Below are positions 1-64,000 of a stretch of DNA of 64,000 nucleotides, piece by piece (within the stretch, counting starts at the first letter, position 1; every line of letters starts with the position of its first letter). Location: contig NZ_CP147518.1 of assembly GCF_037201965.1 (NCBI RefSeq), forward strand, positions 7,309,001 through 7,373,000, read 5' to 3'. This DNA is from Spirosoma sp. SC4-14 (GTDB lineage Bacteria > Bacteroidota > Bacteroidia > Cytophagales > Spirosomataceae). The position numbers and the translations under genes are program-made. Below the pieces are notes generated by a model. That model ran no database searches. It was not told the origin of the DNA and saw only the letters and a list, made by a program, of their open reading frames with translations.

Positions 1-1501
1 AGCCACCAGCCAGACCGAGCCAAGTGTTGCCGATGCACTAAAGGAGCCAGAACAGGCACTGGATGAAGGAGCCACGGCCTCTGGCGGATCACTATGGGGT
101 TTCATGCTGGCAGCCTTTCTGTCGGGTTTGGTGGCCTTGTTAACGCCCTGCGTTTTTCCAATTATACCCGCTACGGTTAGTTTCTTCACCAATCAGCAGG
201 GTGGTCAGTGGAAAGCGTTTCTTTACGGAGGATTCATTATTGGCATTTACGTTATTGTGGGTACGGTTGTATCACGAATCAACGGGCCCGCCTTTGCCAA
301 TTTCGTGAGTACACACTGGTTGCCCAATGTACTATTCTTTGCTATATTCTTTGTATTTGGGCTTTCGTTTCTGGGCCTGTTTGAAATTGTATTACCTAAC
401 TCGCTCATTAATCAGGCCGATGCCCGATCTGAGAAGGGCGGAATAGCAGGTATTTTCTTTATGGCATTCACGCTGGTGCTGGTGTCGTTTTCCTGCACGG
501 GGCCAATTGTAGGGAGCCTGCTGGTAGCGTCGGCAGGTGGCGAAGTAATTAAGCCTATTTTGGGAATGGCGGCCTTTTCGTCGGCCTTTGCCGTGCCTTT
601 CACCTTGTTTGCGGCTTTCCCGCAATGGCTCAAAAATCTGCCCCGCTCGGGTGGCTGGCTGAACTCGGTTAAGGTAGTACTGGGCTTTCTGGAACTGGCC
701 CTGGCCCTGAAATTTCTGAGCGTTGCCGATCAGGTATACCACTGGGGTTTGCTCGACCGAGAGGTTTTTCTGGCGTTGTGGATCGTCATTTTCGCCTTGC
801 TTGGCTTTTATTTCCTGGGAAAAATCCGGCTCCCACACGACAGTGAGGTGAAGCATATCAGTGTTCAGAAACTGCTTCTGGCCATTGTAACTTTCTCGTT
901 CGTTGTCTATATGGTTCCCGGCTTGTGGGGTGCTCCGCTGAAATCGTTATCGGGCTATCTGCCTCCCGAAACGTCGCAGGATTTCAATTTATATGGCCGT
1001 CAGTCGCTGGCCAGCCAGAGCCCTGCCAATTCACTTGGCGAAACGCCAAAATATGCGAACCTGTTTCATTTGCCACACGGTTTGCAGGGCTTTTTCGACT
1101 ATAAACAGGCACTGGCCTATTCTAAAAAAGTGAACAAACCTGTGTTTATCGATTTCACCGGTCATGGTTGTGTCAACTGTCGTGAGATGGAAGCACGGGT
1201 ATGGTCTGACCCGGCGGTGTTATCGCGCCTACAGAACGACTTTGTTGTGGTGGCGCTCTACGTCGATGATAAAACCGAACTACCCGAATCGGAATGGTAT
1301 ACCTCCACGTATGACCAGAAGGTGAAAAAAACCATTGGTGCGCAAAATGCCGATCTGCAAATCACCAACTATAATAACAATGCTCAACCACACTATTGTC
1401 TGGTCGATAGCAATGGCAAATTGCTGGTCGCTCCTAAAAACTACGACCGCAGTGTTGAGAATTTTGTAGCTTTTCTGGAAACAGGCAAGGCCAAGTTTTA
1501 G
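1..1501 (+). CDS. dsbD: DsbD-type thiol:disulfide interchange protein, 5' partial
   Basis: The reading frame is open from base 2, so the gene starts before the window; the first ATG seen here (104) is internal. What remains is the membrane electron-transfer domain and a C-terminal thioredoxin-like domain. The membrane part holds two conserved cysteines in LLTPCVFP (near base 150) and FSCTGP (near base 494), which in DsbD/CcdA proteins carry reducing equivalents across the inner membrane. The thioredoxin-like domain has the motif GCVNC (near base 1166). The family passes electrons from cytoplasmic thioredoxin to periplasmic redox proteins. The missing N-terminus would be the DsbD alpha domain. 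A strong hairpin follows the stop. The family call is firm; the exact partner proteins are unknown. Confidence 0.88.
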   Translation, partial: ATSQTEPSVADALKEPEQALDEGATASGGSLWGFMLAAFLSGLVALLTPCVFPIIPATVSFFTNQQGGQWKAFLYGGFIIGIYVIVGTVVSRINGPAFANFVSTHWLPNVLFFAIFFVFGLSFLGLFEIVLPNSLINQADARSEKGGIAGIFFMAFTLVLVSFSCTGPIVGSLLVASAGGEVIKPILGMAAFSSAFAVPFTLFAAFPQWLKNLPRSGGWLNSVKVVLGFLELALALKFLSVADQVYHWGLLDREVFLALWIVIFALLGFYFLGKIRLPHDSEVKHISVQKLLLAIVTFSFVVYMVPGLWGAPLKSLSGYLPPETSQDFNLYGRQSLASQSPANSLGETPKYANLFHLPHGLQGFFDYKQALAYSKKVNKPVFIDFTGHGCVNCREMEARVWSDPAVLSRLQNDFVVVALYVDDKTELPESEWYTSTYDQKVKKTIGAQNADLQITNYNNNAQPHYCLVDSNGKLLVAPKNYDRSVENFVAFLETGKAKF

Positions 1502-1528
1502 GTAGCCTAGTTGCTACTTACATTTTGC

Positions 1529-1570
1529 AAAGCAGAGCGGCCCGATCAGTTGATCGGGCCGCTCTGCTTT
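1529..1570. terminator. Bidirectional hairpin terminator between convergent genes
   Basis: A perfect 20-bp inverted repeat (arms 1529-1548 and 1551-1570, core CCCGATCA/TGATCGGG) sits between the stop of the dsbD-like gene and the stop of the convergent desaturase gene. It is GC-rich with A/T flanks on both sides, as expected of a terminator working in both directions. Confidence 0.75.
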
Positions 1571-1587
1571 GGTATAAATTCTTGCTG

Positions 1588-2619
1588 TTAGGCCGTTACC
1601 TTAGGCGTAGAATCCTGCGTCTGAATAAATTCTAAATCAGGCTTCGACTGATCGTCGACCGTTACCCGCCCCCGTTCTTTACGAACAATGCGCGAGAACA
1701 ACGAAATTTCCTGATCGAACAGAAAACGGAAAAACAAGCGAACATACGATGTATGGTATTTTAGGGTGTCGTAGTATTCAGGGGCCGTTTTTTTGATCTC
1801 AGGTAGTTTATTCCAGGGAATAGACGGGAAATCGTGGTGTTCATTATGAAAACCAACGTTCAGATTCACGCCATTCAACTGGCCATAATAGCTATAGGTT
1901 TCCTGTTCTGGATCGAGTGTTAAGTAATGCTCCTGAATCCAGCGGGCGCCCAGCGGGTGCAGACCCACCGAGAAAAACAGGCAAAGCAGCAGAAACGCCA
2001 GCGACTGCCAACCAAAGAACGTTACAATCAGGGCATCGAACGCCAGTTGGACAACAATATTTAGGGCTACCCATTTATCGATAACAGCCAGCTCACGGCA
2101 ACGAATGGTACGAATCGCCTGAAAAATCGGAAAGAGTAATAGCCAGAATGCTTTGCCGATCGAATAATTATTGATAAGCCGGGCCTCATACCAGTCGGGC
2201 AAATCGGCATCCAGTTCATGAACACCCTGAAAAGCATGGTGCTTGATATGGAAGTTTTTGAATGATAGAGCCGTTGGTAAAACAGTTGGCAGATTTGCAA
2301 AAATGGCAGCCAACATATTAGCCGTTGGCTTACGGAATATCAAATTATGTGCTGCTTCGTGAATACAGACAAAGAGCGTATGCGCCGGAAAAGCGCCAAT
2401 AAACCACGCAGTGGCTATAACTACCCACCACGACTGATCCCGAACCAGATAGGAGAGCCCGGTCATGAGGGTTACACAGCCCAGAATGACCCAGAATGTG
2501 GTAGGGTTTTTCTGACCAATTAACTTTTTGATTTCAGGATGGGCTTTCAGGATTTGCCGCGTACGGATACGATGCGGTTCAGAGGCATTAGAGCGGACAA
2601 AATCTGTTAATACTGCCAT
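1588..2619 (-). CDS. Sphingolipid (dihydroceramide) delta-4 desaturase-like fatty acid desaturase
   Basis: This membrane di-iron desaturase has three histidine boxes: HEAAH (residues 87-91), HIKHH (124-128) and HNEHH (258-262), with hydrophobic segments between them. From memory of human DEGS1 the likeness runs the whole length: HPEIK near the N-terminus, FANLP after the first box, GLHPL, EHY and TYSYYG before the third box, and HNEHHDFPSIP followed by a PEYYD stretch. DEGS enzymes introduce the 4,5-trans double bond of ceramide. Bacteroidota make sphingolipids, so a ceramide or related lipid is a reasonable substrate, but this is inference. The ATG at 2619 is preferred over an upstream TTG at 2640 because it fits the family N-terminus. 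The C-terminal 20 or so residues are extra and low in complexity. Confidence 0.85.
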   Translation of the reverse strand: MAVLTDFVRSNASEPHRIRTRQILKAHPEIKKLIGQKNPTTFWVILGCVTLMTGLSYLVRDQSWWVVIATAWFIGAFPAHTLFVCIHEAAHNLIFRKPTANMLAAIFANLPTVLPTALSFKNFHIKHHAFQGVHELDADLPDWYEARLINNYSIGKAFWLLLFPIFQAIRTIRCRELAVIDKWVALNIVVQLAFDALIVTFFGWQSLAFLLLCLFFSVGLHPLGARWIQEHYLTLDPEQETYSYYGQLNGVNLNVGFHNEHHDFPSIPWNKLPEIKKTAPEYYDTLKYHTSYVRLFFRFLFDQEISLFSRIVRKERGRVTVDDQSKPDLEFIQTQDSTPKVTA

Positions 2620-2963
2620 AGGTAAGTGTCGCCGGTACAATTCGGTGAATAACGAACGGTAAATTTAACACATTTTCCGATTCTATCAGTCTACTAATTC
2701 AAACGATATTGTTATCTACCTACTCGCTTGATGGCAAAATTTTCGTGAAGGTTCTACTACGCGGTTCTGGACGGTATTGGGGGGCAAAAAGTCCGGGTAT
2801 CTTTCTGAAAGATGCGGACAAAATTGAACTATAATAAGCCGCAAATACCAGCTTATGCGTAAACCCTGGCAAGGCACTTCTGTTTGTTAGCTAATACAAA
2901 GAGCCAGACTTCCCTATTGAGCAGAAATCTGGCTCTTTGTTATACGAATCTGACTTGGTCAGT
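2620..2963. other. Intergenic stretch with a hairpin
   Basis: No convincing coding sequence is visible here. The stretch holds the upstream region of the desaturase gene and, at its far end, the hairpin at 2897-2939. Confidence 0.5.
2897..2939 (-). terminator. Hairpin after the small membrane-protein gene
   Basis: A perfect 12-bp inverted repeat (CAAAGAGCCAGA / TCTGGCTCTTTG) with a 19-nt loop lies just downstream of the minus-strand small gene ending at 2964. There is no long T-run, so it may be a terminator or a 3' stabilising hairpin. Confidence 0.55.
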
Positions 2964-3158
2964 TCAGTATTGATCGATCGTTGGTTGTGTTTCTCCCTGA
3001 GGCAGTACATCTGCCTTTATTTGCTCAATTACACGCTCTGCCATTTGAGCTGCACCACGCAATGCTCCAAATATTATACAGAGGGGCAAAATAATAGGCA
3101 GGAAGAAAACCCACTGGAAAACCATGTACAAACGCAATTTTCTCATCGGTTCAATCAT
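2964..3158 (-). CDS. Small single-pass membrane protein, unknown function
   Basis: A 64-residue protein with a short basic N-terminus (MIEPMRKLR), one long hydrophobic stretch from about residue 12 to 32 (starting MVFQWVFFLP), then a charged amphipathic tail ending in a polar segment. The composition suits a genuine inner-membrane protein, while the overlapping plus-strand frame is cysteine-rich and unlikely. The ATG at 3158 is chosen over a TTG just before it; an ATG at 3146 is also possible. A hairpin follows the stop. I do not recognise the family. Confidence 0.5.
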   Translation of the reverse strand: MIEPMRKLRLYMVFQWVFFLPIILPLCIIFGALRGAAQMAERVIEQIKADVLPQGETQPTIDQY

Positions 3159-3580
3159 CAATTTTAGATTAAGTTAACGGTTTTTGATTTTAGTAAAAAG
3201 AAGAAGTTACTCAATAGGTCTGCTATCTGTTGATATTCAAAATTAAACTTGATTCAGTACAAAAACAAGCCTATTATTAAAATGTTTAATAAACCAGCAA
3301 TGTTCCAAATCGCCTTTTTTTTAGCCTTCTTCTCAGTTTAGTCCTTTTTTTTTGAAGGTATCAATTTTGATGCCAAAAGAAAAACAACCATATGATTGAT
3401 TGTCTGCTAATTAACAAAATAATAAGGACAATCTAACAAAGACCTCGAACAATTTAACCTATTCCTGAAACTACCCCTTACAATTTACCCACAAATGGTT
3501 ACAAATAGCAAGTGTCATTAAACAATAGAGGCCGGGAAAGTCGAAACTTACCCGGCCTCCGTAAAGTATTACTCGTTAAT
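3159..3580. other. AT-rich intergenic region
   Basis: A long AT-rich gap with short A and T runs. I see no coding sequence; it holds the presumed promoter of the small membrane gene and the terminator at 3528-3559. Confidence 0.5.
3528..3559 (-). terminator. Terminator of the aminotransferase gene
   Basis: A 9-bp GC-rich stem (GAGGCCGGG / CCCGGCCTC) with a 14-nt loop lies about 20 nt past the stop of the minus-strand aminotransferase gene. Confidence 0.6.
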
Positions 3581-4798
3581 TTATTTCAGCGTTGCAACGG
3601 CATCCTTAATCCGCTGAATGGCTTCGGCCAGAGCCTCATCTGAGGCCGCCGTTGAGATACGGAGACAGTTTGGTGCGCCAAAACCCGAACCGGCAACTGT
3701 TGCTACATAAGCCGTATTTAACAACCACATAGCAAAGTCGTCGGAATTATTGATTGCCGTGGTTCCATCCGATTTACCAAAATAGAAGCTGATGTCGGGG
3801 AAAGCGTAGAATGCACCCTCGGGGACATTTGTACGGAAACCTGGGACTTCTTTCAACAGTTTCACAACCAGATCGCGACGGCGGTGATATGCTTTCGCCA
3901 TTTCCATAGAAGGTTCTAAGGAGCCATTCAGAGCCGCTACAGCTGCTTTCTGCGCAATTGAGTTAGTTCCTGATGTAACTTGCCCCTGAAGTTTTTCAAC
4001 CCCATCGGCAATCCATTTAGCCGCGCCAATATAGCCAATACGCCAGCCGGTCATGGCATAGCCTTTTGCAACTCCGTTTACTGTAATTACGCGTTCGGCA
4101 ATTTCCGGAATCGAACCAATACTAAAATGGCCTTCTGGGGTAAAATTGATATATTCGTAGATTTCGTCGGCCAGCACATAGACATTTTCGTGGCGAGCCA
4201 CCACGTCGGCAATAGCCCGAAGCTCGGCTTCTGAATAGATCGAGCCGGTTGGGTTATTGGGCGATGCATACATCACAATTTTGGTCCGATCGGTGATGGC
4301 CGCTTCGAACTGCTCGGGTGTTACTTTAAAGTTATTTTCAAACGACCCATCGACAACAACAGCTTTACCGTCGGCCAATTTGACCATTTCGGAATAGCTA
4401 ACCCAATACGGCGAAAAAATGATCACTTCGTCGCCGGGGTTGATCAATACCTGAATAACGTTGGCCAGCGAGTGCTTGGCGCCAGTTGAAACAACAATAT
4501 TTTCAGGTTTCCAGTCAATATTATTATCGCGCTTGAACTTATCAGCAATCGCTTTACGAAGATCAGGATAACCGGCAACGGGCGAATAACCGTGGAAACC
4601 ATCGTCGATGGCTTTCTTAGCTGCTTCGCAAATGTGTAGAGGTGTTTTAAAATCCGGCTCTCCGACGCTCAGGCTGATAACTTTATGGCCCTGAGCGGCC
4701 AATTCACGTGCTTTTTTGGTCATCCCCAGCGTGGATGATTCCTCCAGCGCGTTGATGCGGTCGGCTAACAAACTCACGGTGTCAAGCGTGGCAGACAT
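3581..4798 (-). CDS. Class I pyridoxal-phosphate aminotransferase (aspartate aminotransferase-like)
   Basis: A 405-residue cytosolic enzyme of the fold-type I aminotransferases. Visible marks are the N-terminal SVGEPDF motif (residues 44-50), SPNNPTG (179-185), the DEIYE segment with the Asp that binds the pyridine nitrogen (D211), the Schiff-base lysine in NGVAKGYAMTGWR (K245) and the C-terminal CLRIS arginine that binds the substrate carboxylate. The family transfers the amino group between aspartate (or related amino acids) and 2-oxoacids. Substrate range cannot be read from sequence alone. The ATG at 4798 gives the usual length. A TACCTTTG element lies about 40 nt upstream. Confidence 0.85.
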   Translation of the reverse strand: MSATLDTVSLLADRINALEESSTLGMTKKARELAAQGHKVISLSVGEPDFKTPLHICEAAKKAIDDGFHGYSPVAGYPDLRKAIADKFKRDNNIDWKPENIVVSTGAKHSLANVIQVLINPGDEVIIFSPYWVSYSEMVKLADGKAVVVDGSFENNFKVTPEQFEAAITDRTKIVMYASPNNPTGSIYSEAELRAIADVVARHENVYVLADEIYEYINFTPEGHFSIGSIPEIAERVITVNGVAKGYAMTGWRIGYIGAAKWIADGVEKLQGQVTSGTNSIAQKAAVAALNGSLEPSMEMAKAYHRRRDLVVKLLKEVPGFRTNVPEGAFYAFPDISFYFGKSDGTTAINNSDDFAMWLLNTAYVATVAGSGFGAPNCLRISTAASDEALAEAIQRIKDAVATLK

Positions 4799-4839
4799 AA
4801 TCGGTGATTATTTTTGAGAAAATTATAACAAACTGACTG

Positions 4840-4847
4840 CAAAGGTA
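4840..4847 (-). promoter_or_regulatory. Candidate Bacteroidota -7 element (TACCTTTG)
   Basis: Minus-strand TACCTTTG matches the TAnnTTTG -7 consensus known for Bacteroidota. It lies 42 nt before the aminotransferase start. No clear TTTG -33 box is seen at the usual spacing. Confidence 0.45.
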
Positions 4848-4876
4848 CTATGTTTTCAGCGGAGGGCCGTTATTTT

Positions 4877-5359
4877 TCAGAAATTAAAAATTACGACTTC
4901 GCTTTCATCTTCACATACTGCCAGTAGCTCCCGTGATGTTTTTTGCAGAACCGGATGCTCGAAATTGGGAGCAATTTCTGCCAGAGGCACCAGGGTAAAC
5001 CGCCGTTGGTGTAAATAGGGATGAGGAATTGTCAGTGATTTAGTCAGTACAATTTCCTGGTCGTAATACAGAATATCAATATCAATTAACCGCGCCCCCC
5101 ACTTTTCGAACCGCACCCGGCCTAATTGCTGCTCAATAGCCTGCGTCTGTTCGAGCAGGGCGTCCGGCTTCAAATCGGTTTCAACAGCAATTACCTGATT
5201 CACATAGGCAGGCTGATCTGTAACACCCCAGGGGGCTGTTTCATACCAACTCGATTGCTGAGTAACGGAACCTACCCGTTCAGCAATTAAGCCTACGGCT
5301 CGTTGTAGTGTTTGAATACGGTTGCCAAGGTTAGCACCAAGAAGAAGGAATGTTTTCAA
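4877..5359 (-). CDS. folK: 2-amino-4-hydroxy-6-hydroxymethyldihydropteridine pyrophosphokinase
   Basis: A 160-residue HPPK that transfers pyrophosphate from ATP to 6-hydroxymethyl-7,8-dihydropterin in folate synthesis. The N-terminal LLLGANLGNR, the central SSWYETAPWG with its pterin-contacting residues, and RLIDIDILYYD (residues 90-100, with the magnesium-binding aspartates D93 and D95) are typical, as is the PHPYLHQRRFTLVPL segment. The only start that fits the family N-terminus is TTG (5357-5359); no in-frame ATG is near. It lies alone, away from folP or folB. Confidence 0.9.
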   Translation of the reverse strand: MKTFLLLGANLGNRIQTLQRAVGLIAERVGSVTQQSSWYETAPWGVTDQPAYVNQVIAVETDLKPDALLEQTQAIEQQLGRVRFEKWGARLIDIDILYYDQEIVLTKSLTIPHPYLHQRRFTLVPLAEIAPNFEHPVLQKTSRELLAVCEDESEVVIFNF

Positions 5360-5376
5360 CGAGTGAACAAGTGAAC

Positions 5377-5428
5377 GAGTGAAAGAGCGAAAGAGACACC
5401 GATCAACATCTGTATCGCTCTTACACTC
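5377..5428 (-). terminator. Hairpin between the SUMF1-like gene and folK
   Basis: Arms 5377-5390 (GAGTGAAAGAGCGA) and 5415-5428 (TCGCTCTTACACTC) pair with one mismatch. The left flank contains short GTGAAC/GTGAAA-like repeats. It lies just past the stop of the minus-strand gene ending at 5446 and probably ends that transcript. Confidence 0.45.
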
Positions 5429-5445
5429 TCTCGCCCTTATACTAC

Positions 5446-6450
5446 TTAGTAGTCTTTAATTACTTTAATATCGTAATATGCCTTAATTTCTGCCTCAGTG
5501 GGTGTTTTGGCAGGGCGAACAAGCCGGAAGCCAACAAACGAAGCCGATGTCAGCCACCAATCCGATTTGGGGCTCTGCGGATCAAGTACTTTCCAGGCCG
5601 GGGCAGAAGGAGTCCGGGCTGCCGACCGAAGCACTTCAGGTCCATCGTCCCACGAACCGCCCCGCACAGAGTTGGGATATAGCATGGTAGTTGGGGCATA
5701 TGGCTCTTTTACTTTTCCGCTGGCAACCTGCTGATAATAGTCTTCGATGTACTGGTCTTGTGTCCATTCCATCACATTGCCATGCATATCGTAGAGGCCA
5801 AATGGATTGGGCTTTTTAGTGCCGACTTTCTTATAGCCACCACCACTATTGCCATTGAAAACGGCATAGTCGCCAAGCTGTTTCACATCGGCCCCGAATG
5901 AATAAGGGGTAGTGGTTTTGGCGCGGCAGGCATATTCCCATTCTGCTTCGGTAGGCAACCGGTAGAAAACACCCGTTTTGGCATATAACCATGCACAAAA
6001 CTTAATAGCGGCATACTGGGTCATATTGATAGCGGGGTAGCCTTCCCTACCCATTCCAAACGACATATCGACATAGGGAGGGCTTGGCCGCGTTGTGGCA
6101 TCGGTTTTAGCCAGATTGGCATCCGTTTGAGTGTATTTAGCCGCCATTTCCTTTTCCATATTGGTAAACGCAAACAGATCGTAGAGATCCCAGGTTACTT
6201 CATATTTACCCATGTAGAAAGGTTCGATCTGGACTTTATGCTGTGGCCCTTCGTCAGGTTTATGGCCTTTTTCGGCAGCAGGGCTACCCATCATGAAGGA
6301 GCCTCCCGGAATAGCAACCATTGCATAAACCTGATTACTGCCCGGAATAACCTGCGTATATGATTTAAAATCAGTGGTGGTTTGTGCTGAGGTACTTATT
6401 GCTGCACTAACGACAATAGTAACGGCTGCGCTGAGATGTTTTAGATACAT
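5446..6450 (-). CDS. Secreted SUMF1/formylglycine-generating-enzyme-like protein
   Basis: A 334-residue protein with a cleavable signal peptide (first ~22 residues, ending STSA-Q) and one FGE-sulfatase fold domain from about residue 40 to the C-terminus. Typical marks are IPGGSFMMGS, the PFYMGKYEVTWDLY motif, RLPTEAEWEYACRA, YDMHGNVMEWTQD, VRGGSWDD and the terminal FVGFRLVRP. The paired active-site cysteines of true formylglycine-generating enzymes are not evident, so it is more likely one of the many non-FGE members (structural or gliding-associated in Bacteroidota). It has no sulfatase neighbour. The ATG at 6450 gives a normal signal peptide. Confidence 0.8.
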   Translation of the reverse strand: MYLKHLSAAVTIVVSAAISTSAQTTTDFKSYTQVIPGSNQVYAMVAIPGGSFMMGSPAAEKGHKPDEGPQHKVQIEPFYMGKYEVTWDLYDLFAFTNMEKEMAAKYTQTDANLAKTDATTRPSPPYVDMSFGMGREGYPAINMTQYAAIKFCAWLYAKTGVFYRLPTEAEWEYACRAKTTTPYSFGADVKQLGDYAVFNGNSGGGYKKVGTKKPNPFGLYDMHGNVMEWTQDQYIEDYYQQVASGKVKEPYAPTTMLYPNSVRGGSWDDGPEVLRSAARTPSAPAWKVLDPQSPKSDWWLTSASFVGFRLVRPAKTPTEAEIKAYYDIKVIKDY

Positions 6451-6500
6451 TATTAGTTTATAAGGAAAGGATTTACGTTGCGGTGTAAAAGTACAAACGA

Positions 6501-6721
6501 TTGGTTTGTTGTACCTTTGTCTGCAAACAGTTTTATTTCTGTATAGCCTGTATCGATAATGACAATAAAGCTAATCAAAGCAAAGCGGCTACGAAAGCGG
6601 AAATTGCAGAACAACTTCAGCAGTTGAAGTCTACTAAAGGATTAAACGTTCAAAAATATGCAGGTAAATTAAAGTGGGGCAAGATGTGCTCACCTACCAG
6701 CGAAAATTAAGGAATGAGTAG
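6501..6721 (+). pseudogene. Remnant of an antitoxin-like small gene, frameshifted
   Basis: The plus-strand frame through 6552 reads IDNDNKANQ, then KAEIAEQLQQLKSTKGLN, VQKYAGKLKWG. At about 6678 a one-base shift would continue as QDVLTYQRKLRNE and stop at 6721; without it the frame reads KMCSPTSEN and stops. The KYAGKLKWG...LTYQRKLRNE pattern resembles C-termini of small Bacteroidota antitoxin-like proteins as I remember them. There is no ATG in frame at the N-terminus, which also looks decayed. No toxin gene follows; the next gene is an ABC-F ATPase. A TACCTTTG element lies at 6512-6519. Confidence 0.45.
6512..6519 (+). promoter_or_regulatory. Candidate -7 element (TACCTTTG)
   Basis: An exact TAnnTTTG match at the head of the decayed small gene. 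It may be the surviving promoter of that gene or drive a leader for the ABC-F gene. No -33 box at normal spacing is clear. Confidence 0.35.
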
Positions 6722-6840
6722 TCCTACAGGCTTATTTGTGGATATCGTTTGTCACAGGCGGCAATGCAGTTGAGCGCATTCCCTAATTAGATCTGATCCT
6801 TCTGCCTCCTCGCTAAAAGAATCGGAGAATCGTATACTTC

Positions 6841-8733
6841 ATGAATTACCTCTCAGCAGAAAACTTAACAAAATCATACGGCGACCGCATGTTGTTCCGC
6901 AACCTCACATTTGGAGTGAACCGGGGCGATAAGGTTGCGATTGTTGGTGCCAACGGTTCTGGTAAAACAACATTACTTTCTATTCTGGCCGGGGCAATTC
7001 CCCCCGATTCGGGTATTGTTAGTCATCGCAAAGACATTACAATCGGTTATCTTGATCAGCAACCCGACCTCAACGATGCGCTGACCGTCATGGAAGTTGT
7101 GCTGGCGGGCGAAAGTGCTCCACTTGAAGCCGTTCGGGCCTATGAATATGCTCTTGCGCACGACGACCATGCGGCTCTGGAACGGGCTATGGTCGATATG
7201 GAAAAGCTGGAAGCCTGGGATTATGAAGCCCAAATCCGGCAAATTCTGGGGGAGTTAGGTATTCAGAACGTTGAACAACAGGTCGGGTCATTGTCGGGCG
7301 GGCAACGCAAACGGGTAGCTCTGGCGCGGGTGCTGATTCAAAATCCCGACCTGCTCATTCTCGACGAACCAACCAACCATCTTGATCTGGAAGCTATCGA
7401 GTATCTCGAAAATTTCCTGAACACTAATAATGGCACGTTGCTGATGGTATCGCACGACCGTTATTTTCTGGATCGGGTTTGCAATCAGATTGCCGAGCTG
7501 GATGGTGGCCAGCTTTATACGTATAAAGGCAATTACGCGTATTTTCTGGAAAAGAAAGATGAGCGCGAAACAGCCGCAGCGTCAGAGCTGGCAAAAGATC
7601 GGAACACATTCCGGCGGGAACTGGAGTGGATGCGTCGGCAGCCGAAAGCGCGGGGCACTAAAGCACAATATCGAATCGACGCTTTCGAAGAACTGAAAGA
7701 AAAAACTAGTGGCCGACGTAATGATGGTGAATTAGATCTGAATCTGCGAACTTCCCGGTTAGGCAGTAAAATTCTGGAAGTCGAGAATCTGAGCAAGCGC
7801 TTTGGCGAAAAGGTTCTGCTCGATCATTTTACGTATACTTTCAAACGATTCGACCGGGTTGGACTGATCGGCAAAAATGGCATGGGTAAAACTACGCTGA
7901 TGAATATGCTGACGGGTCAATTACGTCCCGATTCGGGTAAGATTACAACAGGTGGAACGGTCAAATTTGGCTATTATACCCAAAACGAACTGGATCTACC
8001 CGAAAGCCAGCGCGTTATTGACGTAGTGCAGGAAGTAGCCGAAGTTATGAAACTGGCGAATGGCGACACGGTTACGGCCAGCCAGTTACTTAGCCGATTT
8101 TTATTCGACCGGTCGAAACAGTACGACTACGTAGCTAAGCTTAGCGGTGGCGAAAAGCGTCGGTTACAGCTCTTGCTGGTATTGGTACAAAACCCAAACT
8201 TTCTGATTCTGGATGAGCCGACCAATGATCTCGACATCACAACGCTCAATGTGCTGGAGGATTTTCTGCTGAATTTTTCGGGCTGCGTTCTTATTGTTAC
8301 GCACGATCGTTATTTCATGGATCGGCTCGTCGAACACGTTTTTGTGATGGAGGGTGCAGGCAAAATCCGCGATTTTCCGGGCAACTACACCGACTACCGC
8401 GAATGGCGTGATTCTCAGCCGAAACAATCTTCACAAAATGATAAACCTGTTCTGGCTGCCAGCAAGAACCAAACAACCGAATCGGCGGTTTCTTCGGGAG
8501 TTAACAACGCGGGTAATACAAAGAAGAAGCTGTCTTTTAAGGAAATTCGGGAGTACGAAACCCTCGAAAAAGAAATTGAGTCGCTCGAGCAACGGAAAGC
8601 CGAAGTTATTGGTCTTCTCAATACCGGTGGTCATCACGAACAGTTAACGGCCTGGGCGCGCGAAATCGAAGAACTCGATCAAACGATTGCCGAAAAATCG
8701 GACCGCTGGCTCGAGCTGGCAGAATATATGTAA
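6841..8733 (+). CDS. ABC-F family ATPase, Uup-like
   Basis: A 630-residue soluble protein with two ABC ATPase domains and no membrane segments, as in ABC-F ribosome-associated factors. The first domain has Walker A GANGSGKTT (residues 36-44), signature LSGGQRKR and Walker B LLILDEPTNHLD; the second has GKNGMGKTT (about 344-352), LSGGEKRR and FLILDEPTNDLD. Between them lies the charged linker (RRELEWMRRQPKARGTKA). A C-terminal extension from about residue 540 ends in a predicted coiled coil (YETLEKEIESLEQRKAEV), the mark of the Uup branch, which binds DNA or ribosomes. A housekeeping role is more likely than antibiotic resistance. Confidence 0.88.
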   Translation: MNYLSAENLTKSYGDRMLFRNLTFGVNRGDKVAIVGANGSGKTTLLSILAGAIPPDSGIVSHRKDITIGYLDQQPDLNDALTVMEVVLAGESAPLEAVRAYEYALAHDDHAALERAMVDMEKLEAWDYEAQIRQILGELGIQNVEQQVGSLSGGQRKRVALARVLIQNPDLLILDEPTNHLDLEAIEYLENFLNTNNGTLLMVSHDRYFLDRVCNQIAELDGGQLYTYKGNYAYFLEKKDERETAAASELAKDRNTFRRELEWMRRQPKARGTKAQYRIDAFEELKEKTSGRRNDGELDLNLRTSRLGSKILEVENLSKRFGEKVLLDHFTYTFKRFDRVGLIGKNGMGKTTLMNMLTGQLRPDSGKITTGGTVKFGYYTQNELDLPESQRVIDVVQEVAEVMKLANGDTVTASQLLSRFLFDRSKQYDYVAKLSGGEKRRLQLLLVLVQNPNFLILDEPTNDLDITTLNVLEDFLLNFSGCVLIVTHDRYFMDRLVEHVFVMEGAGKIRDFPGNYTDYREWRDSQPKQSSQNDKPVLAASKNQTTESAVSSGVNNAGNTKKKLSFKEIREYETLEKEIESLEQRKAEVIGLLNTGGHHEQLTAWAREIEELDQTIAEKSDRWLELAEYM

Positions 8734-8736
8734 TAT

Positions 8737-8763
8737 TGACTGATTGACTGATTGACTGATTGA
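8737..8763. repeat. Octamer tandem repeat (TGACTGAT)
   Basis: Just over three copies of the 8-mer TGACTGAT follow the stop of the ABC-F gene. The second part of this block forms the left arm of the inverted repeat at 8746-8815. Confidence 0.7.
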
Positions 8764-8815
8764 ATTGCTGCTGCTTCATATTTATTACGATTGCAATTCA
8801 ATCAGTCAATCAGTC
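8746..8815 (+). terminator. Perfect 22-bp inverted repeat between uup-like and DedA genes
   Basis: Arms 8746-8767 and 8794-8815 (left arm ends ATTGAATTG, right arm begins CAATTCAAT) are exact complements with a 26-nt loop. It is AT-rich and lacks a T-run, so it is either a weak terminator or a 3' end-protecting structure for the upstream mRNA. Confidence 0.5.
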
Positions 8816-8834
8816 TGTCACTCAATCATTAACT

Positions 8835-9476
8835 ATGAATCAGATTATTGATTTCTTTCAGTATCTCCTAAATTCAGAAGAAATCATCCGAACGGGTGGT
8901 TTAGTGCTGATTACGCTGATTATTTTCGTGGAGAATGGTATCATCTTTGGCTTTTTTCTGCCGGGGGATTATTTGCTGTTTCTATCAGGCGTATTTGCAG
9001 GCACGAAGATACTGGATGTTCCACTCTGGCTTCTGCTCTTATGTATCTTTGGCGCGGCTGTGTTTGGCTCGCTAACGGGCTATCTGACGGGTTACTATTT
9101 CGGTGCCCGAATCAAAAACCGGCCCGATTCGCTGTTTTTTAAACAAAAATACATCGACGATACGCGCGAGGCTTTTGTTCGTTACGGCAACGGCGCGCTG
9201 ATTGTGGCAAGGTTTCTGCCCGTTGTTCGAACGTTCGCTCCTATTCTGGCCGGACTAATCCATATGCCTTCCCGGTTCTTTATCCTTTACAACATAATCG
9301 GAGCTTCTATCTGGGTACTGGTTCTGGTTGGTGGTGGTTTCTACTTCGGTGAACGATTCCCATGGATTATCAACTACGTTCACTGGATCATTATTTTCTT
9401 CCTCGCTATCACGACTTATACCGTTATTCGGGGATACCTGAATGCACGACGCGAGAAACGAGCGGAGAAGGTGTAA
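8835..9476 (+). CDS. DedA family membrane protein
   Basis: A 213-residue polytopic protein of the DedA/SNARE-associated family. It shows the family signatures FFLPGDYLLFLSG near the N-terminal re-entrant region and ARFLPVVRTFAPILAG in the middle, with a FYFG motif before the last membrane helix and a basic C-terminus. DedA proteins act in the inner membrane in lipid carrier recycling and proton-motive-force homeostasis; several have been linked to undecaprenyl phosphate or phospholipid flipping. The start at 8835 is chosen because an upstream TTG (8760) would place the inverted repeat inside the coding sequence and add a non-family extension. Confidence 0.85.
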   Translation: MNQIIDFFQYLLNSEEIIRTGGLVLITLIIFVENGIIFGFFLPGDYLLFLSGVFAGTKILDVPLWLLLLCIFGAAVFGSLTGYLTGYYFGARIKNRPDSLFFKQKYIDDTREAFVRYGNGALIVARFLPVVRTFAPILAGLIHMPSRFFILYNIIGASIWVLVLVGGGFYFGERFPWIINYVHWIIIFFLAITTYTVIRGYLNARREKRAEKV

Positions 9477-9478
9477 CG

Positions 9479-9531
9479 GTTTATGGTTGCTCCGCCCATT
9501 TAGGTTCTCAACAAGCAGCGCAACCATAAAC
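9479..9531. terminator. Hairpin between convergent DedA and FadN-like genes
   Basis: A 12-bp inverted repeat (GTTTATGGTTGC / GCAACCATAAAC) with a 29-nt loop lies between the two convergent stops. Probably a bidirectional terminator. Confidence 0.5.
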
Positions 9532-9545
9532 TATAAACCAACTCC

Positions 9546-11981
9546 TTAATTCCGCAGCGGCTTACCGCCTGTCAGCAAGCTTTGAATGCGCTCCAGCGTT
9601 TTCTTTTCGCCCGTCAGCGACAGGAATGCTTCGCGCTCCAGGTCGAGCAGATACTGCTCCGACACGGTTTGGGGCGTACTCAAATCGCCACCGCAAATCA
9701 CATAAGCCAGTTTATCGGCAATTTTTGCGTCGTGCTCCGAAATATAATTGCCCATCCGCATGGCCGTAATACCGGCTTTGAACAGCGCAATGCCCGTTTT
9801 TCCCTGTACCTTAATGTCCGTACGTGGCTTAGGCTGCGTATAGCCATTTTCGGCGAGTTCAATGGCGGCCTGTTTCGCTTCGGATAACAGACGGCTTCGG
9901 TTCAGCACAATCTGATCGGTTGAGCGCAAATAGTTCATCTCGCGGGCTTCCTGTGCCGATGTCGACACCTTAGCCGTAGCGATGTTCATGAATATATTCT
10001 GCAAAATATTCAATTCCGGATCACCCGATTGGTAAAGATCCGATGCGCGGGCAGCCATTTCTTTGGTGCCACCGCCAGCCGGAATCAAACCAACGCCAAC
10101 CTCAACCAGACCAATGTAGCTTTCGGCATGAGCAACGGCCCGATCGGAGTGCAATACAGCTTCGCAACCGCCCCCAAGCGTCAGCGTATGTGGTGCTACC
10201 ACAACCGGAATGGATGAATAACGTAGACGCGTGATGAGTTTTTGAAACTGTGCAATCATTAGATTCACCTCATCGAACTCCTGCTCTACGGCAAACATAA
10301 ACAAGGTACCCAGGTTAGCCCCGGCCGAAAATGCTTCGGTTGAATCGTTACCAACAATCAGTCCACGAAAGTCTTTTTCGGCCAGTGAAATGCCTTTCAT
10401 CAACGCTTCCGACACTTCGGGGCCGAAGGTGTTCATTTTACTGCGGAACTCAACGTTCAGAATACCATCGCCCAGATCCACTATGTTTGCCCCCGAATTT
10501 TTCCAGACGATACTGTTGCTTAAATTTTCCAGTATCGTAAAGGCTTCGGTTCCAGGGATCGCCTTATAGCTCTTCGTCGGGATGTCGTAATACTTACGCT
10601 TACCCCCTTCCACTTTATAGAAAGAGTCAAAACCAGCCGCCAGCATATCATAAACCCACTGAGCTGGTTTCTGGCCGAACGATTCGATCAGTTCGACCCC
10701 TTTTTTAACACCAATAGCATCCCAGGTTTCGAACAGCCCCATCTGCCAGCCAAAACCCGCCGTAATAGCGGCATCGATGCGGTACAGCTCGTCCGATATT
10801 TCGGGGATACGGTAGGTAGCGTAGCGAAATCCATCGGCAAACGTCCGGCGGTAAAACTCACCGGCCTTGTCTTTTCCGGCAATCAATACCGGAAACCGTT
10901 TTTTCAGATTGTCAATCGCTTTCGTGCTTTCGAGCGTGGCAAACTTAACCTTCTGCGACGGCTTATACTCGAAGGTGTTCAGGTCCAGCGCCAGAATCAG
11001 TGTTTGCCCGTTTTCGTCTTTCGTTTTCTTATAATACCCCTGACCCGTTTTATCGCCCAGCCACTTATTCTCCATCAGTTTCTGCACCGATGAAGGCAGT
11101 TCGAACGAAGCCCGCGACTCGTCGTGCTCCATTTTAACCAGATTACTGGCCACATTGACGGTTGTATCCAGACCAACCACATCCGATAGCCGGAATGTAC
11201 CGGATTTGGGGCGGCCTACCACGGGTCCCGTCAGTTTATCGACCTCTTCAACGGTTAGCCCCAGTTCTTCAGCTACCCGAATAGTTTGAATCAGCGACTG
11301 AATACCAAGCCGGTTTGCAATGAAGCCGGGCGTATCTTTACACAAAACGGTGGTTTTCCCCAAATACAGATCACCGTAGTTCATCAGGAAATCGACAACC
11401 GACGGATCGGTATCAGGACCAGGAATAATTTCAAGCAACCGCAGGTAGCGGGGCGGATTGAAGAAGTGCGTACCACAGAAGTTCAGACGAAAATCCTCGC
11501 TCCGGCCTTCGGTCAACAGATGCATCGGAATACCCGATGTATTCGACGTAATCAGCGTTCCGGGCTTGCGAAACTGTTCGACCCGCTCATAGACTGACCG
11601 CTTGATGTCCAGCCGTTCCACTACCACCTCAATGATCCAGTCGTAGGTAGCAATTTCTTTCAGATTATCGTCGAAATTGCCCAGTTTGATCCGATCGGCA
11701 AACTTAGGGCTGTAGAGCGATGCCGGGCTTGCCTTAAGCATGGCCTGGAACGAATCGTTGACGATCCGGTTGCGCACAGCGGGGCTATCGGTTGTGAGGC
11801 CCTTCGCTTTTTCGGCGTCGTTCGGTTCTCTTGGCACAATATCCAGCAGGAGCACATCGACACCAATGTTGGCAAAGTGAGCGGCAATGCGCGAGCCCAT
11901 AATGCCTGAGCCCAGGACGGCTACGCGCCGGATCGTACGGTTTTTTGTCTGTGGTTTGGGTTTTTCCAGGGTTGCTTCCAT
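9546..11981 (-). CDS. 3-hydroxyacyl-CoA dehydrogenase / enoyl-CoA hydratase (FadN type)
   Basis: An 811-residue bifunctional beta-oxidation enzyme in which the dehydrogenase comes first and the hydratase last, the order of Bacillus FadN and opposite to FadB. The N-terminus has the NAD-binding RRVAVLGSGIMGS (residues 18-30); HFFNPPRYLRLLE and the DTPGFIANR motif mark the rest of the dehydrogenase. The C-terminal hydratase/isomerase region shows AFSAGANLG, then TLGGGCEAVLHSDR and the AESYIGLVEVGVGLIPAGGG glycine-rich stretch. It hydrates enoyl-CoA and oxidises 3-hydroxyacyl-CoA. A MarR-type regulator lies 131 nt upstream on the same strand. No thiolase or acyl-CoA dehydrogenase follows, unlike many fad operons. 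Confidence 0.9.
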   Translation of the reverse strand: MEATLEKPKPQTKNRTIRRVAVLGSGIMGSRIAAHFANIGVDVLLLDIVPREPNDAEKAKGLTTDSPAVRNRIVNDSFQAMLKASPASLYSPKFADRIKLGNFDDNLKEIATYDWIIEVVVERLDIKRSVYERVEQFRKPGTLITSNTSGIPMHLLTEGRSEDFRLNFCGTHFFNPPRYLRLLEIIPGPDTDPSVVDFLMNYGDLYLGKTTVLCKDTPGFIANRLGIQSLIQTIRVAEELGLTVEEVDKLTGPVVGRPKSGTFRLSDVVGLDTTVNVASNLVKMEHDESRASFELPSSVQKLMENKWLGDKTGQGYYKKTKDENGQTLILALDLNTFEYKPSQKVKFATLESTKAIDNLKKRFPVLIAGKDKAGEFYRRTFADGFRYATYRIPEISDELYRIDAAITAGFGWQMGLFETWDAIGVKKGVELIESFGQKPAQWVYDMLAAGFDSFYKVEGGKRKYYDIPTKSYKAIPGTEAFTILENLSNSIVWKNSGANIVDLGDGILNVEFRSKMNTFGPEVSEALMKGISLAEKDFRGLIVGNDSTEAFSAGANLGTLFMFAVEQEFDEVNLMIAQFQKLITRLRYSSIPVVVAPHTLTLGGGCEAVLHSDRAVAHAESYIGLVEVGVGLIPAGGGTKEMAARASDLYQSGDPELNILQNIFMNIATAKVSTSAQEAREMNYLRSTDQIVLNRSRLLSEAKQAAIELAENGYTQPKPRTDIKVQGKTGIALFKAGITAMRMGNYISEHDAKIADKLAYVICGGDLSTPQTVSEQYLLDLEREAFLSLTGEKKTLERIQSLLTGGKPLRN

Positions 11982-12112
11982 GGTTTTGCAATAACGGAAA
12001 CACAGTTTAGTCTGCGTTCCGGTCTTTTAGTTTAAGTAACTCGTCAACATCACCAAGATCTTTTGGCCAACCTGCGGCCTATTGTGATTACGGCCATGTG
12101 CGTCAGAACAGG

Positions 12113-12583
12113 TTAATCCAGTGGCAACTCTTCGGTTTCGGCGGCTTTGATTTTTGCATTTTCGTCTTCGACCATCCGGTTTATTTCCTTGATCACATCG
12201 AAGAAAACAACCAACTTATCGAGCGGAATTTTTTCGCGAATCATGTTATTGAACTGGATAACGCCTTCGCGCGCCATTTCGCGCTTAATCTTCCCTTCGT
12301 CGGTAAGATAGATACGGACAAACCGCTTATCGTTTCCATCAACTTCGCGCCGGATCAGGCCCCGTTCTTCCAGATTTTTTAGCATTCGAACCAACGAGCG
12401 CGGTTCCATTCCCAGCAAGGGGCCAATTTTAGTAGCCGGTGTCCCTTCGTCCAGATCAATGTTGAGTAATACATACCCAATCGCCATTGTGATGTCGAAA
12501 CGGGCTGCGTAGGCGTTATACATGCGCGAAATTGCATGCCAGGCCCACTTTATATGAAAGTCTACTGTCTTCTCCTTCTTCAT
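12113..12583 (-). CDS. MarR family transcriptional regulator
   Basis: A 156-residue winged-helix regulator. The helix-turn-helix lies around the sequence TPATKIGPLLGMEPRSLVRM, followed by LKNLEERGLIRRE and a wing with NDKRFVRIYLTDEG. Upstream of the FadN-like gene on the same strand, so it likely controls fatty-acid degradation in response to an acyl-CoA-type ligand; this is inferred from position. The ATG at 12583 is preferred over an earlier TTG. Two palindromic elements at and before the start (12582-12626 and 12642-12653) are candidate autoregulatory operators. Confidence 0.88.
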   Translation of the reverse strand: MKKEKTVDFHIKWAWHAISRMYNAYAARFDITMAIGYVLLNIDLDEGTPATKIGPLLGMEPRSLVRMLKNLEERGLIRREVDGNDKRFVRIYLTDEGKIKREMAREGVIQFNNMIREKIPLDKLVVFFDVIKEINRMVEDENAKIKAAETEELPLD

Positions 12584-12626
12584 AGTAGATGTCGCACAAT
12601 CCAATTTATGGATGTAAATCTACTAT
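12582..12626. promoter_or_regulatory. Inverted repeat ATAGTAGAT...ATCTACTAT over the MarR start
   Basis: Two exact 9-bp complementary arms (12582-12590 and 12618-12626) flank 27 nt; the inner arm overlaps the MarR start codon. The layout suits an autoregulatory operator or an mRNA hairpin that masks the start. Confidence 0.4.
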
Positions 12627-12641
12627 TTTTTTTGAAATTAG

Positions 12642-12653
12642 TATGCATGCATA
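12642..12653. promoter_or_regulatory. 12-bp palindrome TATGCATGCATA upstream of the MarR gene
   Basis: A perfect 12-bp palindrome about 60 nt before the MarR start, in the expected promoter region. Size and symmetry fit a dimeric winged-helix regulator. Confidence 0.4.
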
Positions 12654-12660
12654 ATGTTTG

Positions 12661-12774
12661 ACCGGGATTTGTGGGATTTATTGGACTGACTTTGATTTTG
12701 AGCTATAAAAGCGCTTCAAAGAAGCGAAATTCAACAAAATCAAAGTCAGTCCAATAAATCCCACAAATCCCGGT
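12661..12774 (-). terminator. 39-bp perfect inverted repeat after the redoxin gene
   Basis: Arms 12661-12699 and 12736-12774 are exact complements (outer ends ACCGGGATTTG and CAAATCCCGGT). The 36-nt loop contains its own small hairpin CGCTTC/GAAGCG. It begins one base past the redoxin stop codon, so it is at least a 3' end structure; it is far longer than an ordinary intrinsic terminator. Confidence 0.65.
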
Positions 12775-12775
12775 T

Positions 12776-14029
12776 CTATTCGGCTACCAACTTATCGATC
12801 AGTCGGTTAAACTCTTCAACGTACTGATCATAATATTTACCAGTGCCGGGGCCGGAGAAGCCCGTATGAATGTGGCGAACCTGTCCTTTTTTGTCAATAA
12901 TGATTGTAGTAGGGAAAGCGACAACCGCATTCAGATCGGGTAAGGCTTTAGAAGCCTGCGCTTTATCGTTTGTGCCAGCCAGCATGACTGGATAATCGAT
13001 CTTAAAACGTTGCTTCATTCGTTCGATTTTTGGGCCGGATATTGCCATTTCGGGCGATCGCTCAAAGGCAAGGCCCACAATTTCGATACCCCGCTGTTTG
13101 TTCCGCTTATACCACGGACTCAGAAAGTTGGTTTCGTCCATGCAGTTTGGGCACCAGGAGCCCATAATTTGCACGATTGTGACTTTGTTTTTGAAGCGAG
13201 AATCGTTTAGCGAAACCATATTTCCATTTGGTTCGGGAAACGAGACAGCCAGCGTTTTCGCGCCCGGTTTCAGGTAGGTAAGCGAAGCCGGATCGGGCAG
13301 GTCGGCTTTCGGATCGAACGTAGCTACCCATGATTCGTAGCCCGAGATGCCAGCCCACAAACCGCCAGTAAGGGTTTTTGTCGTCGGATTGTGCTTTGCC
13401 TTAAATAGATAGACATGCGATCCATCGAAGCAGGACAGAAACAGGCTGTCGCCATCAACGTTACCATCCAGATAGCGATAATCGCCGGTTGGCGTCAGAA
13501 ATGTACCTGCCAGATGATTCCCCTGCTGGTCAAATATACCTACCGCATTCACCGTATCGACTTTGCCCGATTTCGAATCAAATTGGGTTGCCCATTTACC
13601 ACTTACATTGCTGGTAGGTGCTTTATCGCTCACGTTAAACCGATATTTCACACCATACTGGGCTTCAAACGGTAGCGACTGTACCTGCTGCCCAACCCGG
13701 CGCCGACGCCAGAAGCCACGGAGCATATTATCCTCTATCTTTGCAATTAATTCCGAATCGAAGAGTGCCATTGGTATACGAATCGAATCGCCCTCAACCG
13801 TAGCGGGGTCCATAGGCAGCCGTTCATTACCATTGATTGCTAAAACCGAATAGGTCCTGGCGTCGCCCGGAGCGGGCCGAATGTCTAACCCAAAGGGCAA
13901 TTCGCCACCGGGTGTTTTCAGAGCGGCTCGATAGATACCAGGTTTAACGGTTGCCGAAGTTGATTGCCCTGAGCAGGCCGACGGTAATGTAAATAGTACA
14001 ATGGCTGCGATAGGAAGGATTTTTTTCAT
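12776..14029 (-). CDS. Secreted TlpA-like thioredoxin-family protein
   Basis: A 417-residue exported protein with a signal peptide (MKKILPIAAIVLF, then a cysteine in LPSAC that may be lipid-modified). The first ~270 residues form a beta-rich domain of unknown role. The C-terminal ~140 residues are an AhpC/TSA-TlpA redoxin with the active-site WCPNC (about residues 292-296), FERSPEMA and the cis-proline loop VVAFPTTIIIDKKG. The family acts in the periplasm as a disulfide reductase or in cytochrome maturation. The start at 14029 gives a normal signal peptide; upstream frame extension (to 14134) is unlikely. It is divergent from rsmH. Confidence 0.82.
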   Translation of the reverse strand: MKKILPIAAIVLFTLPSACSGQSTSATVKPGIYRAALKTPGGELPFGLDIRPAPGDARTYSVLAINGNERLPMDPATVEGDSIRIPMALFDSELIAKIEDNMLRGFWRRRRVGQQVQSLPFEAQYGVKYRFNVSDKAPTSNVSGKWATQFDSKSGKVDTVNAVGIFDQQGNHLAGTFLTPTGDYRYLDGNVDGDSLFLSCFDGSHVYLFKAKHNPTTKTLTGGLWAGISGYESWVATFDPKADLPDPASLTYLKPGAKTLAVSFPEPNGNMVSLNDSRFKNKVTIVQIMGSWCPNCMDETNFLSPWYKRNKQRGIEIVGLAFERSPEMAISGPKIERMKQRFKIDYPVMLAGTNDKAQASKALPDLNAVVAFPTTIIIDKKGQVRHIHTGFSGPGTGKYYDQYVEEFNRLIDKLVAE

Positions 14030-14079
14030 GTTTTTACAATTCAGGATGCCGATTGAAGCTACCATACAGGACATTACCT

Positions 14080-14087
14080 CAAATATA
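14080..14087 (-). promoter_or_regulatory. Candidate -7 element (TATATTTG)
   Basis: Minus-strand TATATTTG fits TAnnTTTG and lies 51 nt before the redoxin start in the divergent promoter region shared with rsmH. Confidence 0.35.
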
Positions 14088-14154
14088 CTTATAACGTCCA
14101 CTAAATGAGCATCAATGTCATCCATAACGACCACGCTGAGTGGTTAGTTTCTGA

Positions 14155-15060
14155 ATGAGTACTTACCACGAACCTGTTTTATTACAAGCCTGCATTGAAG
14201 GGCTAGGTCTGCAACCCGGCGGCACCTATGTTGACGTTACGTTTGGCGGAGGAGGGCACAGCCGGGAAATTCTTCGTCAGCTCGAAGGGGGTCGACTGTT
14301 TGGTTTCGATCAGGATGCCGATGCCCGCGCCAATGCACAGGCGATTGGCGATTCGCGGCTAACGTTTGTAGCCTCGAACTTCCGAAACCTGAAGCGGTAT
14401 CTGCGTCTGTACAAAGCCGAACAGGTCGATGGGATTCTGGCCGATCTGGGCATTTCGTCGCATCAGATCGACACGCCCGAACGTGGCTTTTCGACCCGGT
14501 TCGAGGCTGACCTCGATATGCGCATGAATCAGCAGGCCGAACGTACAGCCCGAGAGGTGGTCAATGAATATTCAGAAGCCGACCTGCACCGAATTCTGGG
14601 CATGTACGGCGAAATTACCAATGCCCGAACAGCGGCCAGTGCTATTGTCTCGGCCCGATCGAATCGACCGCTCAATACGATTAATGACCTCAAAGCGGCC
14701 TTACAACGATATGCGCCCCGAGGCAAGGAAAATAAATACTTTGCGCAGGTTTTCCAGGCACTTCGAATTGAAGTAAACGAAGAGCTTCAGGCGCTGGAAG
14801 AGTTTTTAGAGCAGGTGCCCGAAGTACTGAAACCGGGTGGACGGCTGGTCGTTATGTCGTATCACTCGCTGGAAGACCGGCTGGTAAAAAACTTTATTAA
14901 CAAAGGCAAATTTCAGGGCGAGGTCGAGAAAGATTTATACGGAAACGAACTGAAGCCACTACGGGCCATTACCCGAAAACCAATTGAGGCTACACCCGAC
15001 GAAATTGCCCGCAACCCACGCGCCCGAAGCGCCAAACTGCGCATTGCCGAGAAATTATAA
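14155..15060 (+). CDS. rsmH: 16S rRNA (cytosine(1402)-N(4))-methyltransferase
   Basis: A 301-residue RsmH (MraW). It methylates N4 of C1402 in the 16S rRNA decoding centre using S-adenosylmethionine. Visible motifs are HEPVLL at the N-terminus, VTFGGGGHS (SAM loop, residues ~27-35), DADA, ILADLGISSHQ, FSTRFEADLDMRMN, the TIND-LKAAL insert and the C-terminal VMSYHSLEDRLVKNF. The length is normal. In most bacteria it stands in the mraZ-rsmH-ftsL division cluster; here neither mraZ, ftsL nor penicillin-binding protein genes flank it. Confidence 0.95.
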   Translation: MSTYHEPVLLQACIEGLGLQPGGTYVDVTFGGGGHSREILRQLEGGRLFGFDQDADARANAQAIGDSRLTFVASNFRNLKRYLRLYKAEQVDGILADLGISSHQIDTPERGFSTRFEADLDMRMNQQAERTAREVVNEYSEADLHRILGMYGEITNARTAASAIVSARSNRPLNTINDLKAALQRYAPRGKENKYFAQVFQALRIEVNEELQALEEFLEQVPEVLKPGGRLVVMSYHSLEDRLVKNFINKGKFQGEVEKDLYGNELKPLRAITRKPIEATPDEIARNPRARSAKLRIAEKL

Positions 15061-15282
15061 GGCTAACTCTCATCAGGAGCAGATAATCAACCCATAAGGA
15101 ATCCTGGTAAGAATAAACCGTTACAAAATTTACCAACAAGCGATATATTTGGCGGTTTGATAGTTGGCCATTCGTCAATAGTCATTGGCCATTCGATTAT
15201 TTCTCTACTGTTTCGTAATGACAGTTGACAAATGACCTGTAGTTTTAGCAATTCATCTAATTTCTGTTTACCGTAACTTGCT

Positions 15283-16824
15283 ATGTTGGCAAAAACCTTC
15301 GGCGCGGCCGTTTATGGCGTCAATGCCAGTCTGATCACCATCGAAGTAGTGGTCGCACAGGGTTTGCATTTTCATCTGGTTGGTTTACCCGATAGTGCCG
15401 TTAAAGAAAGCGAACAACGTGTAGAAGCTTCGTTAAAGTTTTTCGGCTACCGAATGCCACGCCAGAAAGTGGTCGTTAACCTTGCCCCTGCCGACATTCG
15501 GAAAGAAGGGTCGGCTTATGATTTGCCCATTGCATTGTGCGTACTACAGGCATCCGAACAAATTACAACCCAGCGCAATCTTGACGATTATGTGATCATG
15601 GGCGAACTGGCCCTTGATGGTACCCTTAGGCCGATAAAAGGGGTATTACCCATTGCTATCGAAGCCCGAAAACGTGGTTATAAAGGCTTTATTCTTCCTA
15701 CAGAAAACACACAGGAAGCGGCAATAGTCAATAATCTGGATGTGATCGGGGTTTCGACCATGCAGGAAGCCGTCGAGTTTTTTGACGGCAAGAAAGACAT
15801 CGAACCGGTCGTGAGCGACACACGCGATCTGTTTATGAGCCAGCTTAATAGCTATGAGGTCGATTTTTCGCATGTTCAGGGTCAGGAAAACATCAAGCGG
15901 GCTATGGAAATTGCGGCTGCCGGTGGTCATAATGTGATTATGATTGGCCCACCAGGAGCCGGAAAAACGATGCTTGCCAAGCGTTTACCCAGTATTCTGC
16001 CACCGTTGACCTTACAGGAAGCATTAGAGACAACCAAGATTCATTCGGTTGCCGGAAAGCTCGGAAGCCGGGCTACTCTGATTGCCAATCGGCCCTACAG
16101 ATCCCCTCATCACACAATTTCCGATGCCGCGCTGGTTGGTGGTGGTAGTTTTCCGCAGCCGGGAGAAATCTCATTGGCACATAATGGCGTACTTTTTCTC
16201 GATGAACTACCAGAATTCAAACGGTCGGCGCTGGAAGTGATGCGGCAACCCCTCGAAGACCGTAAAGTTAGTATTTCCAGAGCCAAGTGGGCGGTCGAAT
16301 TTCCGGCCAGTTTTATGCTCATTGCCAGCATGAATCCCTGTCCCTGCGGGTATTATAATCATCCCGAAAAAGAATGTGTTTGCGGACCAGGCGTCGTGCA
16401 GAAATACCTCGCCAAAGTAAGTGGTCCGCTCCTCGACCGAATTGACCTGCACGTTGAAGTCACGCCGGTTTCGTTCGATCAGATGACCGCCAACCGGCCC
16501 GCCGAGTCGAGCGAAGTAATTCGGGAACGGGTCATGAAAGCCCGCGCCTTACAAACAGACCGCTTTGCCGAAAACCCGGGTATTTATAGCAACGCCATGA
16601 TGCCTTCGCAGATGGTCAAAGAGATTTGTGTCATAAGCGATGCGGGACGGGCTCTGCTCCGAACAGCCATGGAACGACTCGGCCTATCGGCCCGTGCCTA
16701 CGATCGTATTCTGAAAGTGTCGCGAACCATCGCCGATCTGGCCGGAACCGACGAAATTCGGATCGAACATCTGGCCGAAGCCATTCAGTACCGCAGCCTC
16801 GACCGCGAGAATTGGGCAGGGTAA
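15283..16824 (+). CDS. YifB/ComM-family Mg-chelatase-like AAA+ ATPase
   Basis: A 513-residue protein with the three-part family layout: an N-terminal Lon-protease-like domain (to about residue 180), a magnesium-chelatase AAA+ domain with Walker A GPPGAGKTM (about 223-231) and sensor/Walker B LFLDELPEF, and a C-terminal ATPase lid with RAYDRILKVSRTIADL. The central MNPCPCGYY...CVCGP cysteines are family-typical. ComM homologues act as branch-migration helicases in natural transformation. No competence genes lie nearby, so the role here is inferred from the family only. Confidence 0.9.
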   Translation: MLAKTFGAAVYGVNASLITIEVVVAQGLHFHLVGLPDSAVKESEQRVEASLKFFGYRMPRQKVVVNLAPADIRKEGSAYDLPIALCVLQASEQITTQRNLDDYVIMGELALDGTLRPIKGVLPIAIEARKRGYKGFILPTENTQEAAIVNNLDVIGVSTMQEAVEFFDGKKDIEPVVSDTRDLFMSQLNSYEVDFSHVQGQENIKRAMEIAAAGGHNVIMIGPPGAGKTMLAKRLPSILPPLTLQEALETTKIHSVAGKLGSRATLIANRPYRSPHHTISDAALVGGGSFPQPGEISLAHNGVLFLDELPEFKRSALEVMRQPLEDRKVSISRAKWAVEFPASFMLIASMNPCPCGYYNHPEKECVCGPGVVQKYLAKVSGPLLDRIDLHVEVTPVSFDQMTANRPAESSEVIRERVMKARALQTDRFAENPGIYSNAMMPSQMVKEICVISDAGRALLRTAMERLGLSARAYDRILKVSRTIADLAGTDEIRIEHLAEAIQYRSLDRENWAG

Positions 16825-17005
16825 TCAGCCAAAAACGATATAATCAGTAGGTGGGTACCTGTTCCTGCTCACCAGCCTGAAAGTTAGCGAAATGCTTACG
16901 TCTGTTTTTTTGTACTGCGCAATTTTGAAACCGCGCCAAAGCTTGGTTGAAAAATCATGTAATACAAATCGACACTACGCATTGCCGATGAGCCTTCTAG
17001 TGTTT

Positions 17006-17030
17006 GTCCGCGATTGCATCGCGGACGAGC
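17006..17030. repeat. Dispersed palindromic repeat, copy A
   Basis: GTCCGCGAT-TGC-ATCGCGGAC is a perfect 9-bp stem with a 3-nt loop, followed by GAGC on one side only. It is close in sequence to the palindromes at 18253-18281 and 20302-20330, and lies between the YifB gene and the convergent membrane-protein gene. Confidence 0.7.
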
Positions 17031-17035
17031 TGTGT

Positions 17036-17605
17036 CTACTCCTGCTCTAGCTTTTTCTGCAACGTTTCCAGCTCCACTTTTCTGGATACGTAAAAGCGAT
17101 GCTCCCATCCACTCGCCCAGTTGACCAGTAGGAAGAAAATAACCAGAGCGACCGCGATCCACAGGGACTTGCCACCATCCACCATCCCAGCCACAACCAG
17201 TAGCGCAATAGGAAACGTATTCCAGCGCATCAGTTGAGAGAGCCGGACCTGATAGGTTGTCATCGCAATGGCATGGTCCAACTCGCCAAACAATGACCGG
17301 TCGAACCGATTTTCTCGGTGTAGTCTACGAATTCGACTTACCAGAACGGCCACAGCCGTAATCAGCATCCAGCCTGCCAATAGGTACATAAATAGATTAG
17401 TACCCGACTTAGATGCATTAAGACCAACTACTAAACAGCCAGCCCCAGCATTTACTCCTATCAAGAGTAGCTCGGTAAAATTGGTAATATGACCGGCTTT
17501 TGCCTTTTTCGTATGAATGCGGTTGTGCAGCGCATCTTCGTTAATCATGTACATGGGTTGTTGATTTTGTGAGTCCCAGATTTTTTGCAATTCGTCAAAT
17601 TCCAT
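17036..17605 (-). CDS. Membrane protein coupled to an ECF sigma factor, unknown function
   Basis: A 189-residue protein with a cytoplasmic N-terminus (MEFDELQKIWDSQ) and four hydrophobic segments (around residues 43-64, 70-92, 131-145 and 148-166), ending in a charged, possibly coiled-coil tail (RKVELETLQKKLEQE). Its start overlaps the end of the sigma factor gene by 11 nt, so the two are translationally coupled. That arrangement and the membrane topology suggest a partner or anti-sigma role, but it lacks a recognisable zinc-type anti-sigma motif. Similar MEFDELQKIWD proteins are common next to sigma factors in Bacteroidota, as I recall. Confidence 0.7.
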   Translation of the reverse strand: MEFDELQKIWDSQNQQPMYMINEDALHNRIHTKKAKAGHITNFTELLLIGVNAGAGCLVVGLNASKSGTNLFMYLLAGWMLITAVAVLVSRIRRLHRENRFDRSLFGELDHAIAMTTYQVRLSQLMRWNTFPIALLVVAGMVDGGKSLWIAVALVIFFLLVNWASGWEHRFYVSRKVELETLQKKLEQE

Positions 17606-18107
17606 GCGTAGTCAGTTGTTTTGATTTAGCGATCAGTTGCTTCTTGATGCGGTTAATTTTTACGCCCACGTTCGACTCAGTGATACCCAGCATGGTGGCC
17701 ATTTCTTTATAGCTAAATCCATCGAGCAGCAGCAACGTAAGGGAGCGGTCTATTTCGTCTAGTTTATAAATCGCTTCGTAGAGCCAGGCAAGACGCTCAT
17801 CGGGTGGCACTTTATGTTCCTGCAAGAGAGCCTGAACATTCTCCAGCGATTCGCGTTTTGTCTGGTATTTTCGTTCTTTGCTTACCCATTTAATGGCCGT
17901 GTTGAGTGCGATACGATAAATCCAGGTGTTCACCGACGACTCTTCCCGAAAAACCGGAATCGAATGCCAGACCTGAATTGTAATCTCCTGAAACAGATCG
18001 TCCTGATCCATCGCAGCCGAAGCATAGGCCCGTACCACTTTAAAAATCTGCACCTTATGTTGCCGAAGCCACTGGTTGAACGTATGGTTCTGCTCTGATT
18101 CCGTCAT
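17595..18107 (-). CDS. ECF-type RNA polymerase sigma factor
   Basis: A 170-residue sigma-70 family member with only regions 2 and 4. Region 2 includes DLFQEITIQVWHSIPVFR and the core-binding SSVNTWIYRIALNTAI; region 4 ends in a helix-turn-helix with GFSYKEMATMLGITESNVGV. Regions 1 and 3 are absent, as expected for ECF factors, which direct polymerase to stress or surface-related promoters. The coupled membrane gene downstream is the likely regulator. A hairpin with 20-bp arms and one copy of the dispersed palindrome lie upstream. Confidence 0.9.
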   Translation of the reverse strand: MTESEQNHTFNQWLRQHKVQIFKVVRAYASAAMDQDDLFQEITIQVWHSIPVFREESSVNTWIYRIALNTAIKWVSKERKYQTKRESLENVQALLQEHKVPPDERLAWLYEAIYKLDEIDRSLTLLLLDGFSYKEMATMLGITESNVGVKINRIKKQLIAKSKQLTTHGI

Positions 18108-18191
18108 AGCCTCATCGGTTTATGCTAATTAGTACCCGACAGGGTTTAATTTCTTACAGGAAGAGGGGAAAAACATAAAAAATACACCGAC

Positions 18192-18239
18192 CAAAAACAA
18201 ACAGCGCGAAGCCGGAAGACTTCGCGCTGTTTGTTTTTG
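18192..18239. terminator. Perfect 20-bp inverted repeat with T-run
   Basis: Arms 18192-18211 and 18220-18239 are exact complements (core CAGCGCGAAG/CTTCGCGCTG) with an 8-nt loop and A/T-rich outer ends. It lies after the minus-strand YgiQ gene end and before the sigma factor gene, so it probably ends the YgiQ transcript. Confidence 0.65.
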
Positions 18240-18252
18240 CCGGATGCTCACC

Positions 18253-18281
18253 GCTCGTCTGCGATTACATCGCGGATGAGC
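18253..18281. repeat. Dispersed palindromic repeat, copy B
   Basis: GCTCGTCTGCGAT-TAC-ATCGCGGATGAGC: 13-bp arms with two mismatches. It belongs with copies at 17006 and 20302. Confidence 0.7.
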
Positions 18282-18314
18282 CAGCAATGTGAACGAGCGG
18301 ACTCGAAAATCGTT

Positions 18315-20210
18315 CTACCGCTTTTTCTTACTCGAAAAATTGCGGTTAAACGATGGCTTACCGGTTTTTTCTTTTTTCGGACTACCCAACAGTTTATCGG
18401 CCAGGTCGGGACGATTGAGTTTGTTCAGGCGGTTCCGAATCCAGTCTTTGTATTCGGGTTTATACCAGAAGAAATAGCGGTTTTGTGCCTGCTTTTCGTC
18501 CCGCGTTTTGGCCGTTTTGACCGGCTTCAGCGTATACGGATGCACGCCGGAGTAATAAATAACTTCGGCCACGGTCATGGGTGTTGGCGTAAAATCCTGC
18601 ACCTGTTCGAGCTGGAAACCCATGTCTTTGGTTTCGGCCGCCAGATTGGCCATATCCTGTTCTTCACAGCCAGGGTGCGACGAAATGAAGTACGGAATCA
18701 GGGGTTGCTTGAGGTTGTGCTTCTCCTGAATCTGGTCGTATTTTTTCTTGAACAGTTTGAAGTACTTGAACGACGGTTTCCGCATAATCCGCAACGTATC
18801 GTCGGCGGTATGCTCAGGGGCCACTTTCAACCGGCCCGATACGTGGCGCGTGGTCAGTTGCTCCATGTATTCGTCGTGGTTGCCGTCTTCGTTGTTTTTG
18901 TTGAAATCATCGACCAGCAAATCGTATCGCACCCCCGAACCCACAAACGCTTTCTTGATTTTCGGATTCGCATCGACCTTGCGGTATAACTCTGTTAATG
19001 GTTTGTGCGAGGTATCGAGGTTCGAGCAAATAACCGGATGAATGCAGCTTGGGCTCTGGCACCGGGCGCAGATCGACTCGTCTTTACCCTTCATCTTATA
19101 CATATTGGCCGACGGGCCACCCAAATCCGAAATATACCCCTTAAATTCTGGGTGCTTTGTAATTTCGTCTACTTCTTTCAGCACCGACTTTTCACTGCGC
19201 GAGGCAATAAACTTGCCCTGGTGAGCCGAAATGGTGCAGAAACTACAGCCGCCAAAACAACCCCGGTGCATATTGACCGAAAACTTGATCATGTCGTAGG
19301 CCGGAATTGGTCCCCGTTTTTTGTATTTCGGGTGGGGCATTCGGGTATAGGGCAGGTCGAACGACTTGTCGATTTCAGTCTCGTCCATCGTTTTGAACGG
19401 TGGATTGATCACTAATACCTGATCGCCAACTTTCTGCGTAATCCGGTTAGCCTGCCACTTATTGGACTCAACTTCGACAATCTTAAAGTTGGCTGCGTAT
19501 TTGATTTTATCGGTCAGGCACTCTTCATGGCTCGCCAGCGCAACCGTATTCCAATTGTTATAATCGCGGAGTTCGGTACTGGCATCGTGCATGAACGCCA
19601 CCTGATTGATGTTCCGCATGGACGAAAACGGTACATTTTTTCGAACCAGTTTCAGAATTTCACGCAGCGGTTGTTCGCCCATACCATATACCAGCATATC
19701 GGCACCCGAATCGACCAGGATCGACGGCATCAGCTTATCCTGCCAGTAATCGTAGTGGGTTACCCGACGTAGCGACGCTTCGATACCACCGAGCAGCACC
19801 GGGACATCAGGATACAGCGTTTTCAGGATATTGGAGTACACAATAGTCGCGTAGTCGGGTCGGAAACCCGCTTCGCCACCGGGCGTGTACGAATCGTTGG
19901 AGCGTAGGCGTTTGTTGGCCGTATAGTGATTCACCATCGAATCCATACAACCAGCCGTTACCCCAAAGAAATATTTTGGGCGACCATATTTTTTAAAATC
20001 GCGCAGATCGTCTTTCCAGTTGGGTTGGGCAATAATGGCTACGCGAAAGCCTTCGCTCTCCATGATCCGACCAATAACGGCCGTTCCGAAAGCCGGATGG
20101 TCAACATAGGCGTCCCCCGACACCAGCACAATATCCACTTCATCCCAGCCTCTTTTCTCAACTTCCTGTTTCGTCAGAGGCAACCAATCGGTAAGGGGTC
20201 TTTCGAGCAT
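18315..20210 (-). CDS. YgiQ family radical SAM protein
   Basis: A 631-residue protein of the UPF0313/YgiQ family. An N-terminal cobalamin-binding-like region (DIVLVSGDAYVDHPAFG) precedes the radical SAM domain with the iron-sulfur cluster motif CFGGCSFC (about residues 318-325), followed by SEKSVLKEVDEI. Four further cysteines (ICARCQSPSCIHPVIC) look like a second metal or cluster site. The substrate of the family is not established. The last ~50 residues are basic and low in complexity (KKEKTGKPSF...SSKKKR). The start at 20210 matches the family N-terminus (RPLTDWLPLTKQE). Confidence 0.9.
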   Translation of the reverse strand: MLERPLTDWLPLTKQEVEKRGWDEVDIVLVSGDAYVDHPAFGTAVIGRIMESEGFRVAIIAQPNWKDDLRDFKKYGRPKYFFGVTAGCMDSMVNHYTANKRLRSNDSYTPGGEAGFRPDYATIVYSNILKTLYPDVPVLLGGIEASLRRVTHYDYWQDKLMPSILVDSGADMLVYGMGEQPLREILKLVRKNVPFSSMRNINQVAFMHDASTELRDYNNWNTVALASHEECLTDKIKYAANFKIVEVESNKWQANRITQKVGDQVLVINPPFKTMDETEIDKSFDLPYTRMPHPKYKKRGPIPAYDMIKFSVNMHRGCFGGCSFCTISAHQGKFIASRSEKSVLKEVDEITKHPEFKGYISDLGGPSANMYKMKGKDESICARCQSPSCIHPVICSNLDTSHKPLTELYRKVDANPKIKKAFVGSGVRYDLLVDDFNKNNEDGNHDEYMEQLTTRHVSGRLKVAPEHTADDTLRIMRKPSFKYFKLFKKKYDQIQEKHNLKQPLIPYFISSHPGCEEQDMANLAAETKDMGFQLEQVQDFTPTPMTVAEVIYYSGVHPYTLKPVKTAKTRDEKQAQNRYFFWYKPEYKDWIRNRLNKLNRPDLADKLLGSPKKEKTGKPSFNRNFSSKKKR

Positions 20211-20301
20211 AAATACGTGAGCTAATCTTTCTGAAAACCACCGAACAAGGGAAATGATTCAATCGAAACGGCTCGTTGGCGATTATATCCACTGCTCCGC
20301 T

Positions 20302-20330
20302 GCTCGTCCGCGATACAATCGCGGACGAGC
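20302..20330. repeat. Dispersed palindromic repeat, copy C
   Basis: GCTCGTCCGCGAT-ACA-ATCGCGGACGAGC is a perfect 13-bp stem with a 3-nt loop. It is the best copy of the family and lies in the divergent gap between YgiQ and the NIF3-like gene. Confidence 0.75.
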
Positions 20331-20380
20331 ACTTTTCACCGAAATTGCGTATTATCGTCTCTTCTAAACCGAAAACAACC

Positions 20381-21283
20381 ATGAAGAACGCTCCCGGACG
20401 CCGTCAGTTTCTAACAACCGTTACCAAAGCCGTTGGCACGTCGTTCCTGATCAATACGCCTTTTTTAACTCAAGCCAATGCGCGAACCACAGCCACATTT
20501 ACCGTTGGTCAGGTGATGGACCTGATCTTGAAAACGATTCCGGGCGCTCCATTTCCAAAAACCGTCGATACCCTAAAATCGGGCAGTCCTTCGCAGACCG
20601 TTACGGGCATTGTGTCGACCATGTTTACGACCGTGGAAGTGATCGAAAAAACCATTGCTGCCGGGGCCAACTTCATCATCGCTCATGAACCAACATTCTA
20701 CAACCACCTTGACGAAACCGACTGGCTTAGCAACGATCCTGTCTTTAAACATAAACACGACTTACTGACCCAAAATAATATTGCCGTCTGGCGGTTCCAC
20801 GACTACTGGCATTCGCATCGGCCCGATGGCATTCGGGCCGGGATGTTGTCGGCACTGGGTTGGGAGAAGAATGTAGATCCCGAAAACCCACAGGTGTTGC
20901 TTCTGCCAACAACAACCGTAGGTCAGATTATTGCCCATGCTAAGCAAAAATTGGGTATTAAGCAGTTACGGCTGGTAGGCGATATTTCGCAGAAATGTCA
21001 GCGTGTTTTGCTGTTGCCGGGCGCTGCGGGTGGTCGAAATCAGATTATGGCCATCGAAAAAACCAAACCCGATGTTGTGCTTCTGGGAGAAGCCAGCGAA
21101 TGGGAAACTCCTGAATATATCCGGGATGCGCGTCAGCAGGGCCAAATGATTTCACTGGTTGTGCTGGGGCATATCATGAGCGAAGCCGCTGGTATGGAAT
21201 GGCTGGTTTCGTGGCTAAAGCCGAAGGTTCCCGGTGTAAAGGTCAGCTATATTCCATCGGGCAACCCGTTTAGTTATGAATGA
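20381..21283 (+). CDS. Exported NIF3/DUF34-like dinuclear metal protein
   Basis: A 300-residue protein with a twin-arginine-like signal (GRRQFLTTVTKAVGTSFL, cleavage near QANA) ahead of a NIF3 fold. Regions that correspond to the family metal site are FIIAHEPTFYNH, the VWRFHDYWHSHRPDGI segment and the C-terminal LGHIMSEAAGMEWL. The usual HHP motif appears as HEP and the HTNLD-type motif as HDYWH, so the metal ligands may differ. NIF3 proteins are normally cytosolic and their role is not well defined. The start at 20381 is chosen because it places the signal peptide first. Confidence 0.78.
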   Translation: MKNAPGRRQFLTTVTKAVGTSFLINTPFLTQANARTTATFTVGQVMDLILKTIPGAPFPKTVDTLKSGSPSQTVTGIVSTMFTTVEVIEKTIAAGANFIIAHEPTFYNHLDETDWLSNDPVFKHKHDLLTQNNIAVWRFHDYWHSHRPDGIRAGMLSALGWEKNVDPENPQVLLLPTTTVGQIIAHAKQKLGIKQLRLVGDISQKCQRVLLLPGAAGGRNQIMAIEKTKPDVVLLGEASEWETPEYIRDARQQGQMISLVVLGHIMSEAAGMEWLVSWLKPKVPGVKVSYIPSGNPFSYE

Positions 21284-21353
21284 AATTAAGTAGTCACAAA
21301 GAAGACGTCGAGAGCAAAAAGTTGTGTACGTCGTGGTTTCACAGTATCCAAGC

Positions 21354-22997
21354 CTACCGAATTAACTCTGCAAAATCTGTTTTCAGTTGTTTGATATAGT
21401 GCTGATAAACAAAATCATCGGCCGACAGCATGCGGGTTCGCTGAAGCCAGGGCTGATTCACAATCGTGTTCGTATATCGATGCATCAGCAAGTCAACCTG
21501 ACTTAACGCCTTTATCAGATCAAAATGCAAATTCGAGTTGATACTGACAACTTTCTGGGTTGCTACCTGCCCTTCGCTGGGAGGAATTCGCTGATAATCG
21601 ACGGATAGTGTACGATCAAATAACTCGTTATCGCCATACACAATCCGGCCGTTCACGATAGTACAACGCACCGAACGGTCGTCCTGCGTATGCAAAGCGG
21701 TCAGGGCTGGCTGCTTTGCCGATTGTTTCTGTAGAATAAAAAAATCGGCATTGTAGCCCGGTCGGATAGCCCCCGTTTTCAGACTCCCTAATGCATTGGC
21801 CGGATTCTGTGTCATCATGGCCAGTAAGTCGGCATCAGGAATCGATAAGGATAAGGCATCACAAAAATGACGGGCAAACTTGAATTCGTCCCAAACATGC
21901 TTGCTGCCACTCGGAGCCCAGTCTGACCCCAGACAAACGTTGATGCCATGATCCAGTAAGGTTTTAACAGGAATCGTATCACGATATAAAATCAGATTCG
22001 ACACTGGTGACCAAACCACGCTGATGTGGTTATCGCGCAGGAAATCGAGCGTGTCCTGGTCCGAATAATCCAATCCGCAGGCATGAGTCAGTGTCAGGTT
22101 CGCCGTTTTAATAAACCGGGCATTGCTAAGTTGCGAAAGTGCCCGCCGAAACTCTTTAAATTCCCGGCGACTAAATCCATCGGGATTCCCCTGCTGAAGG
22201 TAGCCCGAGCGGCCCTCGGCAATATGGGCAATACAGGCATAATAGCGACTGTTTCCTTCCTGAACCGAATTCAGGAAATCGGCAAGACCAGGATGGTGCA
22301 TCATGGGCCAGTTGCTCGTATCAGCATTAGCCTGCGCAGGTGCCGAGGGCACATCGAAATTGGGGGCCGGCCGTACGAAATCGACTACTGAAAACACTTT
22401 CTGCGTTTGCGGAATGCCCAATTCGCCCGGATCAGTGGTGTCGCGGATAATAAAGTTGGGCAGCTTGCCGTCGTCTTCCAGCCTGATTGTTTGCTGAACA
22501 AGTGTAGTGCCACCAGCCACTGCCTGTAGCTCTGTAACAATACCATGTAGTTTCAGAACCTCACGCATGGCCGTAGCGCGTTCGGCTTTGGTTAAGGGGG
22601 GCCAATTGTCGGCGGCTGGCGCCCGAAGCACCGATTCGATGAACTCGAACGATTCCTGCTTCCAGCCCGCATCGATGTATTCCTTGAAATTTTTTATATC
22701 CCGAATATACTGATCGTTGTTTCGCCACTGAAACCGGTTGCTCCAGACGGCCGGACTCCGCCAGATCGGAAATACGTTGTATTCCGAATGAACGTGTAAA
22801 TTGATTAGCCCTGGAAAAACAACTTCCTCGTCAGCTAGTTCCAGCAAAATCAAATCGGGCAAATCGAAAGGCCCCTTACCGTTCTGGATCTCAACGATTC
22901 GACCGTTTCGAACCAGAATTGACTTGAGCGATTCTTGCCCCTGAGCATCAACTACGTTTCCAATTATACATAACGGGCGACCAGAGGACGTAAACAT
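21354..22997 (-). CDS. Amidohydrolase family protein (cytosine/guanine deaminase-like)
   Basis: A 547-residue protein of the amidohydrolase superfamily. Metal-binding marks are NLHVHSEYN (H68 and H70), TLTHACGLDYSDQD in the barrel, and LGSDWAPSGSKHVWDEF late in the barrel, which carries the catalytic aspartate of the family. NPANALGSLKTGAIRPGYNADFFIL is the typical C-terminal composite beta domain entry. The substrate is unclear; deamination or hydrolysis of a cyclic amide or amine is the family role. The C-terminal ~80 residues go beyond the usual domain. No signal peptide is seen. Confidence 0.8.
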   Translation of the reverse strand: MFTSSGRPLCIIGNVVDAQGQESLKSILVRNGRIVEIQNGKGPFDLPDLILLELADEEVVFPGLINLHVHSEYNVFPIWRSPAVWSNRFQWRNNDQYIRDIKNFKEYIDAGWKQESFEFIESVLRAPAADNWPPLTKAERATAMREVLKLHGIVTELQAVAGGTTLVQQTIRLEDDGKLPNFIIRDTTDPGELGIPQTQKVFSVVDFVRPAPNFDVPSAPAQANADTSNWPMMHHPGLADFLNSVQEGNSRYYACIAHIAEGRSGYLQQGNPDGFSRREFKEFRRALSQLSNARFIKTANLTLTHACGLDYSDQDTLDFLRDNHISVVWSPVSNLILYRDTIPVKTLLDHGINVCLGSDWAPSGSKHVWDEFKFARHFCDALSLSIPDADLLAMMTQNPANALGSLKTGAIRPGYNADFFILQKQSAKQPALTALHTQDDRSVRCTIVNGRIVYGDNELFDRTLSVDYQRIPPSEGQVATQKVVSINSNLHFDLIKALSQVDLLMHRYTNTIVNQPWLQRTRMLSADDFVYQHYIKQLKTDFAELIR

Positions 22998-23175
22998 CGG
23001 CGTAGTTGTTGATTGACGAGCAGCACGTTGGCAGATTGCCTAAAAATACGAAGACAGTGCTTAATGCGCTAATCGATTGGCCAATAAGAAAGCATCTATA
23101 AGCTCAATCAGAATTATTTTTCGTATAAATTGCTTCAGCCTACACTATTTTCTTCTTAAATCCGACTATGAGTAT

Positions 23176-23655
23176 ATGGAGCAGAAATCAATTCCAACAT
23201 TATACGAATGGGCTGGTGGCAATGAGCGTCTGGAGCAGCTAACCGCCCTGTTTTATGGTAAGGTTTTCCAGGATGAACTGCTGGAGCCTGTCTTTCGGCA
23301 TATGTCGGCTGAACATACCCGGCATGTAGCCCATTTCATTGGCGAAGTATTTGGTGGCCCACCTACCTACACCCAAACCGACCAGGGTAGCCATGCCGAT
23401 ATGGTGTCGCACCATGTAGGCAAGCACCTGACCGAACCCATGCGCAAACGCTGGATGGCTCTGCTGCTGGAAAGTGCCGATGAGCTGGGCGTACCCGACG
23501 ATCCCGAATTTCGGTCGGCGCTGGTCGGGTATCTGGAATGGGGAAGCCGAATTGCCGTACTGAACTCAACCAGTGCCGAAAATCCTGTTCAGCCGGGCGA
23601 ACCCATGCCCAAATGGGGTTGGGGCGTTCCGGGTGGGCCTTATCAGCCATCATAA
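23176..23655 (+). CDS. Group II truncated hemoglobin
   Basis: A 159-residue globin with the 2-on-2 truncated fold. The N-terminal LYEWAGG motif, ALFYGKVFQDELLEPVF with the B10 tyrosine region, HFIGEVFGGPPTY, and SHADMVSHHVGKHLTEPMRKRW with the proximal histidine and G8 tryptophan are typical for group II (TrbO). The family binds oxygen or nitric oxide. The ATG at 23176 removes an improbable hydrophobic extension. The C-terminus is rich in proline and glycine. It is convergent with the DUF4249 gene and shares almost no intergenic space. Confidence 0.9.
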   Translation: MEQKSIPTLYEWAGGNERLEQLTALFYGKVFQDELLEPVFRHMSAEHTRHVAHFIGEVFGGPPTYTQTDQGSHADMVSHHVGKHLTEPMRKRWMALLLESADELGVPDDPEFRSALVGYLEWGSRIAVLNSTSAENPVQPGEPMPKWGWGVPGGPYQPS

Positions 23656-23656
23656 C

Positions 23657-24487
23657 TTACTGAACTACTACCGTCCGTTTCTGCGATGTATAGGCGCTGA
23701 AATGGCCCAATGCGCCACCCGACAAATTGGTTTGTGGGTTAGTAGGCGATGCACCCTGATTGATGTTATTGCCCTGCAATTTCATCAACCCATTGAAGTA
23801 ATCGTACGAAGTTTTTGACAAACACTGCATATCGACCGTAATGGTGTCGCCGGGGTTGATCTCAACATCATCGACAATCGTTTGCCGGACCAGATTCCCA
23901 TTCGTGGCAACATCGGACCGAACAAACACATTGTTGGACTGCAATCGATTGGCAACCAGGACCCATCGGTAGTAATTATCTACACTAGCCGGGTCCTGAT
24001 AAACAGCCACCATTTGCGTTACTGTTTTCAGCCGTTTTACCGATTCGTAGGTTAATTGATCGAAATTCACCCTGGCAGGCATGGTTGAGGTAGCCGTGTA
24101 GGTGTTGCCGTCGGCCTGAACCGTCAATGTGTACTGATGTTCCGAGATGCCTTTTAACTGCTGAATGCTGTATACCCCCGGATAGGTTTGGGTGAGAACT
24201 TCGGTTTGGTTTGTCGTTTCGTCACGCACGGTAACGGTGGCGTCGGTAACAGGCGGAAAGTCATTTTTCAATTGAAAGTCAACCGCTTTCGTCACCAGAA
24301 TTTCGTTACCGGTTGAGTCATCAGTCAGTTTTCCTTCAATAACGATCTGATCACCAACATCCTTCAGGTCTAGCTGAATTGTATCGATGCAGGAGGTGAG
24401 ACCGAACAGTATAATGAGTGAATGAGCAATTGAGTGAATACGAGAATAAGTACCGCGACGGATATTCATCGGTTTTCTGTTTACCAT
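23657..24487 (-). CDS. DUF4249 family lipoprotein
   Basis: A 276-residue protein with a lipoprotein signal peptide (SLIILFGLTSC) and a beta-sandwich body: VIEGKLTDDS, the VTVRDETTN segment and the YYRWVLVANR region. DUF4249 proteins are Bacteroidota lipoproteins nearly always encoded next to a TonB-dependent receptor, probably as partners on the outer membrane. Here its ATG shares one base with the receptor stop (TGATG), so it is translationally coupled. The long basic stretch before the hydrophobic core suggests translation may start at the ATG at 24469. Confidence 0.8.
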   Translation of the reverse strand: MVNRKPMNIRRGTYSRIHSIAHSLIILFGLTSCIDTIQLDLKDVGDQIVIEGKLTDDSTGNEILVTKAVDFQLKNDFPPVTDATVTVRDETTNQTEVLTQTYPGVYSIQQLKGISEHQYTLTVQADGNTYTATSTMPARVNFDQLTYESVKRLKTVTQMVAVYQDPASVDNYYRWVLVANRLQSNNVFVRSDVATNGNLVRQTIVDDVEINPGDTITVDMQCLSKTSYDYFNGLMKLQGNNINQGASPTNPQTNLSGGALGHFSAYTSQKRTVVVQ

Positions 24488-26810
24488 CAGAATTTGAAGT
24501 TATAGGTTACGTAGGGCACATATTTGAATAGCGTGACGCGCTGCACTTCCGTGACCGATGGATCGTCGGTGCTTTGCTCGAAGTTGATTGCATATGGATT
24601 CGCCCGTCCGTAGGCATTGTAAAGCCCAAAAGCCAGATCAGCCTCAAAGTTTCGTCGTTTTTTGAACTGCACTGTAGCGCCCAGATCGAGCCGGTGATAG
24701 GCGGGCATTCGGTAGCCGTTGCGTTCAGTATAGTTGAAAAATACGGTGCCGTCGATGCGGTATTTACCCGTCGGGAAACTAACCGCATTACCCGTATTGT
24801 AGACCCAGGTTCCCGACAATGTCCATTTGGGCGACAGTTTATAGATGCCCACCACCGAAACATCGTGTGTGCGGTCCTGTTTGGCCGGGTACCACGAGTT
24901 GTTGTTGATACCCTTAATCTGCTTTTCGGTGCGCGACAGGGTGTAACCAATCCAACCGGTAAGCAGGCCGGTTTTCTTACGGAATAAAAATTCGGCCCCG
25001 TAGGCTCGTCCTTTGCCAAAGAGCAACTGCGTTTCCAGATTGTCGCTATACGTAAAATCGGCACCGTTTTTATAGTCGATCTGGTTTTGCATGGCTTTGT
25101 AATAGATTTCCGTACTGAACTCGTAGGCGTTGTCGTATAGATTTTTGAAAAAGCCTAACGCGACCTGATCGGCAAGTTCGGGCCGAACAATATTGCTGCT
25201 TTGAATCCAGCGATCGTTGGGCGTCGATGCGTTGGATGTCGACAGCAGGTGCAGATTCTGGACATTGCGCGTATACGACGCTTTTATCGACATATCGGGC
25301 CGGATCACATAGGCCATCGATAGTCGGGGTTCGGCATTAAAATAGTGTTGAACAACCTGATTTTTGGCGTATTTCAACGTATCGACAATGTTCTGACTGG
25401 CATCCAGCGTATAGTAATTACTGCCGCCCATTACGGCAAACGACGTCAGGCGTATTCCGTATTCAACAGTAAATTTCTCCACTGGCTGCCATTTGTTGGT
25501 AACGTAAATCGCGCTTTCGTACGACCTACGATCAGGGTCGTGGGTGTTGTTGATACTCGAATTCTCACCGGTGGCCGTGCGAGTGCGGGGCGTGATGCTG
25601 TGATGAATCACGTTGACACCGAAGCGCATGGCGTTTTTCGGATTCGGGAAATAGCTAAACTCCTGCTTGAGATTAATGTCGTTAATCGACGATTTGAGGC
25701 TGAACTGATTGCTGCCATTGGCTACCTCAACCTGATAATCATACTGACTGTAAATCAGCGACGTATTACCAAAGAGTTTGTTATTATAGAGGTGATTCCA
25801 GCGAAGCGTACCGGTTGCATTGCCCCAGTCGATGGCAAACAGATCGCCCAACCCAAACTTGTCGCGCCCGAAATAACCCGACAGATAGACCCGGTCTTTG
25901 TCAGAAATCGTATAGTTTAGTTTGGCATTGACATCGTAGAAATAAAGCGTGTTCTGATTGATGCTGAATTGTTAGACAGTTTCAGAAACGCATCGGCATA
26001 GGTCCGGCGGCCCGTCAGCAGAAACGAGCTTTTATCTTTCTGAATGGGACCCTCCAATGCCAGCCGACTCGAAATCAGGCCAATGCCACCACTGGCATGA
26101 AAATCCTGATTATTGCCGTCATTCATTTTCACATCCAGCACCGACGACAATCGGCCACCGTATTGGGCAGGCATCCCGCCCTTGTAGATGGCCAGGTCTT
26201 TAATGGCATCGGCATTGAAGGTCGAGAAAAAACCCAGTAGATGCGAGGCATTATAAACGGGTGCTTCGTCGAGCAGAATCAGGTTCTGGTCGCTGTTGCC
26301 ACCCCGAACGTTGAAGCCACTGTTGCCTTCGCCCGCCGATTTGATGCCCGGTAGCAACTGCAACACCTTCAATGGGTCGCGTTCACCCATCAGCACCGGA
26401 ATGTTTTTGATGTCTTTTACGGCTAGTTTTTCGACACCCATCGTCGGATTCGAAACGTTATCATTAGCCGCCGTTGTTTTAACTACCACTTCCTGAAGCG
26501 TTTGTGTCGATTCGGCCAGCACCAGATCGAGCCTTTGATTGGCGGTCAGATTCACAGGAATGGCCTGATCGGCAAAGCCCAGCAGTGAGGTTTGTAATGT
26601 ATATTGCCCCTGCGGCAGTGTAAGCGAATAAAATCCATATTCGTTGCTGACCGTACCAACTGATGGCAGTTCGCGCACACGAATCGTAGCACCGATCATC
26701 AACTCGCCCGATTTGGCATCTTTTACCGTGCCGCTAATGGTGAATTTAGACTGTGCCATAACAACCTGCACCAGCATGTAGAAAATAATCGTAAGAAATC
26801 GTTTGTTCAT
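24487..26810 (-). pseudogene. TonB-dependent receptor, split by a frameshift
   Basis: Two open frames read as one receptor. The N-terminal part (from the ATG at 26810) has a signal peptide, a carboxypeptidase-like domain (ISGTVKDAKSGELMIGAT, GFYSLTLPQGQYTL) and a plug domain (NVRGGNSDQNLILLDEAPVY, YGGRLSSVLDVKM). It then runs into IRTRFISTMSMPN and stops at 25917. One base further on, the second frame reads NQNTLYFYDVNAKLNYTISD and continues through a barrel to the last strand (YVTYNFKF) at 24487. The break lies between about 25953 and 25967; adding one C in the CAGCATC run restores SAINQNTLYFYDV. It may be a true inactivating mutation, phase variation or a sequencing error. The operon partner is DUF4249. 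Confidence 0.85.
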
Positions 26811-26877
26811 TAGTTTATGATTGATACCCGGCCAAAACCAGTTGTATGAATAGAAGACTGTTGACAAATCGGTCAGC

Positions 26878-27369
26878 TCACGGAATCCTCTCACCCGCAA
26901 CCACATAGCGTTCTTCTCCGTTTTCGGATATCAGTTTTTCGTAATACGTATTATTGATTTTGTAGTAGCGTTTGCCGCTAATCATAACCGTTTCGGTACC
27001 TGTGGGGAGTGTTGTCAAAAAGGCATCTTTAGGTATTTCCACAACCTCATAGACACTGGGTTGACGTTGGATGTAATACACTCCTCCAAAATAAAAGTAT
27101 GGTCGGCCGCCAACAACCACACTAGTGTAGCCTGCGGGCAACATACGTACCTGCAACCCAACAGGTGGCGTTACGACAACATAGCCCCGACGATGCGGTC
27201 GATAATATACCCTACCATCATAGCGATACGAAACACCCCGATGAACCACAACAGTTGTGTTGCGAGGGGCAACCCGTACTACTGCCTGCGCGAATGAAGC
27301 AGATGAAATGCCAACATTAAGTGCCAATAGGATAACGAATCCAATAAATACTTCCTGCTTTTTTTTCAT
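26878..27369 (-). CDS. Exported DUF6515-like protein
   Basis: A 163-residue protein with a signal peptide ending near SFAQ. The mature part is rich in valine, tyrosine and glycine: TTVVVHRGVSYRYDGRVYY, then GGRPYFYFGGVYY and SGKRYYKINNTYYEKL, three related repeats of a tyrosine-rich beta motif. The family is secreted or outer-membrane-associated and of unknown role. It lies between the exporter ATPase gene (18 nt) and the TonB-dependent receptor (67 nt), all on the minus strand. Confidence 0.72.
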   Translation of the reverse strand: MKKKQEVFIGFVILLALNVGISSASFAQAVVRVAPRNTTVVVHRGVSYRYDGRVYYRPHRRGYVVVTPPVGLQVRMLPAGYTSVVVGGRPYFYFGGVYYIQRQPSVYEVVEIPKDAFLTTLPTGTETVMISGKRYYKINNTYYEKLISENGEERYVVAGERIP

Positions 27370-27387
27370 AGTTATAGCTTGCTTAAC

Positions 27388-28080
27388 TTAATGACCTTGT
27401 ATAGGCCCGGCAATGACTTTCCCGTCCTGCATTTCAATGATCCGGTCTGATTTGGCGGCAAAATCGTTGTCGTGGGTTACGGTTATGATGGTCTGCCCGT
27501 AATCTTTGGTCAACTGCCGAAACATATCGAACACAACGGCCGTATTGCGCGAATCCAGATTGCCCGTTGGCTCATCGCCCATAATAATCATTGGATCGTT
27601 GATGAGTGCACGGGCAATAGCAACCCGTTGCTGTTGCCCACCCGACAGTTGCGAAGCGGGTTTTAGTGCCTGCTCTTTCAGGCCGAGTAAGGTCAATTTC
27701 TCATAGGCTCGCTGCTCGATTTCGGCGAATGAGTACTTACCCAGCCTCAGAGCCGGAATCATGACGTTTTTCAGGCAGGAGAAATCGGGAAGCAGGTAGT
27801 GAAACTGAAACACGAAACCCAGATGCTCGTTGCGGAAATGCGCCAGCGTCTGCTGCGACTGCCCCGTAACCAATTGGCCGTTCAGGCACAACTGACCTTC
27901 GTAGTCGGTATCCATTGTGGACAGGATATAGAGCATGGTCGATTTACCACTCCCCGACTTACCGATAATCGACACAAATTCCCCTTTCTGTACCGAAATA
28001 CTAACCTCGTTCAATACCTGAAATTTGTCGGGCGTGTAGAAGTACTTGTTGATGTGTTGGGCGGTGAGAATGACACTCAT
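27388..28080 (-). CDS. ABC transporter ATP-binding protein (LolD/MacB-like)
   Basis: A 230-residue ATPase with Walker [10 protein letters not shown] (residues 40-48), the Q-loop [15 protein letters not shown], signature [15 protein letters not shown] (about 144-158) and Walker [14 protein letters not shown]. These are marks of the MacB/LolD/FtsE class that powers permeases of the FtsX fold. The cognate permease gene lies immediately upstream. The 79-nt gap to that gene contains a perfect 20-bp inverted repeat (28084-28153). Confidence 0.9.
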
Positions 28081-28083
28081 GTC

Positions 28084-28153
28084 AATGATGAATTATGAAT
28101 GATGAATTATAGGCGATACGCCAGTAGGCATTTATCATTCATAATTCATCATT
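28084..28153. repeat. 20-bp inverted repeat inside the exporter operon
   Basis: Arms 28084-28103 and 28134-28153 are exact complements (left arm AATGATGAATTATGAATGAT). Inside, AATGATGAATTATG is partly repeated as a direct repeat. It fills most of the gap between the permease and ATPase genes, so it may act as an mRNA-processing or polarity signal rather than a full terminator. Confidence 0.6.
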
Positions 28154-28159
28154 TAAGAC

Positions 28160-29404
28160 CTATCCCCTGATAATGCTGACCGGATCGACGTTGGCGGCTT
28201 TTCGGGCGGGGATATAGCCTGCGAAAAAGGAGGTGACAACACCGAATAGAAACCCCTGCACATAATGCCGCAGGTGAAACGACATGGGCAGGTAGGTTAT
28301 ATTGCCCATACCGATGTAGTATCTGGAAGCCAGTAGTGACAACCCCCAACCTACTGTTGCACCCAATAGGCCTCCAAGCAACCCAATAATGATAGCCTGC
28401 CGGATAAAAATCCCGACAACATCGGCCCCATCGAAACCGGTTGCTTTCAGAATAGCGATCTCTTTGATCTTCTCATAGATACTCATCGTCAGAATGTTAT
28501 AAATCCCGAAACCGGCTACGATCAGAATGGTAATCACCACCGCATTGGCAATTACATCCCGAATCATCCGGGCTGCCAGCGACTGCTCATTGGCGGCCTG
28601 CCAGCTTTCGACCGTATAGCCTGTTCGCTGCGCAAAAAGCTGGCTTACGTCTTCAGCCTGTGCGTAATTGTGCAGATTGATGTAGATGTCGGTGATGTAG
28701 CTTCGATTCTGCCGAAGGAGTTGCTGCGCGACAGGCACGTTGACATATGTTTTAGCTTTATCGATTGTCTTGATGGTTGTCTTAAAAATACCCACTACCT
28801 CCAGTTGGCGCGCCACGCCCTGCGATGAACTCAGCAGCAGATTATCGCCTTTTCGAAGACTTAGTGTTTTGGCCAGTTCGGCACCGATGATAATGCCATT
28901 CGGATTATTGGCCAGTTCCTCAACGTTACCAGCCAACATCGTCGACGTAATATCGAACATCCGATCCTGTTCCAGAATTGACACCCCAGCCACGTTGCCG
29001 TTTTCCTGAAAGCTTCCGACCGAATACACTACGTTTACATTCACCTGTGGCGATACGGCCGACACCAGTTTATCGTGTTTCAGACTGATTATCAGCGCAT
29101 CGGGATTATAAATCCGGTTGTCGCCCGGAACCAGTTGTGGATTACTCAGCAGATTGATCCGCTTCGTACCAAAAAAACGATCCAGCATAGCCGTCGTAGC
29201 CATTGGGTTTTCGGCATACAGGCGCAGGTGCGGAGTAGTACTCAGGGTTACTTTTTCGAAGTAATCGTTTGTTCCCGTAATCAACGAGTTCATGAAGATG
29301 TACATCGAAATGCCGAACATAACCCCAATGGCCGCCACCGCCGTCTGTTTAGGTCGGGCCGTCAGGTACGTAAACGCGATATCGGTGTTTATATCCAGAT
29401 GCAT
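28160..29404 (-). CDS. ABC transporter permease (FtsX/MacB family)
   Basis: A 414-residue permease: one membrane helix near the N-terminus (residues ~22-42, with VAAIGVMFGISMYIFM), a large periplasmic domain, and three helices near the C-terminus, including NAVVITILIVAGFGIYNIL and ATVGWGLSLLASRYYIG. The EIAILKATGFDGADV motif between helices is the FtsX-family coupling segment. Together with the ATPase, the HlyD-like adaptor and TolC it should form a MacAB-TolC type exporter. Substrate unknown. Confidence 0.88.
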   Translation of the reverse strand: MHLDINTDIAFTYLTARPKQTAVAAIGVMFGISMYIFMNSLITGTNDYFEKVTLSTTPHLRLYAENPMATTAMLDRFFGTKRINLLSNPQLVPGDNRIYNPDALIISLKHDKLVSAVSPQVNVNVVYSVGSFQENGNVAGVSILEQDRMFDITSTMLAGNVEELANNPNGIIIGAELAKTLSLRKGDNLLLSSSQGVARQLEVVGIFKTTIKTIDKAKTYVNVPVAQQLLRQNRSYITDIYINLHNYAQAEDVSQLFAQRTGYTVESWQAANEQSLAARMIRDVIANAVVITILIVAGFGIYNILTMSIYEKIKEIAILKATGFDGADVVGIFIRQAIIIGLLGGLLGATVGWGLSLLASRYYIGMGNITYLPMSFHLRHYVQGFLFGVVTSFFAGYIPARKAANVDPVSIIRG

Positions 29405-29405
29405 C

Positions 29406-30506
29406 TTAAAACGCTTTCAGAATTTGCTCACCCGGTTTCAACCCACTCAACACGTCAACCCAATCGGTCGAAACAATTCCTGTTTTTACTGCAATTGTAT
29501 CGCCCTGCTCGGCCCGAATCACTTTCGAATCGGGGCTCAGGCAGGCTTTCGGAATCAGTAATGCCCGGTCTTTTTCGGCCACAATGATGTTCGCCTGCAA
29601 AGGCGTTCCTGCAATCAGTCCGGCGGGTGGATTCACAAAAACGGCATCGACTGGATAGGCCTGCGTCGACTCATCGAAAAGCGGGCTAATCGCCTGAACG
29701 GTGGCTTTATACGTTGAGTCTTTCCGGGTATTGAGTTGCACCAGCACAGACTGTCCTTTCTGGATACGGGCAATACTGTTTTCATCGACACTCAGTTTAA
29801 TGACAAATCCCGATGTACTGCCCAACGCTACCAGCGGCTCACCCCGCCGAACGAGTTCGCCTGGTTTTTTATAGGTTTTCAGCACCCGATACGACCCGGC
29901 CGGAGCCACCAGCTTATCGTACTGCACATTCGATTTAGCAATTTCATACTGACTGCGGTTGTTGGCTACGGCCTGATCCAGACTCCGCTGGGTCGACACA
30001 ATCGATTGCTCAATCTGGCGCAACGAATTCAGCGAAGTTTCATACGCCAAACGGGCATTCTCCACATCGACCTTCGCCACCGAGTTGGTTTGCAGCAGCC
30101 GTTCCAGCCGATCCAGATTCGTTTTATCGGTCTGTAGTTTCTGTTGAGCCGTTTGCCGCTGTGCTTCCAGTTGCAACAGTGGTGGCCCACTATCTGCGGC
30201 ATTTTTCTGGGCATAGCGTAGGTTTTCGAGCGCATTCTGCTCCTGAATGGAAGCCTGATCATGATCTTCGGTCACCAGTATCTGCCCTCCCGACACAATA
30301 TCGTCCTCTTCGACCAGTAGTTCGTTTACATACCCGTCGGTATAAGCCGCCAGCACCACCTGTGTTTGCGCTTCCAGATGACCGTTTGCAAAAATGGCTT
30401 CGCGGATAGGCGCCAGCGTGGGCGTAACGACTTCTTTTTTCTGATTTCTGTTGCAACTGCCAATCAGGAGCAATAGCACCCAACAGACAGACTGATAGCA
30501 TCTCAT
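29406..30506 (-). CDS. HlyD/MacA-type periplasmic adaptor lipoprotein
   Basis: A 366-residue membrane fusion protein. Lipidation is predicted at C18 (LLIGSC). The biotinyl-lipoyl-like half motifs are GHLEAQTQVVLAAYTDGYV and a later LVAPAGSYRVLKTYKKPG; between them a long alpha-helical hairpin (about residues 85-185, with LQLEAQRQTAQQKLQTDKT and ENARLAYETSLNSLRQ). A beta-barrel domain follows (KGQSVLVQLNTRKDS). It bridges the permease to the outer-membrane channel. Only one base separates it from the permease gene. Confidence 0.88.
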   Translation of the reverse strand: MRCYQSVCWVLLLLIGSCNRNQKKEVVTPTLAPIREAIFANGHLEAQTQVVLAAYTDGYVNELLVEEDDIVSGGQILVTEDHDQASIQEQNALENLRYAQKNAADSGPPLLQLEAQRQTAQQKLQTDKTNLDRLERLLQTNSVAKVDVENARLAYETSLNSLRQIEQSIVSTQRSLDQAVANNRSQYEIAKSNVQYDKLVAPAGSYRVLKTYKKPGELVRRGEPLVALGSTSGFVIKLSVDENSIARIQKGQSVLVQLNTRKDSTYKATVQAISPLFDESTQAYPVDAVFVNPPAGLIAGTPLQANIIVAEKDRALLIPKACLSPDSKVIRAEQGDTIAVKTGIVSTDWVDVLSGLKPGEQILKAF

Positions 30507-30513
30507 AGTAGTT

Positions 30514-31842
30514 TTACTCGTTAAACGTTCGTTGTCTGATTGTAAGCTGTACGCGCTGATTCAAATAATCGAGCAGGTGCTGTACATATTCGTTCTGATA
30601 GCCGATCCAGTCGGAGAAAGCCCGGAGCCTTTCGTCGAGAGGAATGATCCCTTCTGCCAGCCGACGCTGAGCGTGCAGGTCGTTCTGAGCATAGAGTTCC
30701 ATTATCCGCTGCGACTTCTGTACGGTATTCAGAGCCGATGCATAGCCCTGTAACATACGCTGGTCCTGATGCTGTATCTGATGCTGAATAGCGGTATATT
30801 GTTGCTGACTGTTGAGCAGATTCAAATGCGCTACGTCGGTCTGGTATTTTCGGTCGGTACCGGCCAGAATAGGGATGTTCAGTCGAAGGCCAATATATTG
30901 CTGAGGCAAATGGCTGGCGTTTTCGAACGACAGAAACGAGTTGGCAGCCAATTGTATATTTCCCTGATAAAGAGCGCTCAACGTAGGCGAAAAAGCACTC
31001 TGCGCTGTTTTGAGCGACTGGTTCGCTTTACGTACCTGCGCCTGAGCCAGCAACACATCCGGATGCGTCGTAAAGTCGCTGGAATCGCTCACCATTAATA
31101 CCTTCTTAGTCAGGGTTTCGGTTAAGGCTAACTTGCTGTCGGCCGGTAGTTCCAGAAAGGCTTTCAACTGTTCTTCGGCCTGCTCCTGATTATAGCGGGC
31201 CGTTTCGAGCGAGAGCCGGGTTTTCTCCCGATTAATCTGAGCCGTATTCAGGCTTACTTCGCTGATTGTTCCTTCGCGAAACCGATTTTGGGCAATCTGC
31301 CAGATACGATCGGCTGCCTGGTCGTTCTGCTCGGTTAGTACTGCAACCTCGTTCCACCACAACACGGCATAATAGGCATCCGACAATGTAGCATATGCAT
31401 TGGCTTTGGTTTTCTGCTGCTGCACCAGTGCCAGTTCCTGCTCAATTTTCGCTGCTTTAATCTGATTCCAGCGGGGTAGATTGAGCAAGTCGAGCTGCGC
31501 CGATAGCATAGCATTGTACAAAAACTGCTTACCAAACACTACCTCGTTGAACACATTCGGTGATCCGCCAAACAAACTGGCCGGTACAAGCGTCGGCTGT
31601 AGCGTCAGATTATCCGTAAACCCGCCCGTTACGGCTATCGTAGGCAATAGATGGCCGTAGGCATTCTGAACACCTTTCTGAGCAATCTGTCCATTTGAGC
31701 GGGCAGTAGCAATGGCCGAATTATGCTGATTAGCATACTGCCAGGCTTCGTCCAGCGAATGAACGGTTAGCTTCTGGGCTGTTGCCGAAACCGAAACACT
31801 CAGTAAAATCAGCCAGCAGCGCCTAATACGTCGTGTTTTCAT
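30514..31842 (-). CDS. TolC family outer-membrane efflux protein
   Basis: A 442-residue protein with a signal peptide (ends VSATAQ). It has the two-fold repeated TolC helical barrel: SLDEAWQYANQHNSAIATA, AYGHLLPTIAVTGGF, QAEEQLKAFLELPAD and a second half beginning DFTTHPDVLLAQAQVRKANQ, with SPTLSALYQGNIQ. It overlaps the upstream DUF2147 gene by 4 nt (ATGA) and is 7 nt from the adaptor gene, so one operon. It forms the outer-membrane exit duct of the exporter. Confidence 0.9.
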   Translation of the reverse strand: MKTRRIRRCWLILLSVSVSATAQKLTVHSLDEAWQYANQHNSAIATARSNGQIAQKGVQNAYGHLLPTIAVTGGFTDNLTLQPTLVPASLFGGSPNVFNEVVFGKQFLYNAMLSAQLDLLNLPRWNQIKAAKIEQELALVQQQKTKANAYATLSDAYYAVLWWNEVAVLTEQNDQAADRIWQIAQNRFREGTISEVSLNTAQINREKTRLSLETARYNQEQAEEQLKAFLELPADSKLALTETLTKKVLMVSDSSDFTTHPDVLLAQAQVRKANQSLKTAQSAFSPTLSALYQGNIQLAANSFLSFENASHLPQQYIGLRLNIPILAGTDRKYQTDVAHLNLLNSQQQYTAIQHQIQHQDQRMLQGYASALNTVQKSQRIMELYAQNDLHAQRRLAEGIIPLDERLRAFSDWIGYQNEYVQHLLDYLNQRVQLTIRQRTFNE

Positions 31843-32237
31843 TTGACCCGTTTCCAGTCTTTACTGCGTGACATAAGCCCATATCGGGCATTGATACGGA
31901 GCGTTTGCGAGTCGACCATGGTAAGAGTTGCTTTAAAATCACGACCCTGCTTTGGTGTGTAAACAGTGCCATTCACCCACTCGTTTTTGGCAAACGTAAA
32001 CGCTTTCAGCACAATGGTACCGGGTTTCAACGGCCTCTCAGAATCGGATTTATCCGAAATTAGTTTGCCGAAATACTGATTGTTCTGCCTGAAAATTTCC
32101 ATCTGACGCTCACCCGTTTCGTTTTCGTAGATACCAAGAATCGCATCGGGCGTCAACGTAGTCTGAGCTATTGCATGCCCACCCCAAACGATTAGCAAAA
32201 GAGTCAGCAGCGCCATTAGAACAGTATTGCGTTTCAT
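31839..32237 (-). CDS. DUF2147 family exported protein
   Basis: A 132-residue small protein with a signal peptide (to about AIAQ). The body has the DUF2147 marks: ILGIYENETGERQMEIFRQ, YFGKLISD, PLKPGTIVLKAF, and WVNGTVYTPKQGRDFKATL. The family is exported and of unknown function, widespread in Bacteroidota and proteobacteria. It opens the exporter operon: 4-nt overlap with the TolC gene and a good promoter element (TAGGTTTG) 23 nt upstream. Confidence 0.85.
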   Translation of the reverse strand: MKRNTVLMALLTLLLIVWGGHAIAQTTLTPDAILGIYENETGERQMEIFRQNNQYFGKLISDKSDSERPLKPGTIVLKAFTFAKNEWVNGTVYTPKQGRDFKATLTMVDSQTLRINARYGLMSRSKDWKRVK

Positions 32238-32259
32238 TGTTTTCTGTGTTACTGTTGCG

Positions 32260-32267
32260 CAAACCTA
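32260..32267 (-). promoter_or_regulatory. Candidate -7 element (TAGGTTTG) for the exporter operon
   Basis: Minus-strand TAGGTTTG fits TAnnTTTG and ends 23 nt before the DUF2147 start, a spacing that would give a short leader. Confidence 0.45.
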
Positions 32268-32450
32268 GCCGATAGCAAAGGCCGCTATTGTCAGAATCGA
32301 TATGAAACGGGCAAAAGCGCAGCTGAAACGGACAGCCATCTCGTATCCTGACTTATATTATTGTTTTTGCCTGCATAGTGGTCTGTGCAGGCAGTACCGA
32401 TCAACAGTTTGTTCTATCGCTAAACCGCTGGCTTTGCCAGCCAATCGTCT

Positions 32451-33029
32451 ATGCTGGAAAAGTTCAGAGCTAACTTCCCATTATCGCAGGAAAAATGGGA
32501 CGACTACATTCGTCATTTCAACCGAATTCAGGTTCCGGCCCGAACAATTCTGCTGAGGGAAGGCGACATCTCCCGCAAAGCTTATCTGATTGAAAAAGGA
32601 TGCCTGCGCGTATGGTTCGACAAAAAAGGCGAGGATATAACCTTTCAGTTCTTTTTCGAGAATAGTACGGTATCTTCCATTGAGAGTTTTAAAAAGAATA
32701 TTCCCAGCCCCGTTTCCATTGAAACCATTGAACCCTGCACACTGTGGTGGATCGACAAACCAGATCTCGATAAAATCCTTGAAGAAGTGAATGAAATCCC
32801 CGAAATGCGGAATCAACTTCTGGATACCCTCTTTGAGCGTACACTGAATTATATGGAACACTGTTTTTCATTCATTCGGGATACGCCCCAGGAACGCTAT
32901 CTGAACCTGTTAACCCAACGACCTTACATTGTTCAGCGTGTACCTCAACACTACATTGCTTCCTATCTGGGCATAAGCAGCGTGCATCTGAGCCGAATTA
33001 AGGCCAAACTCGTCCGGCAGAAAGCATAA
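32451..33029 (+). CDS. Crp/Fnr family transcriptional regulator
   Basis: A 192-residue regulator. The N-terminal cyclic-nucleotide-binding-like beta barrel shows LLREGDISRKAYLIEKGCLR and FEN-STVSSIESF; the long dimer helix (about residues 110-140) leads to the C-terminal winged helix with QHYIASYLGISSVHLSRIKAKL. The cAMP-contacting residues of true Crp and the cysteines of Fnr iron-sulfur proteins are not evident, so the effector is unknown. A 16-bp inverted repeat, GATAACA-AA-TGTTATC, at 33043-33058 just past the gene is a possible binding site ahead of the next gene. Confidence 0.88.
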   Translation: MLEKFRANFPLSQEKWDDYIRHFNRIQVPARTILLREGDISRKAYLIEKGCLRVWFDKKGEDITFQFFFENSTVSSIESFKKNIPSPVSIETIEPCTLWWIDKPDLDKILEEVNEIPEMRNQLLDTLFERTLNYMEHCFSFIRDTPQERYLNLLTQRPYIVQRVPQHYIASYLGISSVHLSRIKAKLVRQKA

Positions 33030-33042
33030 CTGCGCCTAATTT

Positions 33043-33058
33043 GATAACAAATGTTATC
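33043..33058. promoter_or_regulatory. Inverted-repeat operator candidate (GATAACA-AA-TGTTATC)
   Basis: A perfect two-fold repeat of 7 bp with a 2-bp centre lies between the Crp/Fnr gene and the zinc-free alcohol dehydrogenase-like gene. It sits 22 bp upstream of a TACTTTTG element, about where an activator would bind. Confidence 0.5.
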
Positions 33059-33080
33059 GTTCAACGGCAGAGCAGCTACC

Positions 33081-33088
33081 TACTTTTG
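33081..33088 (+). promoter_or_regulatory. Candidate -7 element (TACTTTTG)
   Basis: Fits TAnnTTTG and lies 29 nt before the ATG of the dehydrogenase gene. Confidence 0.45.
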
Positions 33089-33117
33089 TCTCATCAATAA
33101 CTAACCAGTAAGACAAC

Positions 33118-34095
33118 ATGAAAGCTGCTGTCCTCTATCCTAACGAAAGCACCCCCCGTTATGCCGAAGTACCCAATCCTGTTGTTGCCCGCCACGACGA
33201 CCTATTGATAACCGTTAAAGCAGCTGCGATTAAAAACATTGACCGAAGCCGGGCAAGTGGCATCCATTATTCTTCGGATAGCAATACGGCTGATTTACTC
33301 ACCATTGTGGGCAGTGATGGTGTAGGGCTGCTGGCCGATGGCAGGCGGGTTTATGCGATAAGCGAAAACGGTATGGGTGCCGAAGAGGCTGTAGTCCGAA
33401 ACGACTTTACAGTGCCTATACCCGATTCGCTGGACAATGCAACAGCGGCAGCTCTGCCAAATGCCGTTATGGGTTCTGCTATGGGCCTGCGCGTTAGGGC
33501 AGGTATGCAACCGGGCGAAACGGTACTGATTAATGGAGCAACAGGTTTTACAGGCCGGGTGGCAGTGCAGATAGCCAAACACTATGGTGCCAAAAAAGTG
33601 ATTGCTACGGGACGCAATCCGGAATCGCTACAGGCTTTGCTGGCCATGGGTGCCGATGAAGTGATTTCGGTCGATCAAACCGACAACGATTTCATGGGTC
33701 AACTTCGTGCATTGCATACCAGCACACCCATCGATGTAATCGTCGACTATTTGTGGGGGCATTCGGCCGAATTACTATTAACAGCGCTAAAAGGCAGAGG
33801 AGCCTTTACGCATCCCATTCGTTTTGTGTCGGTAGGCAGCATGGCAGGTGATACGATTCAGCTATCGGCAGCGATTTTGCGGAGCGTCGATCTTCAACTT
33901 TCCGGCTCGGGTTTGGGTAGCTGGCCCCGGCAGGATGTAGGTAGGCTGTTTCAGGAAATCTTGCCAGAAATGTTTCAACTTGCCGCTGCGGGTCAACTTA
34001 CCATTCAGACGGTTACTGTTCCACTGGCCGATATTGAATCTATCTATACCGCAGCCATACCCAGTGGCAAAAGGCTGGTCGTTACCATGAACTAG
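33118..34095 (+). CDS. Quinone oxidoreductase-like medium-chain dehydrogenase
   Basis: A 325-residue protein of the MDR superfamily. The N-terminal GroES-like part begins MKAAVLYPNE and carries the VKAAAIKNIDRSRASG segment; the nucleotide-binding Rossmann part has GETVLINGATGFTGRVAVQIAK and KKVIATGRN. The zinc ligands of alcohol dehydrogenases are absent, which fits NADPH-dependent quinone reductase-like members. It is followed 21 nt on by a ferric-reductase-like gene and preceded by a Crp/Fnr regulator, which suggests a redox-responsive group. Confidence 0.82.
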   Translation: MKAAVLYPNESTPRYAEVPNPVVARHDDLLITVKAAAIKNIDRSRASGIHYSSDSNTADLLTIVGSDGVGLLADGRRVYAISENGMGAEEAVVRNDFTVPIPDSLDNATAAALPNAVMGSAMGLRVRAGMQPGETVLINGATGFTGRVAVQIAKHYGAKKVIATGRNPESLQALLAMGADEVISVDQTDNDFMGQLRALHTSTPIDVIVDYLWGHSAELLLTALKGRGAFTHPIRFVSVGSMAGDTIQLSAAILRSVDLQLSGSGLGSWPRQDVGRLFQEILPEMFQLAAAGQLTIQTVTVPLADIESIYTAAIPSGKRLVVTMN

Positions 34096-34116
34096 CCATT
34101 CCTTCCCTCCATTTTC

Positions 34117-35445
34117 ATGAAACCGACACAAGGAATCACCGGGGCACTGGTGGTTGCGATAATCATTTTTGCCCTGTCGCCCGGTCCCCAACATATAATA
34201 CAGAATCCTACAATCTGGGAATTCCGGGAGCAGTTTGTGTACCTGACAGGCGTATCGGCCATGTCGCTCATGGTGCTGTCGATGGTCATTTCGGTGCGTA
34301 TTCCGTGGGTAAATCAGCGGATGCGGGGTCTGGACAAAGCCTATGTAGTGCATAAGTGGGCGGGTATTGTCGCTACGCTGTTGCTTATGTTGCACTGGCT
34401 GGACGAACTAGGACCCCAATGGCTCGTCGAATGGGGGTTCATTCCCAATCCCGGCGACTTATCAGATGGCAGTGGGTTTTCTGAACTGGAAATTAAGCTT
34501 TTTCAGAGTGGGGTTGCGCTGGCTCAGCTTGCTTTTTATGGCTCGCTTATCCTGGTCGGAATAGCTTTGTGCCGGAAAATCCCCTACCGTGTTTTCCGCA
34601 AATCGCACAAAATTTTTCCGGTTCTGTTTCTGCTGGCAGCATATCATGGTGCGACCGCGCAACTCAAAGAACACTGGCTATCCTCGCCAGCAGGTTATCT
34701 GCTTCTGGCTCTGCTTACAACTGGCCTTATAGCTGCATTAACTGGCTTGTTCCAGCGCATTGGCACTGCCCGGAAACGCATCGCAACGATTATACAGATC
34801 GACCAGCACGAGCATGGAATCCTCGACTTATGGTTAACAACGGCCCCGAATCCTTTTTTTTATGAGCCCGGCCAATATGCGTTTTTACGTTTTCTACACG
34901 ATACGGAGCCACACCCTTTTACGATTGCCTCATGGGACAACGACCCGCATAAGCTGCGCTTTTCAATTAAATCGCTGGGCGACTTCACAGAGTCTTTAAC
35001 CAATCAGCTACAGATAGGGCAACCCGTTACGATAGAAGGTCCCTATGGCGAGTTTAGATTCGATGCCCCGGGCACGCAGCAAATCTGGATTGCGGGTGGC
35101 ATTGGCATTACGCCTTTTATGGCCCGGCTCGATTATCTGGCCAGTCAGGGCGGTAGCCAGCAACCCATTCACTTCTGGTATTCGACCCGAAGCGATAAGT
35201 CAACGCTGTTTCCTGAGTCGCTGGAAGCGTTATGCCAGCAAAATGGTATACATTTCTACCACCTCAACTCTACCCAAAAAGAGTATCTAACAGCAGAAAT
35301 CCTTCGACAGACGGTTGGTAATCTTAACCAAACAAGTATCTGGTTTTGTGGTCCACCCACTTTTGCCCAATGCCTGCTTAACGGACTGGCAGATTATGGT
35401 TTCGATAAACGTCAGTTCCATTACGACAGCTTCACGATGCGCTAA
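34117..35445 (+). CDS. Ferric reductase-like membrane oxidoreductase
   Basis: A 442-residue protein with an N-terminal heme-binding six-helix domain and a cytoplasmic FAD/NAD(P) reductase domain. Heme-ligand candidates are the histidines in VVHKWAGIVATLLLMLHW and SHKIFPVLFLLAAYHG. The reductase half has YEPGQYAFLRF and HPFTIASWDN (FAD), GPYGEFRF, WIAGGIGITPFMARL and a terminal FCGPPTFAQCL (NAD). This layout matches FRE/NOX-type transmembrane electron transfer proteins that reduce an external acceptor. The substrate, perhaps ferric iron, is inferred. Confidence 0.85.
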   Translation: MKPTQGITGALVVAIIIFALSPGPQHIIQNPTIWEFREQFVYLTGVSAMSLMVLSMVISVRIPWVNQRMRGLDKAYVVHKWAGIVATLLLMLHWLDELGPQWLVEWGFIPNPGDLSDGSGFSELEIKLFQSGVALAQLAFYGSLILVGIALCRKIPYRVFRKSHKIFPVLFLLAAYHGATAQLKEHWLSSPAGYLLLALLTTGLIAALTGLFQRIGTARKRIATIIQIDQHEHGILDLWLTTAPNPFFYEPGQYAFLRFLHDTEPHPFTIASWDNDPHKLRFSIKSLGDFTESLTNQLQIGQPVTIEGPYGEFRFDAPGTQQIWIAGGIGITPFMARLDYLASQGGSQQPIHFWYSTRSDKSTLFPESLEALCQQNGIHFYHLNSTQKEYLTAEILRQTVGNLNQTSIWFCGPPTFAQCLLNGLADYGFDKRQFHYDSFTMR

Positions 35446-35542
35446 GCCAGCCTTTGCTTAAATACGGCAAGTCCTTCAATTGGTGGCCCGAAAAACAAAC
35501 AAATTTGGTCTTTAAAACAAAACCTAAAAAAACCGCTCCATC

Positions 35543-35550
35543 TACCTTTG
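35543..35550 (+). promoter_or_regulatory. Candidate -7 element (TACCTTTG)
   Basis: Exact TAnnTTTG match 23 nt before the SDR start codon, in the gap after the ferric-reductase gene. Confidence 0.5.
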
Positions 35551-35573
35551 TTCCAACAAATTAGCAATCAACA

Positions 35574-36605
35574 ATGGAACAAACAGCAACAGTAGACAAC
35601 TACAACGGCAAACTACAAAAACCCATCAAGTCAGGTTTTACGGCTAGCTCTACCACTACCGACGTTATTCAGGGCATCGACCTGACGGGAAAAACCATCC
35701 TTGTAACCGGCGGGTATGCAGGCATTGGCCTCGAAACGGTAAAAACGGTTGTTGCGGCCGGAGCTACGGTGGTCGTGCCGGCCCGCGACATTCATAAAGC
35801 GTTCAAAAACCTCGAAGGTATTCCCAACGTAACCATTGAAGCAATGGATCTGATGGCGCCAGCTTCTATTGACGCCTTTGCCAAAAAATTCCTGAGTATT
35901 CATAAAAAACTGGACATTCTGGTCAATAATGCAGGCATCATGTGGGTTCCGCTCCAACGAGATGCCAGAGGCTATGAATCGCAATTAGTAACGAACCACC
36001 TGGGACATTTTCAGCTTACGGCCAGGCTTTGGCCCGCTCTAAAAAAAGCAGGTAATGCACGGGTAGTCAATGTATCTTCGTTTGGCCACCAGATGGCTTC
36101 GTTTGATTTTGACGATCCCAACTTCAGGTACCGGCCTTATGAAACTTTACTGGGTTATGGCCAGTCGAAAACCGCCAACAATTTGTTTGCGGTAGAACTC
36201 GACCATCGGGGTAAACACGTTGGTATTCGCGCCTTTTCAGTACATCCTGGCTCAGTTAATGGGACCGACCTGGGGCGAGTTGCTCCAATGGATTTGTTCC
36301 GGCAACTGGGCACGCACGATGCCGACGGCAATCTGCTTCCCGATGTTGCCAAAACACTAAAAACGATTTCGCAGGGAGCGGCTACAACCGTTTGGTGCGC
36401 CACTAACCTGCGGTTAGCCGACCTGGGTGGTGTATATTGTGAAAACTGCGATGTGGCCGAATTAGACCTGGGAAACATTGAGCATCGCTACGATGACCCG
36501 CTTAGCCTGCGAGGGGTAAAGCCTTATTCGGTCGATGCTGACAGCGCGAAACGATTATGGTCGCTGAGCGAGGAGCTAACAGATGTAACGTTTGTAGCAG
36601 ACTAA
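35574..36605 (+). CDS. Short-chain dehydrogenase/reductase (retinol dehydrogenase-like)
   Basis: A 343-residue SDR with an N-terminal extension of ~45 residues before the Rossmann fold. Marks are LVTGGYAGIG (cofactor loop), DILVNNAGIMWVP, and the catalytic pair: serine in VVNVSSFGHQ and tyrosine-lysine in YGQSKTANN. The length and VSSFGHQ pattern resemble the retinol dehydrogenase/WW-domain oxidoreductase branch. The substrate is unknown. An AraC-type regulator follows on the same strand and may control it. Confidence 0.83.
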   Translation: MEQTATVDNYNGKLQKPIKSGFTASSTTTDVIQGIDLTGKTILVTGGYAGIGLETVKTVVAAGATVVVPARDIHKAFKNLEGIPNVTIEAMDLMAPASIDAFAKKFLSIHKKLDILVNNAGIMWVPLQRDARGYESQLVTNHLGHFQLTARLWPALKKAGNARVVNVSSFGHQMASFDFDDPNFRYRPYETLLGYGQSKTANNLFAVELDHRGKHVGIRAFSVHPGSVNGTDLGRVAPMDLFRQLGTHDADGNLLPDVAKTLKTISQGAATTVWCATNLRLADLGGVYCENCDVAELDLGNIEHRYDDPLSLRGVKPYSVDADSAKRLWSLSEELTDVTFVAD

Positions 36606-36709
36606 CAGGAAAACATACAGAACCTGCTCTTTATCGTTAAGTTAGAGTTTTAGATTCTAACTTTTCATTCATACAGCGATCAGGTTTCTCGTTGCAATCT
36701 TAATAGAAA

Positions 36710-37516
36710 ATGGGGTATCAGACACACTATATACATCCCGACCTTAAACTATCCCGCTTCAACGATAAGTTTTATAAAGCCGATGTGCTGTTTGAACAGC
36801 ATTTGCTGGTCTGGTTTATTTCGGGAACAACCAAGATTATTCAGGGCGACCGGATATACTGGTTTGGAGCGGGAGACACCCTGCTGTTTCCACGCCATCA
36901 GTTGGTTACTGTCATCAACTATCCTGAAGGCAATTTACCGCACCAATCAGTGGTGATGCACCTGACAGAGAAACGATTAACCGATTTCTACACAAAAAAC
37001 CGGGTTGATGTCAAGCAGGTTGAACCGCCAGTGTTTCGCACATTTGGCCAGCACCCGCTGCTGAAAAGCTGCCTTGCTTCTCTGGTTCCCTATTTTGACC
37101 TCAACGAATCGTTACCGGAAATGCTTGCTTCCATAAAAATAGAAGAGGCTATAACAATTCTTCGAACGATTGATCCGGGTGTAGATCCGTTGTTAGCCTA
37201 TTTTGGTGAGCCCGGCCGGAAAAGCCTTGCCGATTTTATGGAGCAACACTATATGTATAACCTGCCGCTTGCCAAATTCGGTTATCTGACGGGCCGCAGT
37301 CTGAGTACGTTCAAACGCGATTTTAAAAGAACATTTCAGGCTACTCCTCAAAAATGGCTCACCGAAAAACGACTGGAGCTTGCCCATTATCAGATCAGAG
37401 AAAAGAACCGGAAACCGTCTGATGTTTATCTGGAAGTTGGCTTTGAAAACCTCTCTCATTTCGGATATGCCTTCAAAAAACGCTTTGGCTACGCTCCAAC
37501 CCAGACCTTCGATTAG
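36710..37516 (+). CDS. AraC family transcriptional regulator
   Basis: A 268-residue protein. A cupin-like N-terminal part (residues ~1-160, with GDRIYWFGAGDTLLFPRHQL) precedes two C-terminal helix-turn-helix motifs: LPLAKFGYLTGRSLSTFKRD and KPSDVYLEVGFENLSHFGYA, ended by FKKRFGYAPTQ. It probably activates the neighbouring SDR gene; this comes from position only. Confidence 0.88.
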   Translation: MGYQTHYIHPDLKLSRFNDKFYKADVLFEQHLLVWFISGTTKIIQGDRIYWFGAGDTLLFPRHQLVTVINYPEGNLPHQSVVMHLTEKRLTDFYTKNRVDVKQVEPPVFRTFGQHPLLKSCLASLVPYFDLNESLPEMLASIKIEEAITILRTIDPGVDPLLAYFGEPGRKSLADFMEQHYMYNLPLAKFGYLTGRSLSTFKRDFKRTFQATPQKWLTEKRLELAHYQIREKNRKPSDVYLEVGFENLSHFGYAFKKRFGYAPTQTFD

Positions 37517-37533
37517 CATTACAGGCTCACCAC

Positions 37534-38289
37534 CTATTGCTGTAGCCAGTTCAGGAACTCACTCACTTTTGCTTTGCTGATAATAACCGGCTCAGTGGTA
37601 GGTATGGTAAGCTTCACGATGAGCTTACGGCCAAAATAACGTTCGCCTTTCTGTACGCTCTGACGATGAATGATAAATTGCCGATTGGCCCGAAAGAACA
37701 AGTGTGGCGACAGAAGTTTTTCCAGTTCGTCGAGCGTTTGGGAGAGCACATAGCGCTGTCCCGTTACGGTTGTTGCCGAAACGACTCCCTCTTCGTAGTG
37801 AACAAACAATATGCCGGACACGCTCAGTGGTGTAATCGAGTCGCGGTGATATACCAGCAATGAGGTTGGAGAAGCAGGTCGGCTAAGTTGTTCGAGTAGC
37901 CGTTGAAACGTAGGTAAAGCAGGAGTGTTGCTGGCAATCAGATTCTCGTATTTTTTGATGGCCAGCGCCAGCCGGTTCAGTTCAATGGGTTTAAGCAGGT
38001 AGTCGATGCCATTAGCTTCGAAAGCCCGGATAGCATATTGGTCGAAAGCGGTGCAAAAAATGACCGGACAAGTAACATCGACCGTCGAAAATACCTGAAA
38101 ACTCAGCCCGTCGGCCAGTTGAATATCCGAGAAAATAAGATCGGGTGCCGGATGTTGCGCCAGCCAGACCACGGTTTCATCAATCGACTGAAGCGTGGCC
38201 ACCACAGTCCAGTTGGGACGTAGGCTGGCCAGCAAATTACAAAGCTCCTTAGCTGCCAGCAGCTCATCTTCTATTACAACTACGTTCAT
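37534..38289 (-). CDS. LytTR-type response regulator
   Basis: A 251-residue response regulator: an N-terminal receiver domain with VVIEDELLAAKEL, the phosphate-accepting aspartate in DLIFSDIQLADG and the conserved lysine in YLLKPIE; then a LytTR DNA-binding domain (residues ~145-250) with FVHYEEGVVSATT, and FFRANRQFIIHRQSV. It overlaps the upstream sensor kinase gene by 4 nt. Genes under its control are unknown. Confidence 0.9.
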   Translation of the reverse strand: MNVVVIEDELLAAKELCNLLASLRPNWTVVATLQSIDETVVWLAQHPAPDLIFSDIQLADGLSFQVFSTVDVTCPVIFCTAFDQYAIRAFEANGIDYLLKPIELNRLALAIKKYENLIASNTPALPTFQRLLEQLSRPASPTSLLVYHRDSITPLSVSGILFVHYEEGVVSATTVTGQRYVLSQTLDELEKLLSPHLFFRANRQFIIHRQSVQKGERYFGRKLIVKLTIPTTEPVIISKAKVSEFLNWLQQ

Positions 38290-39293
38290 GGATTCAGCAA
38301 AGGAACTTTCACGGTCCAGGTCGATTCGTTGGCAATGATGTCGATTTTCTGATGCGCAATCATATCATATCGCAATTGAATATTTTTCAGCCCCAGTCCT
38401 GGCGACGGCTCGGCCAGGTGCTTAGGCTGCCGATTATTGGTTATGACAATGACATTGCCATCGTTTACAATGTTAATAATCAATGGTCTGGCCAGTGTAG
38501 CCGTATTATGCTTAATCGCATTTTCGATCAATAGCTGAAGCACAAACGGCAGAATATGTTGATCATAAAGCGTGGCTGCTATTTTAATATGGCACCGCAG
38601 GCCATCGCCAAAACGCGCTTTCTGGATCGACAGATATGATTCGGCAAAAGCCAGTTCGTCTTTAACCGAAATCACATCGGTATTGGTATAACTCAACAAA
38701 TAGCGATACACATTAGCGAGTTGAATCGTAAACGCTCTAACGGGTTCTTCGTGGCTCATACTTTTTAGTGTATTGAGCGAATTGAACAGAAAATGGGGGC
38801 TAATCTGTTGCTTGAGCACGTCGAGCGTAGCTTTCAGATTCTCTTGTTTTAATCGTTCATTTTCCAGCTTTGCCACCTGCGATTCTTCGTTCTGCTGCAG
38901 ATAGTACGCCACAAAAAACAGGAACGACGATAGCAGGGTACCCCGCATGATTAACCAGATGTACCGCCGTATGGGAGCTACCGAATCCCAGATAATACTG
39001 TATCTAAAGAGTGCATTACTCAGTTGCTCAATCGATAAATAAACGAAAACGGTTATCCCTACACTCACAATACCAATAGTCCAGCGGGGTCTAAAGAAGG
39101 GGCTTAACCAGTGGTTATTGAGAAAATACTGATGAAGCAACCAGCTACAAAGTTCAAATACGAACGTATATACGACAGCCTCCAGAAAGGCGTCCAGATC
39201 GCTATTCCCTAAGCGTATAACCCTCGGCAGCGACGCCAGAACGGCCAGCGCTAATGTAAGATAGAAGCCTATTTTGAGATGATAACGATCCAT
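38286..39293 (-). CDS. LytS-type sensor histidine kinase
   Basis: A 335-residue membrane kinase. Four hydrophobic segments fill the first ~130 residues. The cytoplasmic half has a coiled linker (ESQVAKLENERLKQENLKAT) and the His_kinase H-box QQISPHFLFNSLNTLKSM, then an ATP-binding domain with LLIENAIKHN and PGLGLKNIQLRYD. No extracytoplasmic sensor domain is evident, so the stimulus is probably membrane-based. It is paired with the LytTR regulator gene downstream. Confidence 0.88.
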   Translation of the reverse strand: MDRYHLKIGFYLTLALAVLASLPRVIRLGNSDLDAFLEAVVYTFVFELCSWLLHQYFLNNHWLSPFFRPRWTIGIVSVGITVFVYLSIEQLSNALFRYSIIWDSVAPIRRYIWLIMRGTLLSSFLFFVAYYLQQNEESQVAKLENERLKQENLKATLDVLKQQISPHFLFNSLNTLKSMSHEEPVRAFTIQLANVYRYLLSYTNTDVISVKDELAFAESYLSIQKARFGDGLRCHIKIAATLYDQHILPFVLQLLIENAIKHNTATLARPLIINIVNDGNVIVITNNRQPKHLAEPSPGLGLKNIQLRYDMIAHQKIDIIANESTWTVKVPLLNP

Positions 39294-39341
39294 AACGAGT
39301 TGGCTATACTACAAAAGAATGGCAAAATACGATTAACAAAA

Positions 39342-39372
39342 AACCGTGACAGCTTCTTAAACTGCCACGGTT
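39342..39372 (-). terminator. Hairpin after the ThuA/PQQ-dehydrogenase fusion gene
   Basis: Arms AACCGTGACAG (39342-39352) and CTGCCACGGTT (39362-39372) pair with a single mismatch. It lies about 35 nt past the minus-strand stop at 39407. Confidence 0.5.
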
Positions 39373-39406
39373 ATCGGTTTATTGCATCAGCAAAATCAGC
39401 CTCTGA

Positions 39407-42400
39407 TCACTCATTGAACTGGATACTATTCAACTGAATAATACCATCGTTAGGCTTATCGCGCTTCACAACCACAATATAAACATCGTGTTTGCCCATA
39501 ATGGGCTTATCGAATGTAGCCGTTACCTCCTTCGTGTTCTTCCAGTCGCCGGTTGCTTTATAGGGCGTTCGGTTTACGACCGGAGCCGCGTAGGAATCGA
39601 GCCGCACTTCTATTTCACCGTCCTTATTCAGGGATGAATACTCGTAGGTGAGCGACTTGATATTGGTCAGATCGACATCCTTAATCAGCACATAGGCTTT
39701 GTGATTGCCAGCACTCAACCGATTGCCCCAACGTGGGAAACCCACATAGGCGTCGGCATTGATGGTTTTGATTTTGGCCGGGCGAAGCGTTACCACATCG
39801 GTGCCGGTGAGCGGCCCCACCGCTTTAGCTCCCAGCGCGCCATTGTCGGTATAGGAAGCTAGTATAGTATACTGCCCACGGGCATCTTCAGGCTTATGGT
39901 CGTTCAGAGCCAGCGTACCCTGTAGTGGTACAGCTTTTTGCTTACGGGCATCGGTTAGCGAGAAAATGTATTTCACCATTTCCTGGGCATCCTGAACAGG
40001 TACCTGTGGGTGCGCACTCATGAGGTGATCTTTACTCCAGTTTCCACCACCGCCTTCGATGATCTTCTTGGCCAGCCGCTCAACCGTTCCGGGTTGCCCT
40101 TTGTAGCGGTCGGCTACTGCCAGGAAGGTAGGCCCCACCGAGGGTTTATCAATGGTATGGCAGGCCTTGCAGTCGCTGCTGGCAATTAGGGTCTTTCCTA
40201 ATGAGCCATTGCCAATCGACGCCAGATCCTGGTGTCCCTGCTGCGAACCGGTCGATGGTGCTCCACTCGGCTGGGCACTGTATTCGTATACGACCTTAAC
40301 ACGCTTCGGGTCAATCTTTTTGTCTTCTTTATCCGTTACCTTCACAGCGTAGGTAAACGGTTTGTCGGGCCAGTAGAACGATTTATTGCCGGTCGAAGCA
40401 ATGGCTACTTCGGGCTGGGCATTGCCAACCTTAACCAGAATAGTATCCATACCAACAAGCCCGGTTTGATCGGTCACTTTCAGAATGGCATTATAGACAC
40501 CCGGCTTTGTGTAGGTATAGGTAGCATTCGGCTTTGTAGAACCAACGGTTTTGCCATCAAATAACCACGCATAGGTCAGTACATCTTCATCGTCGAGATC
40601 GGTACCGCGCCCGCTAAATTTCACGCGCAGGGGTGCCTGCCCAATCGCTTCCCGAATTACGGGCGCATTTCGGCCATCGGAAGTTAAATAGGAACGGGCA
40701 TTCCGGATAGCCATAGCCACCGAGTCGACCACGGCAGCGCGGGCAATGGGAGCCCGGTTACCAGTATTATACTCGATTTTTACGAGTCGGGCGTCATCAT
40801 TGTCAGCACCGTAAACAGAGCCGTATTCGAGCATATACATGACACCGTCTTTACCAAATGCCAGGTCGATGGGCCGCCGAAAGTCGCCATTACCAGCCAT
40901 AAATGGCTCGTTTCGCAGGTAGTTTTCATCTTTATCGAAGCGGGCAGCTACCACCCAGTTGCGCATCCAGTCGAAAATGAACAAGGCACCGTCGTAGTAT
41001 TCCGGAAACTTGGTTTTCGACGGTGAGTTTTTGTTGTAGGTATAAAATGCGCCCGCCATTGCACTGCGACCACCCTGCCCCAGTTCAGGAAAATCTTTGG
41101 AAGCCGCATATGGATACCAGATCATAGCTGAATTGACCGGTGGCAGGTTTTTTAAGCCAGTATTGTTGGGAGAACTATTGACCGGCGCTTTAGGATCAAA
41201 CCGGGGACCGGCCACGTTAGTAGCAAAATCCAGATCGGGGTATGGCTGACTATTTCCGATAAACAATGGCCAGCCGTAGTTACCGGCTTTCTTGGCCTGA
41301 TTGAACTCGTCGTAACCGCGTGGACCAATCGTGCTGTCTTTTCCGGCATCCGGCCCAATTTCACCCCAGTACAGCACCGATGTTTTGGGATTGACCGCAA
41401 TTCGGTAAGGATTCCGCAAGCCCATCGTGTAGATTTCAGGGCGAGTAAGCCCACCATCTCCCTTTGGAGGAGGATTCGTAGCCGACCAGCCGCCAGTTCC
41501 TCCTTTGGGGCCGGAGGGGGCCTGAAACAGATTGCCGTCGGGAATGGTATAGGTGCCATCGGCCTGCGGACGAATGCGCAGTACCTTACCCCGCAAATCG
41601 TTGGTGTTAGCCGCCGACCGTTGTGCATCGAGCGTCAAATGATCGGGACGCTCATCGATTGGTGCGTAGCCATTGGATGGGAACGGATTGGTATTATCGC
41701 CGGTCGACAGGAACAGATTGCCCTCTTTGTCCCAGGCCAGCGAGCCACCGTGGTGCGCACTTGCTTCAAATTCGCCCGGAATTTTCAGCAGAATTTTTTC
41801 TGAAGCCAGATCGAGCGTATTGCCATTGTTGACCACAAACCTGGAGAGGTTATAGGTCGGATCTTTATCGGTATCGGGCGAGTAATAAATGTACAGCCAA
41901 TGGTTTTCGGAAAACTTCGGATCGAGCGTAATTCCCTGCACACCAAAGCCCTGCTTGGTCGTCACCGCGAATTTATGCATCACATTCCCTTTATTCGTCT
42001 TCGTATCATAGACCGATAGGTTACCGCTCCGTTCGGTGAAAAAGATACGGCCGTCGTCGGCAACAGCCAGTTCCATCGGCTCATTCAGGTCGTTGACCAG
42101 CACCGTTTTTACGAAACGATTTTCTTCGGGCATCACTACGGCATAGGCCTTCGAATAATCCAGCGCCTTGCCATCGCCCATTGTCCACTTGAGTCCACCG
42201 AGCAGATGCTGCACAAACAAGGGGTCGCTGAAACTTTCGTCGGTATGGCCACCACCCGTATAAAACGCCCGCCCACCGTCGAACTCATGATACCAGGCAA
42301 TGGGGTGATTGCTACCGTTGATGCCGCCATCGTAAGTATTTTCGTCCAGATTGGCCAATACATTCAGGTCGGAGTAAAGCGAACGGTAGTTGTACCACTC

Positions 42401-43015
42401 GTCGGTACGCTCCCAATGGTCGGGCAGATGAGCGGTAGAAATGTGTTTTTTATCGAGCACATCGACCGTTGCCTTGCGCACGTTGGAATTGCTCGGGTGG
42501 CTGGCAAAATAGCCACCTACCAGCTTATTATACCACGGCCAGTCGTATTCGGTGTCGGCAGCCGCGTGCACGCCCATATAGCCGCCACCGGCCTGAATAT
42601 AGCGTTCAAAGGCAGCCTGCTGGGTTTGATTCAGAACGTTGCCCGTTGTGCTCATAAACACCACGGCAGCATACTGTTTCAGACTATCGTCGTTGAAATA
42701 GTCGGCATTCTTTGTTGTATCGACCAGGAAGTTGTTTTCGCGGCCGAGCTTCTGAATGGCTGCGATTCCGAACGGAATCGACGTGTGTTTCCAGCCTTTC
42801 GTTTTCGAAAAGACCAGTACGCGGGGCGGATTAGCCCGAACCGGGGCTTGTGAAACAGGCTCTGTTGCAGTAGCCATTGTGGACGTCGACACCGAACCGG
42901 AACCCGCCTGGTTGGTTGCCGTATGTGTGCTCAGGCAAGCGTTTAAGCTCATGCTGAGACCAACCGCTCCCAGGAGCTGAAGCCAGCAACGGGCCGATAA
43001 TAGTAAGCGAATCAT
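39407..43015 (-). CDS. Multidomain lipoprotein: ThuA, PQQ-type glucose dehydrogenase, PKD, cytochrome c, CBM-like
   Basis: A 1202-residue exported lipoprotein (lipobox SLNAC near residue 27). In order: a ThuA-like glutamine-amidotransferase-fold domain (about 60-285, with GGYMGVHAAADTEYDWPWY), a glucose/sorbosone dehydrogenase beta-propeller (about 305-755; GSLAWDKEGNLFLSTGDN, MGLRNPYRIAVNP), a PKD domain (about 770-870; YAWLFDGKTVG), a class I cytochrome c (about 945-1035; heme motif CKACH, Met in DHLMSAHPQ) and a C-terminal carbohydrate-binding, CBM6-like part. It probably oxidises a sugar and passes electrons to its own cytochrome domain. The donor sugar is unknown. Similar fusions are common in Bacteroidota. 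Confidence 0.85.
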   Translation of the reverse strand: MIRLLLSARCWLQLLGAVGLSMSLNACLSTHTATNQAGSGSVSTSTMATATEPVSQAPVRANPPRVLVFSKTKGWKHTSIPFGIAAIQKLGRENNFLVDTTKNADYFNDDSLKQYAAVVFMSTTGNVLNQTQQAAFERYIQAGGGYMGVHAAADTEYDWPWYNKLVGGYFASHPSNSNVRKATVDVLDKKHISTAHLPDHWERTDEWYNYRSLYSDLNVLANLDENTYDGGINGSNHPIAWYHEFDGGRAFYTGGGHTDESFSDPLFVQHLLGGLKWTMGDGKALDYSKAYAVVMPEENRFVKTVLVNDLNEPMELAVADDGRIFFTERSGNLSVYDTKTNKGNVMHKFAVTTKQGFGVQGITLDPKFSENHWLYIYYSPDTDKDPTYNLSRFVVNNGNTLDLASEKILLKIPGEFEASAHHGGSLAWDKEGNLFLSTGDNTNPFPSNGYAPIDERPDHLTLDAQRSAANTNDLRGKVLRIRPQADGTYTIPDGNLFQAPSGPKGGTGGWSATNPPPKGDGGLTRPEIYTMGLRNPYRIAVNPKTSVLYWGEIGPDAGKDSTIGPRGYDEFNQAKKAGNYGWPLFIGNSQPYPDLDFATNVAGPRFDPKAPVNSSPNNTGLKNLPPVNSAMIWYPYAASKDFPELGQGGRSAMAGAFYTYNKNSPSKTKFPEYYDGALFIFDWMRNWVVAARFDKDENYLRNEPFMAGNGDFRRPIDLAFGKDGVMYMLEYGSVYGADNDDARLVKIEYNTGNRAPIARAAVVDSVAMAIRNARSYLTSDGRNAPVIREAIGQAPLRVKFSGRGTDLDDEDVLTYAWLFDGKTVGSTKPNATYTYTKPGVYNAILKVTDQTGLVGMDTILVKVGNAQPEVAIASTGNKSFYWPDKPFTYAVKVTDKEDKKIDPKRVKVVYEYSAQPSGAPSTGSQQGHQDLASIGNGSLGKTLIASSDCKACHTIDKPSVGPTFLAVADRYKGQPGTVERLAKKIIEGGGGNWSKDHLMSAHPQVPVQDAQEMVKYIFSLTDARKQKAVPLQGTLALNDHKPEDARGQYTILASYTDNGALGAKAVGPLTGTDVVTLRPAKIKTINADAYVGFPRWGNRLSAGNHKAYVLIKDVDLTNIKSLTYEYSSLNKDGEIEVRLDSYAAPVVNRTPYKATGDWKNTKEVTATFDKPIMGKHDVYIVVVKRDKPNDGIIQLNSIQFNE

Positions 43016-43223
43016 AGGAGAACAGGAATTGAGTAGGGCTTAGATAAAACCAGACATATTTTCCTATCAATAGTCTGTTTTTATCGATATAGACAACGAT
43101 CGAATAAGGCGTATCCCGGCAAAATCTACCCGATTTTCTTAAAAGGTATATTGTAATCGTCCTAAAAATGGTTTATAAAAACACAGATACTGACTAAGAA
43201 TCGGCTAGCTGGTGTTGGTCGCT

Positions 43224-43231
43224 TATTTTTG
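43224..43231 (+). promoter_or_regulatory. Candidate -7 element (TATTTTTG)
   Basis: Fits TAnnTTTG and lies 21 nt before the GH125 start. Confidence 0.45.
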
Positions 43232-43252
43232 TAATCTACACGATCTCGTTTT

Positions 43253-44686
43253 ATGAACCGCCGTCATTTTATCCAGCAATCAACAGCCGCCAGTGCGGGC
43301 CTGTTATTAACCAATCAATCCGTCTGGCCTTCTCCGACAGTCGATTTCCCTACGGTTCGCACACCGGTCAGTCAGCGAAATTTTAGCAGCCCGGCCGTCG
43401 ATCAGACAATCGAACGGATGCACAAAATCAGTAAAGACCCCGAACTGGCCTGGCTGTTCGAAAATTGCTTTCCTAATACGCTGGATACCACCGTTCAGTT
43501 TAGTACTGCGAATGGGAAACCCGATACGTTTGTGATAACGGGCGACATCGATGCCATGTGGCTCCGCGACAGTACGGCTCAGGTTTGGCCTTATCTGCCA
43601 CTGATTAAACAGGATCAGCAATTGCGGCAGCTTATTGAAGGCGTTATTCGTCGGCAAACCCGCTGTATTCTTCTCGATCCATATGCCAATGCCTTCTATG
43701 CCGATGCTACCAAAGAAGGGGAATGGAAAAAAGATCTGACGGCCATGAAACCCGGTCTCCACGAACGGAAATGGGAGCTGGATTCACTCTGTTATCCAAT
43801 CCGACTGGCCTATCATTATTGGAAAACCACGGGCAACAGTAGCCCCTTTGATACAGACTGGTTGCAGTCCATGCAACTGGCGCTGAAAACCTGCCGGGAA
43901 CAGCAGCGGAAAAACAACCGGGGGCCATACCGCTTCGGCCGGGAAACGAGCTGGTCGACCGATACTGTTCCGGGCGATGGCTACGGCAATCCAACGCGCC
44001 CCATTGGGCTGATCAACAGCATTTTTCGTCCGTCCGACGATGCTACTGTATTTCCTTTTTATGTTCCTTCAAACTGGTTTGCCGTTGTGTCGTTCCGGCA
44101 ACTGGCTACGATGGTAAAGCAGTTTTACCCGAAAGAAGCCGGTTTTGCCAGCGATTGTCAGGCATTAGCCAGCGAGGTCGAAAACGCTTTGAAGCGGTAT
44201 GCCGTTTACACGCATCCTAAACATGGAAAAATGTATGCTATGGAAGTGGATGGGTATGGCAACCATTTGCTTCAGGACGACGCTAATGTACCAAATTTGC
44301 TGGCTCTGCCCTATTTAGGAGCCTGTGCTCCAACCGATCCGATTTACCGAAATACCCGGTCGTTTGTGTTAAGTGCCGATAATCCTTATTTCTTCAAAGG
44401 AAAAGCGGCCGAAGGCGTTGGCAGCCCGCACACGCTGGTGAACAACATCTGGCCTATGAGCCTCATCATGCGGGCACTGACGTCTACCAACGATCAGGAG
44501 ATTCTGGCACAGCTTCGTTATCTCAAAAAAATTCACGCCAATACGGGCTTTATGCACGAATCGTTCGATAAGGACGATCCGGCTAAATTTACCCGCAAGT
44601 GGTTTGCCTGGGCCAATACGCTCTTTGGTGAATTGATGCTAAAACTTGCTACCGAGCGGCCGCATTTATTGAGTAAAGAAGTATAG
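43253..44686 (+). CDS. Glycoside hydrolase family 125 (exo-alpha-1,6-mannosidase)
   Basis: A 477-residue enzyme with a Tat-like signal peptide (NRRHFIQQSTAASAGLLLT). It has the GH125 (former DUF1237) marks: GDIDAMWLRDSTAQVWPYL, RWELDSLCYPIRLAYHYWK-like segment, FRPSDDATVFPFYVPSNWF, and SPHTLVNNIWPMSLIMRAL. Family members remove alpha-1,6-linked mannose from glycans by inversion. A hairpin terminator follows. No polysaccharide utilisation SusC/SusD pair is adjacent. Confidence 0.88.
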   Translation: MNRRHFIQQSTAASAGLLLTNQSVWPSPTVDFPTVRTPVSQRNFSSPAVDQTIERMHKISKDPELAWLFENCFPNTLDTTVQFSTANGKPDTFVITGDIDAMWLRDSTAQVWPYLPLIKQDQQLRQLIEGVIRRQTRCILLDPYANAFYADATKEGEWKKDLTAMKPGLHERKWELDSLCYPIRLAYHYWKTTGNSSPFDTDWLQSMQLALKTCREQQRKNNRGPYRFGRETSWSTDTVPGDGYGNPTRPIGLINSIFRPSDDATVFPFYVPSNWFAVVSFRQLATMVKQFYPKEAGFASDCQALASEVENALKRYAVYTHPKHGKMYAMEVDGYGNHLLQDDANVPNLLALPYLGACAPTDPIYRNTRSFVLSADNPYFFKGKAAEGVGSPHTLVNNIWPMSLIMRALTSTNDQEILAQLRYLKKIHANTGFMHESFDKDDPAKFTRKWFAWANTLFGELMLKLATERPHLLSKEV

Positions 44687-44703
44687 CCTCATCGGCTCTG
44701 TCG

Positions 44704-44746
44704 GGTTTATACTAAACTGGATTTGAAGCTATGTTTGGTATAAACC
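44704..44746 (+). terminator. Terminator after the GH125 gene
   Basis: Arms GGTTTATACTAAAC (44704-44717) and GTTTGGTATAAACC (44733-44746) pair over 14 bp with one G-U wobble. It lies 17 nt past the stop. Confidence 0.55.
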
Positions 44747-44803
44747 TATTGTGTCATATACTAACCAATTGTTATTTTTATCTCATTAACCAATAACCCT
44801 AAA

Positions 44804-45331
44804 ATGAACCGTTTCCTCAATGGCTGCTTATTGATGGCAGCAGTCCATTCGCCCTTGTTTGCCCAGCAGGCTTATGATCTCCAGGCAGGCAAACCGGCTC
44901 AACTCAATGGTGTCGACTATGGCTATGAAATCAACAATGAGCGCAAGGTCGAAATAAGTGGTGAGCCGTTTATGCGCTACGAACTAACCATCTACGTTAC
45001 CAACAAGAGTAACTGTACAAAGATCTTTTTTCCTAAACAGACGCTTTTCGGTCAGGAAAACCTGAATGAGCTAGCCGCTTTCGACTGTCTGAATGCCAAC
45101 GGAAAGCGCCTGACCTCGAAAGGGGGCAAGGTTATGGCCAAACCCTTTATGGTGCCCTATCAGCAGAAAATTAAAAATTCGGAAGGAAAAGAAGTTATCA
45201 CCACTACGCAGATTCAGGCCGGTCATATGCTCCGCAACGGCGAAACCGTAAGCAATACATTTATTGCTATTGTACCTGATGGCGAGCGGCCAAACTTAAA
45301 AGTACGGATTCGGGAAATACCTGATTTATAA
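44804..45331 (+). CDS. Exported protein of unknown function
   Basis: A 175-residue protein with a signal peptide ending near LFAQ. The mature part is beta-rich with YDLQAGKPAQLNGVDYGYEI, a short C-x17-C pair (NKSNCTKIFF and FDCLNAN) that could form a disulfide, and VSNTFIAIVPDGERPN. I do not recognise the family. A bidirectional terminator separates it from the convergent next gene. Confidence 0.6.
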   Translation: MNRFLNGCLLMAAVHSPLFAQQAYDLQAGKPAQLNGVDYGYEINNERKVEISGEPFMRYELTIYVTNKSNCTKIFFPKQTLFGQENLNELAAFDCLNANGKRLTSKGGKVMAKPFMVPYQQKIKNSEGKEVITTTQIQAGHMLRNGETVSNTFIAIVPDGERPNLKVRIREIPDL

Positions 45332-45337
45332 GCTTTT

Positions 45338-45374
45338 CTCCGCCGATCGTAAGACCGGAATACGACCGGCGGAG
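45338..45374. terminator. Bidirectional terminator
   Basis: Arms CTCCGCCGATCGTA (45338-45351) and TACGACCGGCGGAG (45361-45374) pair over 14 positions with one mismatch, followed by a T-run at 45376-45381. It serves the two convergent small genes. Confidence 0.75.
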
Positions 45375-45381
45375 ATTTTTT

Positions 45382-45783
45382 CTAGTTGGCCCGGCTTGCC
45401 TGCCACATTCCGCTGGCCTGCCCTGCATTGGTCTGCCAGGTTCCTTTTAAGTCACTATCGGCAAATTTGCCCGTAAAACTGACCTGTCCTCCATCGGAGG
45501 GGTTTTCATAGGTAGCGGTCAATTGCCCTTTCTCCCACACGGCAGTTTTCAGATCGATTGGATAGCGGCTACCATCGTCGGTTACCATAATGACCTGCCC
45601 GGTTAGTTTACCACTACTGTCCTGATTGAGGACCATCTCAAACTTGCCGGACGAGTCGCCATCAAATGAACCGGACCATTTGCCCGCTACGGTCGTATTA
45701 TCTGTTGGTGTCGTTTGCGCCGAAGCAACTGGACTTACAACGGCAATCATCAATAAGATCGCCAGTAGAACTTTCATAAACAT
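45382..45783 (-). CDS. Exported protein, lipocalin-like beta-rich, unknown function
   Basis: A 133-residue protein with a signal peptide (MKVLLAILLMIAV, ending SAQ). The mature part repeats a beta pattern: VAGKWSGSFDGDSSGKFEMVL, LTGQVIMVTDDGS and LKGTWQTNAGQASGMW. The pattern resembles small Bacteroidota proteins of the same length with alternating W/G beta strands; no named family is certain. ATG codons at 45783 and 45777 are both possible starts. Confidence 0.6.
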   Translation of the reverse strand: MFMKVLLAILLMIAVVSPVASAQTTPTDNTTVAGKWSGSFDGDSSGKFEMVLNQDSSGKLTGQVIMVTDDGSRYPIDLKTAVWEKGQLTATYENPSDGGQVSFTGKFADSDLKGTWQTNAGQASGMWQASRAN

Positions 45784-45866
45784 AGTGAAAAGGATTTAGG
45801 GGTTTGTTTTCAATGAGTAAGAGACATATTCTCATAAAAGCGTTGCCTGACTGCCTATCATAAAAT

Positions 45867-47117
45867 TCAACGTACTATGACGGTGTCGCTTCTGCTGATG
45901 TGCAAATCAGTAGCTAACTGCCGGGCCACCTGCCTATATGCATCGCCATTGGGGTGCATACCATCGTATGCAGTTTTCCAGGTCAGCAACGCCGAGTAGT
46001 CGATTATGTTCAGATTAGCCTCTTTAATTAATTGCTTTAGCTCAGGGTCCATAGGATACATTGGAAACACAACCACGTAGAAATTATCGTTACCGAACTG
46101 GTTGCGGTAAAGCTCCTTTGCTTTTCTGACGATGTTAACAAATTGCTGATAGTGCTGGGTAGTGTAGTGTTTGGGGAAGTTTATCTTAAAAAGTTTAACC
46201 ACATTGCTCTTATACATCCACCGAATCAATTTCATCCGGGTTGGGTGCTTTTGGCCATACGCTCCATCAACAACCAGCGTTTGAGGATTTACGTGGGGCA
46301 GATAGCCGTCGGCATTATTGGCCCACACAGTACTGGGTGTTGCGCGGGCCAGATGATCGTCAATATACGTATAAAACGCAATTCCTTCTTTTTCGGATAT
46401 CTGGTTTCGAAGGTTTGTGCTTTGCAGAATGGCCAGCATCTGTGTTGGCGAATGGCCCGATACACCATAATTGTAGGGATGATAGCCCGTTTGTTGACCA
46501 AAAAAGTAAGGTATCGTGCTCGAATCACTCACCGACTCCCCATACGTAAACGAGCATCCCATAAACAGAGCATACTTGCCAACAGCGTGCTGATTAGTAA
46601 ATGGAGTAATACGCCGGGATAAACTATCGACATGATACGTCACTACATTTTTCTGATGAATCGGAGCATCCTTGCCTGCATATTCGATTTCATACTGCCC
46701 CGGAGCCGGTCGGCTCATGCCTAAGCTATCGTAATGAATAAGCGAGCCATTCGTTTGCTTACTCGAACCGGGACCGTTCTTTGCAAAACCAGGTTTTATG
46801 GCCGACGCCCGAGGCCCTTCTTTCCAGCGCAGAACAAGCGCGCACACGCCTTCGAGCAGAAGCCAGGTGATAAGAAAGCTCATTATGGATAGAATGACTC
46901 CTTTAACCCAGGCTTTACCATATAAAAGGCAAACACAAACCACCGCTACACTAGCCAACCAGATGGCGGCATTGGTCAGCAAGTCGCTCGTAGAGGAATC
47001 CGACAAATCGAGGGGAATCGCCCAAATCATTCGGGCGTAGAAAAAAACGATAATGCTCACTAAAAGCAGCGCTGCACTCCAGGCCAGAAACCGTTGAAGT
47101 TGGGAAATAGGCTTCAT
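45867..47117 (-). CDS. Membrane-anchored SGNH hydrolase-like protein
   Basis: A 416-residue protein with three N-terminal hydrophobic segments (residues ~11-32, 48-66 and 72-95) and a C-terminal SGNH domain. The hydrolase blocks are visible: ALFMGCSFTYGES with the nucleophile serine (block I), YGVSGHSPTQ with the block II glycine and a following NxxD-type region, and DGMHPNGDAYRQVA with the Asp-x-x-His dyad (block V). It probably acts outside the cytoplasm on an acyl or acetyl group. The exact substrate is unknown; GDSL/SGNH membrane proteins often modify surface glycans. Confidence 0.72.
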   Translation of the reverse strand: MKPISQLQRFLAWSAALLLVSIIVFFYARMIWAIPLDLSDSSTSDLLTNAAIWLASVAVVCVCLLYGKAWVKGVILSIMSFLITWLLLEGVCALVLRWKEGPRASAIKPGFAKNGPGSSKQTNGSLIHYDSLGMSRPAPGQYEIEYAGKDAPIHQKNVVTYHVDSLSRRITPFTNQHAVGKYALFMGCSFTYGESVSDSSTIPYFFGQQTGYHPYNYGVSGHSPTQMLAILQSTNLRNQISEKEGIAFYTYIDDHLARATPSTVWANNADGYLPHVNPQTLVVDGAYGQKHPTRMKLIRWMYKSNVVKLFKINFPKHYTTQHYQQFVNIVRKAKELYRNQFGNDNFYVVVFPMYPMDPELKQLIKEANLNIIDYSALLTWKTAYDGMHPNGDAYRQVARQLATDLHISRSDTVIVR

Positions 47118-47310
47118 TAACGTATCAACAAATAGAAGCTATTGAACTGGTTGTCTTTCGATAACGTAAAGACAAAGCACATCGATATGTATAACTAATT
47201 ACCCTATTTGCTGATTTAGCGCAAAATAAATCTAATTTTTTAATAGCATCTTGACAATGAGTTCAATTGAAGAATGGTACCTTTTTATAGAATCTTCGAC
47301 AGACAGTCTC

Positions 47311-48243
47311 TCAGGCAAGTGAAATCTGTGCCTTTGTGGCCTGGCTGATCACATACTGGCGGGCTTCGTCGTATTCTTCGGCCGTACGCAGATGTTCCAG
47401 CAGAAACGGCACTTCCTGCGGTAGCGACGTTACATTTTGCAGATAAGCCCTGTAGTCCAATGAACCATGGCCCGGCATGGTTTCGGCAAAGTGCACATCT
47501 TTTCCATACACGTCTTTGGCATGAACGCCTACAATCCAGCGCCCTAACAATCGGAAGGTTTCGTTAATCAGAGCCGCATTGTTGTAGAAACGCTGTGGCG
47601 TATTAATGATATTGGCAATGTCGATATGAGCCCCAAATGCGGGTCGATCAATGGCTTTAATAAATTTCAGGTAGGATTCCGGACCGTCGGGCAGGCTCCA
47701 TCCCATCATTTCCAGTGCGAATTTGGCCTTCTTCGGCTTCACGGCGTCGATTACCTTCCGGCAGTTTTCGACCGTAGCGTCAAAATAATCCTTCGACAGA
47801 TTGCGGGCATCGGGGCCGTCCCATTGGTTAGGATTATAGGAACCCGCAATAGTTACGCAGCTTAATGCGCCAATGGCGTCGGCAAGCGCCAGCCGTTCCG
47901 TTACGTAGTCCAGATTTTTACGACGTTTTCCGGCATCGGCATCCAGCATATTCACCCAGGCTCCTACTTCGGCAATAAGCACATTTTGCGCTGCAAACGC
48001 TTTCCGTATTGCTTTAATACGCACAACATCGTTTAGCCCAACTTTCGGTACATAGGCAGCACTATATTGCAACCGTCGGTGTTCGCGAGCCAGCTCGTCT
48101 GGATCATCGCTTTTGAGAAAAATTGGTCCACCCAGGCGAAGCGGATTCGGTGCTGGCCTGGCAACAGCAAATGCCGGAAACGCGAGACCGCCAGTCAAAA
48201 CGGCGGATGACTGCAAAAAACGACGACGTGTAAGCGATTTCAT
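47311..48243 (-). CDS. Sugar phosphate isomerase/epimerase-like protein, exported
   Basis: A 310-residue xylose-isomerase-like TIM barrel with a Tat-type signal peptide (RRRFLQSSAVLTGGLAF). Metal-site candidates are FALEMMGWSL, AFGAHIDIANIIN, GVHAKDVYGKD and MPGHGSLDYRAYL with the usual glutamate, aspartate and histidines. In Bacteroidota such exported barrels often sit with Gfo/Idh/MocA oxidoreductases in sugar breakdown; one is encoded at 50940. The reaction is not established. Confidence 0.82.
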   Translation of the reverse strand: MKSLTRRRFLQSSAVLTGGLAFPAFAVARPAPNPLRLGGPIFLKSDDPDELAREHRRLQYSAAYVPKVGLNDVVRIKAIRKAFAAQNVLIAEVGAWVNMLDADAGKRRKNLDYVTERLALADAIGALSCVTIAGSYNPNQWDGPDARNLSKDYFDATVENCRKVIDAVKPKKAKFALEMMGWSLPDGPESYLKFIKAIDRPAFGAHIDIANIINTPQRFYNNAALINETFRLLGRWIVGVHAKDVYGKDVHFAETMPGHGSLDYRAYLQNVTSLPQEVPFLLEHLRTAEEYDEARQYVISQATKAQISLA

Positions 48244-48307
48244 GGGCTAATCAGGCAAAACAACACCGAAGAAAGAATACAATAGCCTGGCTTTTACTCA
48301 AACAGAC

Positions 48308-49060
48308 TCATTCCATTCCTACTTTCAATATCCGGCCAACCTCTTTGTGGTAAAGCCTGCCGATTGGGAGCTCCTGCCCGGCTATATCGACGTAGCTGGG
48401 CGTATAGGCTGCTATTTTATCGATAGCGACAATAAATGAGCGGTGAATTCGCAGGAAATTCGATTCGGGCAACATCTCTTCCAGCGAGCTGATACTTTGC
48501 TTTACAACCAATGGCCGAGCCGATGTAGTTATGATTTTAACATAATCCTTCAGGCTTTCGACGTAGAGAATATCGTGTATGAATACCTTCACCATTTTGC
48601 GATCGACCCGGAAATAGAGAAACGAGTTCGTAGGTGCCAGTTCGGGCTGCTTTTCAACTACCGAAACACGACCCATGTCGGGCTGGCTAGTTCTGAGTGC
48701 TGGTAATTCGGTTTTCATCACCTTGGCCACCGCCCGCAGAAACCGCTCAAACGGAATTGGTTTCAGCAAATAATCGACAATATCGAGTTCATAGCCTTCC
48801 AGTGCATAATCGACATAGGCCGTCGTAAAAATAATTTTGGGTGGCTGCCGTAAGCTACGGACAAAATCGGTACCGAGCAGTTTAGGCATTTTAATGTCGA
48901 GAAACAGTAAATCAACCGCCGTCGACTGCAATATGCCAAAGGCCTGAATGGCATTATAACATTTTCCGACCACCTCTAATCCGTCGACCATTTCGACATA
49001 CGACTCAATAATTTCCAGAGCGGGTGGTTCATCATCAACCAGCAAACAACGGATTGGCAT
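48308..49060 (-). CDS. LytTR-type response regulator
   Basis: A 250-residue response regulator. The receiver domain (first ~120 residues) has CLLVDDEPPALEII, the phosphoacceptor aspartate in DLLFLDIKMPKLLG and the lysine in YLLKPIPF; the LytTR domain begins near LYFRVDRKMVKVF and includes ILYVESLKDYVKI and FLRIHRSFIVA. The ATG at 49060 lies 4 nt past the sensor kinase stop; a TTG 15 nt earlier is less likely. This is the second LytTR pair in the window. Confidence 0.9.
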   Translation of the reverse strand: MPIRCLLVDDEPPALEIIESYVEMVDGLEVVGKCYNAIQAFGILQSTAVDLLFLDIKMPKLLGTDFVRSLRQPPKIIFTTAYVDYALEGYELDIVDYLLKPIPFERFLRAVAKVMKTELPALRTSQPDMGRVSVVEKQPELAPTNSFLYFRVDRKMVKVFIHDILYVESLKDYVKIITTSARPLVVKQSISSLEEMLPESNFLRIHRSFIVAIDKIAAYTPSYVDIAGQELPIGRLYHKEVGRILKVGME

Positions 49061-49064
49061 AACG

Positions 49065-50228
49065 TTAATGAACAACTTCTACAACGTGAGAAATCGGCGG
49101 CAATGGTTCAGCAACAACTGGCGACAAGTCCAGCGTTAAGGCAACCATAAAGGTTTCTTCCTCGGCTACAATGCGCAGATCATGGCGGTTCGGATAAAGC
49201 AGTTGCAACCGTTTCTGCACATTCTGTAAGCCAATGCCCCCCACATGAGCCTCATTGTGGGGCGTTGCTTCCCGGCTGTTGATCACTTTAAATTTTAGCG
49301 TATTTCCCTGCACCTGCAGATCCACATGCATCCAGGCCTGCTCCAGTTGTTCGCTGGTACCATGTTTAAACGCATTTTCGAGAAACGGAACCAGGAGCAG
49401 GGGTGCAATTTGCTTTTGCTCATACTGGCCCGATATATCGACCGACATATCCAGCCGATCGCCATAGCGCAATTGCTCCAGTCCAATGTAGCTGCGCATA
49501 AAGGCAAGCTCTTTTTGCAGAGGCACTTCTAATGTATTACACTCGTAGAGCATATATCGTAGCAAATCCGACAATTTCAGTACTACCGCTGGCGAACGAT
49601 CCGACTTATTGAGCGTAAGCGAATATAAATTGTTTAATGTATTGAACAGAAAATGCGGATGTACCTGCGATTTCAGCAATTGCAATTCGGCCTGCAATTT
49701 TTCGCGGTCAATCTGTTGATAGGCCTGCTGCTTCAGATACCAGATCTTCACCAGTTTAATGGCAGCCGCAAAACCGCCAATTGTGGTTGCTCCGCGCATA
49801 CCGGCCATCATAGCAAAGAAGAATGTATTCCCCGACTGGCGGTTATTTAGAATTAACCGTACGGGGTAAACAATATATTGGGCCAGCAGTGCCGAAATAA
49901 ATGAGGTAGCTACAACCAGAAGGACAATATTGACAAATGCCCAGCCATACTGACTCGTCAACAGGAAACGGGGAATAAGCCAATAAAGAATGCAGTAGGT
50001 CAGAAACATATGGGCAGGCATGAACAGAATGGCGTCGACACCCGCCACCAAAAAGCCTTTCAGCAAGGCAATAGGCCAGCTAACTCCCTGATGAATCAGG
50101 TAATTGGCCGGTAAAAACCCATATGTCAGCATAAAAAATAGTGCCCACACAGCCCAGAACAAGCCATGCCGGGCCAGTCGCACACGAGGTCGGTCGGAGA
50201 AGACAAATTCGTTGGTCAAAGGTTGCAT
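49065..50228 (-). CDS. LytS-type sensor histidine kinase
   Basis: A 387-residue kinase with four hydrophobic segments in the first ~170 residues and a linker coiled coil (REKLQAELQLLKSQ). The H-box reads QVHPHFLFNTLNNLYSL and the ATP domain has LLVPFLENAFKHG and GGIGLQNVQKRLQLL. It is paired with the LytTR gene, from which it is separated by only a few bases. The regulated gene may be the divergent small secreted protein at 50468, which is inference from position. Confidence 0.88.
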   Translation of the reverse strand: MQPLTNEFVFSDRPRVRLARHGLFWAVWALFFMLTYGFLPANYLIHQGVSWPIALLKGFLVAGVDAILFMPAHMFLTYCILYWLIPRFLLTSQYGWAFVNIVLLVVATSFISALLAQYIVYPVRLILNNRQSGNTFFFAMMAGMRGATTIGGFAAAIKLVKIWYLKQQAYQQIDREKLQAELQLLKSQVHPHFLFNTLNNLYSLTLNKSDRSPAVVLKLSDLLRYMLYECNTLEVPLQKELAFMRSYIGLEQLRYGDRLDMSVDISGQYEQKQIAPLLLVPFLENAFKHGTSEQLEQAWMHVDLQVQGNTLKFKVINSREATPHNEAHVGGIGLQNVQKRLQLLYPNRHDLRIVAEEETFMVALTLDLSPVVAEPLPPISHVVEVVH

Positions 50229-50467
50229 ACATCAGCCCGTTACGTACCCGAAGTTAGACAAACGGAACGAGTTCACCTACTAGCAGCACCAATTGTCGAC
50301 AGACAACTGTCTAGTGTCGCCAAACGACATAAAATCCACTAAAATACTACTGATAGACAATCAGTTGATGTTTGGTAGTGAATTGGCGTCATCGGGCGAA
50401 AAGCCGAGCGGCCTATTTTTTAGCCCATTACTTTTGGCTCAACGTCAACCAAAAATACAACAACACT

Positions 50468-50812
50468 ATGAACACTATAACATCATTCTGCACTGCCATT
50501 GCCACTGTTTTAGTTGCCACAGCTTCGCTGGCTACGGCTCAATCTCAACAAGTCAGAGAATCAATGGTACCCCGCGAAGGCTTCTGGGTAGTTGAGAGCC
50601 AGCCTAAAAGTCGCGAGTGTACTGTTCGCTTCTACACCAACGACCAGGAACTGATTTATGAAGAAACCCTAAATCAAAAACTGAACATTGCCCGCCAACA
50701 AACAAAACGTCGGCTAAACATTGCCCTTGAGCAAGCTATGTTCGTCTGGAATGCCACGCATCAGGTTCCAACCGACCGCCAGTGGGTTTCTATTCGCTTC
50801 GAAAAAAAGTAA
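50468..50812 (+). CDS. Exported small protein of unknown function
   Basis: A 114-residue protein with a signal peptide (MNTITSFCTAIATVLVA, cleaved near TAQS). The mature part holds FWVVESQPKSRECTVRFY, an LNQKLNIARQQTKRRLN amphipathic helix and a terminal VSIRFEKK. I do not recognise the family. The ATG at 50468 is chosen because it begins the signal peptide. A rho-independent terminator follows. It is divergent from the LytS gene. Confidence 0.55.
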   Translation: MNTITSFCTAIATVLVATASLATAQSQQVRESMVPREGFWVVESQPKSRECTVRFYTNDQELIYEETLNQKLNIARQQTKRRLNIALEQAMFVWNATHQVPTDRQWVSIRFEKK

Positions 50813-50830
50813 CGTAACCCTGTCTCTAAA

Positions 50831-50860
50831 ATGGCCTGTGCAACCCACTGCACAAGCCAT
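50831..50860 (+). terminator. Intrinsic terminator with T-run
   Basis: ATGGCCTGTGCA pairs with TGCACAAGCCAT over 12 bp with one mismatch and a 6-nt loop; a T-run follows immediately (50861-50866). A textbook terminator for the small secreted gene. Confidence 0.75.
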
Positions 50861-50939
50861 TTTTTTGGTGGATTATGCAGTGGGTATATCCCGTCGGAAG
50901 AGCGCTTTACAGCGTATACGCGTAAACCGCTCACTCATC

Positions 50940-52412
50940 ATGCAATCCAACCGACGTACATTCATAAAAAGCCTGTCGGCTGCTTCGGCACTCGTTGCCA
51001 CTCAGAGCATTGCCAGGCCATTCGGCGTAGCTCCCGCCTACATCCCGAATCTAAAAAAAATAAGCCCCAACGATAAGATCCGATTGGCAACGATTGGCAT
51101 GGGTATTCAGGGTAATTTCGACACGCGGGCGGCCCTGCGCAACCCGGATGTTGAACTGGTTGCTGTTGCAGATCTCTACGACGGTCGGCTCGAACACGCC
51201 AAGACCGCTTTCGGAAAAGACAGCGAATTGTTTGCTACCCGCGACTTTCGGGAAGTGCTGGCCCGGCCCGACATCGATGCGGTGCTGGTTGTTACGCCCG
51301 ACCACTGGCACGACCACATTACCATTGCGGCCCTGAAAGCCGGTAAGCACGTGTATTGCGAAAAGCCAATGGTACAGCACCTCAACGAAGGCAAAGCCGT
51401 GATCGACGCCTGGAAAAAATCAGGAAAAACCATGCAGGTGGGTAGCCAGCGTATTAGTAGTGCTGCTTTTCAGGAAGCCAAACGACTGGTAGCCGCTGGC
51501 GAAATTGGGGCCATCAACTACATCGAATCCAACAACGACCGTTTTAGTGCCATTGGTGCCTGGCAGTATTCGATTCCGCCCGATGCATCGACTCAAACCC
51601 TCGACTGGGATCGTTTTCTGGGCGACGCCCCCAAACACCCGTTTGATGCCAAGCGATTTTTCCGGTGGCGCAACTACAAAGACTACGGTACGGGTGTAGC
51701 TGGTGATTTGTTCATTCACCTGATCACGGGTGTTCATTACGTAACCAATACCCTCGGGCCAACGCGTATTTATTCGTCGGGAAACCTCTCCTACTGGAAA
51801 GATGGTCGCGATGTACCTGATGTTATGTCGTGTATTATGGATTATCCGAAAACCGACCAGCACGAAGCCTTCCAGATGGTGCTACGGGTAAATTTCGCCA
51901 ATGCGGGCAAGATCAACGATGTCACGCGCATTATTGGTAGCGAAGGACAGATCGAGTTTTCAGAAAACAACCTCATCATGACCAAAAAGAAACTGCCCAT
52001 TGCACCTGGTTATGGTGGTTATGATAGTTTCTTTACGTTCACGGAGCCTGTTCAGCAGGAATTTGTAAAACAGTACGACGCGCAGTATCCACCCGACACC
52101 CGTAAGGCCGAGCCCGTGAAAGAAATTAAATTTGAAGCGCCAAAAGGCGATGACGCTCATGCTAAGCACTTCGGCAATTTCTTCGACAACATACGTCAGG
52201 GAAGTCAGGGAACCATTGAAGACCCGGTGTTTGGTTTTCGGGCAGCCGCTCCCGTGTTAGCCTGCAACGAAAGCTATTTTGAGAAGAAAGTGGTCTATTG
52301 GGACCCTGTTACCATGACGCAGCAAAACCCGGCAGCAAAGGCCAAACCTAAGCCCAAAACTGTTTCTAAAAAAACGCTGGCAACGTCGAAAGAGACCGCT
52401 AAAAAATCGTAA
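50940..52412 (+). CDS. Gfo/Idh/MocA family oxidoreductase with Tat signal
   Basis: A 490-residue exported NAD(P)-dependent dehydrogenase. The signal peptide carries NRRTFIKSLSAASA. The Rossmann domain has IRLATIGMGIQGNFDTRAA, VAVADLYDGRLEHA, and the conserved VTPDHWHDHITIAALKAGKHVYCEKPM with the family EKP motif. The C-terminal domain binds the substrate. Exported members act on sugars or sugar acids, often with a TIM-barrel isomerase; one lies at 47311. The basic C-terminal tail (KAKPKPKTVSKK) is not part of the family fold. Confidence 0.88.
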   Translation: MQSNRRTFIKSLSAASALVATQSIARPFGVAPAYIPNLKKISPNDKIRLATIGMGIQGNFDTRAALRNPDVELVAVADLYDGRLEHAKTAFGKDSELFATRDFREVLARPDIDAVLVVTPDHWHDHITIAALKAGKHVYCEKPMVQHLNEGKAVIDAWKKSGKTMQVGSQRISSAAFQEAKRLVAAGEIGAINYIESNNDRFSAIGAWQYSIPPDASTQTLDWDRFLGDAPKHPFDAKRFFRWRNYKDYGTGVAGDLFIHLITGVHYVTNTLGPTRIYSSGNLSYWKDGRDVPDVMSCIMDYPKTDQHEAFQMVLRVNFANAGKINDVTRIIGSEGQIEFSENNLIMTKKKLPIAPGYGGYDSFFTFTEPVQQEFVKQYDAQYPPDTRKAEPVKEIKFEAPKGDDAHAKHFGNFFDNIRQGSQGTIEDPVFGFRAAAPVLACNESYFEKKVVYWDPVTMTQQNPAAKAKPKPKTVSKKTLATSKETAKKS

Positions 52413-52414
52413 CA

Positions 52415-52450
52415 GAATTACCCGGCAAACCTTTTGCTGCCGGGTAATTC
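52415..52450 (+). terminator. Terminator after the Gfo/Idh/MocA gene
   Basis: A perfect 13-bp inverted repeat (GAATTACCCGGCA / TGCCGGGTAATTC) with a 10-nt loop, 2 nt past the stop. Confidence 0.65.
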
Positions 52451-52507
52451 CGAAAACCCAAAAACTCCCCAGCAGTGTATATAAGCCAGAAGAACCTATT
52501 CTGGCTT

Positions 52508-53209
52508 ATGAAAACCTTAACCACAAATCCGACTCATTTGCCCTCAGCCACCCCGTGGCTTTGGCGTGGCATTGTTCTGGCTCTACTACTTTGGGTAAGC
52601 ATCGATCTGTTTGTTCCGCAACGGCATAGTATCCGGCAGTTCGATCCGCAGGTAATGGCTCGTCAGGAAACGGCTATGTGGCGCTCTTACTATGAGAAGA
52701 AGCCTCTGCTCTTATTCTGGCAACTGGCCGCCAGCCTTCGCCAACACTTCCATGCTCCATTCTGGCGATCGTTCCGAATCGCTTTTGTGGCCACAAAAGC
52801 AGCTTTCGACTTTAAGAAAGGCCATTCCCGAGCCGATTACATGCAGGCACTTCCGCCGTTGATTGCCTATTACCAGTCTATTCAGGCAATAAGCATAGAG
52901 TCGTTTTCTATTGAAAAAGTAGCTCGGCTGGAGCTTGAATGGTGGATTATACATCGCCAGCGCGAACATTATTCCTACAACGATCTGGCTAAAGCATTGG
53001 CACAGACAGCTGCCGTTCAATATAATCAGCCCGTCCCTCACTTTGCAGTCTATGGACGCTGGCGGGCCGAAGCCATGCGCCTGCGGGACGAATCTGGCCA
53101 GCAATTGGGAGGCACCACCGAAACCGACTGGCAACGAATAGAACAGAAATTGGTCAGAGCCTGGACTGAGTTACATAAAGCACTTGGTGCAACAACAACT
53201 AGGAGTTAG
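52508..53209 (+). CDS. Single-pass membrane protein, unknown function
   Basis: A 233-residue protein with one hydrophobic segment near residue 20 (LWRGIVLALLLWVSIDLF), then a helix-rich soluble part with many tryptophans and arginines (FRIAFVATKAAFDFKKGHS, RLELEWWIIHRQREHY, HFAVYGRWRAEAM). Family unknown. The ATG at 52508 is preferred; an upstream GTG at 52475 is also in frame. It precedes a methyltransferase gene on the same strand with a 45-nt gap. Confidence 0.6.
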   Translation: MKTLTTNPTHLPSATPWLWRGIVLALLLWVSIDLFVPQRHSIRQFDPQVMARQETAMWRSYYEKKPLLLFWQLAASLRQHFHAPFWRSFRIAFVATKAAFDFKKGHSRADYMQALPPLIAYYQSIQAISIESFSIEKVARLELEWWIIHRQREHYSYNDLAKALAQTAAVQYNQPVPHFAVYGRWRAEAMRLRDESGQQLGGTTETDWQRIEQKLVRAWTELHKALGATTTRS

Positions 53210-53254
53210 CCAAAAATCGTTTTATCTAGTTGTATAGAAACACAGTTCTTCTCT

Positions 53255-54298
53255 ATGCAACTTACCATTTCGCCCGATAACCCACTTGAATGGCTGGCCT
53301 TACGGGCCAATCTGGTCCCGATTCCTCTCCTTCATGCTCAAATCATGCCCGTGTTGGCCAAAGCCGTACTGGAAGCGGCTGACAAAGGTGTTTTTGAAGC
53401 CACCAGCGACGCCCCCCAAACGCTCGACAACCTAACTTGTTCACTGAATTTAAACCGAAAAGCACTGGGCGAATTGATGGGGCTGCTAACGGCAATGGGC
53501 TATTTTACCTACCGCAATGAGCTGTTCTCATTAACTCCAATGGCCCGTCGATTCATGCTCAAAAACGACCCAATGTCGGTTTATGGGATGATGATTTTTA
53601 ACAATCGGGTCGTCTGGGACTGGATGAATCACCTGGGCGATTATCTCCAGACTGGCCAGGGCATTCAGTATCACGATACGCTTTCGGCCAACCAATGGCA
53701 CTATTATCAGGAAGCAATGGCAGCCGCCACTACTACCGAAGCCCGCGAATTTGGTCGTCGTGCGCCGGTTCCGAAATCGGCAACTCGTATGCTCGATATT
53801 GGCGGATCGCATGGACAACACTCGGTTGCGCTTTGCCGCAAGCTACCAGCCTTAACTGCTACTATTCTGGATTTGCCCCAGGCCATTGAACAGGCGGCTC
53901 CGCTCCTGGCGCAACAAGGTATGGGCAACCGCATTATTCATCAACCCGGCAATGCTCTCAACGACGATTTTGGCCAGAATGAATTCGACATTGTACTGCT
54001 GTCCAGTCTGGCTCACCATTTCACGTCTGAACAAAACCAACTCGTTACGCAAAAGGTAGCGCAGGCACTACGACCGGGCGGGGTCTTTATCGTCAATGAA
54101 TTTATCCGGCCCCAACTCGGTGCTAAACCCGATCTGGTTGGCAGCAGCACCGATTTGTTTTATGGCTTGAGTAGCACCGCCGGGAACTACAGTGTTAAAG
54201 AAATTCAGCACTGGCAGCAATTGGCAGGCCTAACGTCTCATAAAGTAGTCAGATACCGCACAATTCCCGGCCGGGCCATGGTCGTTGCCAAAAAATAA
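53255..54298 (+). CDS. SAM-dependent methyltransferase (O-methyltransferase type)
   Basis: A 347-residue enzyme of the plant-type O-methyltransferase layout: an N-terminal dimerisation winged helix (residues ~15-95; LDNLTCSLNLNRKALGELMGLL) and a C-terminal Rossmann methyltransferase (RMLDIGGSHGQHSVALC, motif I), with FDIVLLSSLAHHF and LRPGGVFIVNEF later. Similar to C20/O-methyltransferases of pigment or quinone paths, but the substrate is unknown. A structured leader and ferredoxin gene follow on the same strand. Confidence 0.8.
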   Translation: MQLTISPDNPLEWLALRANLVPIPLLHAQIMPVLAKAVLEAADKGVFEATSDAPQTLDNLTCSLNLNRKALGELMGLLTAMGYFTYRNELFSLTPMARRFMLKNDPMSVYGMMIFNNRVVWDWMNHLGDYLQTGQGIQYHDTLSANQWHYYQEAMAAATTTEAREFGRRAPVPKSATRMLDIGGSHGQHSVALCRKLPALTATILDLPQAIEQAAPLLAQQGMGNRIIHQPGNALNDDFGQNEFDIVLLSSLAHHFTSEQNQLVTQKVAQALRPGGVFIVNEFIRPQLGAKPDLVGSSTDLFYGLSSTAGNYSVKEIQHWQQLAGLTSHKVVRYRTIPGRAMVVAKK

Positions 54299-54365
54299 TT
54301 TCGTCTGACCGGATTTGTTATTGGAATGTTTTTGAACTACAACCTACTGCGTTGGGTTCGTTACG

Positions 54366-54373
54366 TACCTTTG
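54366..54373 (+). promoter_or_regulatory. Candidate -7 element (TACCTTTG) of the ferredoxin gene
   Basis: Exact TAnnTTTG match 68 nt after the methyltransferase stop. If used, it gives a leader of about 100 nt that contains the hairpin at 54387-54464. Confidence 0.5.
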
Positions 54374-54386
54374 TCTTATAGAAACT

Positions 54387-54464
54387 GGCGTTTGGTATAG
54401 AACTGTGCTACGGTTTGTGTCCTGATAAGCAGGGTAACCATGGCACGGTTCTATGCCAAACGCC
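54387..54464 (+). promoter_or_regulatory. Structured leader hairpin upstream of the ferredoxin gene
   Basis: Arms 54387-54408 (GGCGTTTGGTATAGAACTGT...) and 54443-54464 pair over 22 positions; the two departures from Watson-Crick pairing are G-U wobbles. Within the loop a second set of arms, GGTT...AACC and CCTG-ATAAG-CAGG, can stack. The structure ends 17 nt before the ATG at 54482. Confidence 0.55.
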
Positions 54465-54481
54465 TGAGAAAATTCACTTTT

Positions 54482-54787
54482 ATGAAATATAAAAAGCACG
54501 TCTTTATCTGTAACAATCAGAAACCAGCGCCTAAAAAATCCTGTGGAGAAGCACATGGCAACGAGCTAGTGGATGCCTTTAAAGCAGCTCTTGCCGAACG
54601 TGGCTTATTGAAAGAAATGCGCGCACAGCGAACCGGCTGCCTCGATGCCTGCGCTTTTGGCCCCTCGCTGGTCGTGTATCCCGAAGGAACTTACTATGGC
54701 AACGTTCAGCTATCCGATGTCGACGAAATTGTTGATAGCCATCTGGTCAACAATCAGCCTGTTGAGCGCCTGAAGTTAGATTTTTAA
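54482..54787 (+). CDS. Thioredoxin-like [2Fe-2S] ferredoxin
   Basis: A 101-residue protein. HVFICNNQK begins the fold and four cysteines are placed as in the Aquifex-type thioredoxin-like [2Fe-2S] ferredoxins: C in FICNNQ, KKSCGEAHG, and TGCLDAC. The family transfers electrons or acts in iron-sulfur related paths. The ATG at 54482 is chosen over an upstream in-frame ATG (54440) that would encode the hairpin. Next gene (HAD nucleotidase) begins 6 nt on, so they likely share an mRNA. The 5' region is unusually structured. Confidence 0.85.
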   Translation: MKYKKHVFICNNQKPAPKKSCGEAHGNELVDAFKAALAERGLLKEMRAQRTGCLDACAFGPSLVVYPEGTYYGNVQLSDVDEIVDSHLVNNQPVERLKLDF

Positions 54788-54793
54788 GTTCCG

Positions 54794-55483
54794 ATGTACA
54801 AACATCTTTTCTTCGATCTGGATCATACGCTGTGGGATTTCGACCGTAACTCAGCCGAATCGCTTACCGAGTTGTTCGAGACGTTTAACCTTGCCCAACT
54901 GGGTATTCCTTCGTCGGAAGAATTTAGTCGGCATTTCATTACGATCAACAAAAAGTTATGGGCCGACTTCGACCGTAATCTTATCGAACACACCTATATC
55001 CGGCAACATCGGTTTCCGCTGGTGTTCCAATCGCTGGGTGTCGATGAATCGGCCGTTCATGCCGACCTGAATGCCGAATACCTGCGGCTGTTGCCCCGAA
55101 AAGCGCATTTACTCGAATCGGCACGGGAAATTCTGGATTACCTGAAAGGGCGTTATACGATGCACATCATCACCAACGGATTTGCCGAAATTCAGGCTAT
55201 TAAGCTCGACAGTTCCGAAATTGCTCATTACTTCACCCATGTGATTACGAGCGAAACGGCAAATGCCAAAAAACCGAATCCGCTGGTTTTTCAGTATGCG
55301 ATGGAAATCAGCGGTACATCTACGGCCGAAAGTATTATGATTGGCGACAACTATGAAGCCGATATTCTGGGAGCAAAAGGAGTTGGGCTGGATACCATTT
55401 TCTATAATCCGCAGGGTATGCTTGTCGATGATCAACCTACTTACGACATTCGTCATTGGAAAGAACTGATGGCTATTCTGTAG
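54794..55483 (+). CDS. HAD family nucleotidase (YjjG-like)
   Basis: A 229-residue HAD phosphatase: motif [10 protein letters not shown] near residue 8, with the nucleophile aspartate and the second aspartate, motif [11 protein letters not shown], motif III lysine ([11 protein letters not shown]) and motif [19 protein letters not shown]. The YjjG family dephosphorylates nucleoside monophosphates, including non-canonical pyrimidines. Length is typical. It follows the ferredoxin gene closely. Confidence 0.88.
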
Positions 55484-55511
55484 TACCGCCCTACCCGAAC
55501 GATTACGAGCT

Positions 55512-56291
55512 ATGCAACTAAACTCATCAACCGCCCTCGTAACCGGAGGAGCTTCTGGCCTGGGCGAAGCCACTACCCGCCTGCTGGCTGCCAACGGCGC
55601 CAATGTTGTTATCGTGGATCTTAACGAAGACCGCGGTCATAATCTGGCCGACGAACTGGGCAACAAGGTCCGGTTTGTGAAAGCCAACGTCACCGATGAG
55701 GACGATGTACAGGCGGCTGTGAATCTGGCCGTCGAAACGTTTGGCGGGTTGCACATCAATGTCAACTGTGCAGGAATAGCCGAAGCCCGCAAAACGGTAG
55801 GCAAAGTCGATGGTGTTTATGGCGCTCACTCGCTGGCCGTATTCCAGAAAGTAGTATCGATCAATCTGATCGGCACCTTCAATGTGCTTCGGCTGGCAGC
55901 GCTGGCCATGGAGCATAACGAACCCAATGCCGAAGGCGAACGGGGAGTAATTATCAATACGGCATCGGTAGCGGCCTACGACGGTCAGATTGGGCAGGCG
56001 GCCTATTCGGCTTCGAAAGGTGGTATTGTGGGCATGACGCTGCCCATTGCCCGCGATCTGGCCCGGTCGGGCATCCGCGTAATGGCCATAGCGCCGGGTC
56101 TTTTCGAGACGCCTTTACTGGCTGGCTTACCCGAAGAAGCGCGGCTATCGTTAGGCCAGCAGGTACCATTTCCATCGCGGTTGGGCCGCCCGACCGAATA
56201 TGCTCTGTTGGCAAAAAGCATTATCGAAAACCCTATGCTCAATGGCGAAGTCATCCGGCTCGATGGAGCCATTCGAATGGCTCCGAAATAG
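55512..56291 (+). CDS. SDR family 3-hydroxyacyl-CoA dehydrogenase type II-like
   Basis: A 259-residue enzyme. [17 protein letters not shown] is the cofactor loop, [10 protein letters not shown] follows, the catalytic serine is in [14 protein letters not shown] and the tyrosine and lysine in [12 protein letters not shown]. The long [19 protein letters not shown] segment and [12 protein letters not shown] loop match the HSD17B10/3-hydroxyacyl-CoA dehydrogenase II group. It could act in branched-chain or fatty-acid oxidation. A perfect 29-bp inverted repeat separates it from the convergent TonB-receptor gene. Confidence 0.85.
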
Positions 56292-56297
56292 ACATGC

Positions 56298-56363
56298 ATT
56301 GCCGTATTTATAAACAGAAGAGCCGCCCGAATGAGCGGCTCTTCTGTTTATAAATACGGCAAT
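56298..56363. terminator. Perfect 29-bp inverted repeat between convergent genes
   Basis: Arms 56298-56326 and 56335-56363 are exact complements (core CAGAAGAGCCGC / GCGGCTCTTCTG) with an 8-nt loop. Very strong bidirectional terminator candidate. Confidence 0.75.
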
Positions 56364-56386
56364 AAGTTATAAGAACGTTTCGCCCA

Positions 56387-59300
56387 TTAAAAAGTAAAGT
56401 TCAAACGGGCGAACAGGAACCGGCCGTTCATACCAAACTGAGATACGTTTCGTGAATATACAAACTGATTGGCATTTGACAGGTCCACTGTTGTAGCCGC
56501 TGCCCCGTACACAATAGTACCATTGGCATCGACACCGGTTGGGCGTTTGGCCGATACTGGACCATAGTTTTTGTCAGGATAAATGTCGAAGATGTTATTC
56601 GCTCCAACAACCACCTTCAAGGCATTATTCACCTGATAGCCAATTGACAAGTCGGTAATCACGCGACCTCCCCAAACGGGGTGTTCATTTTCAACGGCTT
56701 TCCCGTTAACAACAATAGCCCCGATCATGCCATCGCCATTCACATCAACTGTGTTTGGATCGGTCACTTTTCCGAAATACACATTCCGCAGGAAGAAATC
56801 AAACTTGTTCAGTGTCAGCGTATGGCTCAGGTTAAATTTAACCCGTGGCACTGCCTGCTCCATATAAATTCTGTTTGCTTCCGAATAGTAGTTGTTGATC
56901 TGCCCATTGTCGGCAAGGATTTTCGAGGCTTTAATATCGCCCACCTGCTTGGTTCTCGATATGGTTCCGGCTAAATCATTTTTCAATGAAACCCCGCCAC
57001 CGAGCGATGCGCGATGCGAAATTACCAAATCAATGCCTTTCGATTCGGTATCAATTGCATTCGAGAAGAACGTAGCTGCGGTTGCATTAGCCTGGTCGAA
57101 CAAATTTTGCAGTACCAGAGCCGAGCCGGTCACAGTGCCACTTGGCCGGGCAAACTGATCGGTTAGAACGACCCGATCGTTAATCCGAATAAAATAACCA
57201 TCGGCAGTAATGGTCAGACCTGCGCTGGGTATTTTAGCCGTAAAGCCAGCACTAACGCTTTTCGACCGTTCCTGCTTCAGTTGCGGAATACCCAGTAATT
57301 TGGCAGGTTGCGAGTTATTACTGAACGTACCTACTTCAAACGGAACGCCACCAACAAATTGAGTCGATGTTGAGTTAAAGTAAATCTGAGCCAGCGAAGG
57401 AGCCCGGAACCCTGTTGATACGGCTCCACGAATGTTGAAATTATCGGTCAGTTTGTAGCGAGTGGCCAGCTTGAAGTTTGTCGTACTTCCAAAGTCGGAA
57501 TAATTCTCAAACCGAACAGCCCCTTCCAGCAACCATCTGTTTGTTACATCTAATTCACCATCGGCATAGAGGGCCATGCTCTGGCGATTTGCATCTTTCG
57601 TTGCAGCCGCATTCTCGGGTCTGAAACCGGGGAATACCTGCGATCCTCCCGGACGAGCTGCACCAAAGAAATCAGATGGAGCAACCTGGGTCGACGTTGT
57701 AATCACATTTCCGTTTACATCGTAGCGTGCCCACGAATTTTCGTCGCCCGCCTTAATCCGATAGCTTTCAAACCGACCTTCTGCCCCAAAAGCGATGTTC
57801 AGCCCGGCAAGAACATCGAGCTTGCGGCTAAAATCAAGGTTTATGGTATTTTGTTTGAAGTTCAGTCCACCGGCATTAAATACGGTTGGCGATTTGTCTA
57901 ACAGTGTTGCGTTTACGGTATTCTCTACACCATAGTTGAACGTGTTTGAACCAAACGTATTACTCAGGTCATAATTAAACGAACCCAGCTTTCCGCGCAG
58001 ACCAGCCGCAAATGAACCATCCAGAATTTCAGAGTGAATTTCGGGTAGGAAGCCATTTATAAAAATTCCTGTGTAAGCACGCGATTGGTTCGGACGGCGA
58101 TAGAAACCAGCCGCAACACCTGTGCGACGACCATAGCCACCAAACGCGTAGAATTCGTGGTTTTCGTTAATGGGTATAGCAGAGTTCACAAAAAACTGGA
58201 GGCTTTTCAGACTCGATTGGCCGATCCGCATATTGAAATCGCTTCTTGTTAAACCACGGGCTACCAGTTCATTTTCGGTTACATCAACAGCCAATATCTT
58301 TTGCAGGTCAGCGATAGTACTGGCTCCTGCAATGCTTGCCTGAGTGGCGGCATCGAAGTAATTGACGCCTAAAGCCCCCTGTTTAATAGCATCGATATTG
58401 GTAGGCAATGTATTCACATTACCACCTGCTTTCAACGTTCTGTATTCAATTGCATTATAGCCATTGAATATAGTACCTGTGGTGGGCAAGGCCCGGCGTG
58501 TATAGCCCCGAACCTGCGCTGATCCCGTAAAGTTGATGAACCCTGCTTTAGCAATACGAACACCATAGTTGGCATCGATCTGCAAATTTCGGCCATCCAT
58601 GCCACCCGTAAAGTTGTTTGAACCCTGCGAAAAATTACCGCCACCATATACCGACATGGCTAACTTTCCGGTAGCCTCTTTCATTTTTACGTTGATGATA
58701 CCAGCAATAGCATCAGAACCATACTGAGCGGCTGCACCATCCCGCAAAACTTCAATCCGATCGATGGCATACGCAGGAATAGCATTTAAGTCGGTACCTA
58801 CCGAACCACGACCTGGCGTACCGTTTACATTGACCAGCGATGACGTATGTCTGCGTTTTCCATTCAATAATACCAGCACCTGGTCGGGTCCTAATCCCCT
58901 TAACTGCGCCGGATCAATGTGGTCAGTACCATCGGCTACGGTTGCTGTGTTAGAGGTAAATGAAGGCGCAACCATGTTCAGAATTTGGTTCAGGTTGTTT
59001 TGTGGAGCCTGAGTAGTAAGTTGCTGCACACTAATAATATCAACCGGCACGGGGCTTTCGGTTTTTACACGACCCGTACTTCTTGTTCCGGTTACAACTA
59101 CTTCCGATAAGTTTGCTGTTGTTTCTTTCAGTGCGGCATTGGCCACCACCGGTTCGCCACTGGTTACGGCAACCGGAATGCTCAATGTTTCGTAGCCCAC
59201 AAAGCTTACCCGAAGTGTATAATTACCCGGATTTAACTTAATCGTATACTCTCCGTTTGCATCGGCAGTGGTTCCGACGCTGGAATTCATAACAACAATG

Positions 59301-59437
59301 GTAGCTCCCGGAATAGCTGCTCTTGTCGTACCATCAGTAACACGGCCCTTAACGCCCTGGGCCAAAACAGCAGTAAGTGTAACCATAAATAAGGTTATAC
59401 TTGACATAAAACGATTCATGTAATTGTAGTTACGCAT
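56387..59437 (-). CDS. TonB-dependent outer-membrane receptor
   Basis: A 1016-residue receptor with a signal peptide (about 27 residues), a carboxypeptidase-regulatory-like domain (about 29-110; VKGRVTDGTTRAAIPGATI, GEYTIKLNPGNYTLRVSFVG), a plug domain (about 130-250; QLRGLGPDQVLVLLNGKRRH, YGSDAIAGIINVKM) and a 22-stranded barrel ending in a phenylalanine-terminated last strand (FARLNFTF). It imports a large substrate with TonB energy; the ligand is unknown. No SusD-like partner is adjacent, which suits siderophore or vitamin uptake better than polysaccharide. ATG codons at 59437 and 59419 are both possible. Confidence 0.88.
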   Translation of the reverse strand: MRNYNYMNRFMSSITLFMVTLTAVLAQGVKGRVTDGTTRAAIPGATIVVMNSSVGTTADANGEYTIKLNPGNYTLRVSFVGYETLSIPVAVTSGEPVVANAALKETTANLSEVVVTGTRSTGRVKTESPVPVDIISVQQLTTQAPQNNLNQILNMVAPSFTSNTATVADGTDHIDPAQLRGLGPDQVLVLLNGKRRHTSSLVNVNGTPGRGSVGTDLNAIPAYAIDRIEVLRDGAAAQYGSDAIAGIINVKMKEATGKLAMSVYGGGNFSQGSNNFTGGMDGRNLQIDANYGVRIAKAGFINFTGSAQVRGYTRRALPTTGTIFNGYNAIEYRTLKAGGNVNTLPTNIDAIKQGALGVNYFDAATQASIAGASTIADLQKILAVDVTENELVARGLTRSDFNMRIGQSSLKSLQFFVNSAIPINENHEFYAFGGYGRRTGVAAGFYRRPNQSRAYTGIFINGFLPEIHSEILDGSFAAGLRGKLGSFNYDLSNTFGSNTFNYGVENTVNATLLDKSPTVFNAGGLNFKQNTINLDFSRKLDVLAGLNIAFGAEGRFESYRIKAGDENSWARYDVNGNVITTSTQVAPSDFFGAARPGGSQVFPGFRPENAAATKDANRQSMALYADGELDVTNRWLLEGAVRFENYSDFGSTTNFKLATRYKLTDNFNIRGAVSTGFRAPSLAQIYFNSTSTQFVGGVPFEVGTFSNNSQPAKLLGIPQLKQERSKSVSAGFTAKIPSAGLTITADGYFIRINDRVVLTDQFARPSGTVTGSALVLQNLFDQANATAATFFSNAIDTESKGIDLVISHRASLGGGVSLKNDLAGTISRTKQVGDIKASKILADNGQINNYYSEANRIYMEQAVPRVKFNLSHTLTLNKFDFFLRNVYFGKVTDPNTVDVNGDGMIGAIVVNGKAVENEHPVWGGRVITDLSIGYQVNNALKVVVGANNIFDIYPDKNYGPVSAKRPTGVDANGTIVYGAAATTVDLSNANQFVYSRNVSQFGMNGRFLFARLNFTF

Positions 59438-59596
59438 GAGTTATATTTGCTTGTAAACAGGCAAAATAAAATATCATTTTGTATGTCACCAAATTATATT
59501 AATAATATTTTGAATACCCTTATTCCATACCGAATAAGTATATAATTGATCTTATTTTGCTAAAATGGCCCTCTACTGGCTGTTACGCACAAAAAA

Positions 59597-59618
59597 AGCC
59601 CACATTTGAATGTGGGCT
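59597..59618 (-). terminator. Intrinsic terminator of the FKBP gene
   Basis: A 10-bp stem AGCCCACATT / AATGTGGGCT with a 2-nt gap between arms, followed on the minus strand by a T-run of seven bases (59590-59596 read as A on the plus strand). It lies 25 nt past the stop. Confidence 0.75.
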
Positions 59619-59643
59619 AAAGCAACAACAGGAAGAAATAAAT

Positions 59644-60528
59644 TTATTTAGCAGATATTACCTGTAGCTCAAACAGCAACGGTGCATAGGGTGTAACGAT
59701 GTATGTATTGCCGCTAACTACACCTGTAGTGCCATAACCAAGAGCCGACGGAAAGATGATCGTTGCCGACTCGCCAACCCGTAGTTTTGACAGCCCCGCT
59801 TCAAACCCAGCTACATACTTACTCTGCCCAAGCGTTGCATCAAATGTACCGGCCCCTGTACTATCGAAGGCAGTTGCAGACCGAAGCATTTTCCCTTTAT
59901 ACTTGATCGTGATGGTCTGGCCCGCTGTCAATGTAGCGCCGGTAGGGTTCGTTACGGTCTTAATAATCTTCAATCCGGTAGACGACGAATCGGTAACGGT
60001 CAGTTTCTTATCGGCTATGTACTGCTGAATTTGCTCGGTTTCGGTACGCGAGCGGGCTAGTTTAACATCAAACCGAACAACCGAATAGGCAGGCAAATTG
60101 GCATTGACAGCCGCGCTTCCATAGGCCAGATAGGAAGGTAACAGGAAAGTAGCACGCTCTCCCTCATGCATAAGCAACAACCCCTCTTCAAGACCAGCCA
60201 GAATAGCCTGAATTCCCAGCGGATAATAAACAGGGCTACCAGCAGTAGTACTATCGACTAACGCACCACTCAGGTTATAAGACTTATACGAAAATTCAGC
60301 CTGGTCGCCAACCGTAGCTTTTTTCGCCGTGGAATTCGCCGTTGTAATGGCATAATATAATCCTGAGGATGTAGATTGCCAGCTTAATTTGCTGGTGTCG
60401 GTATACGCTTTAATCTGCTGATCGTTCTGCTTAAAATACTCACTCGACGGATCAGCACTCTCTTTCATACAAGAGGCCAATCCAAGCATAAACAAGGCAC
60501 TAAGAATTGATAAATGAAACTTTCGCAT
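59644..60528 (-). CDS. Double-domain FKBP-type peptidyl-prolyl isomerase lipoprotein
   Basis: A 294-residue lipoprotein (lipobox LGLASC near residue 20) with two FKBP domains. The first (about 70-160) has YSFKSYNLSG-like strands and AILAGLEEGLLLMHEGERATFLLPSYLAYGS; the second (about 185-290) has ITIKYKGKML, ATLGQSKYVAGFEAGLSKLRVGESATIIFPSALGYGT and ends VTPYAPLLFELQV. It should speed proline isomerisation in the periplasm or on the outer-membrane inner face. The ATG at 60528 is preferred over an upstream TTG at 60543. Confidence 0.85.
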   Translation of the reverse strand: MRKFHLSILSALFMLGLASCMKESADPSSEYFKQNDQQIKAYTDTSKLSWQSTSSGLYYAITTANSTAKKATVGDQAEFSYKSYNLSGALVDSTTAGSPVYYPLGIQAILAGLEEGLLLMHEGERATFLLPSYLAYGSAAVNANLPAYSVVRFDVKLARSRTETEQIQQYIADKKLTVTDSSSTGLKIIKTVTNPTGATLTAGQTITIKYKGKMLRSATAFDSTGAGTFDATLGQSKYVAGFEAGLSKLRVGESATIIFPSALGYGTTGVVSGNTYIVTPYAPLLFELQVISAK

Positions 60529-60614
60529 GGAATTGATTTTCAAATAGAGATACTAGGTAATACGATTATAGACCCTGCTTCGTGGCGTAGCGTTGGGAAG
60601 AGTGTGCTTTTTTT

Positions 60615-61670
60615 TCAATTTACGATCAGACTTGCTCCCGTTTTCAAGGCTTTGAAGCGATTGGCCGGGATATTTTTTGCAGCCAAAGCCTTTTCTAAAT
60701 CGTCAATAGGATCGCGGGCACCATCGTCGGCTAGAGGAAAAGTACCAAAATGAATGGCTATACTCTGTTCTGATCGAACGTCTTCATGAATCTCCACAGC
60801 CTGATCGGGCGAACAATGAATGGGCGACATAAACCACCGGGGTTTATAAGCGCCAATTGGAATCAGAGCTAGTCGCAACGGACCAAACTGCCGACCAATT
60901 TCTTTCAGAAACGGCCCATAACCGGTATCGCCGACAAAATATAGCCTACCCGCCACTTTGCTGTCGATAATAAAGCCAGCCCAAAGCGTTGCATCCCGAT
61001 CAAACAGGCCCCGGCCCGAAAAATGCTGCGCTGGTACGCAATGAATAGTCGTGCTGTCGTTATAAGCCACCGATTGCCGCCAGTCCATTTCCTGCACGTT
61101 CTGACAGCCTTCCTTTTCCAGAAAAGCTTTTACACCGAGTGGACAAAAAACGTGTGGTCGGTCGCGGTCGCACAGCTTCCGAACGGTGCCAATATCCAGA
61201 TGATCCCAGTGGTTATGGCTCAAAATCAATACGTCGATTTTGGGTAGGTTGTCGAATCGGATGCCGGGCGGATTGTTTCGCTTTGGACCCGCAAACTGAA
61301 ATGGACTTACCCGTTCGTAATAAACAGGGTCTGTCAGCACATTGAGGCCATCGAATTGCAGCAATACCGTTGAATGATTGATAAACGTAACCCGCACGGC
61401 TCGACCATCGACACGCGCTGGCGGTGGTGGCCCGGGTGGGTCGTTATGATAGGCAGGCCACCGCCCCTGATCGCGGGTCAGCATCCAGCGAATTGCTTCC
61501 CAAAACCCTTTGGCCTTTGCTCCATTCAGATTATAAAATTCTTTCCCATCAAAATGATCGCTAACCGGACCTTTATAGCGGGGGGCCGAAATCAGGTAGC
61601 CAATGACCAGAGCGGCCAGAACGATAACAAGCAGAAGCACTCCTAACAGAAGCAGAACTCGGGTCCACAT
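60615..61670 (-). CDS. MBL-fold metallohydrolase, NAPE-PLD/UlaG-like
   Basis: A 351-residue enzyme with an N-terminal membrane helix (residues ~5-27; LLGVLLLVIVLAALVIGYL) and a metallo-beta-lactamase domain. The zinc-binding motif is SHNHWDHLD; more ligands are in HCVPAQHFSGR, YFVGDTGYG and the final SIAIHFGTF. INHSTVLLQFDGLNVLTDPVYYERVSP and the order of motifs resemble bacterial NAPE-PLD homologues, which cleave N-acyl phosphatidylethanolamine, but other lipid-phosphate or lactone roles are possible. No lipid genes lie next to it. Confidence 0.8.
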   Translation of the reverse strand: MWTRVLLLLGVLLLVIVLAALVIGYLISAPRYKGPVSDHFDGKEFYNLNGAKAKGFWEAIRWMLTRDQGRWPAYHNDPPGPPPPARVDGRAVRVTFINHSTVLLQFDGLNVLTDPVYYERVSPFQFAGPKRNNPPGIRFDNLPKIDVLILSHNHWDHLDIGTVRKLCDRDRPHVFCPLGVKAFLEKEGCQNVQEMDWRQSVAYNDSTTIHCVPAQHFSGRGLFDRDATLWAGFIIDSKVAGRLYFVGDTGYGPFLKEIGRQFGPLRLALIPIGAYKPRWFMSPIHCSPDQAVEIHEDVRSEQSIAIHFGTFPLADDGARDPIDDLEKALAAKNIPANRFKALKTGASLIVN

Positions 61671-61683
61671 ACAGTACAGTAAA

Positions 61684-61697
61684 TTAATCGATTAATG
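61684..61697. promoter_or_regulatory. 14-bp palindrome ATTAATCGATTAAT
   Basis: A perfect palindrome in the 41-nt gap between the MBL-hydrolase start and the fasciclin stop. It could be an operator of the MBL gene or a chance AT-rich palindrome. Confidence 0.3.
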
Positions 61698-61711
61698 ACC
61701 CACGCCGTTCA

Positions 61712-62668
61712 TTACGGTTGCAGCACCTGATCGATGATATGAATGACGCCATTATTGGCAATTATATCGGCTGTTCTGATAGTTGCAGCCAGCGTATTCT
61801 TATTACCCTTAATGGTTACCACATCGTTAGTTACGGTTATGTTGATTTTATTGTTGGCAAGCAATGTAGTTACCGACCCCGTTTTCAGGTTAGATCGCAG
61901 TGATAGACCCGACACCATATGATAGGAAAGTAACGACGACAGTGTTTGGGGCGAAGCGGTTTCAATAGCCGATATTGTTCTATAACCGGACACCATAAAG
62001 GCATTGTCATTAGGCGCAAAAACGGTTAATGGATTCGTAGCGGCCGTATTGTTCAGCGACGTAATCAACGATGGATTACTGGATGCAATCCGTTTCAGAG
62101 CAGCGCTCAAAAACGTTAGGTTATCGGTATTCTGGATTGTAGTCAACAGCGATCCCGTTGACGGCGAAAGCACATGGTCGATGATATGGATAATGCCATT
62201 GGCGGCCTTAATGTCGGGTTGTATAATCTTTGCATTGTTGATATACACCATCCCCCCGCCCATATTATTCAAATACGCAATTGACTGACTGGCCGTTTGT
62301 ACCGCATTAACGCCCGATGGAATGGCAGAGAGCGACACAGGCGCATACAATGTATGATAGAGCAGGATATTTTTCACCTGATCTTTCGCCATGGCCGTAA
62401 TAGCCGCTTCTGACGTAATCCCCGACCTGTAAAACGCGGAATCGTTTGGGGCAAAAAAGGTCAGATTAGCCCCTTTGAGCGCATCGCCGGCACCCGAATA
62501 ATTCATCGCTGCCTTTAGCAGACTAAACTGCTTATCTTCCAGAATCTGATCGGTTATGGTTTTAGGATCAGCAACGGTATTCTCGCTTTTAGAACAGCCC
62601 AGTGCTATTGTCAGCAACAGCCCCAGAACCGCCAGGCGGCTCAGGAGCACCGAAAAAGAGTTAGTCAT
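61712..62668 (-). CDS. Fasciclin (FAS1) domain lipoprotein
   Basis: A 318-residue lipoprotein (lipobox LTIALGCSKS, C near residue 24) with two FAS1 domains. Each shows the FAS1 pattern: FAPNDSAFY... and the H-box YHTLYAPVS, then NGIIHIIDHVLSPS in the first; FAPNDNAFMVSG, YHMVSGLSLR and NNGVIHIIDQVLQP in the second. FAS1 proteins mediate adhesion or bind surface ligands. The ATG at 62668 is preferred because it begins the signal peptide; the longer frame upstream is implausible. Confidence 0.85.
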   Translation of the reverse strand: MTNSFSVLLSRLAVLGLLLTIALGCSKSENTVADPKTITDQILEDKQFSLLKAAMNYSGAGDALKGANLTFFAPNDSAFYRSGITSEAAITAMAKDQVKNILLYHTLYAPVSLSAIPSGVNAVQTASQSIAYLNNMGGGMVYINNAKIIQPDIKAANGIIHIIDHVLSPSTGSLLTTIQNTDNLTFLSAALKRIASSNPSLITSLNNTAATNPLTVFAPNDNAFMVSGYRTISAIETASPQTLSSLLSYHMVSGLSLRSNLKTGSVTTLLANNKINITVTNDVVTIKGNKNTLAATIRTADIIANNGVIHIIDQVLQP

Positions 62669-62882
62669 ACTGTGGGTGAACGATGAAATTATAACCTTAC
62701 GTCCGTAAAACGTACCGACTTGCGTTATGTTTCTTATTGGCAAAGATAATGCAGTTGCCGAATAGTAAGCCGTTGGCTCTATATGCTTGCAGTCATACAA
62801 TTATTTCCTGAACAATAGCTGACTAATACTGCTTTACATGTAAGAGTGTACCGATCAATCTCAGCTACTAAATCGGCTCGTT

Positions 62883-62987
62883 ATGAATAAGAAACTTCCT
62901 ATGTACCTCTACATCATTATTGGAATAATCCTATTGGCGATGGGTGTTGCCTATTATTTGTGGGGCCGGTCTACAGTTGCCCCCTAA
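62883..62987 (+). CDS. 34-residue single-pass membrane peptide
   Basis: A short ATG-to-TAA frame encodes MNKKLPMYLYIIIGIILLAM, then GVAYYLWGRSTVAP. It has a basic N-terminus, one hydrophobic helix of about 20 residues and a short outside tail, as in bacterial small membrane proteins. Nothing similar overlaps it on the other strand. No family recognised; real translation is not proven. Confidence 0.45.
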   Translation: MNKKLPMYLYIIIGIILLAMGVAYYLWGRSTVAP

Positions 62988-63403
62988 TTGGCTGGTTTTT
63001 ACCTGCACCGTTCCATTCGTCCCGCTTTTCATTACCATCCGACCACAGCTAATCAGAAACGATTTCCCATTCAAAGAGTTAATTCGGCCCTTGTCAGACT
63101 GAAACGGGTCTGGTCAAGTAGTTCTCGTCTAACCCCAATTAAAGTCGATTGAATTAAGTTTTGATAAATCGAATTCCAAGCCTTCAGAGAAAGGCTGCTG
63201 GGGGCACTACAAACACGGTATGTTTATTTTACTGAATTTCTTCCATGTAAAATACTTATAATCCTAATATAAAGACATTTCTATAAGAATCCATTTTCGT
63301 AAATTCGCAGCCTGTTAAAACCATGCCTCCTAACTCTTTATCAGGATTTATAGGTACTTTTGTAGAATTGATTCTTAATTAATGTTAAAACTCCCCCATT
63401 GGG
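62988..63403. other. Intergenic region upstream of uppS
   Basis: No coding sequence seen. A small hairpin (AGCCTT/AAGGCT) occurs near 63190, and the last 60 nt hold the presumed promoter of uppS (see 63355-63362). Confidence 0.5.
63355..63362 (+). promoter_or_regulatory. Candidate -7 element (TACTTTTG) for uppS
   Basis: Fits TAnnTTTG, 41 nt before the uppS start. Confidence 0.4.
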
Positions 63404-64000
63404 ATGAAGGAACACATTGACCCGAGCAATCTGCCCCAGCATATAGCCGTTATCATGGACGGAAACGGACGTTGGGCCAAACGGCAGGGAGCTGCCCGGG
63501 TATTCGGCCACCGAAATGCCATCAAGGCTGTACGTGAGGTAACGGAAGGGTGCGCCGAATTAGGCGTTAAGTTTTTAACGCTTTACGCGTTTTCGACCGA
63601 AAACTGGAATCGCCCTAAGTTTGAAGTGGACGCGCTCATGACGCTGCTCGTTCATACAATTCGGGGCGAAATAAAAACCCTCATGGACAATAACGTGCGG
63701 CTGACAACGATTGGTCATACCGAAAGTTTACCAACCGACTGCCAGCACGAATTGGCCGAGGCCATGCGCGAAACGTCGGGCAATACTGGTCTGACACTCG
63801 TATTAGCCTTAAGTTATAGCGGCCGTTGGGAAATTCTGGAAGCCACACGCCAAATTGCTGCCGACGTGCGCGACGGACGGATAACGCCAAATGAAGTGAA
63901 CGAAACGCTTTTCAGTCATTACCTCACCACAGACGGTATTCCCGATCCGGAGCTGATGATTCGAACCAGTGGTGAGATGCGGATCAGCAATTTCATGCTT
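63404..64000 (+). CDS. uppS: Isoprenyl transferase (undecaprenyl diphosphate synthase), 3' partial
   Basis: The first 199 residues of a cis-prenyltransferase; the gene runs off the window. IAVIMDGNGRWAKRQG holds the catalytic aspartate of the diphosphate-binding region, with FGHRNAIKAVREV, LYAFSTENWNRP, ALSYSGRWEI and PDPELMIRTSGEMRISNFML at the C-terminal side. The family makes the C55 carrier lipid for peptidoglycan and O-antigen synthesis. The start at 63404 matches the family N-terminus. Confidence 0.93.
   Translation, partial: MKEHIDPSNLPQHIAVIMDGNGRWAKRQGAARVFGHRNAIKAVREVTEGCAELGVKFLTLYAFSTENWNRPKFEVDALMTLLVHTIRGEIKTLMDNNVRLTTIGHTESLPTDCQHELAEAMRETSGNTGLTLVLALSYSGRWEILEATRQIAADVRDGRITPNEVNETLFSHYLTTDGIPDPELMIRTSGEMRISNFML

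Follow-up and report, generated by a model that had tools for sequence, protein, structure and literature searches.

Which lipid would a DEGS-type membrane desaturase act upon in a bacterium of the genus Spirosoma? The question is raised by a gene at positions 1588-2619 (minus strand, stop codon included) of the window, by which we mean the whole 64,000-nucleotide stretch that was analysed (G000:C1:7309001-7373000, in a genome of 8.1 Mb). Read from the ATG at 2619, the gene encodes a protein of 343 aa; translation from an alternative TTG at 2640 would lengthen it to 350 aa. The protein joins an N-terminal Lipid_DES domain (PF08557; residues 4-36, positions 2512-2610, G000:C1:7311512-7311610, minus strand, placed by Pfam and a genome scan), which scores 48.6 bits with an E-value of 5e-13 against a curated cut-off of 23, to an FA_desaturase domain (residues 64-285) that also exceeds its curated Pfam cut-off, at 89.1 bits. 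Lipid_DES is the Pfam signature of sphingolipid delta-4 desaturases. An NCBIfam search with the same protein gave weak matches only, far under their cut-offs, and a sequence search of the PDB found no relative at E <= 1.

The first-pass annotation had described a protein that resembles the DEGS family from end to end, and not in its histidine boxes only, and this description is borne out. All five motifs that it named (HPEIK, FANLP, GLHPL, TYSYYG and HNEHHDFPSIP) are found in the translation, and the HxxxH, HxxHH, HxxHH box pattern expected of the DEGS family is present. Box 1 is HEAAH (residues 87-91, positions 2347-2361), box 2 is HIKHH (residues 124-128, positions 2236-2250) and box 3 is HNEHH (residues 258-262, positions 1834-1848), all on the minus strand, the last lying within the DEGS-type stretch HNEHHDFPSIP. 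Across 16 diverse aligned sequences, the invariant residues comprise H87, E88 and H91 of the first box, H124, H127 and H128 of the second and H258, N259, E260, H261 and H262 of the third, together with H221, E230, H231, N254 and D263. As in DEGS1 and DEGS2, these three boxes accompany an N-terminal Lipid_DES domain, and the alignment with human DEGS1 is nearly end to end: 38% identity over 321 aa, with an E-value of 2e-72 in a database of 125 proteins, the DEGS1 query being a sequence not drawn from a database record and the sole eukaryotic sequence compared. Local differences are found, such as GARWIQEHY in the window protein against GHFIAEHY in the DEGS1 query. Because both Pfam domains exceed their curated cut-offs, the match to the DEGS family is, on these scores, the product neither of chance nor of the boxes alone.

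Phylogeny had been suggested as a check on this assignment, and it groups the protein with the single DEGS1 query, apart from the acyl desaturases encoded by the same genome. That genome encodes three further FA_desaturase proteins, none with credible similarity to the DEGS1 query; only L004 was listed, at an E-value of 2.1. Meanwhile, all 122 bacterial Lipid_DES proteins extracted from loci match the DEGS1 query with at least 193 bits each, the nearest being L005 at 48.7% identity over 310 aa. In a tree that uses the three other desaturases of the host as outgroup, the DEGS1 query nests inside the Lipid_DES rows, beside L005-L007 (100/100); the outgroup branches are extremely long and the outgroup split has support of 84/91. 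A topology that unites every bacterial row to the exclusion of DEGS1 is weakly disfavoured (p-AU 0.038). Since the window protein falls with DEGS1 and apart from its own acyl desaturases, its place is not among ordinary acyl desaturases, and an enzyme of that kind is ruled out by the domain content and by the dissimilarity of the other host desaturases to DEGS1. On sequence grounds, the window protein is a member of the Lipid_DES family. Separately, one genus (g73) holds two Lipid_DES types, with L005 (genome G191) grouping with the DEGS1 query and L031 (G077) with other bacterial proteins; the presence of both types suggests horizontal transfer. Additionally, 61 pattern matches in viral contigs were considered as candidate viral relatives and rejected, none being a relative.

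The AlphaFold model of the window protein is largely helical, with a mean pLDDT of 85.7. Compared with the PDB by Foldseek, it gave two matches at E <= 0.001, each to a single chain from a different FtsHi motor-complex entry, followed in third place by the monooxygenase AlkB at a weak E-value of 0.077. Six matches at E <= 0.001 were obtained in a viral library, all named as desaturases or as a cytochrome b5-like domain protein. These matches fit the desaturase superfamily and do not discriminate between substrates.

To approach the substrate, the long-chain-base enzymes of the host are informative. All 13 candidates were scored, and four proteins of the family were found. One is a glycine C-acetyltransferase (L035, 695.8 bits, cut-off 493) and another is BioF-like (L037, 368 bits, cut-off 426). 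L036 matches cysteate-C-fatty acyltransferase (CFAT; PDB 28eh) at 5.7e-171 versus 8e-66 for serine palmitoyltransferase (SPT), and its top PDB match, 7u7h (6.1e-172), is named only as a synthetase-like enzyme. As judged by these matches, the recognised long-chain-base enzyme of the host is CFAT of sulfonolipid (capnine) synthesis. The fourth protein, L038 (G000:C1:1879442-1880458), is an orphan with 93 bits to BioF and 73 bits to the SPT model, and an SPT is its closest PDB match, at a weak 8.8e-15; through this protein the host may still have a long-chain-base synthase that escaped recognition.

The same picture extends to the genus. SPT exceeds its curated cut-off in 0/36 Spirosoma genomes (best score 355 bits versus 640), NF047600 being the one SPT model applied across the genus. 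CFAT is found in 35 of the 36, including 32/32 of good quality (completeness of at least 90%, contamination of at most 5%); the match in G540 has two internal stops. The single CFAT-negative genome, G537, is 71% complete and is also DES-negative, where DES denotes the Lipid_DES enzyme. Four Spirosoma genomes (G514, G525, G533 and G538) hold extra relatives of SPT and glycine C-acetyltransferase, with 255-337 bits to the SPT model. The DES and CFAT genes of the host do not cluster, lying ~2 Mb apart on C1 at 7.31 and 5.23 Mb. Elsewhere, CFAT-like matches of 46-48% identity were seen within open frames of 1113-1171 aa (G179:C1:441589-442785, G219:C210:29618-30817 and G254:C158:4317-5564), in which the acyltransferase may be fused to additional sequence.

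DES is core in Spirosoma and patchy across the phylum. It is present in 34/36 Spirosoma genomes and in all 32 good-quality ones, and the two genomes that lack it are G537 and the CFAT-positive G534 (82% complete). By comparison, 30/296 phylum genomes and 19/247 class genomes carry it, and Lipid_DES was found in 0/14 control genomes, Caulobacter vibrioides among these. Named relatives were taken from the best 80 of at least 580 confirmed stretches. Closest among these 80 are proteins of Spirosoma, Fibrisoma and Fibrella (78-90% identity to the window protein), with one MAG labelled Spirosoma (L149) at 65% only; next come Pseudarcicella, Arcicella, Aquirufa, Hymenobacter, Mucilaginibacter and Chitinophaga. 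The genus assignment has a second basis, in that genomes G520, G540 and G516 of the 36 agree in contig positions and scores with the named loci of S. luteum, S. telluris and S. fluviale. No conserved neighbour of DES was seen in the 97 neighbourhoods compared (101 taken, four without a DES frame dropped), the most widespread neighbour family occurring in 16/97.

How DES is distributed relative to SPT and CFAT bears directly on its substrate, and CFAT was searched directly in the Spirosoma genus, the phylum sample and the class sample. CFAT occurs in 108/296 phylum genomes and is nearly universal in the class (215/247), of which 19/247 genomes carry SPT. Seven of the 19 DES-positive class genomes (G033, G091, G099, G214, G261, G301 and G450) have SPT where 1.5 were expected, an enrichment with a Fisher p of 1.4e-4, kinship ignored. 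With CFAT there is no association (17/19 DES-positive versus 198/228 DES-negative genomes, p 1.0). SPT is lacking in the other 12 DES-positive class genomes, ten of which have CFAT; CFAT was not listed for G465 and G498, the latter 68% complete. Outside the class, an SPT-like enzyme under the curated cut-off accompanies DES in 20/20 DES-positive phylum-sample genomes, and such enzymes are common there with or without DES. The best NCBIfam model for L099, from a DES-positive genome, is SPT (514.8 bits), and the best PDB matches for L103, from a DES-negative genome of family f23, are SPT structures (4e-128). CFAT is missing from 12 of these 20 genomes (families f16 and f34) and present in the other eight (family f23).

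A further comparison covered 50 named DES-positive genomes selected from the 80 loci, three of them Spirosoma. SPT exceeds its cut-off in 15/50, namely Mucilaginibacter (13/13), Chitinophaga (1/1) and Saprospiraceae (1/2, scoring 640.7 bits, just over, and 633.7, just under). A Xanthocytophaga genome falls under the cut-off at 472 bits. Across Spirosoma, Fibrisoma, Fibrella, Pseudarcicella, Arcicella, Aquirufa, Sandaracinomonas and Hymenobacter, SPT exceeds the cut-off in 0/33 genomes, and all 33 have a match of 283-319 bits that resembles the host's own CFAT (287.5 bits). The DES family as a whole thus goes with sphingolipid synthesis, and Spirosoma and its near relatives have kept DES where SPT is unrecognised and CFAT or a CFAT-like match is present.

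In the DES tree, the window protein belongs to a clade of 14 of the 57 rows (100/100), which is not wholly SPT-free because both Saprospiraceae rows lie within it. The Mucilaginibacter and Chitinophaga proteins share the Lipid_DES domain and 61-64% identity with the window protein (among the best 80 of at least 580), but form a separate clade (98/98), and SPT is found in 14/14 of the named genomes; one row of this clade, L034, comes from a genome with CFAT and without SPT. L005-L008, from family f23 outside the host's class, likewise share Lipid_DES, with L005 and L007 being 40 and 41% identical to the window protein, but unlike it they group with the DEGS1 query (L005-L008 100/99; L005-L007 100/100), and unlike in the host, CFAT occurs alongside an SPT-like enzyme in all four of their genomes. 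Residues that separate the SPT-free from the SPT-bearing group exist, for example K versus E at position 121; other groups break the pattern, and such residues may just follow kinship. Comparison of the groups found no residue marking a sulfonate site.

Ceramide may be the general substrate of the DES family, because DES tracks SPT and not CFAT in the class, because Mucilaginibacter and Chitinophaga have SPT, and because f16 and f34 carriers have an SPT-like enzyme without CFAT, with Saprospiraceae falling in the window protein's own clade. In the SPT-bearing carriers, Mucilaginibacter and Chitinophaga, the substrate may be ceramide. For the Spirosoma host a ceramide product is unlikely: unlike DEGS1 and DEGS2, the window protein belongs to a bacterial host in which SPT is unrecognised and dihydroceramide is probably unavailable. 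A sulfonolipid substrate is probable because a search of the host for SPT, which starts ceramide synthesis, came up empty, and CFAT, which starts sulfonolipid synthesis, was found. The first-pass annotation had offered two products, sphingosine-type ceramides or a related lipid; the former is not supported for this host, with SPT unrecognised in genome and genus and CFAT found, and the latter is favoured. On balance, we lean slightly towards a DEGS (Lipid_DES) membrane di-iron desaturase whose substrate in Spirosoma would be a sulfonolipid and not a ceramide, with unsaturation of N-acyl-capnine as its most likely activity. Points that weigh on the other side include the distance between DES and CFAT on C1, the extra SPT relatives of four Spirosoma genomes and the failure to find a sulfonate-marking residue.

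DEGS enzymes bind two irons through their histidine boxes and, with O2, modify N-acylated bases of the 2-amino-3-hydroxy type. Capnine-based lipids differ from those built on a sphingoid base in having a sulfonic acid in place of the hydroxyl at C1 (PMC3463246), and by analogy the same DEGS reaction on this sulfonic-acid analogue would be the most economical reading. CFAT would couple cysteate with a fatty-acyl thioester, a reductase would then yield capnine, and N-acylation of capnine would give the sulfonic-acid analogue of dihydroceramide. The DES enzyme, using O2 and a histidine-bound di-iron centre, would abstract hydrogens from the capnine chain at C4 and C5, beside the 3-hydroxyl, and so yield a sulfonolipid with 4(E) unsaturation. 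In this scheme we infer the substrate, the position and geometry of the bond, desaturase as opposed to hydroxylase activity and the electron donor, as well as the metal centre, which is taken from the family.

The alternative that survives best is a hydroxylase, which would hydroxylate the capnine chain at C4 or C5 instead of introducing a double bond; we consider this unlikely. DEGS2 hydroxylates sphinganine at C4, and the weak Foldseek match to the AlkB monooxygenase points the same way. Two observations keep a hydroxylase under consideration: both reactions lie within the family, DEGS2 appearing as 'Sphingolipid delta4-desaturase/C4-monooxygenase' in PMC13161914, and the Algoriphagus sulfonolipid RIF-1 has a 5-hydroxy group on its capnine base (PMC3463246). 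In a passage of the same paper, a strain table whose column heading is absent from that passage marks Flectobacillus major, Dyadobacter fermentans, Cytophaga hutchinsonii and Cyclobacterium marinum with '+'.

It is distinctly improbable that the protein is an animal-type dihydroceramide delta-4 desaturase in a host that makes or imports dihydroceramide by an unrecognised route. Its DEGS sequence family, the SPT of its Mucilaginibacter (13/13) and Chitinophaga (1/1) relatives and the enrichment of DES in SPT-positive class genomes would all suit such an enzyme, but no Spirosoma genome (0/36) reaches the SPT cut-off, the best score being 355 bits against 640, and L038 reaches just 73 bits with the SPT model, despite a top PDB match to an SPT (weak, 8.8e-15). 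Enzymes of the FA_desaturase superfamily have many substrates. Least probable of all is a desaturase that acts on fatty acyl chains or on some other amide-linked lipid, such as an ornithine or glycine lipid: lipids of this sort are made by Bacteroidota, and Flavobacterium johnsoniae membranes contain sulfonolipids as well as ornithine, glycine and serineglycine lipids (PMC10025309), but the near end-to-end DEGS similarity, Lipid_DES domain included, and the three other FA_desaturase genes of the genome, which could serve acyl chains, both argue against it. A known bacterial enzyme of the desaturase superfamily also tailors a ceramide-like lipid; its target is the acyl chain and not the long-chain base.

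Returning to the sulfonolipid desaturase that we prefer, 4(E)-unsaturated bases were reportedly described by Batrakov in Cyclobacterium marinus (1998) and in Flectobacillus major (2000). If those reports do hold such bases, the product would already be known and the gene alone would be new. Unsaturated bacterial sphingolipids are already known from T. forsythia, whose ceramide phosphoethanolamine has been reported with and without a C4-C5 double bond (PMC9324278). A desaturation step is not described in the accessible parts of four papers on sulfonolipid synthesis (PMC10191378, PMC11211663, PMC9304779 and PMC5591296), and we found no report of a bacterial Lipid_DES enzyme among the titles and opening lines of abstracts listed by searches of an open-access library that covers few subscription papers. 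A genus-core DEGS homologue together with CFAT, and without a recognised SPT, would tie a specific gene to sulfonolipids that are unsaturated or oxidised. According to PMC10191378 and PMC3463246, sulfonolipids are relevant to gliding, to platelet receptors and to rosette formation in choanoflagellates, and the DES family comprises bacterial relatives of DEGS1, a human disease enzyme according to published abstracts. More generally, we would give roughly even chances to the proposal that a DEGS-family enzyme has been retargeted from ceramides to sulfonolipids, yielding 4(E)-unsaturated or C4/C5-oxidised capnine lipids in Spirosoma-, Arcicella- and Hymenobacter-type bacteria and so contributing a tailoring reaction to the synthesis of RIF-like bioactive sulfonolipids, within a family exchanged between bacteria and eukaryotes.

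Finally, several other features of the window were observed. Upstream of the desaturase gene, and likewise on the minus strand, is an open frame of 65 aa (2964-3161) that includes a hydrophobic stretch, and no tblastn match to it (E <= 1) was found in 81 relative loci. No RNA family reached its gathering score in the window. Further along, the minus strand encodes a protein with an FGE-sulfatase (sulfatase-modifying factor) domain at 5446-6450 and, at 39407-43015, a 1202-aa protein that combines ThuA, glucose/sorbosone dehydrogenase, PKD, cytochrome c and CBM6 domains.
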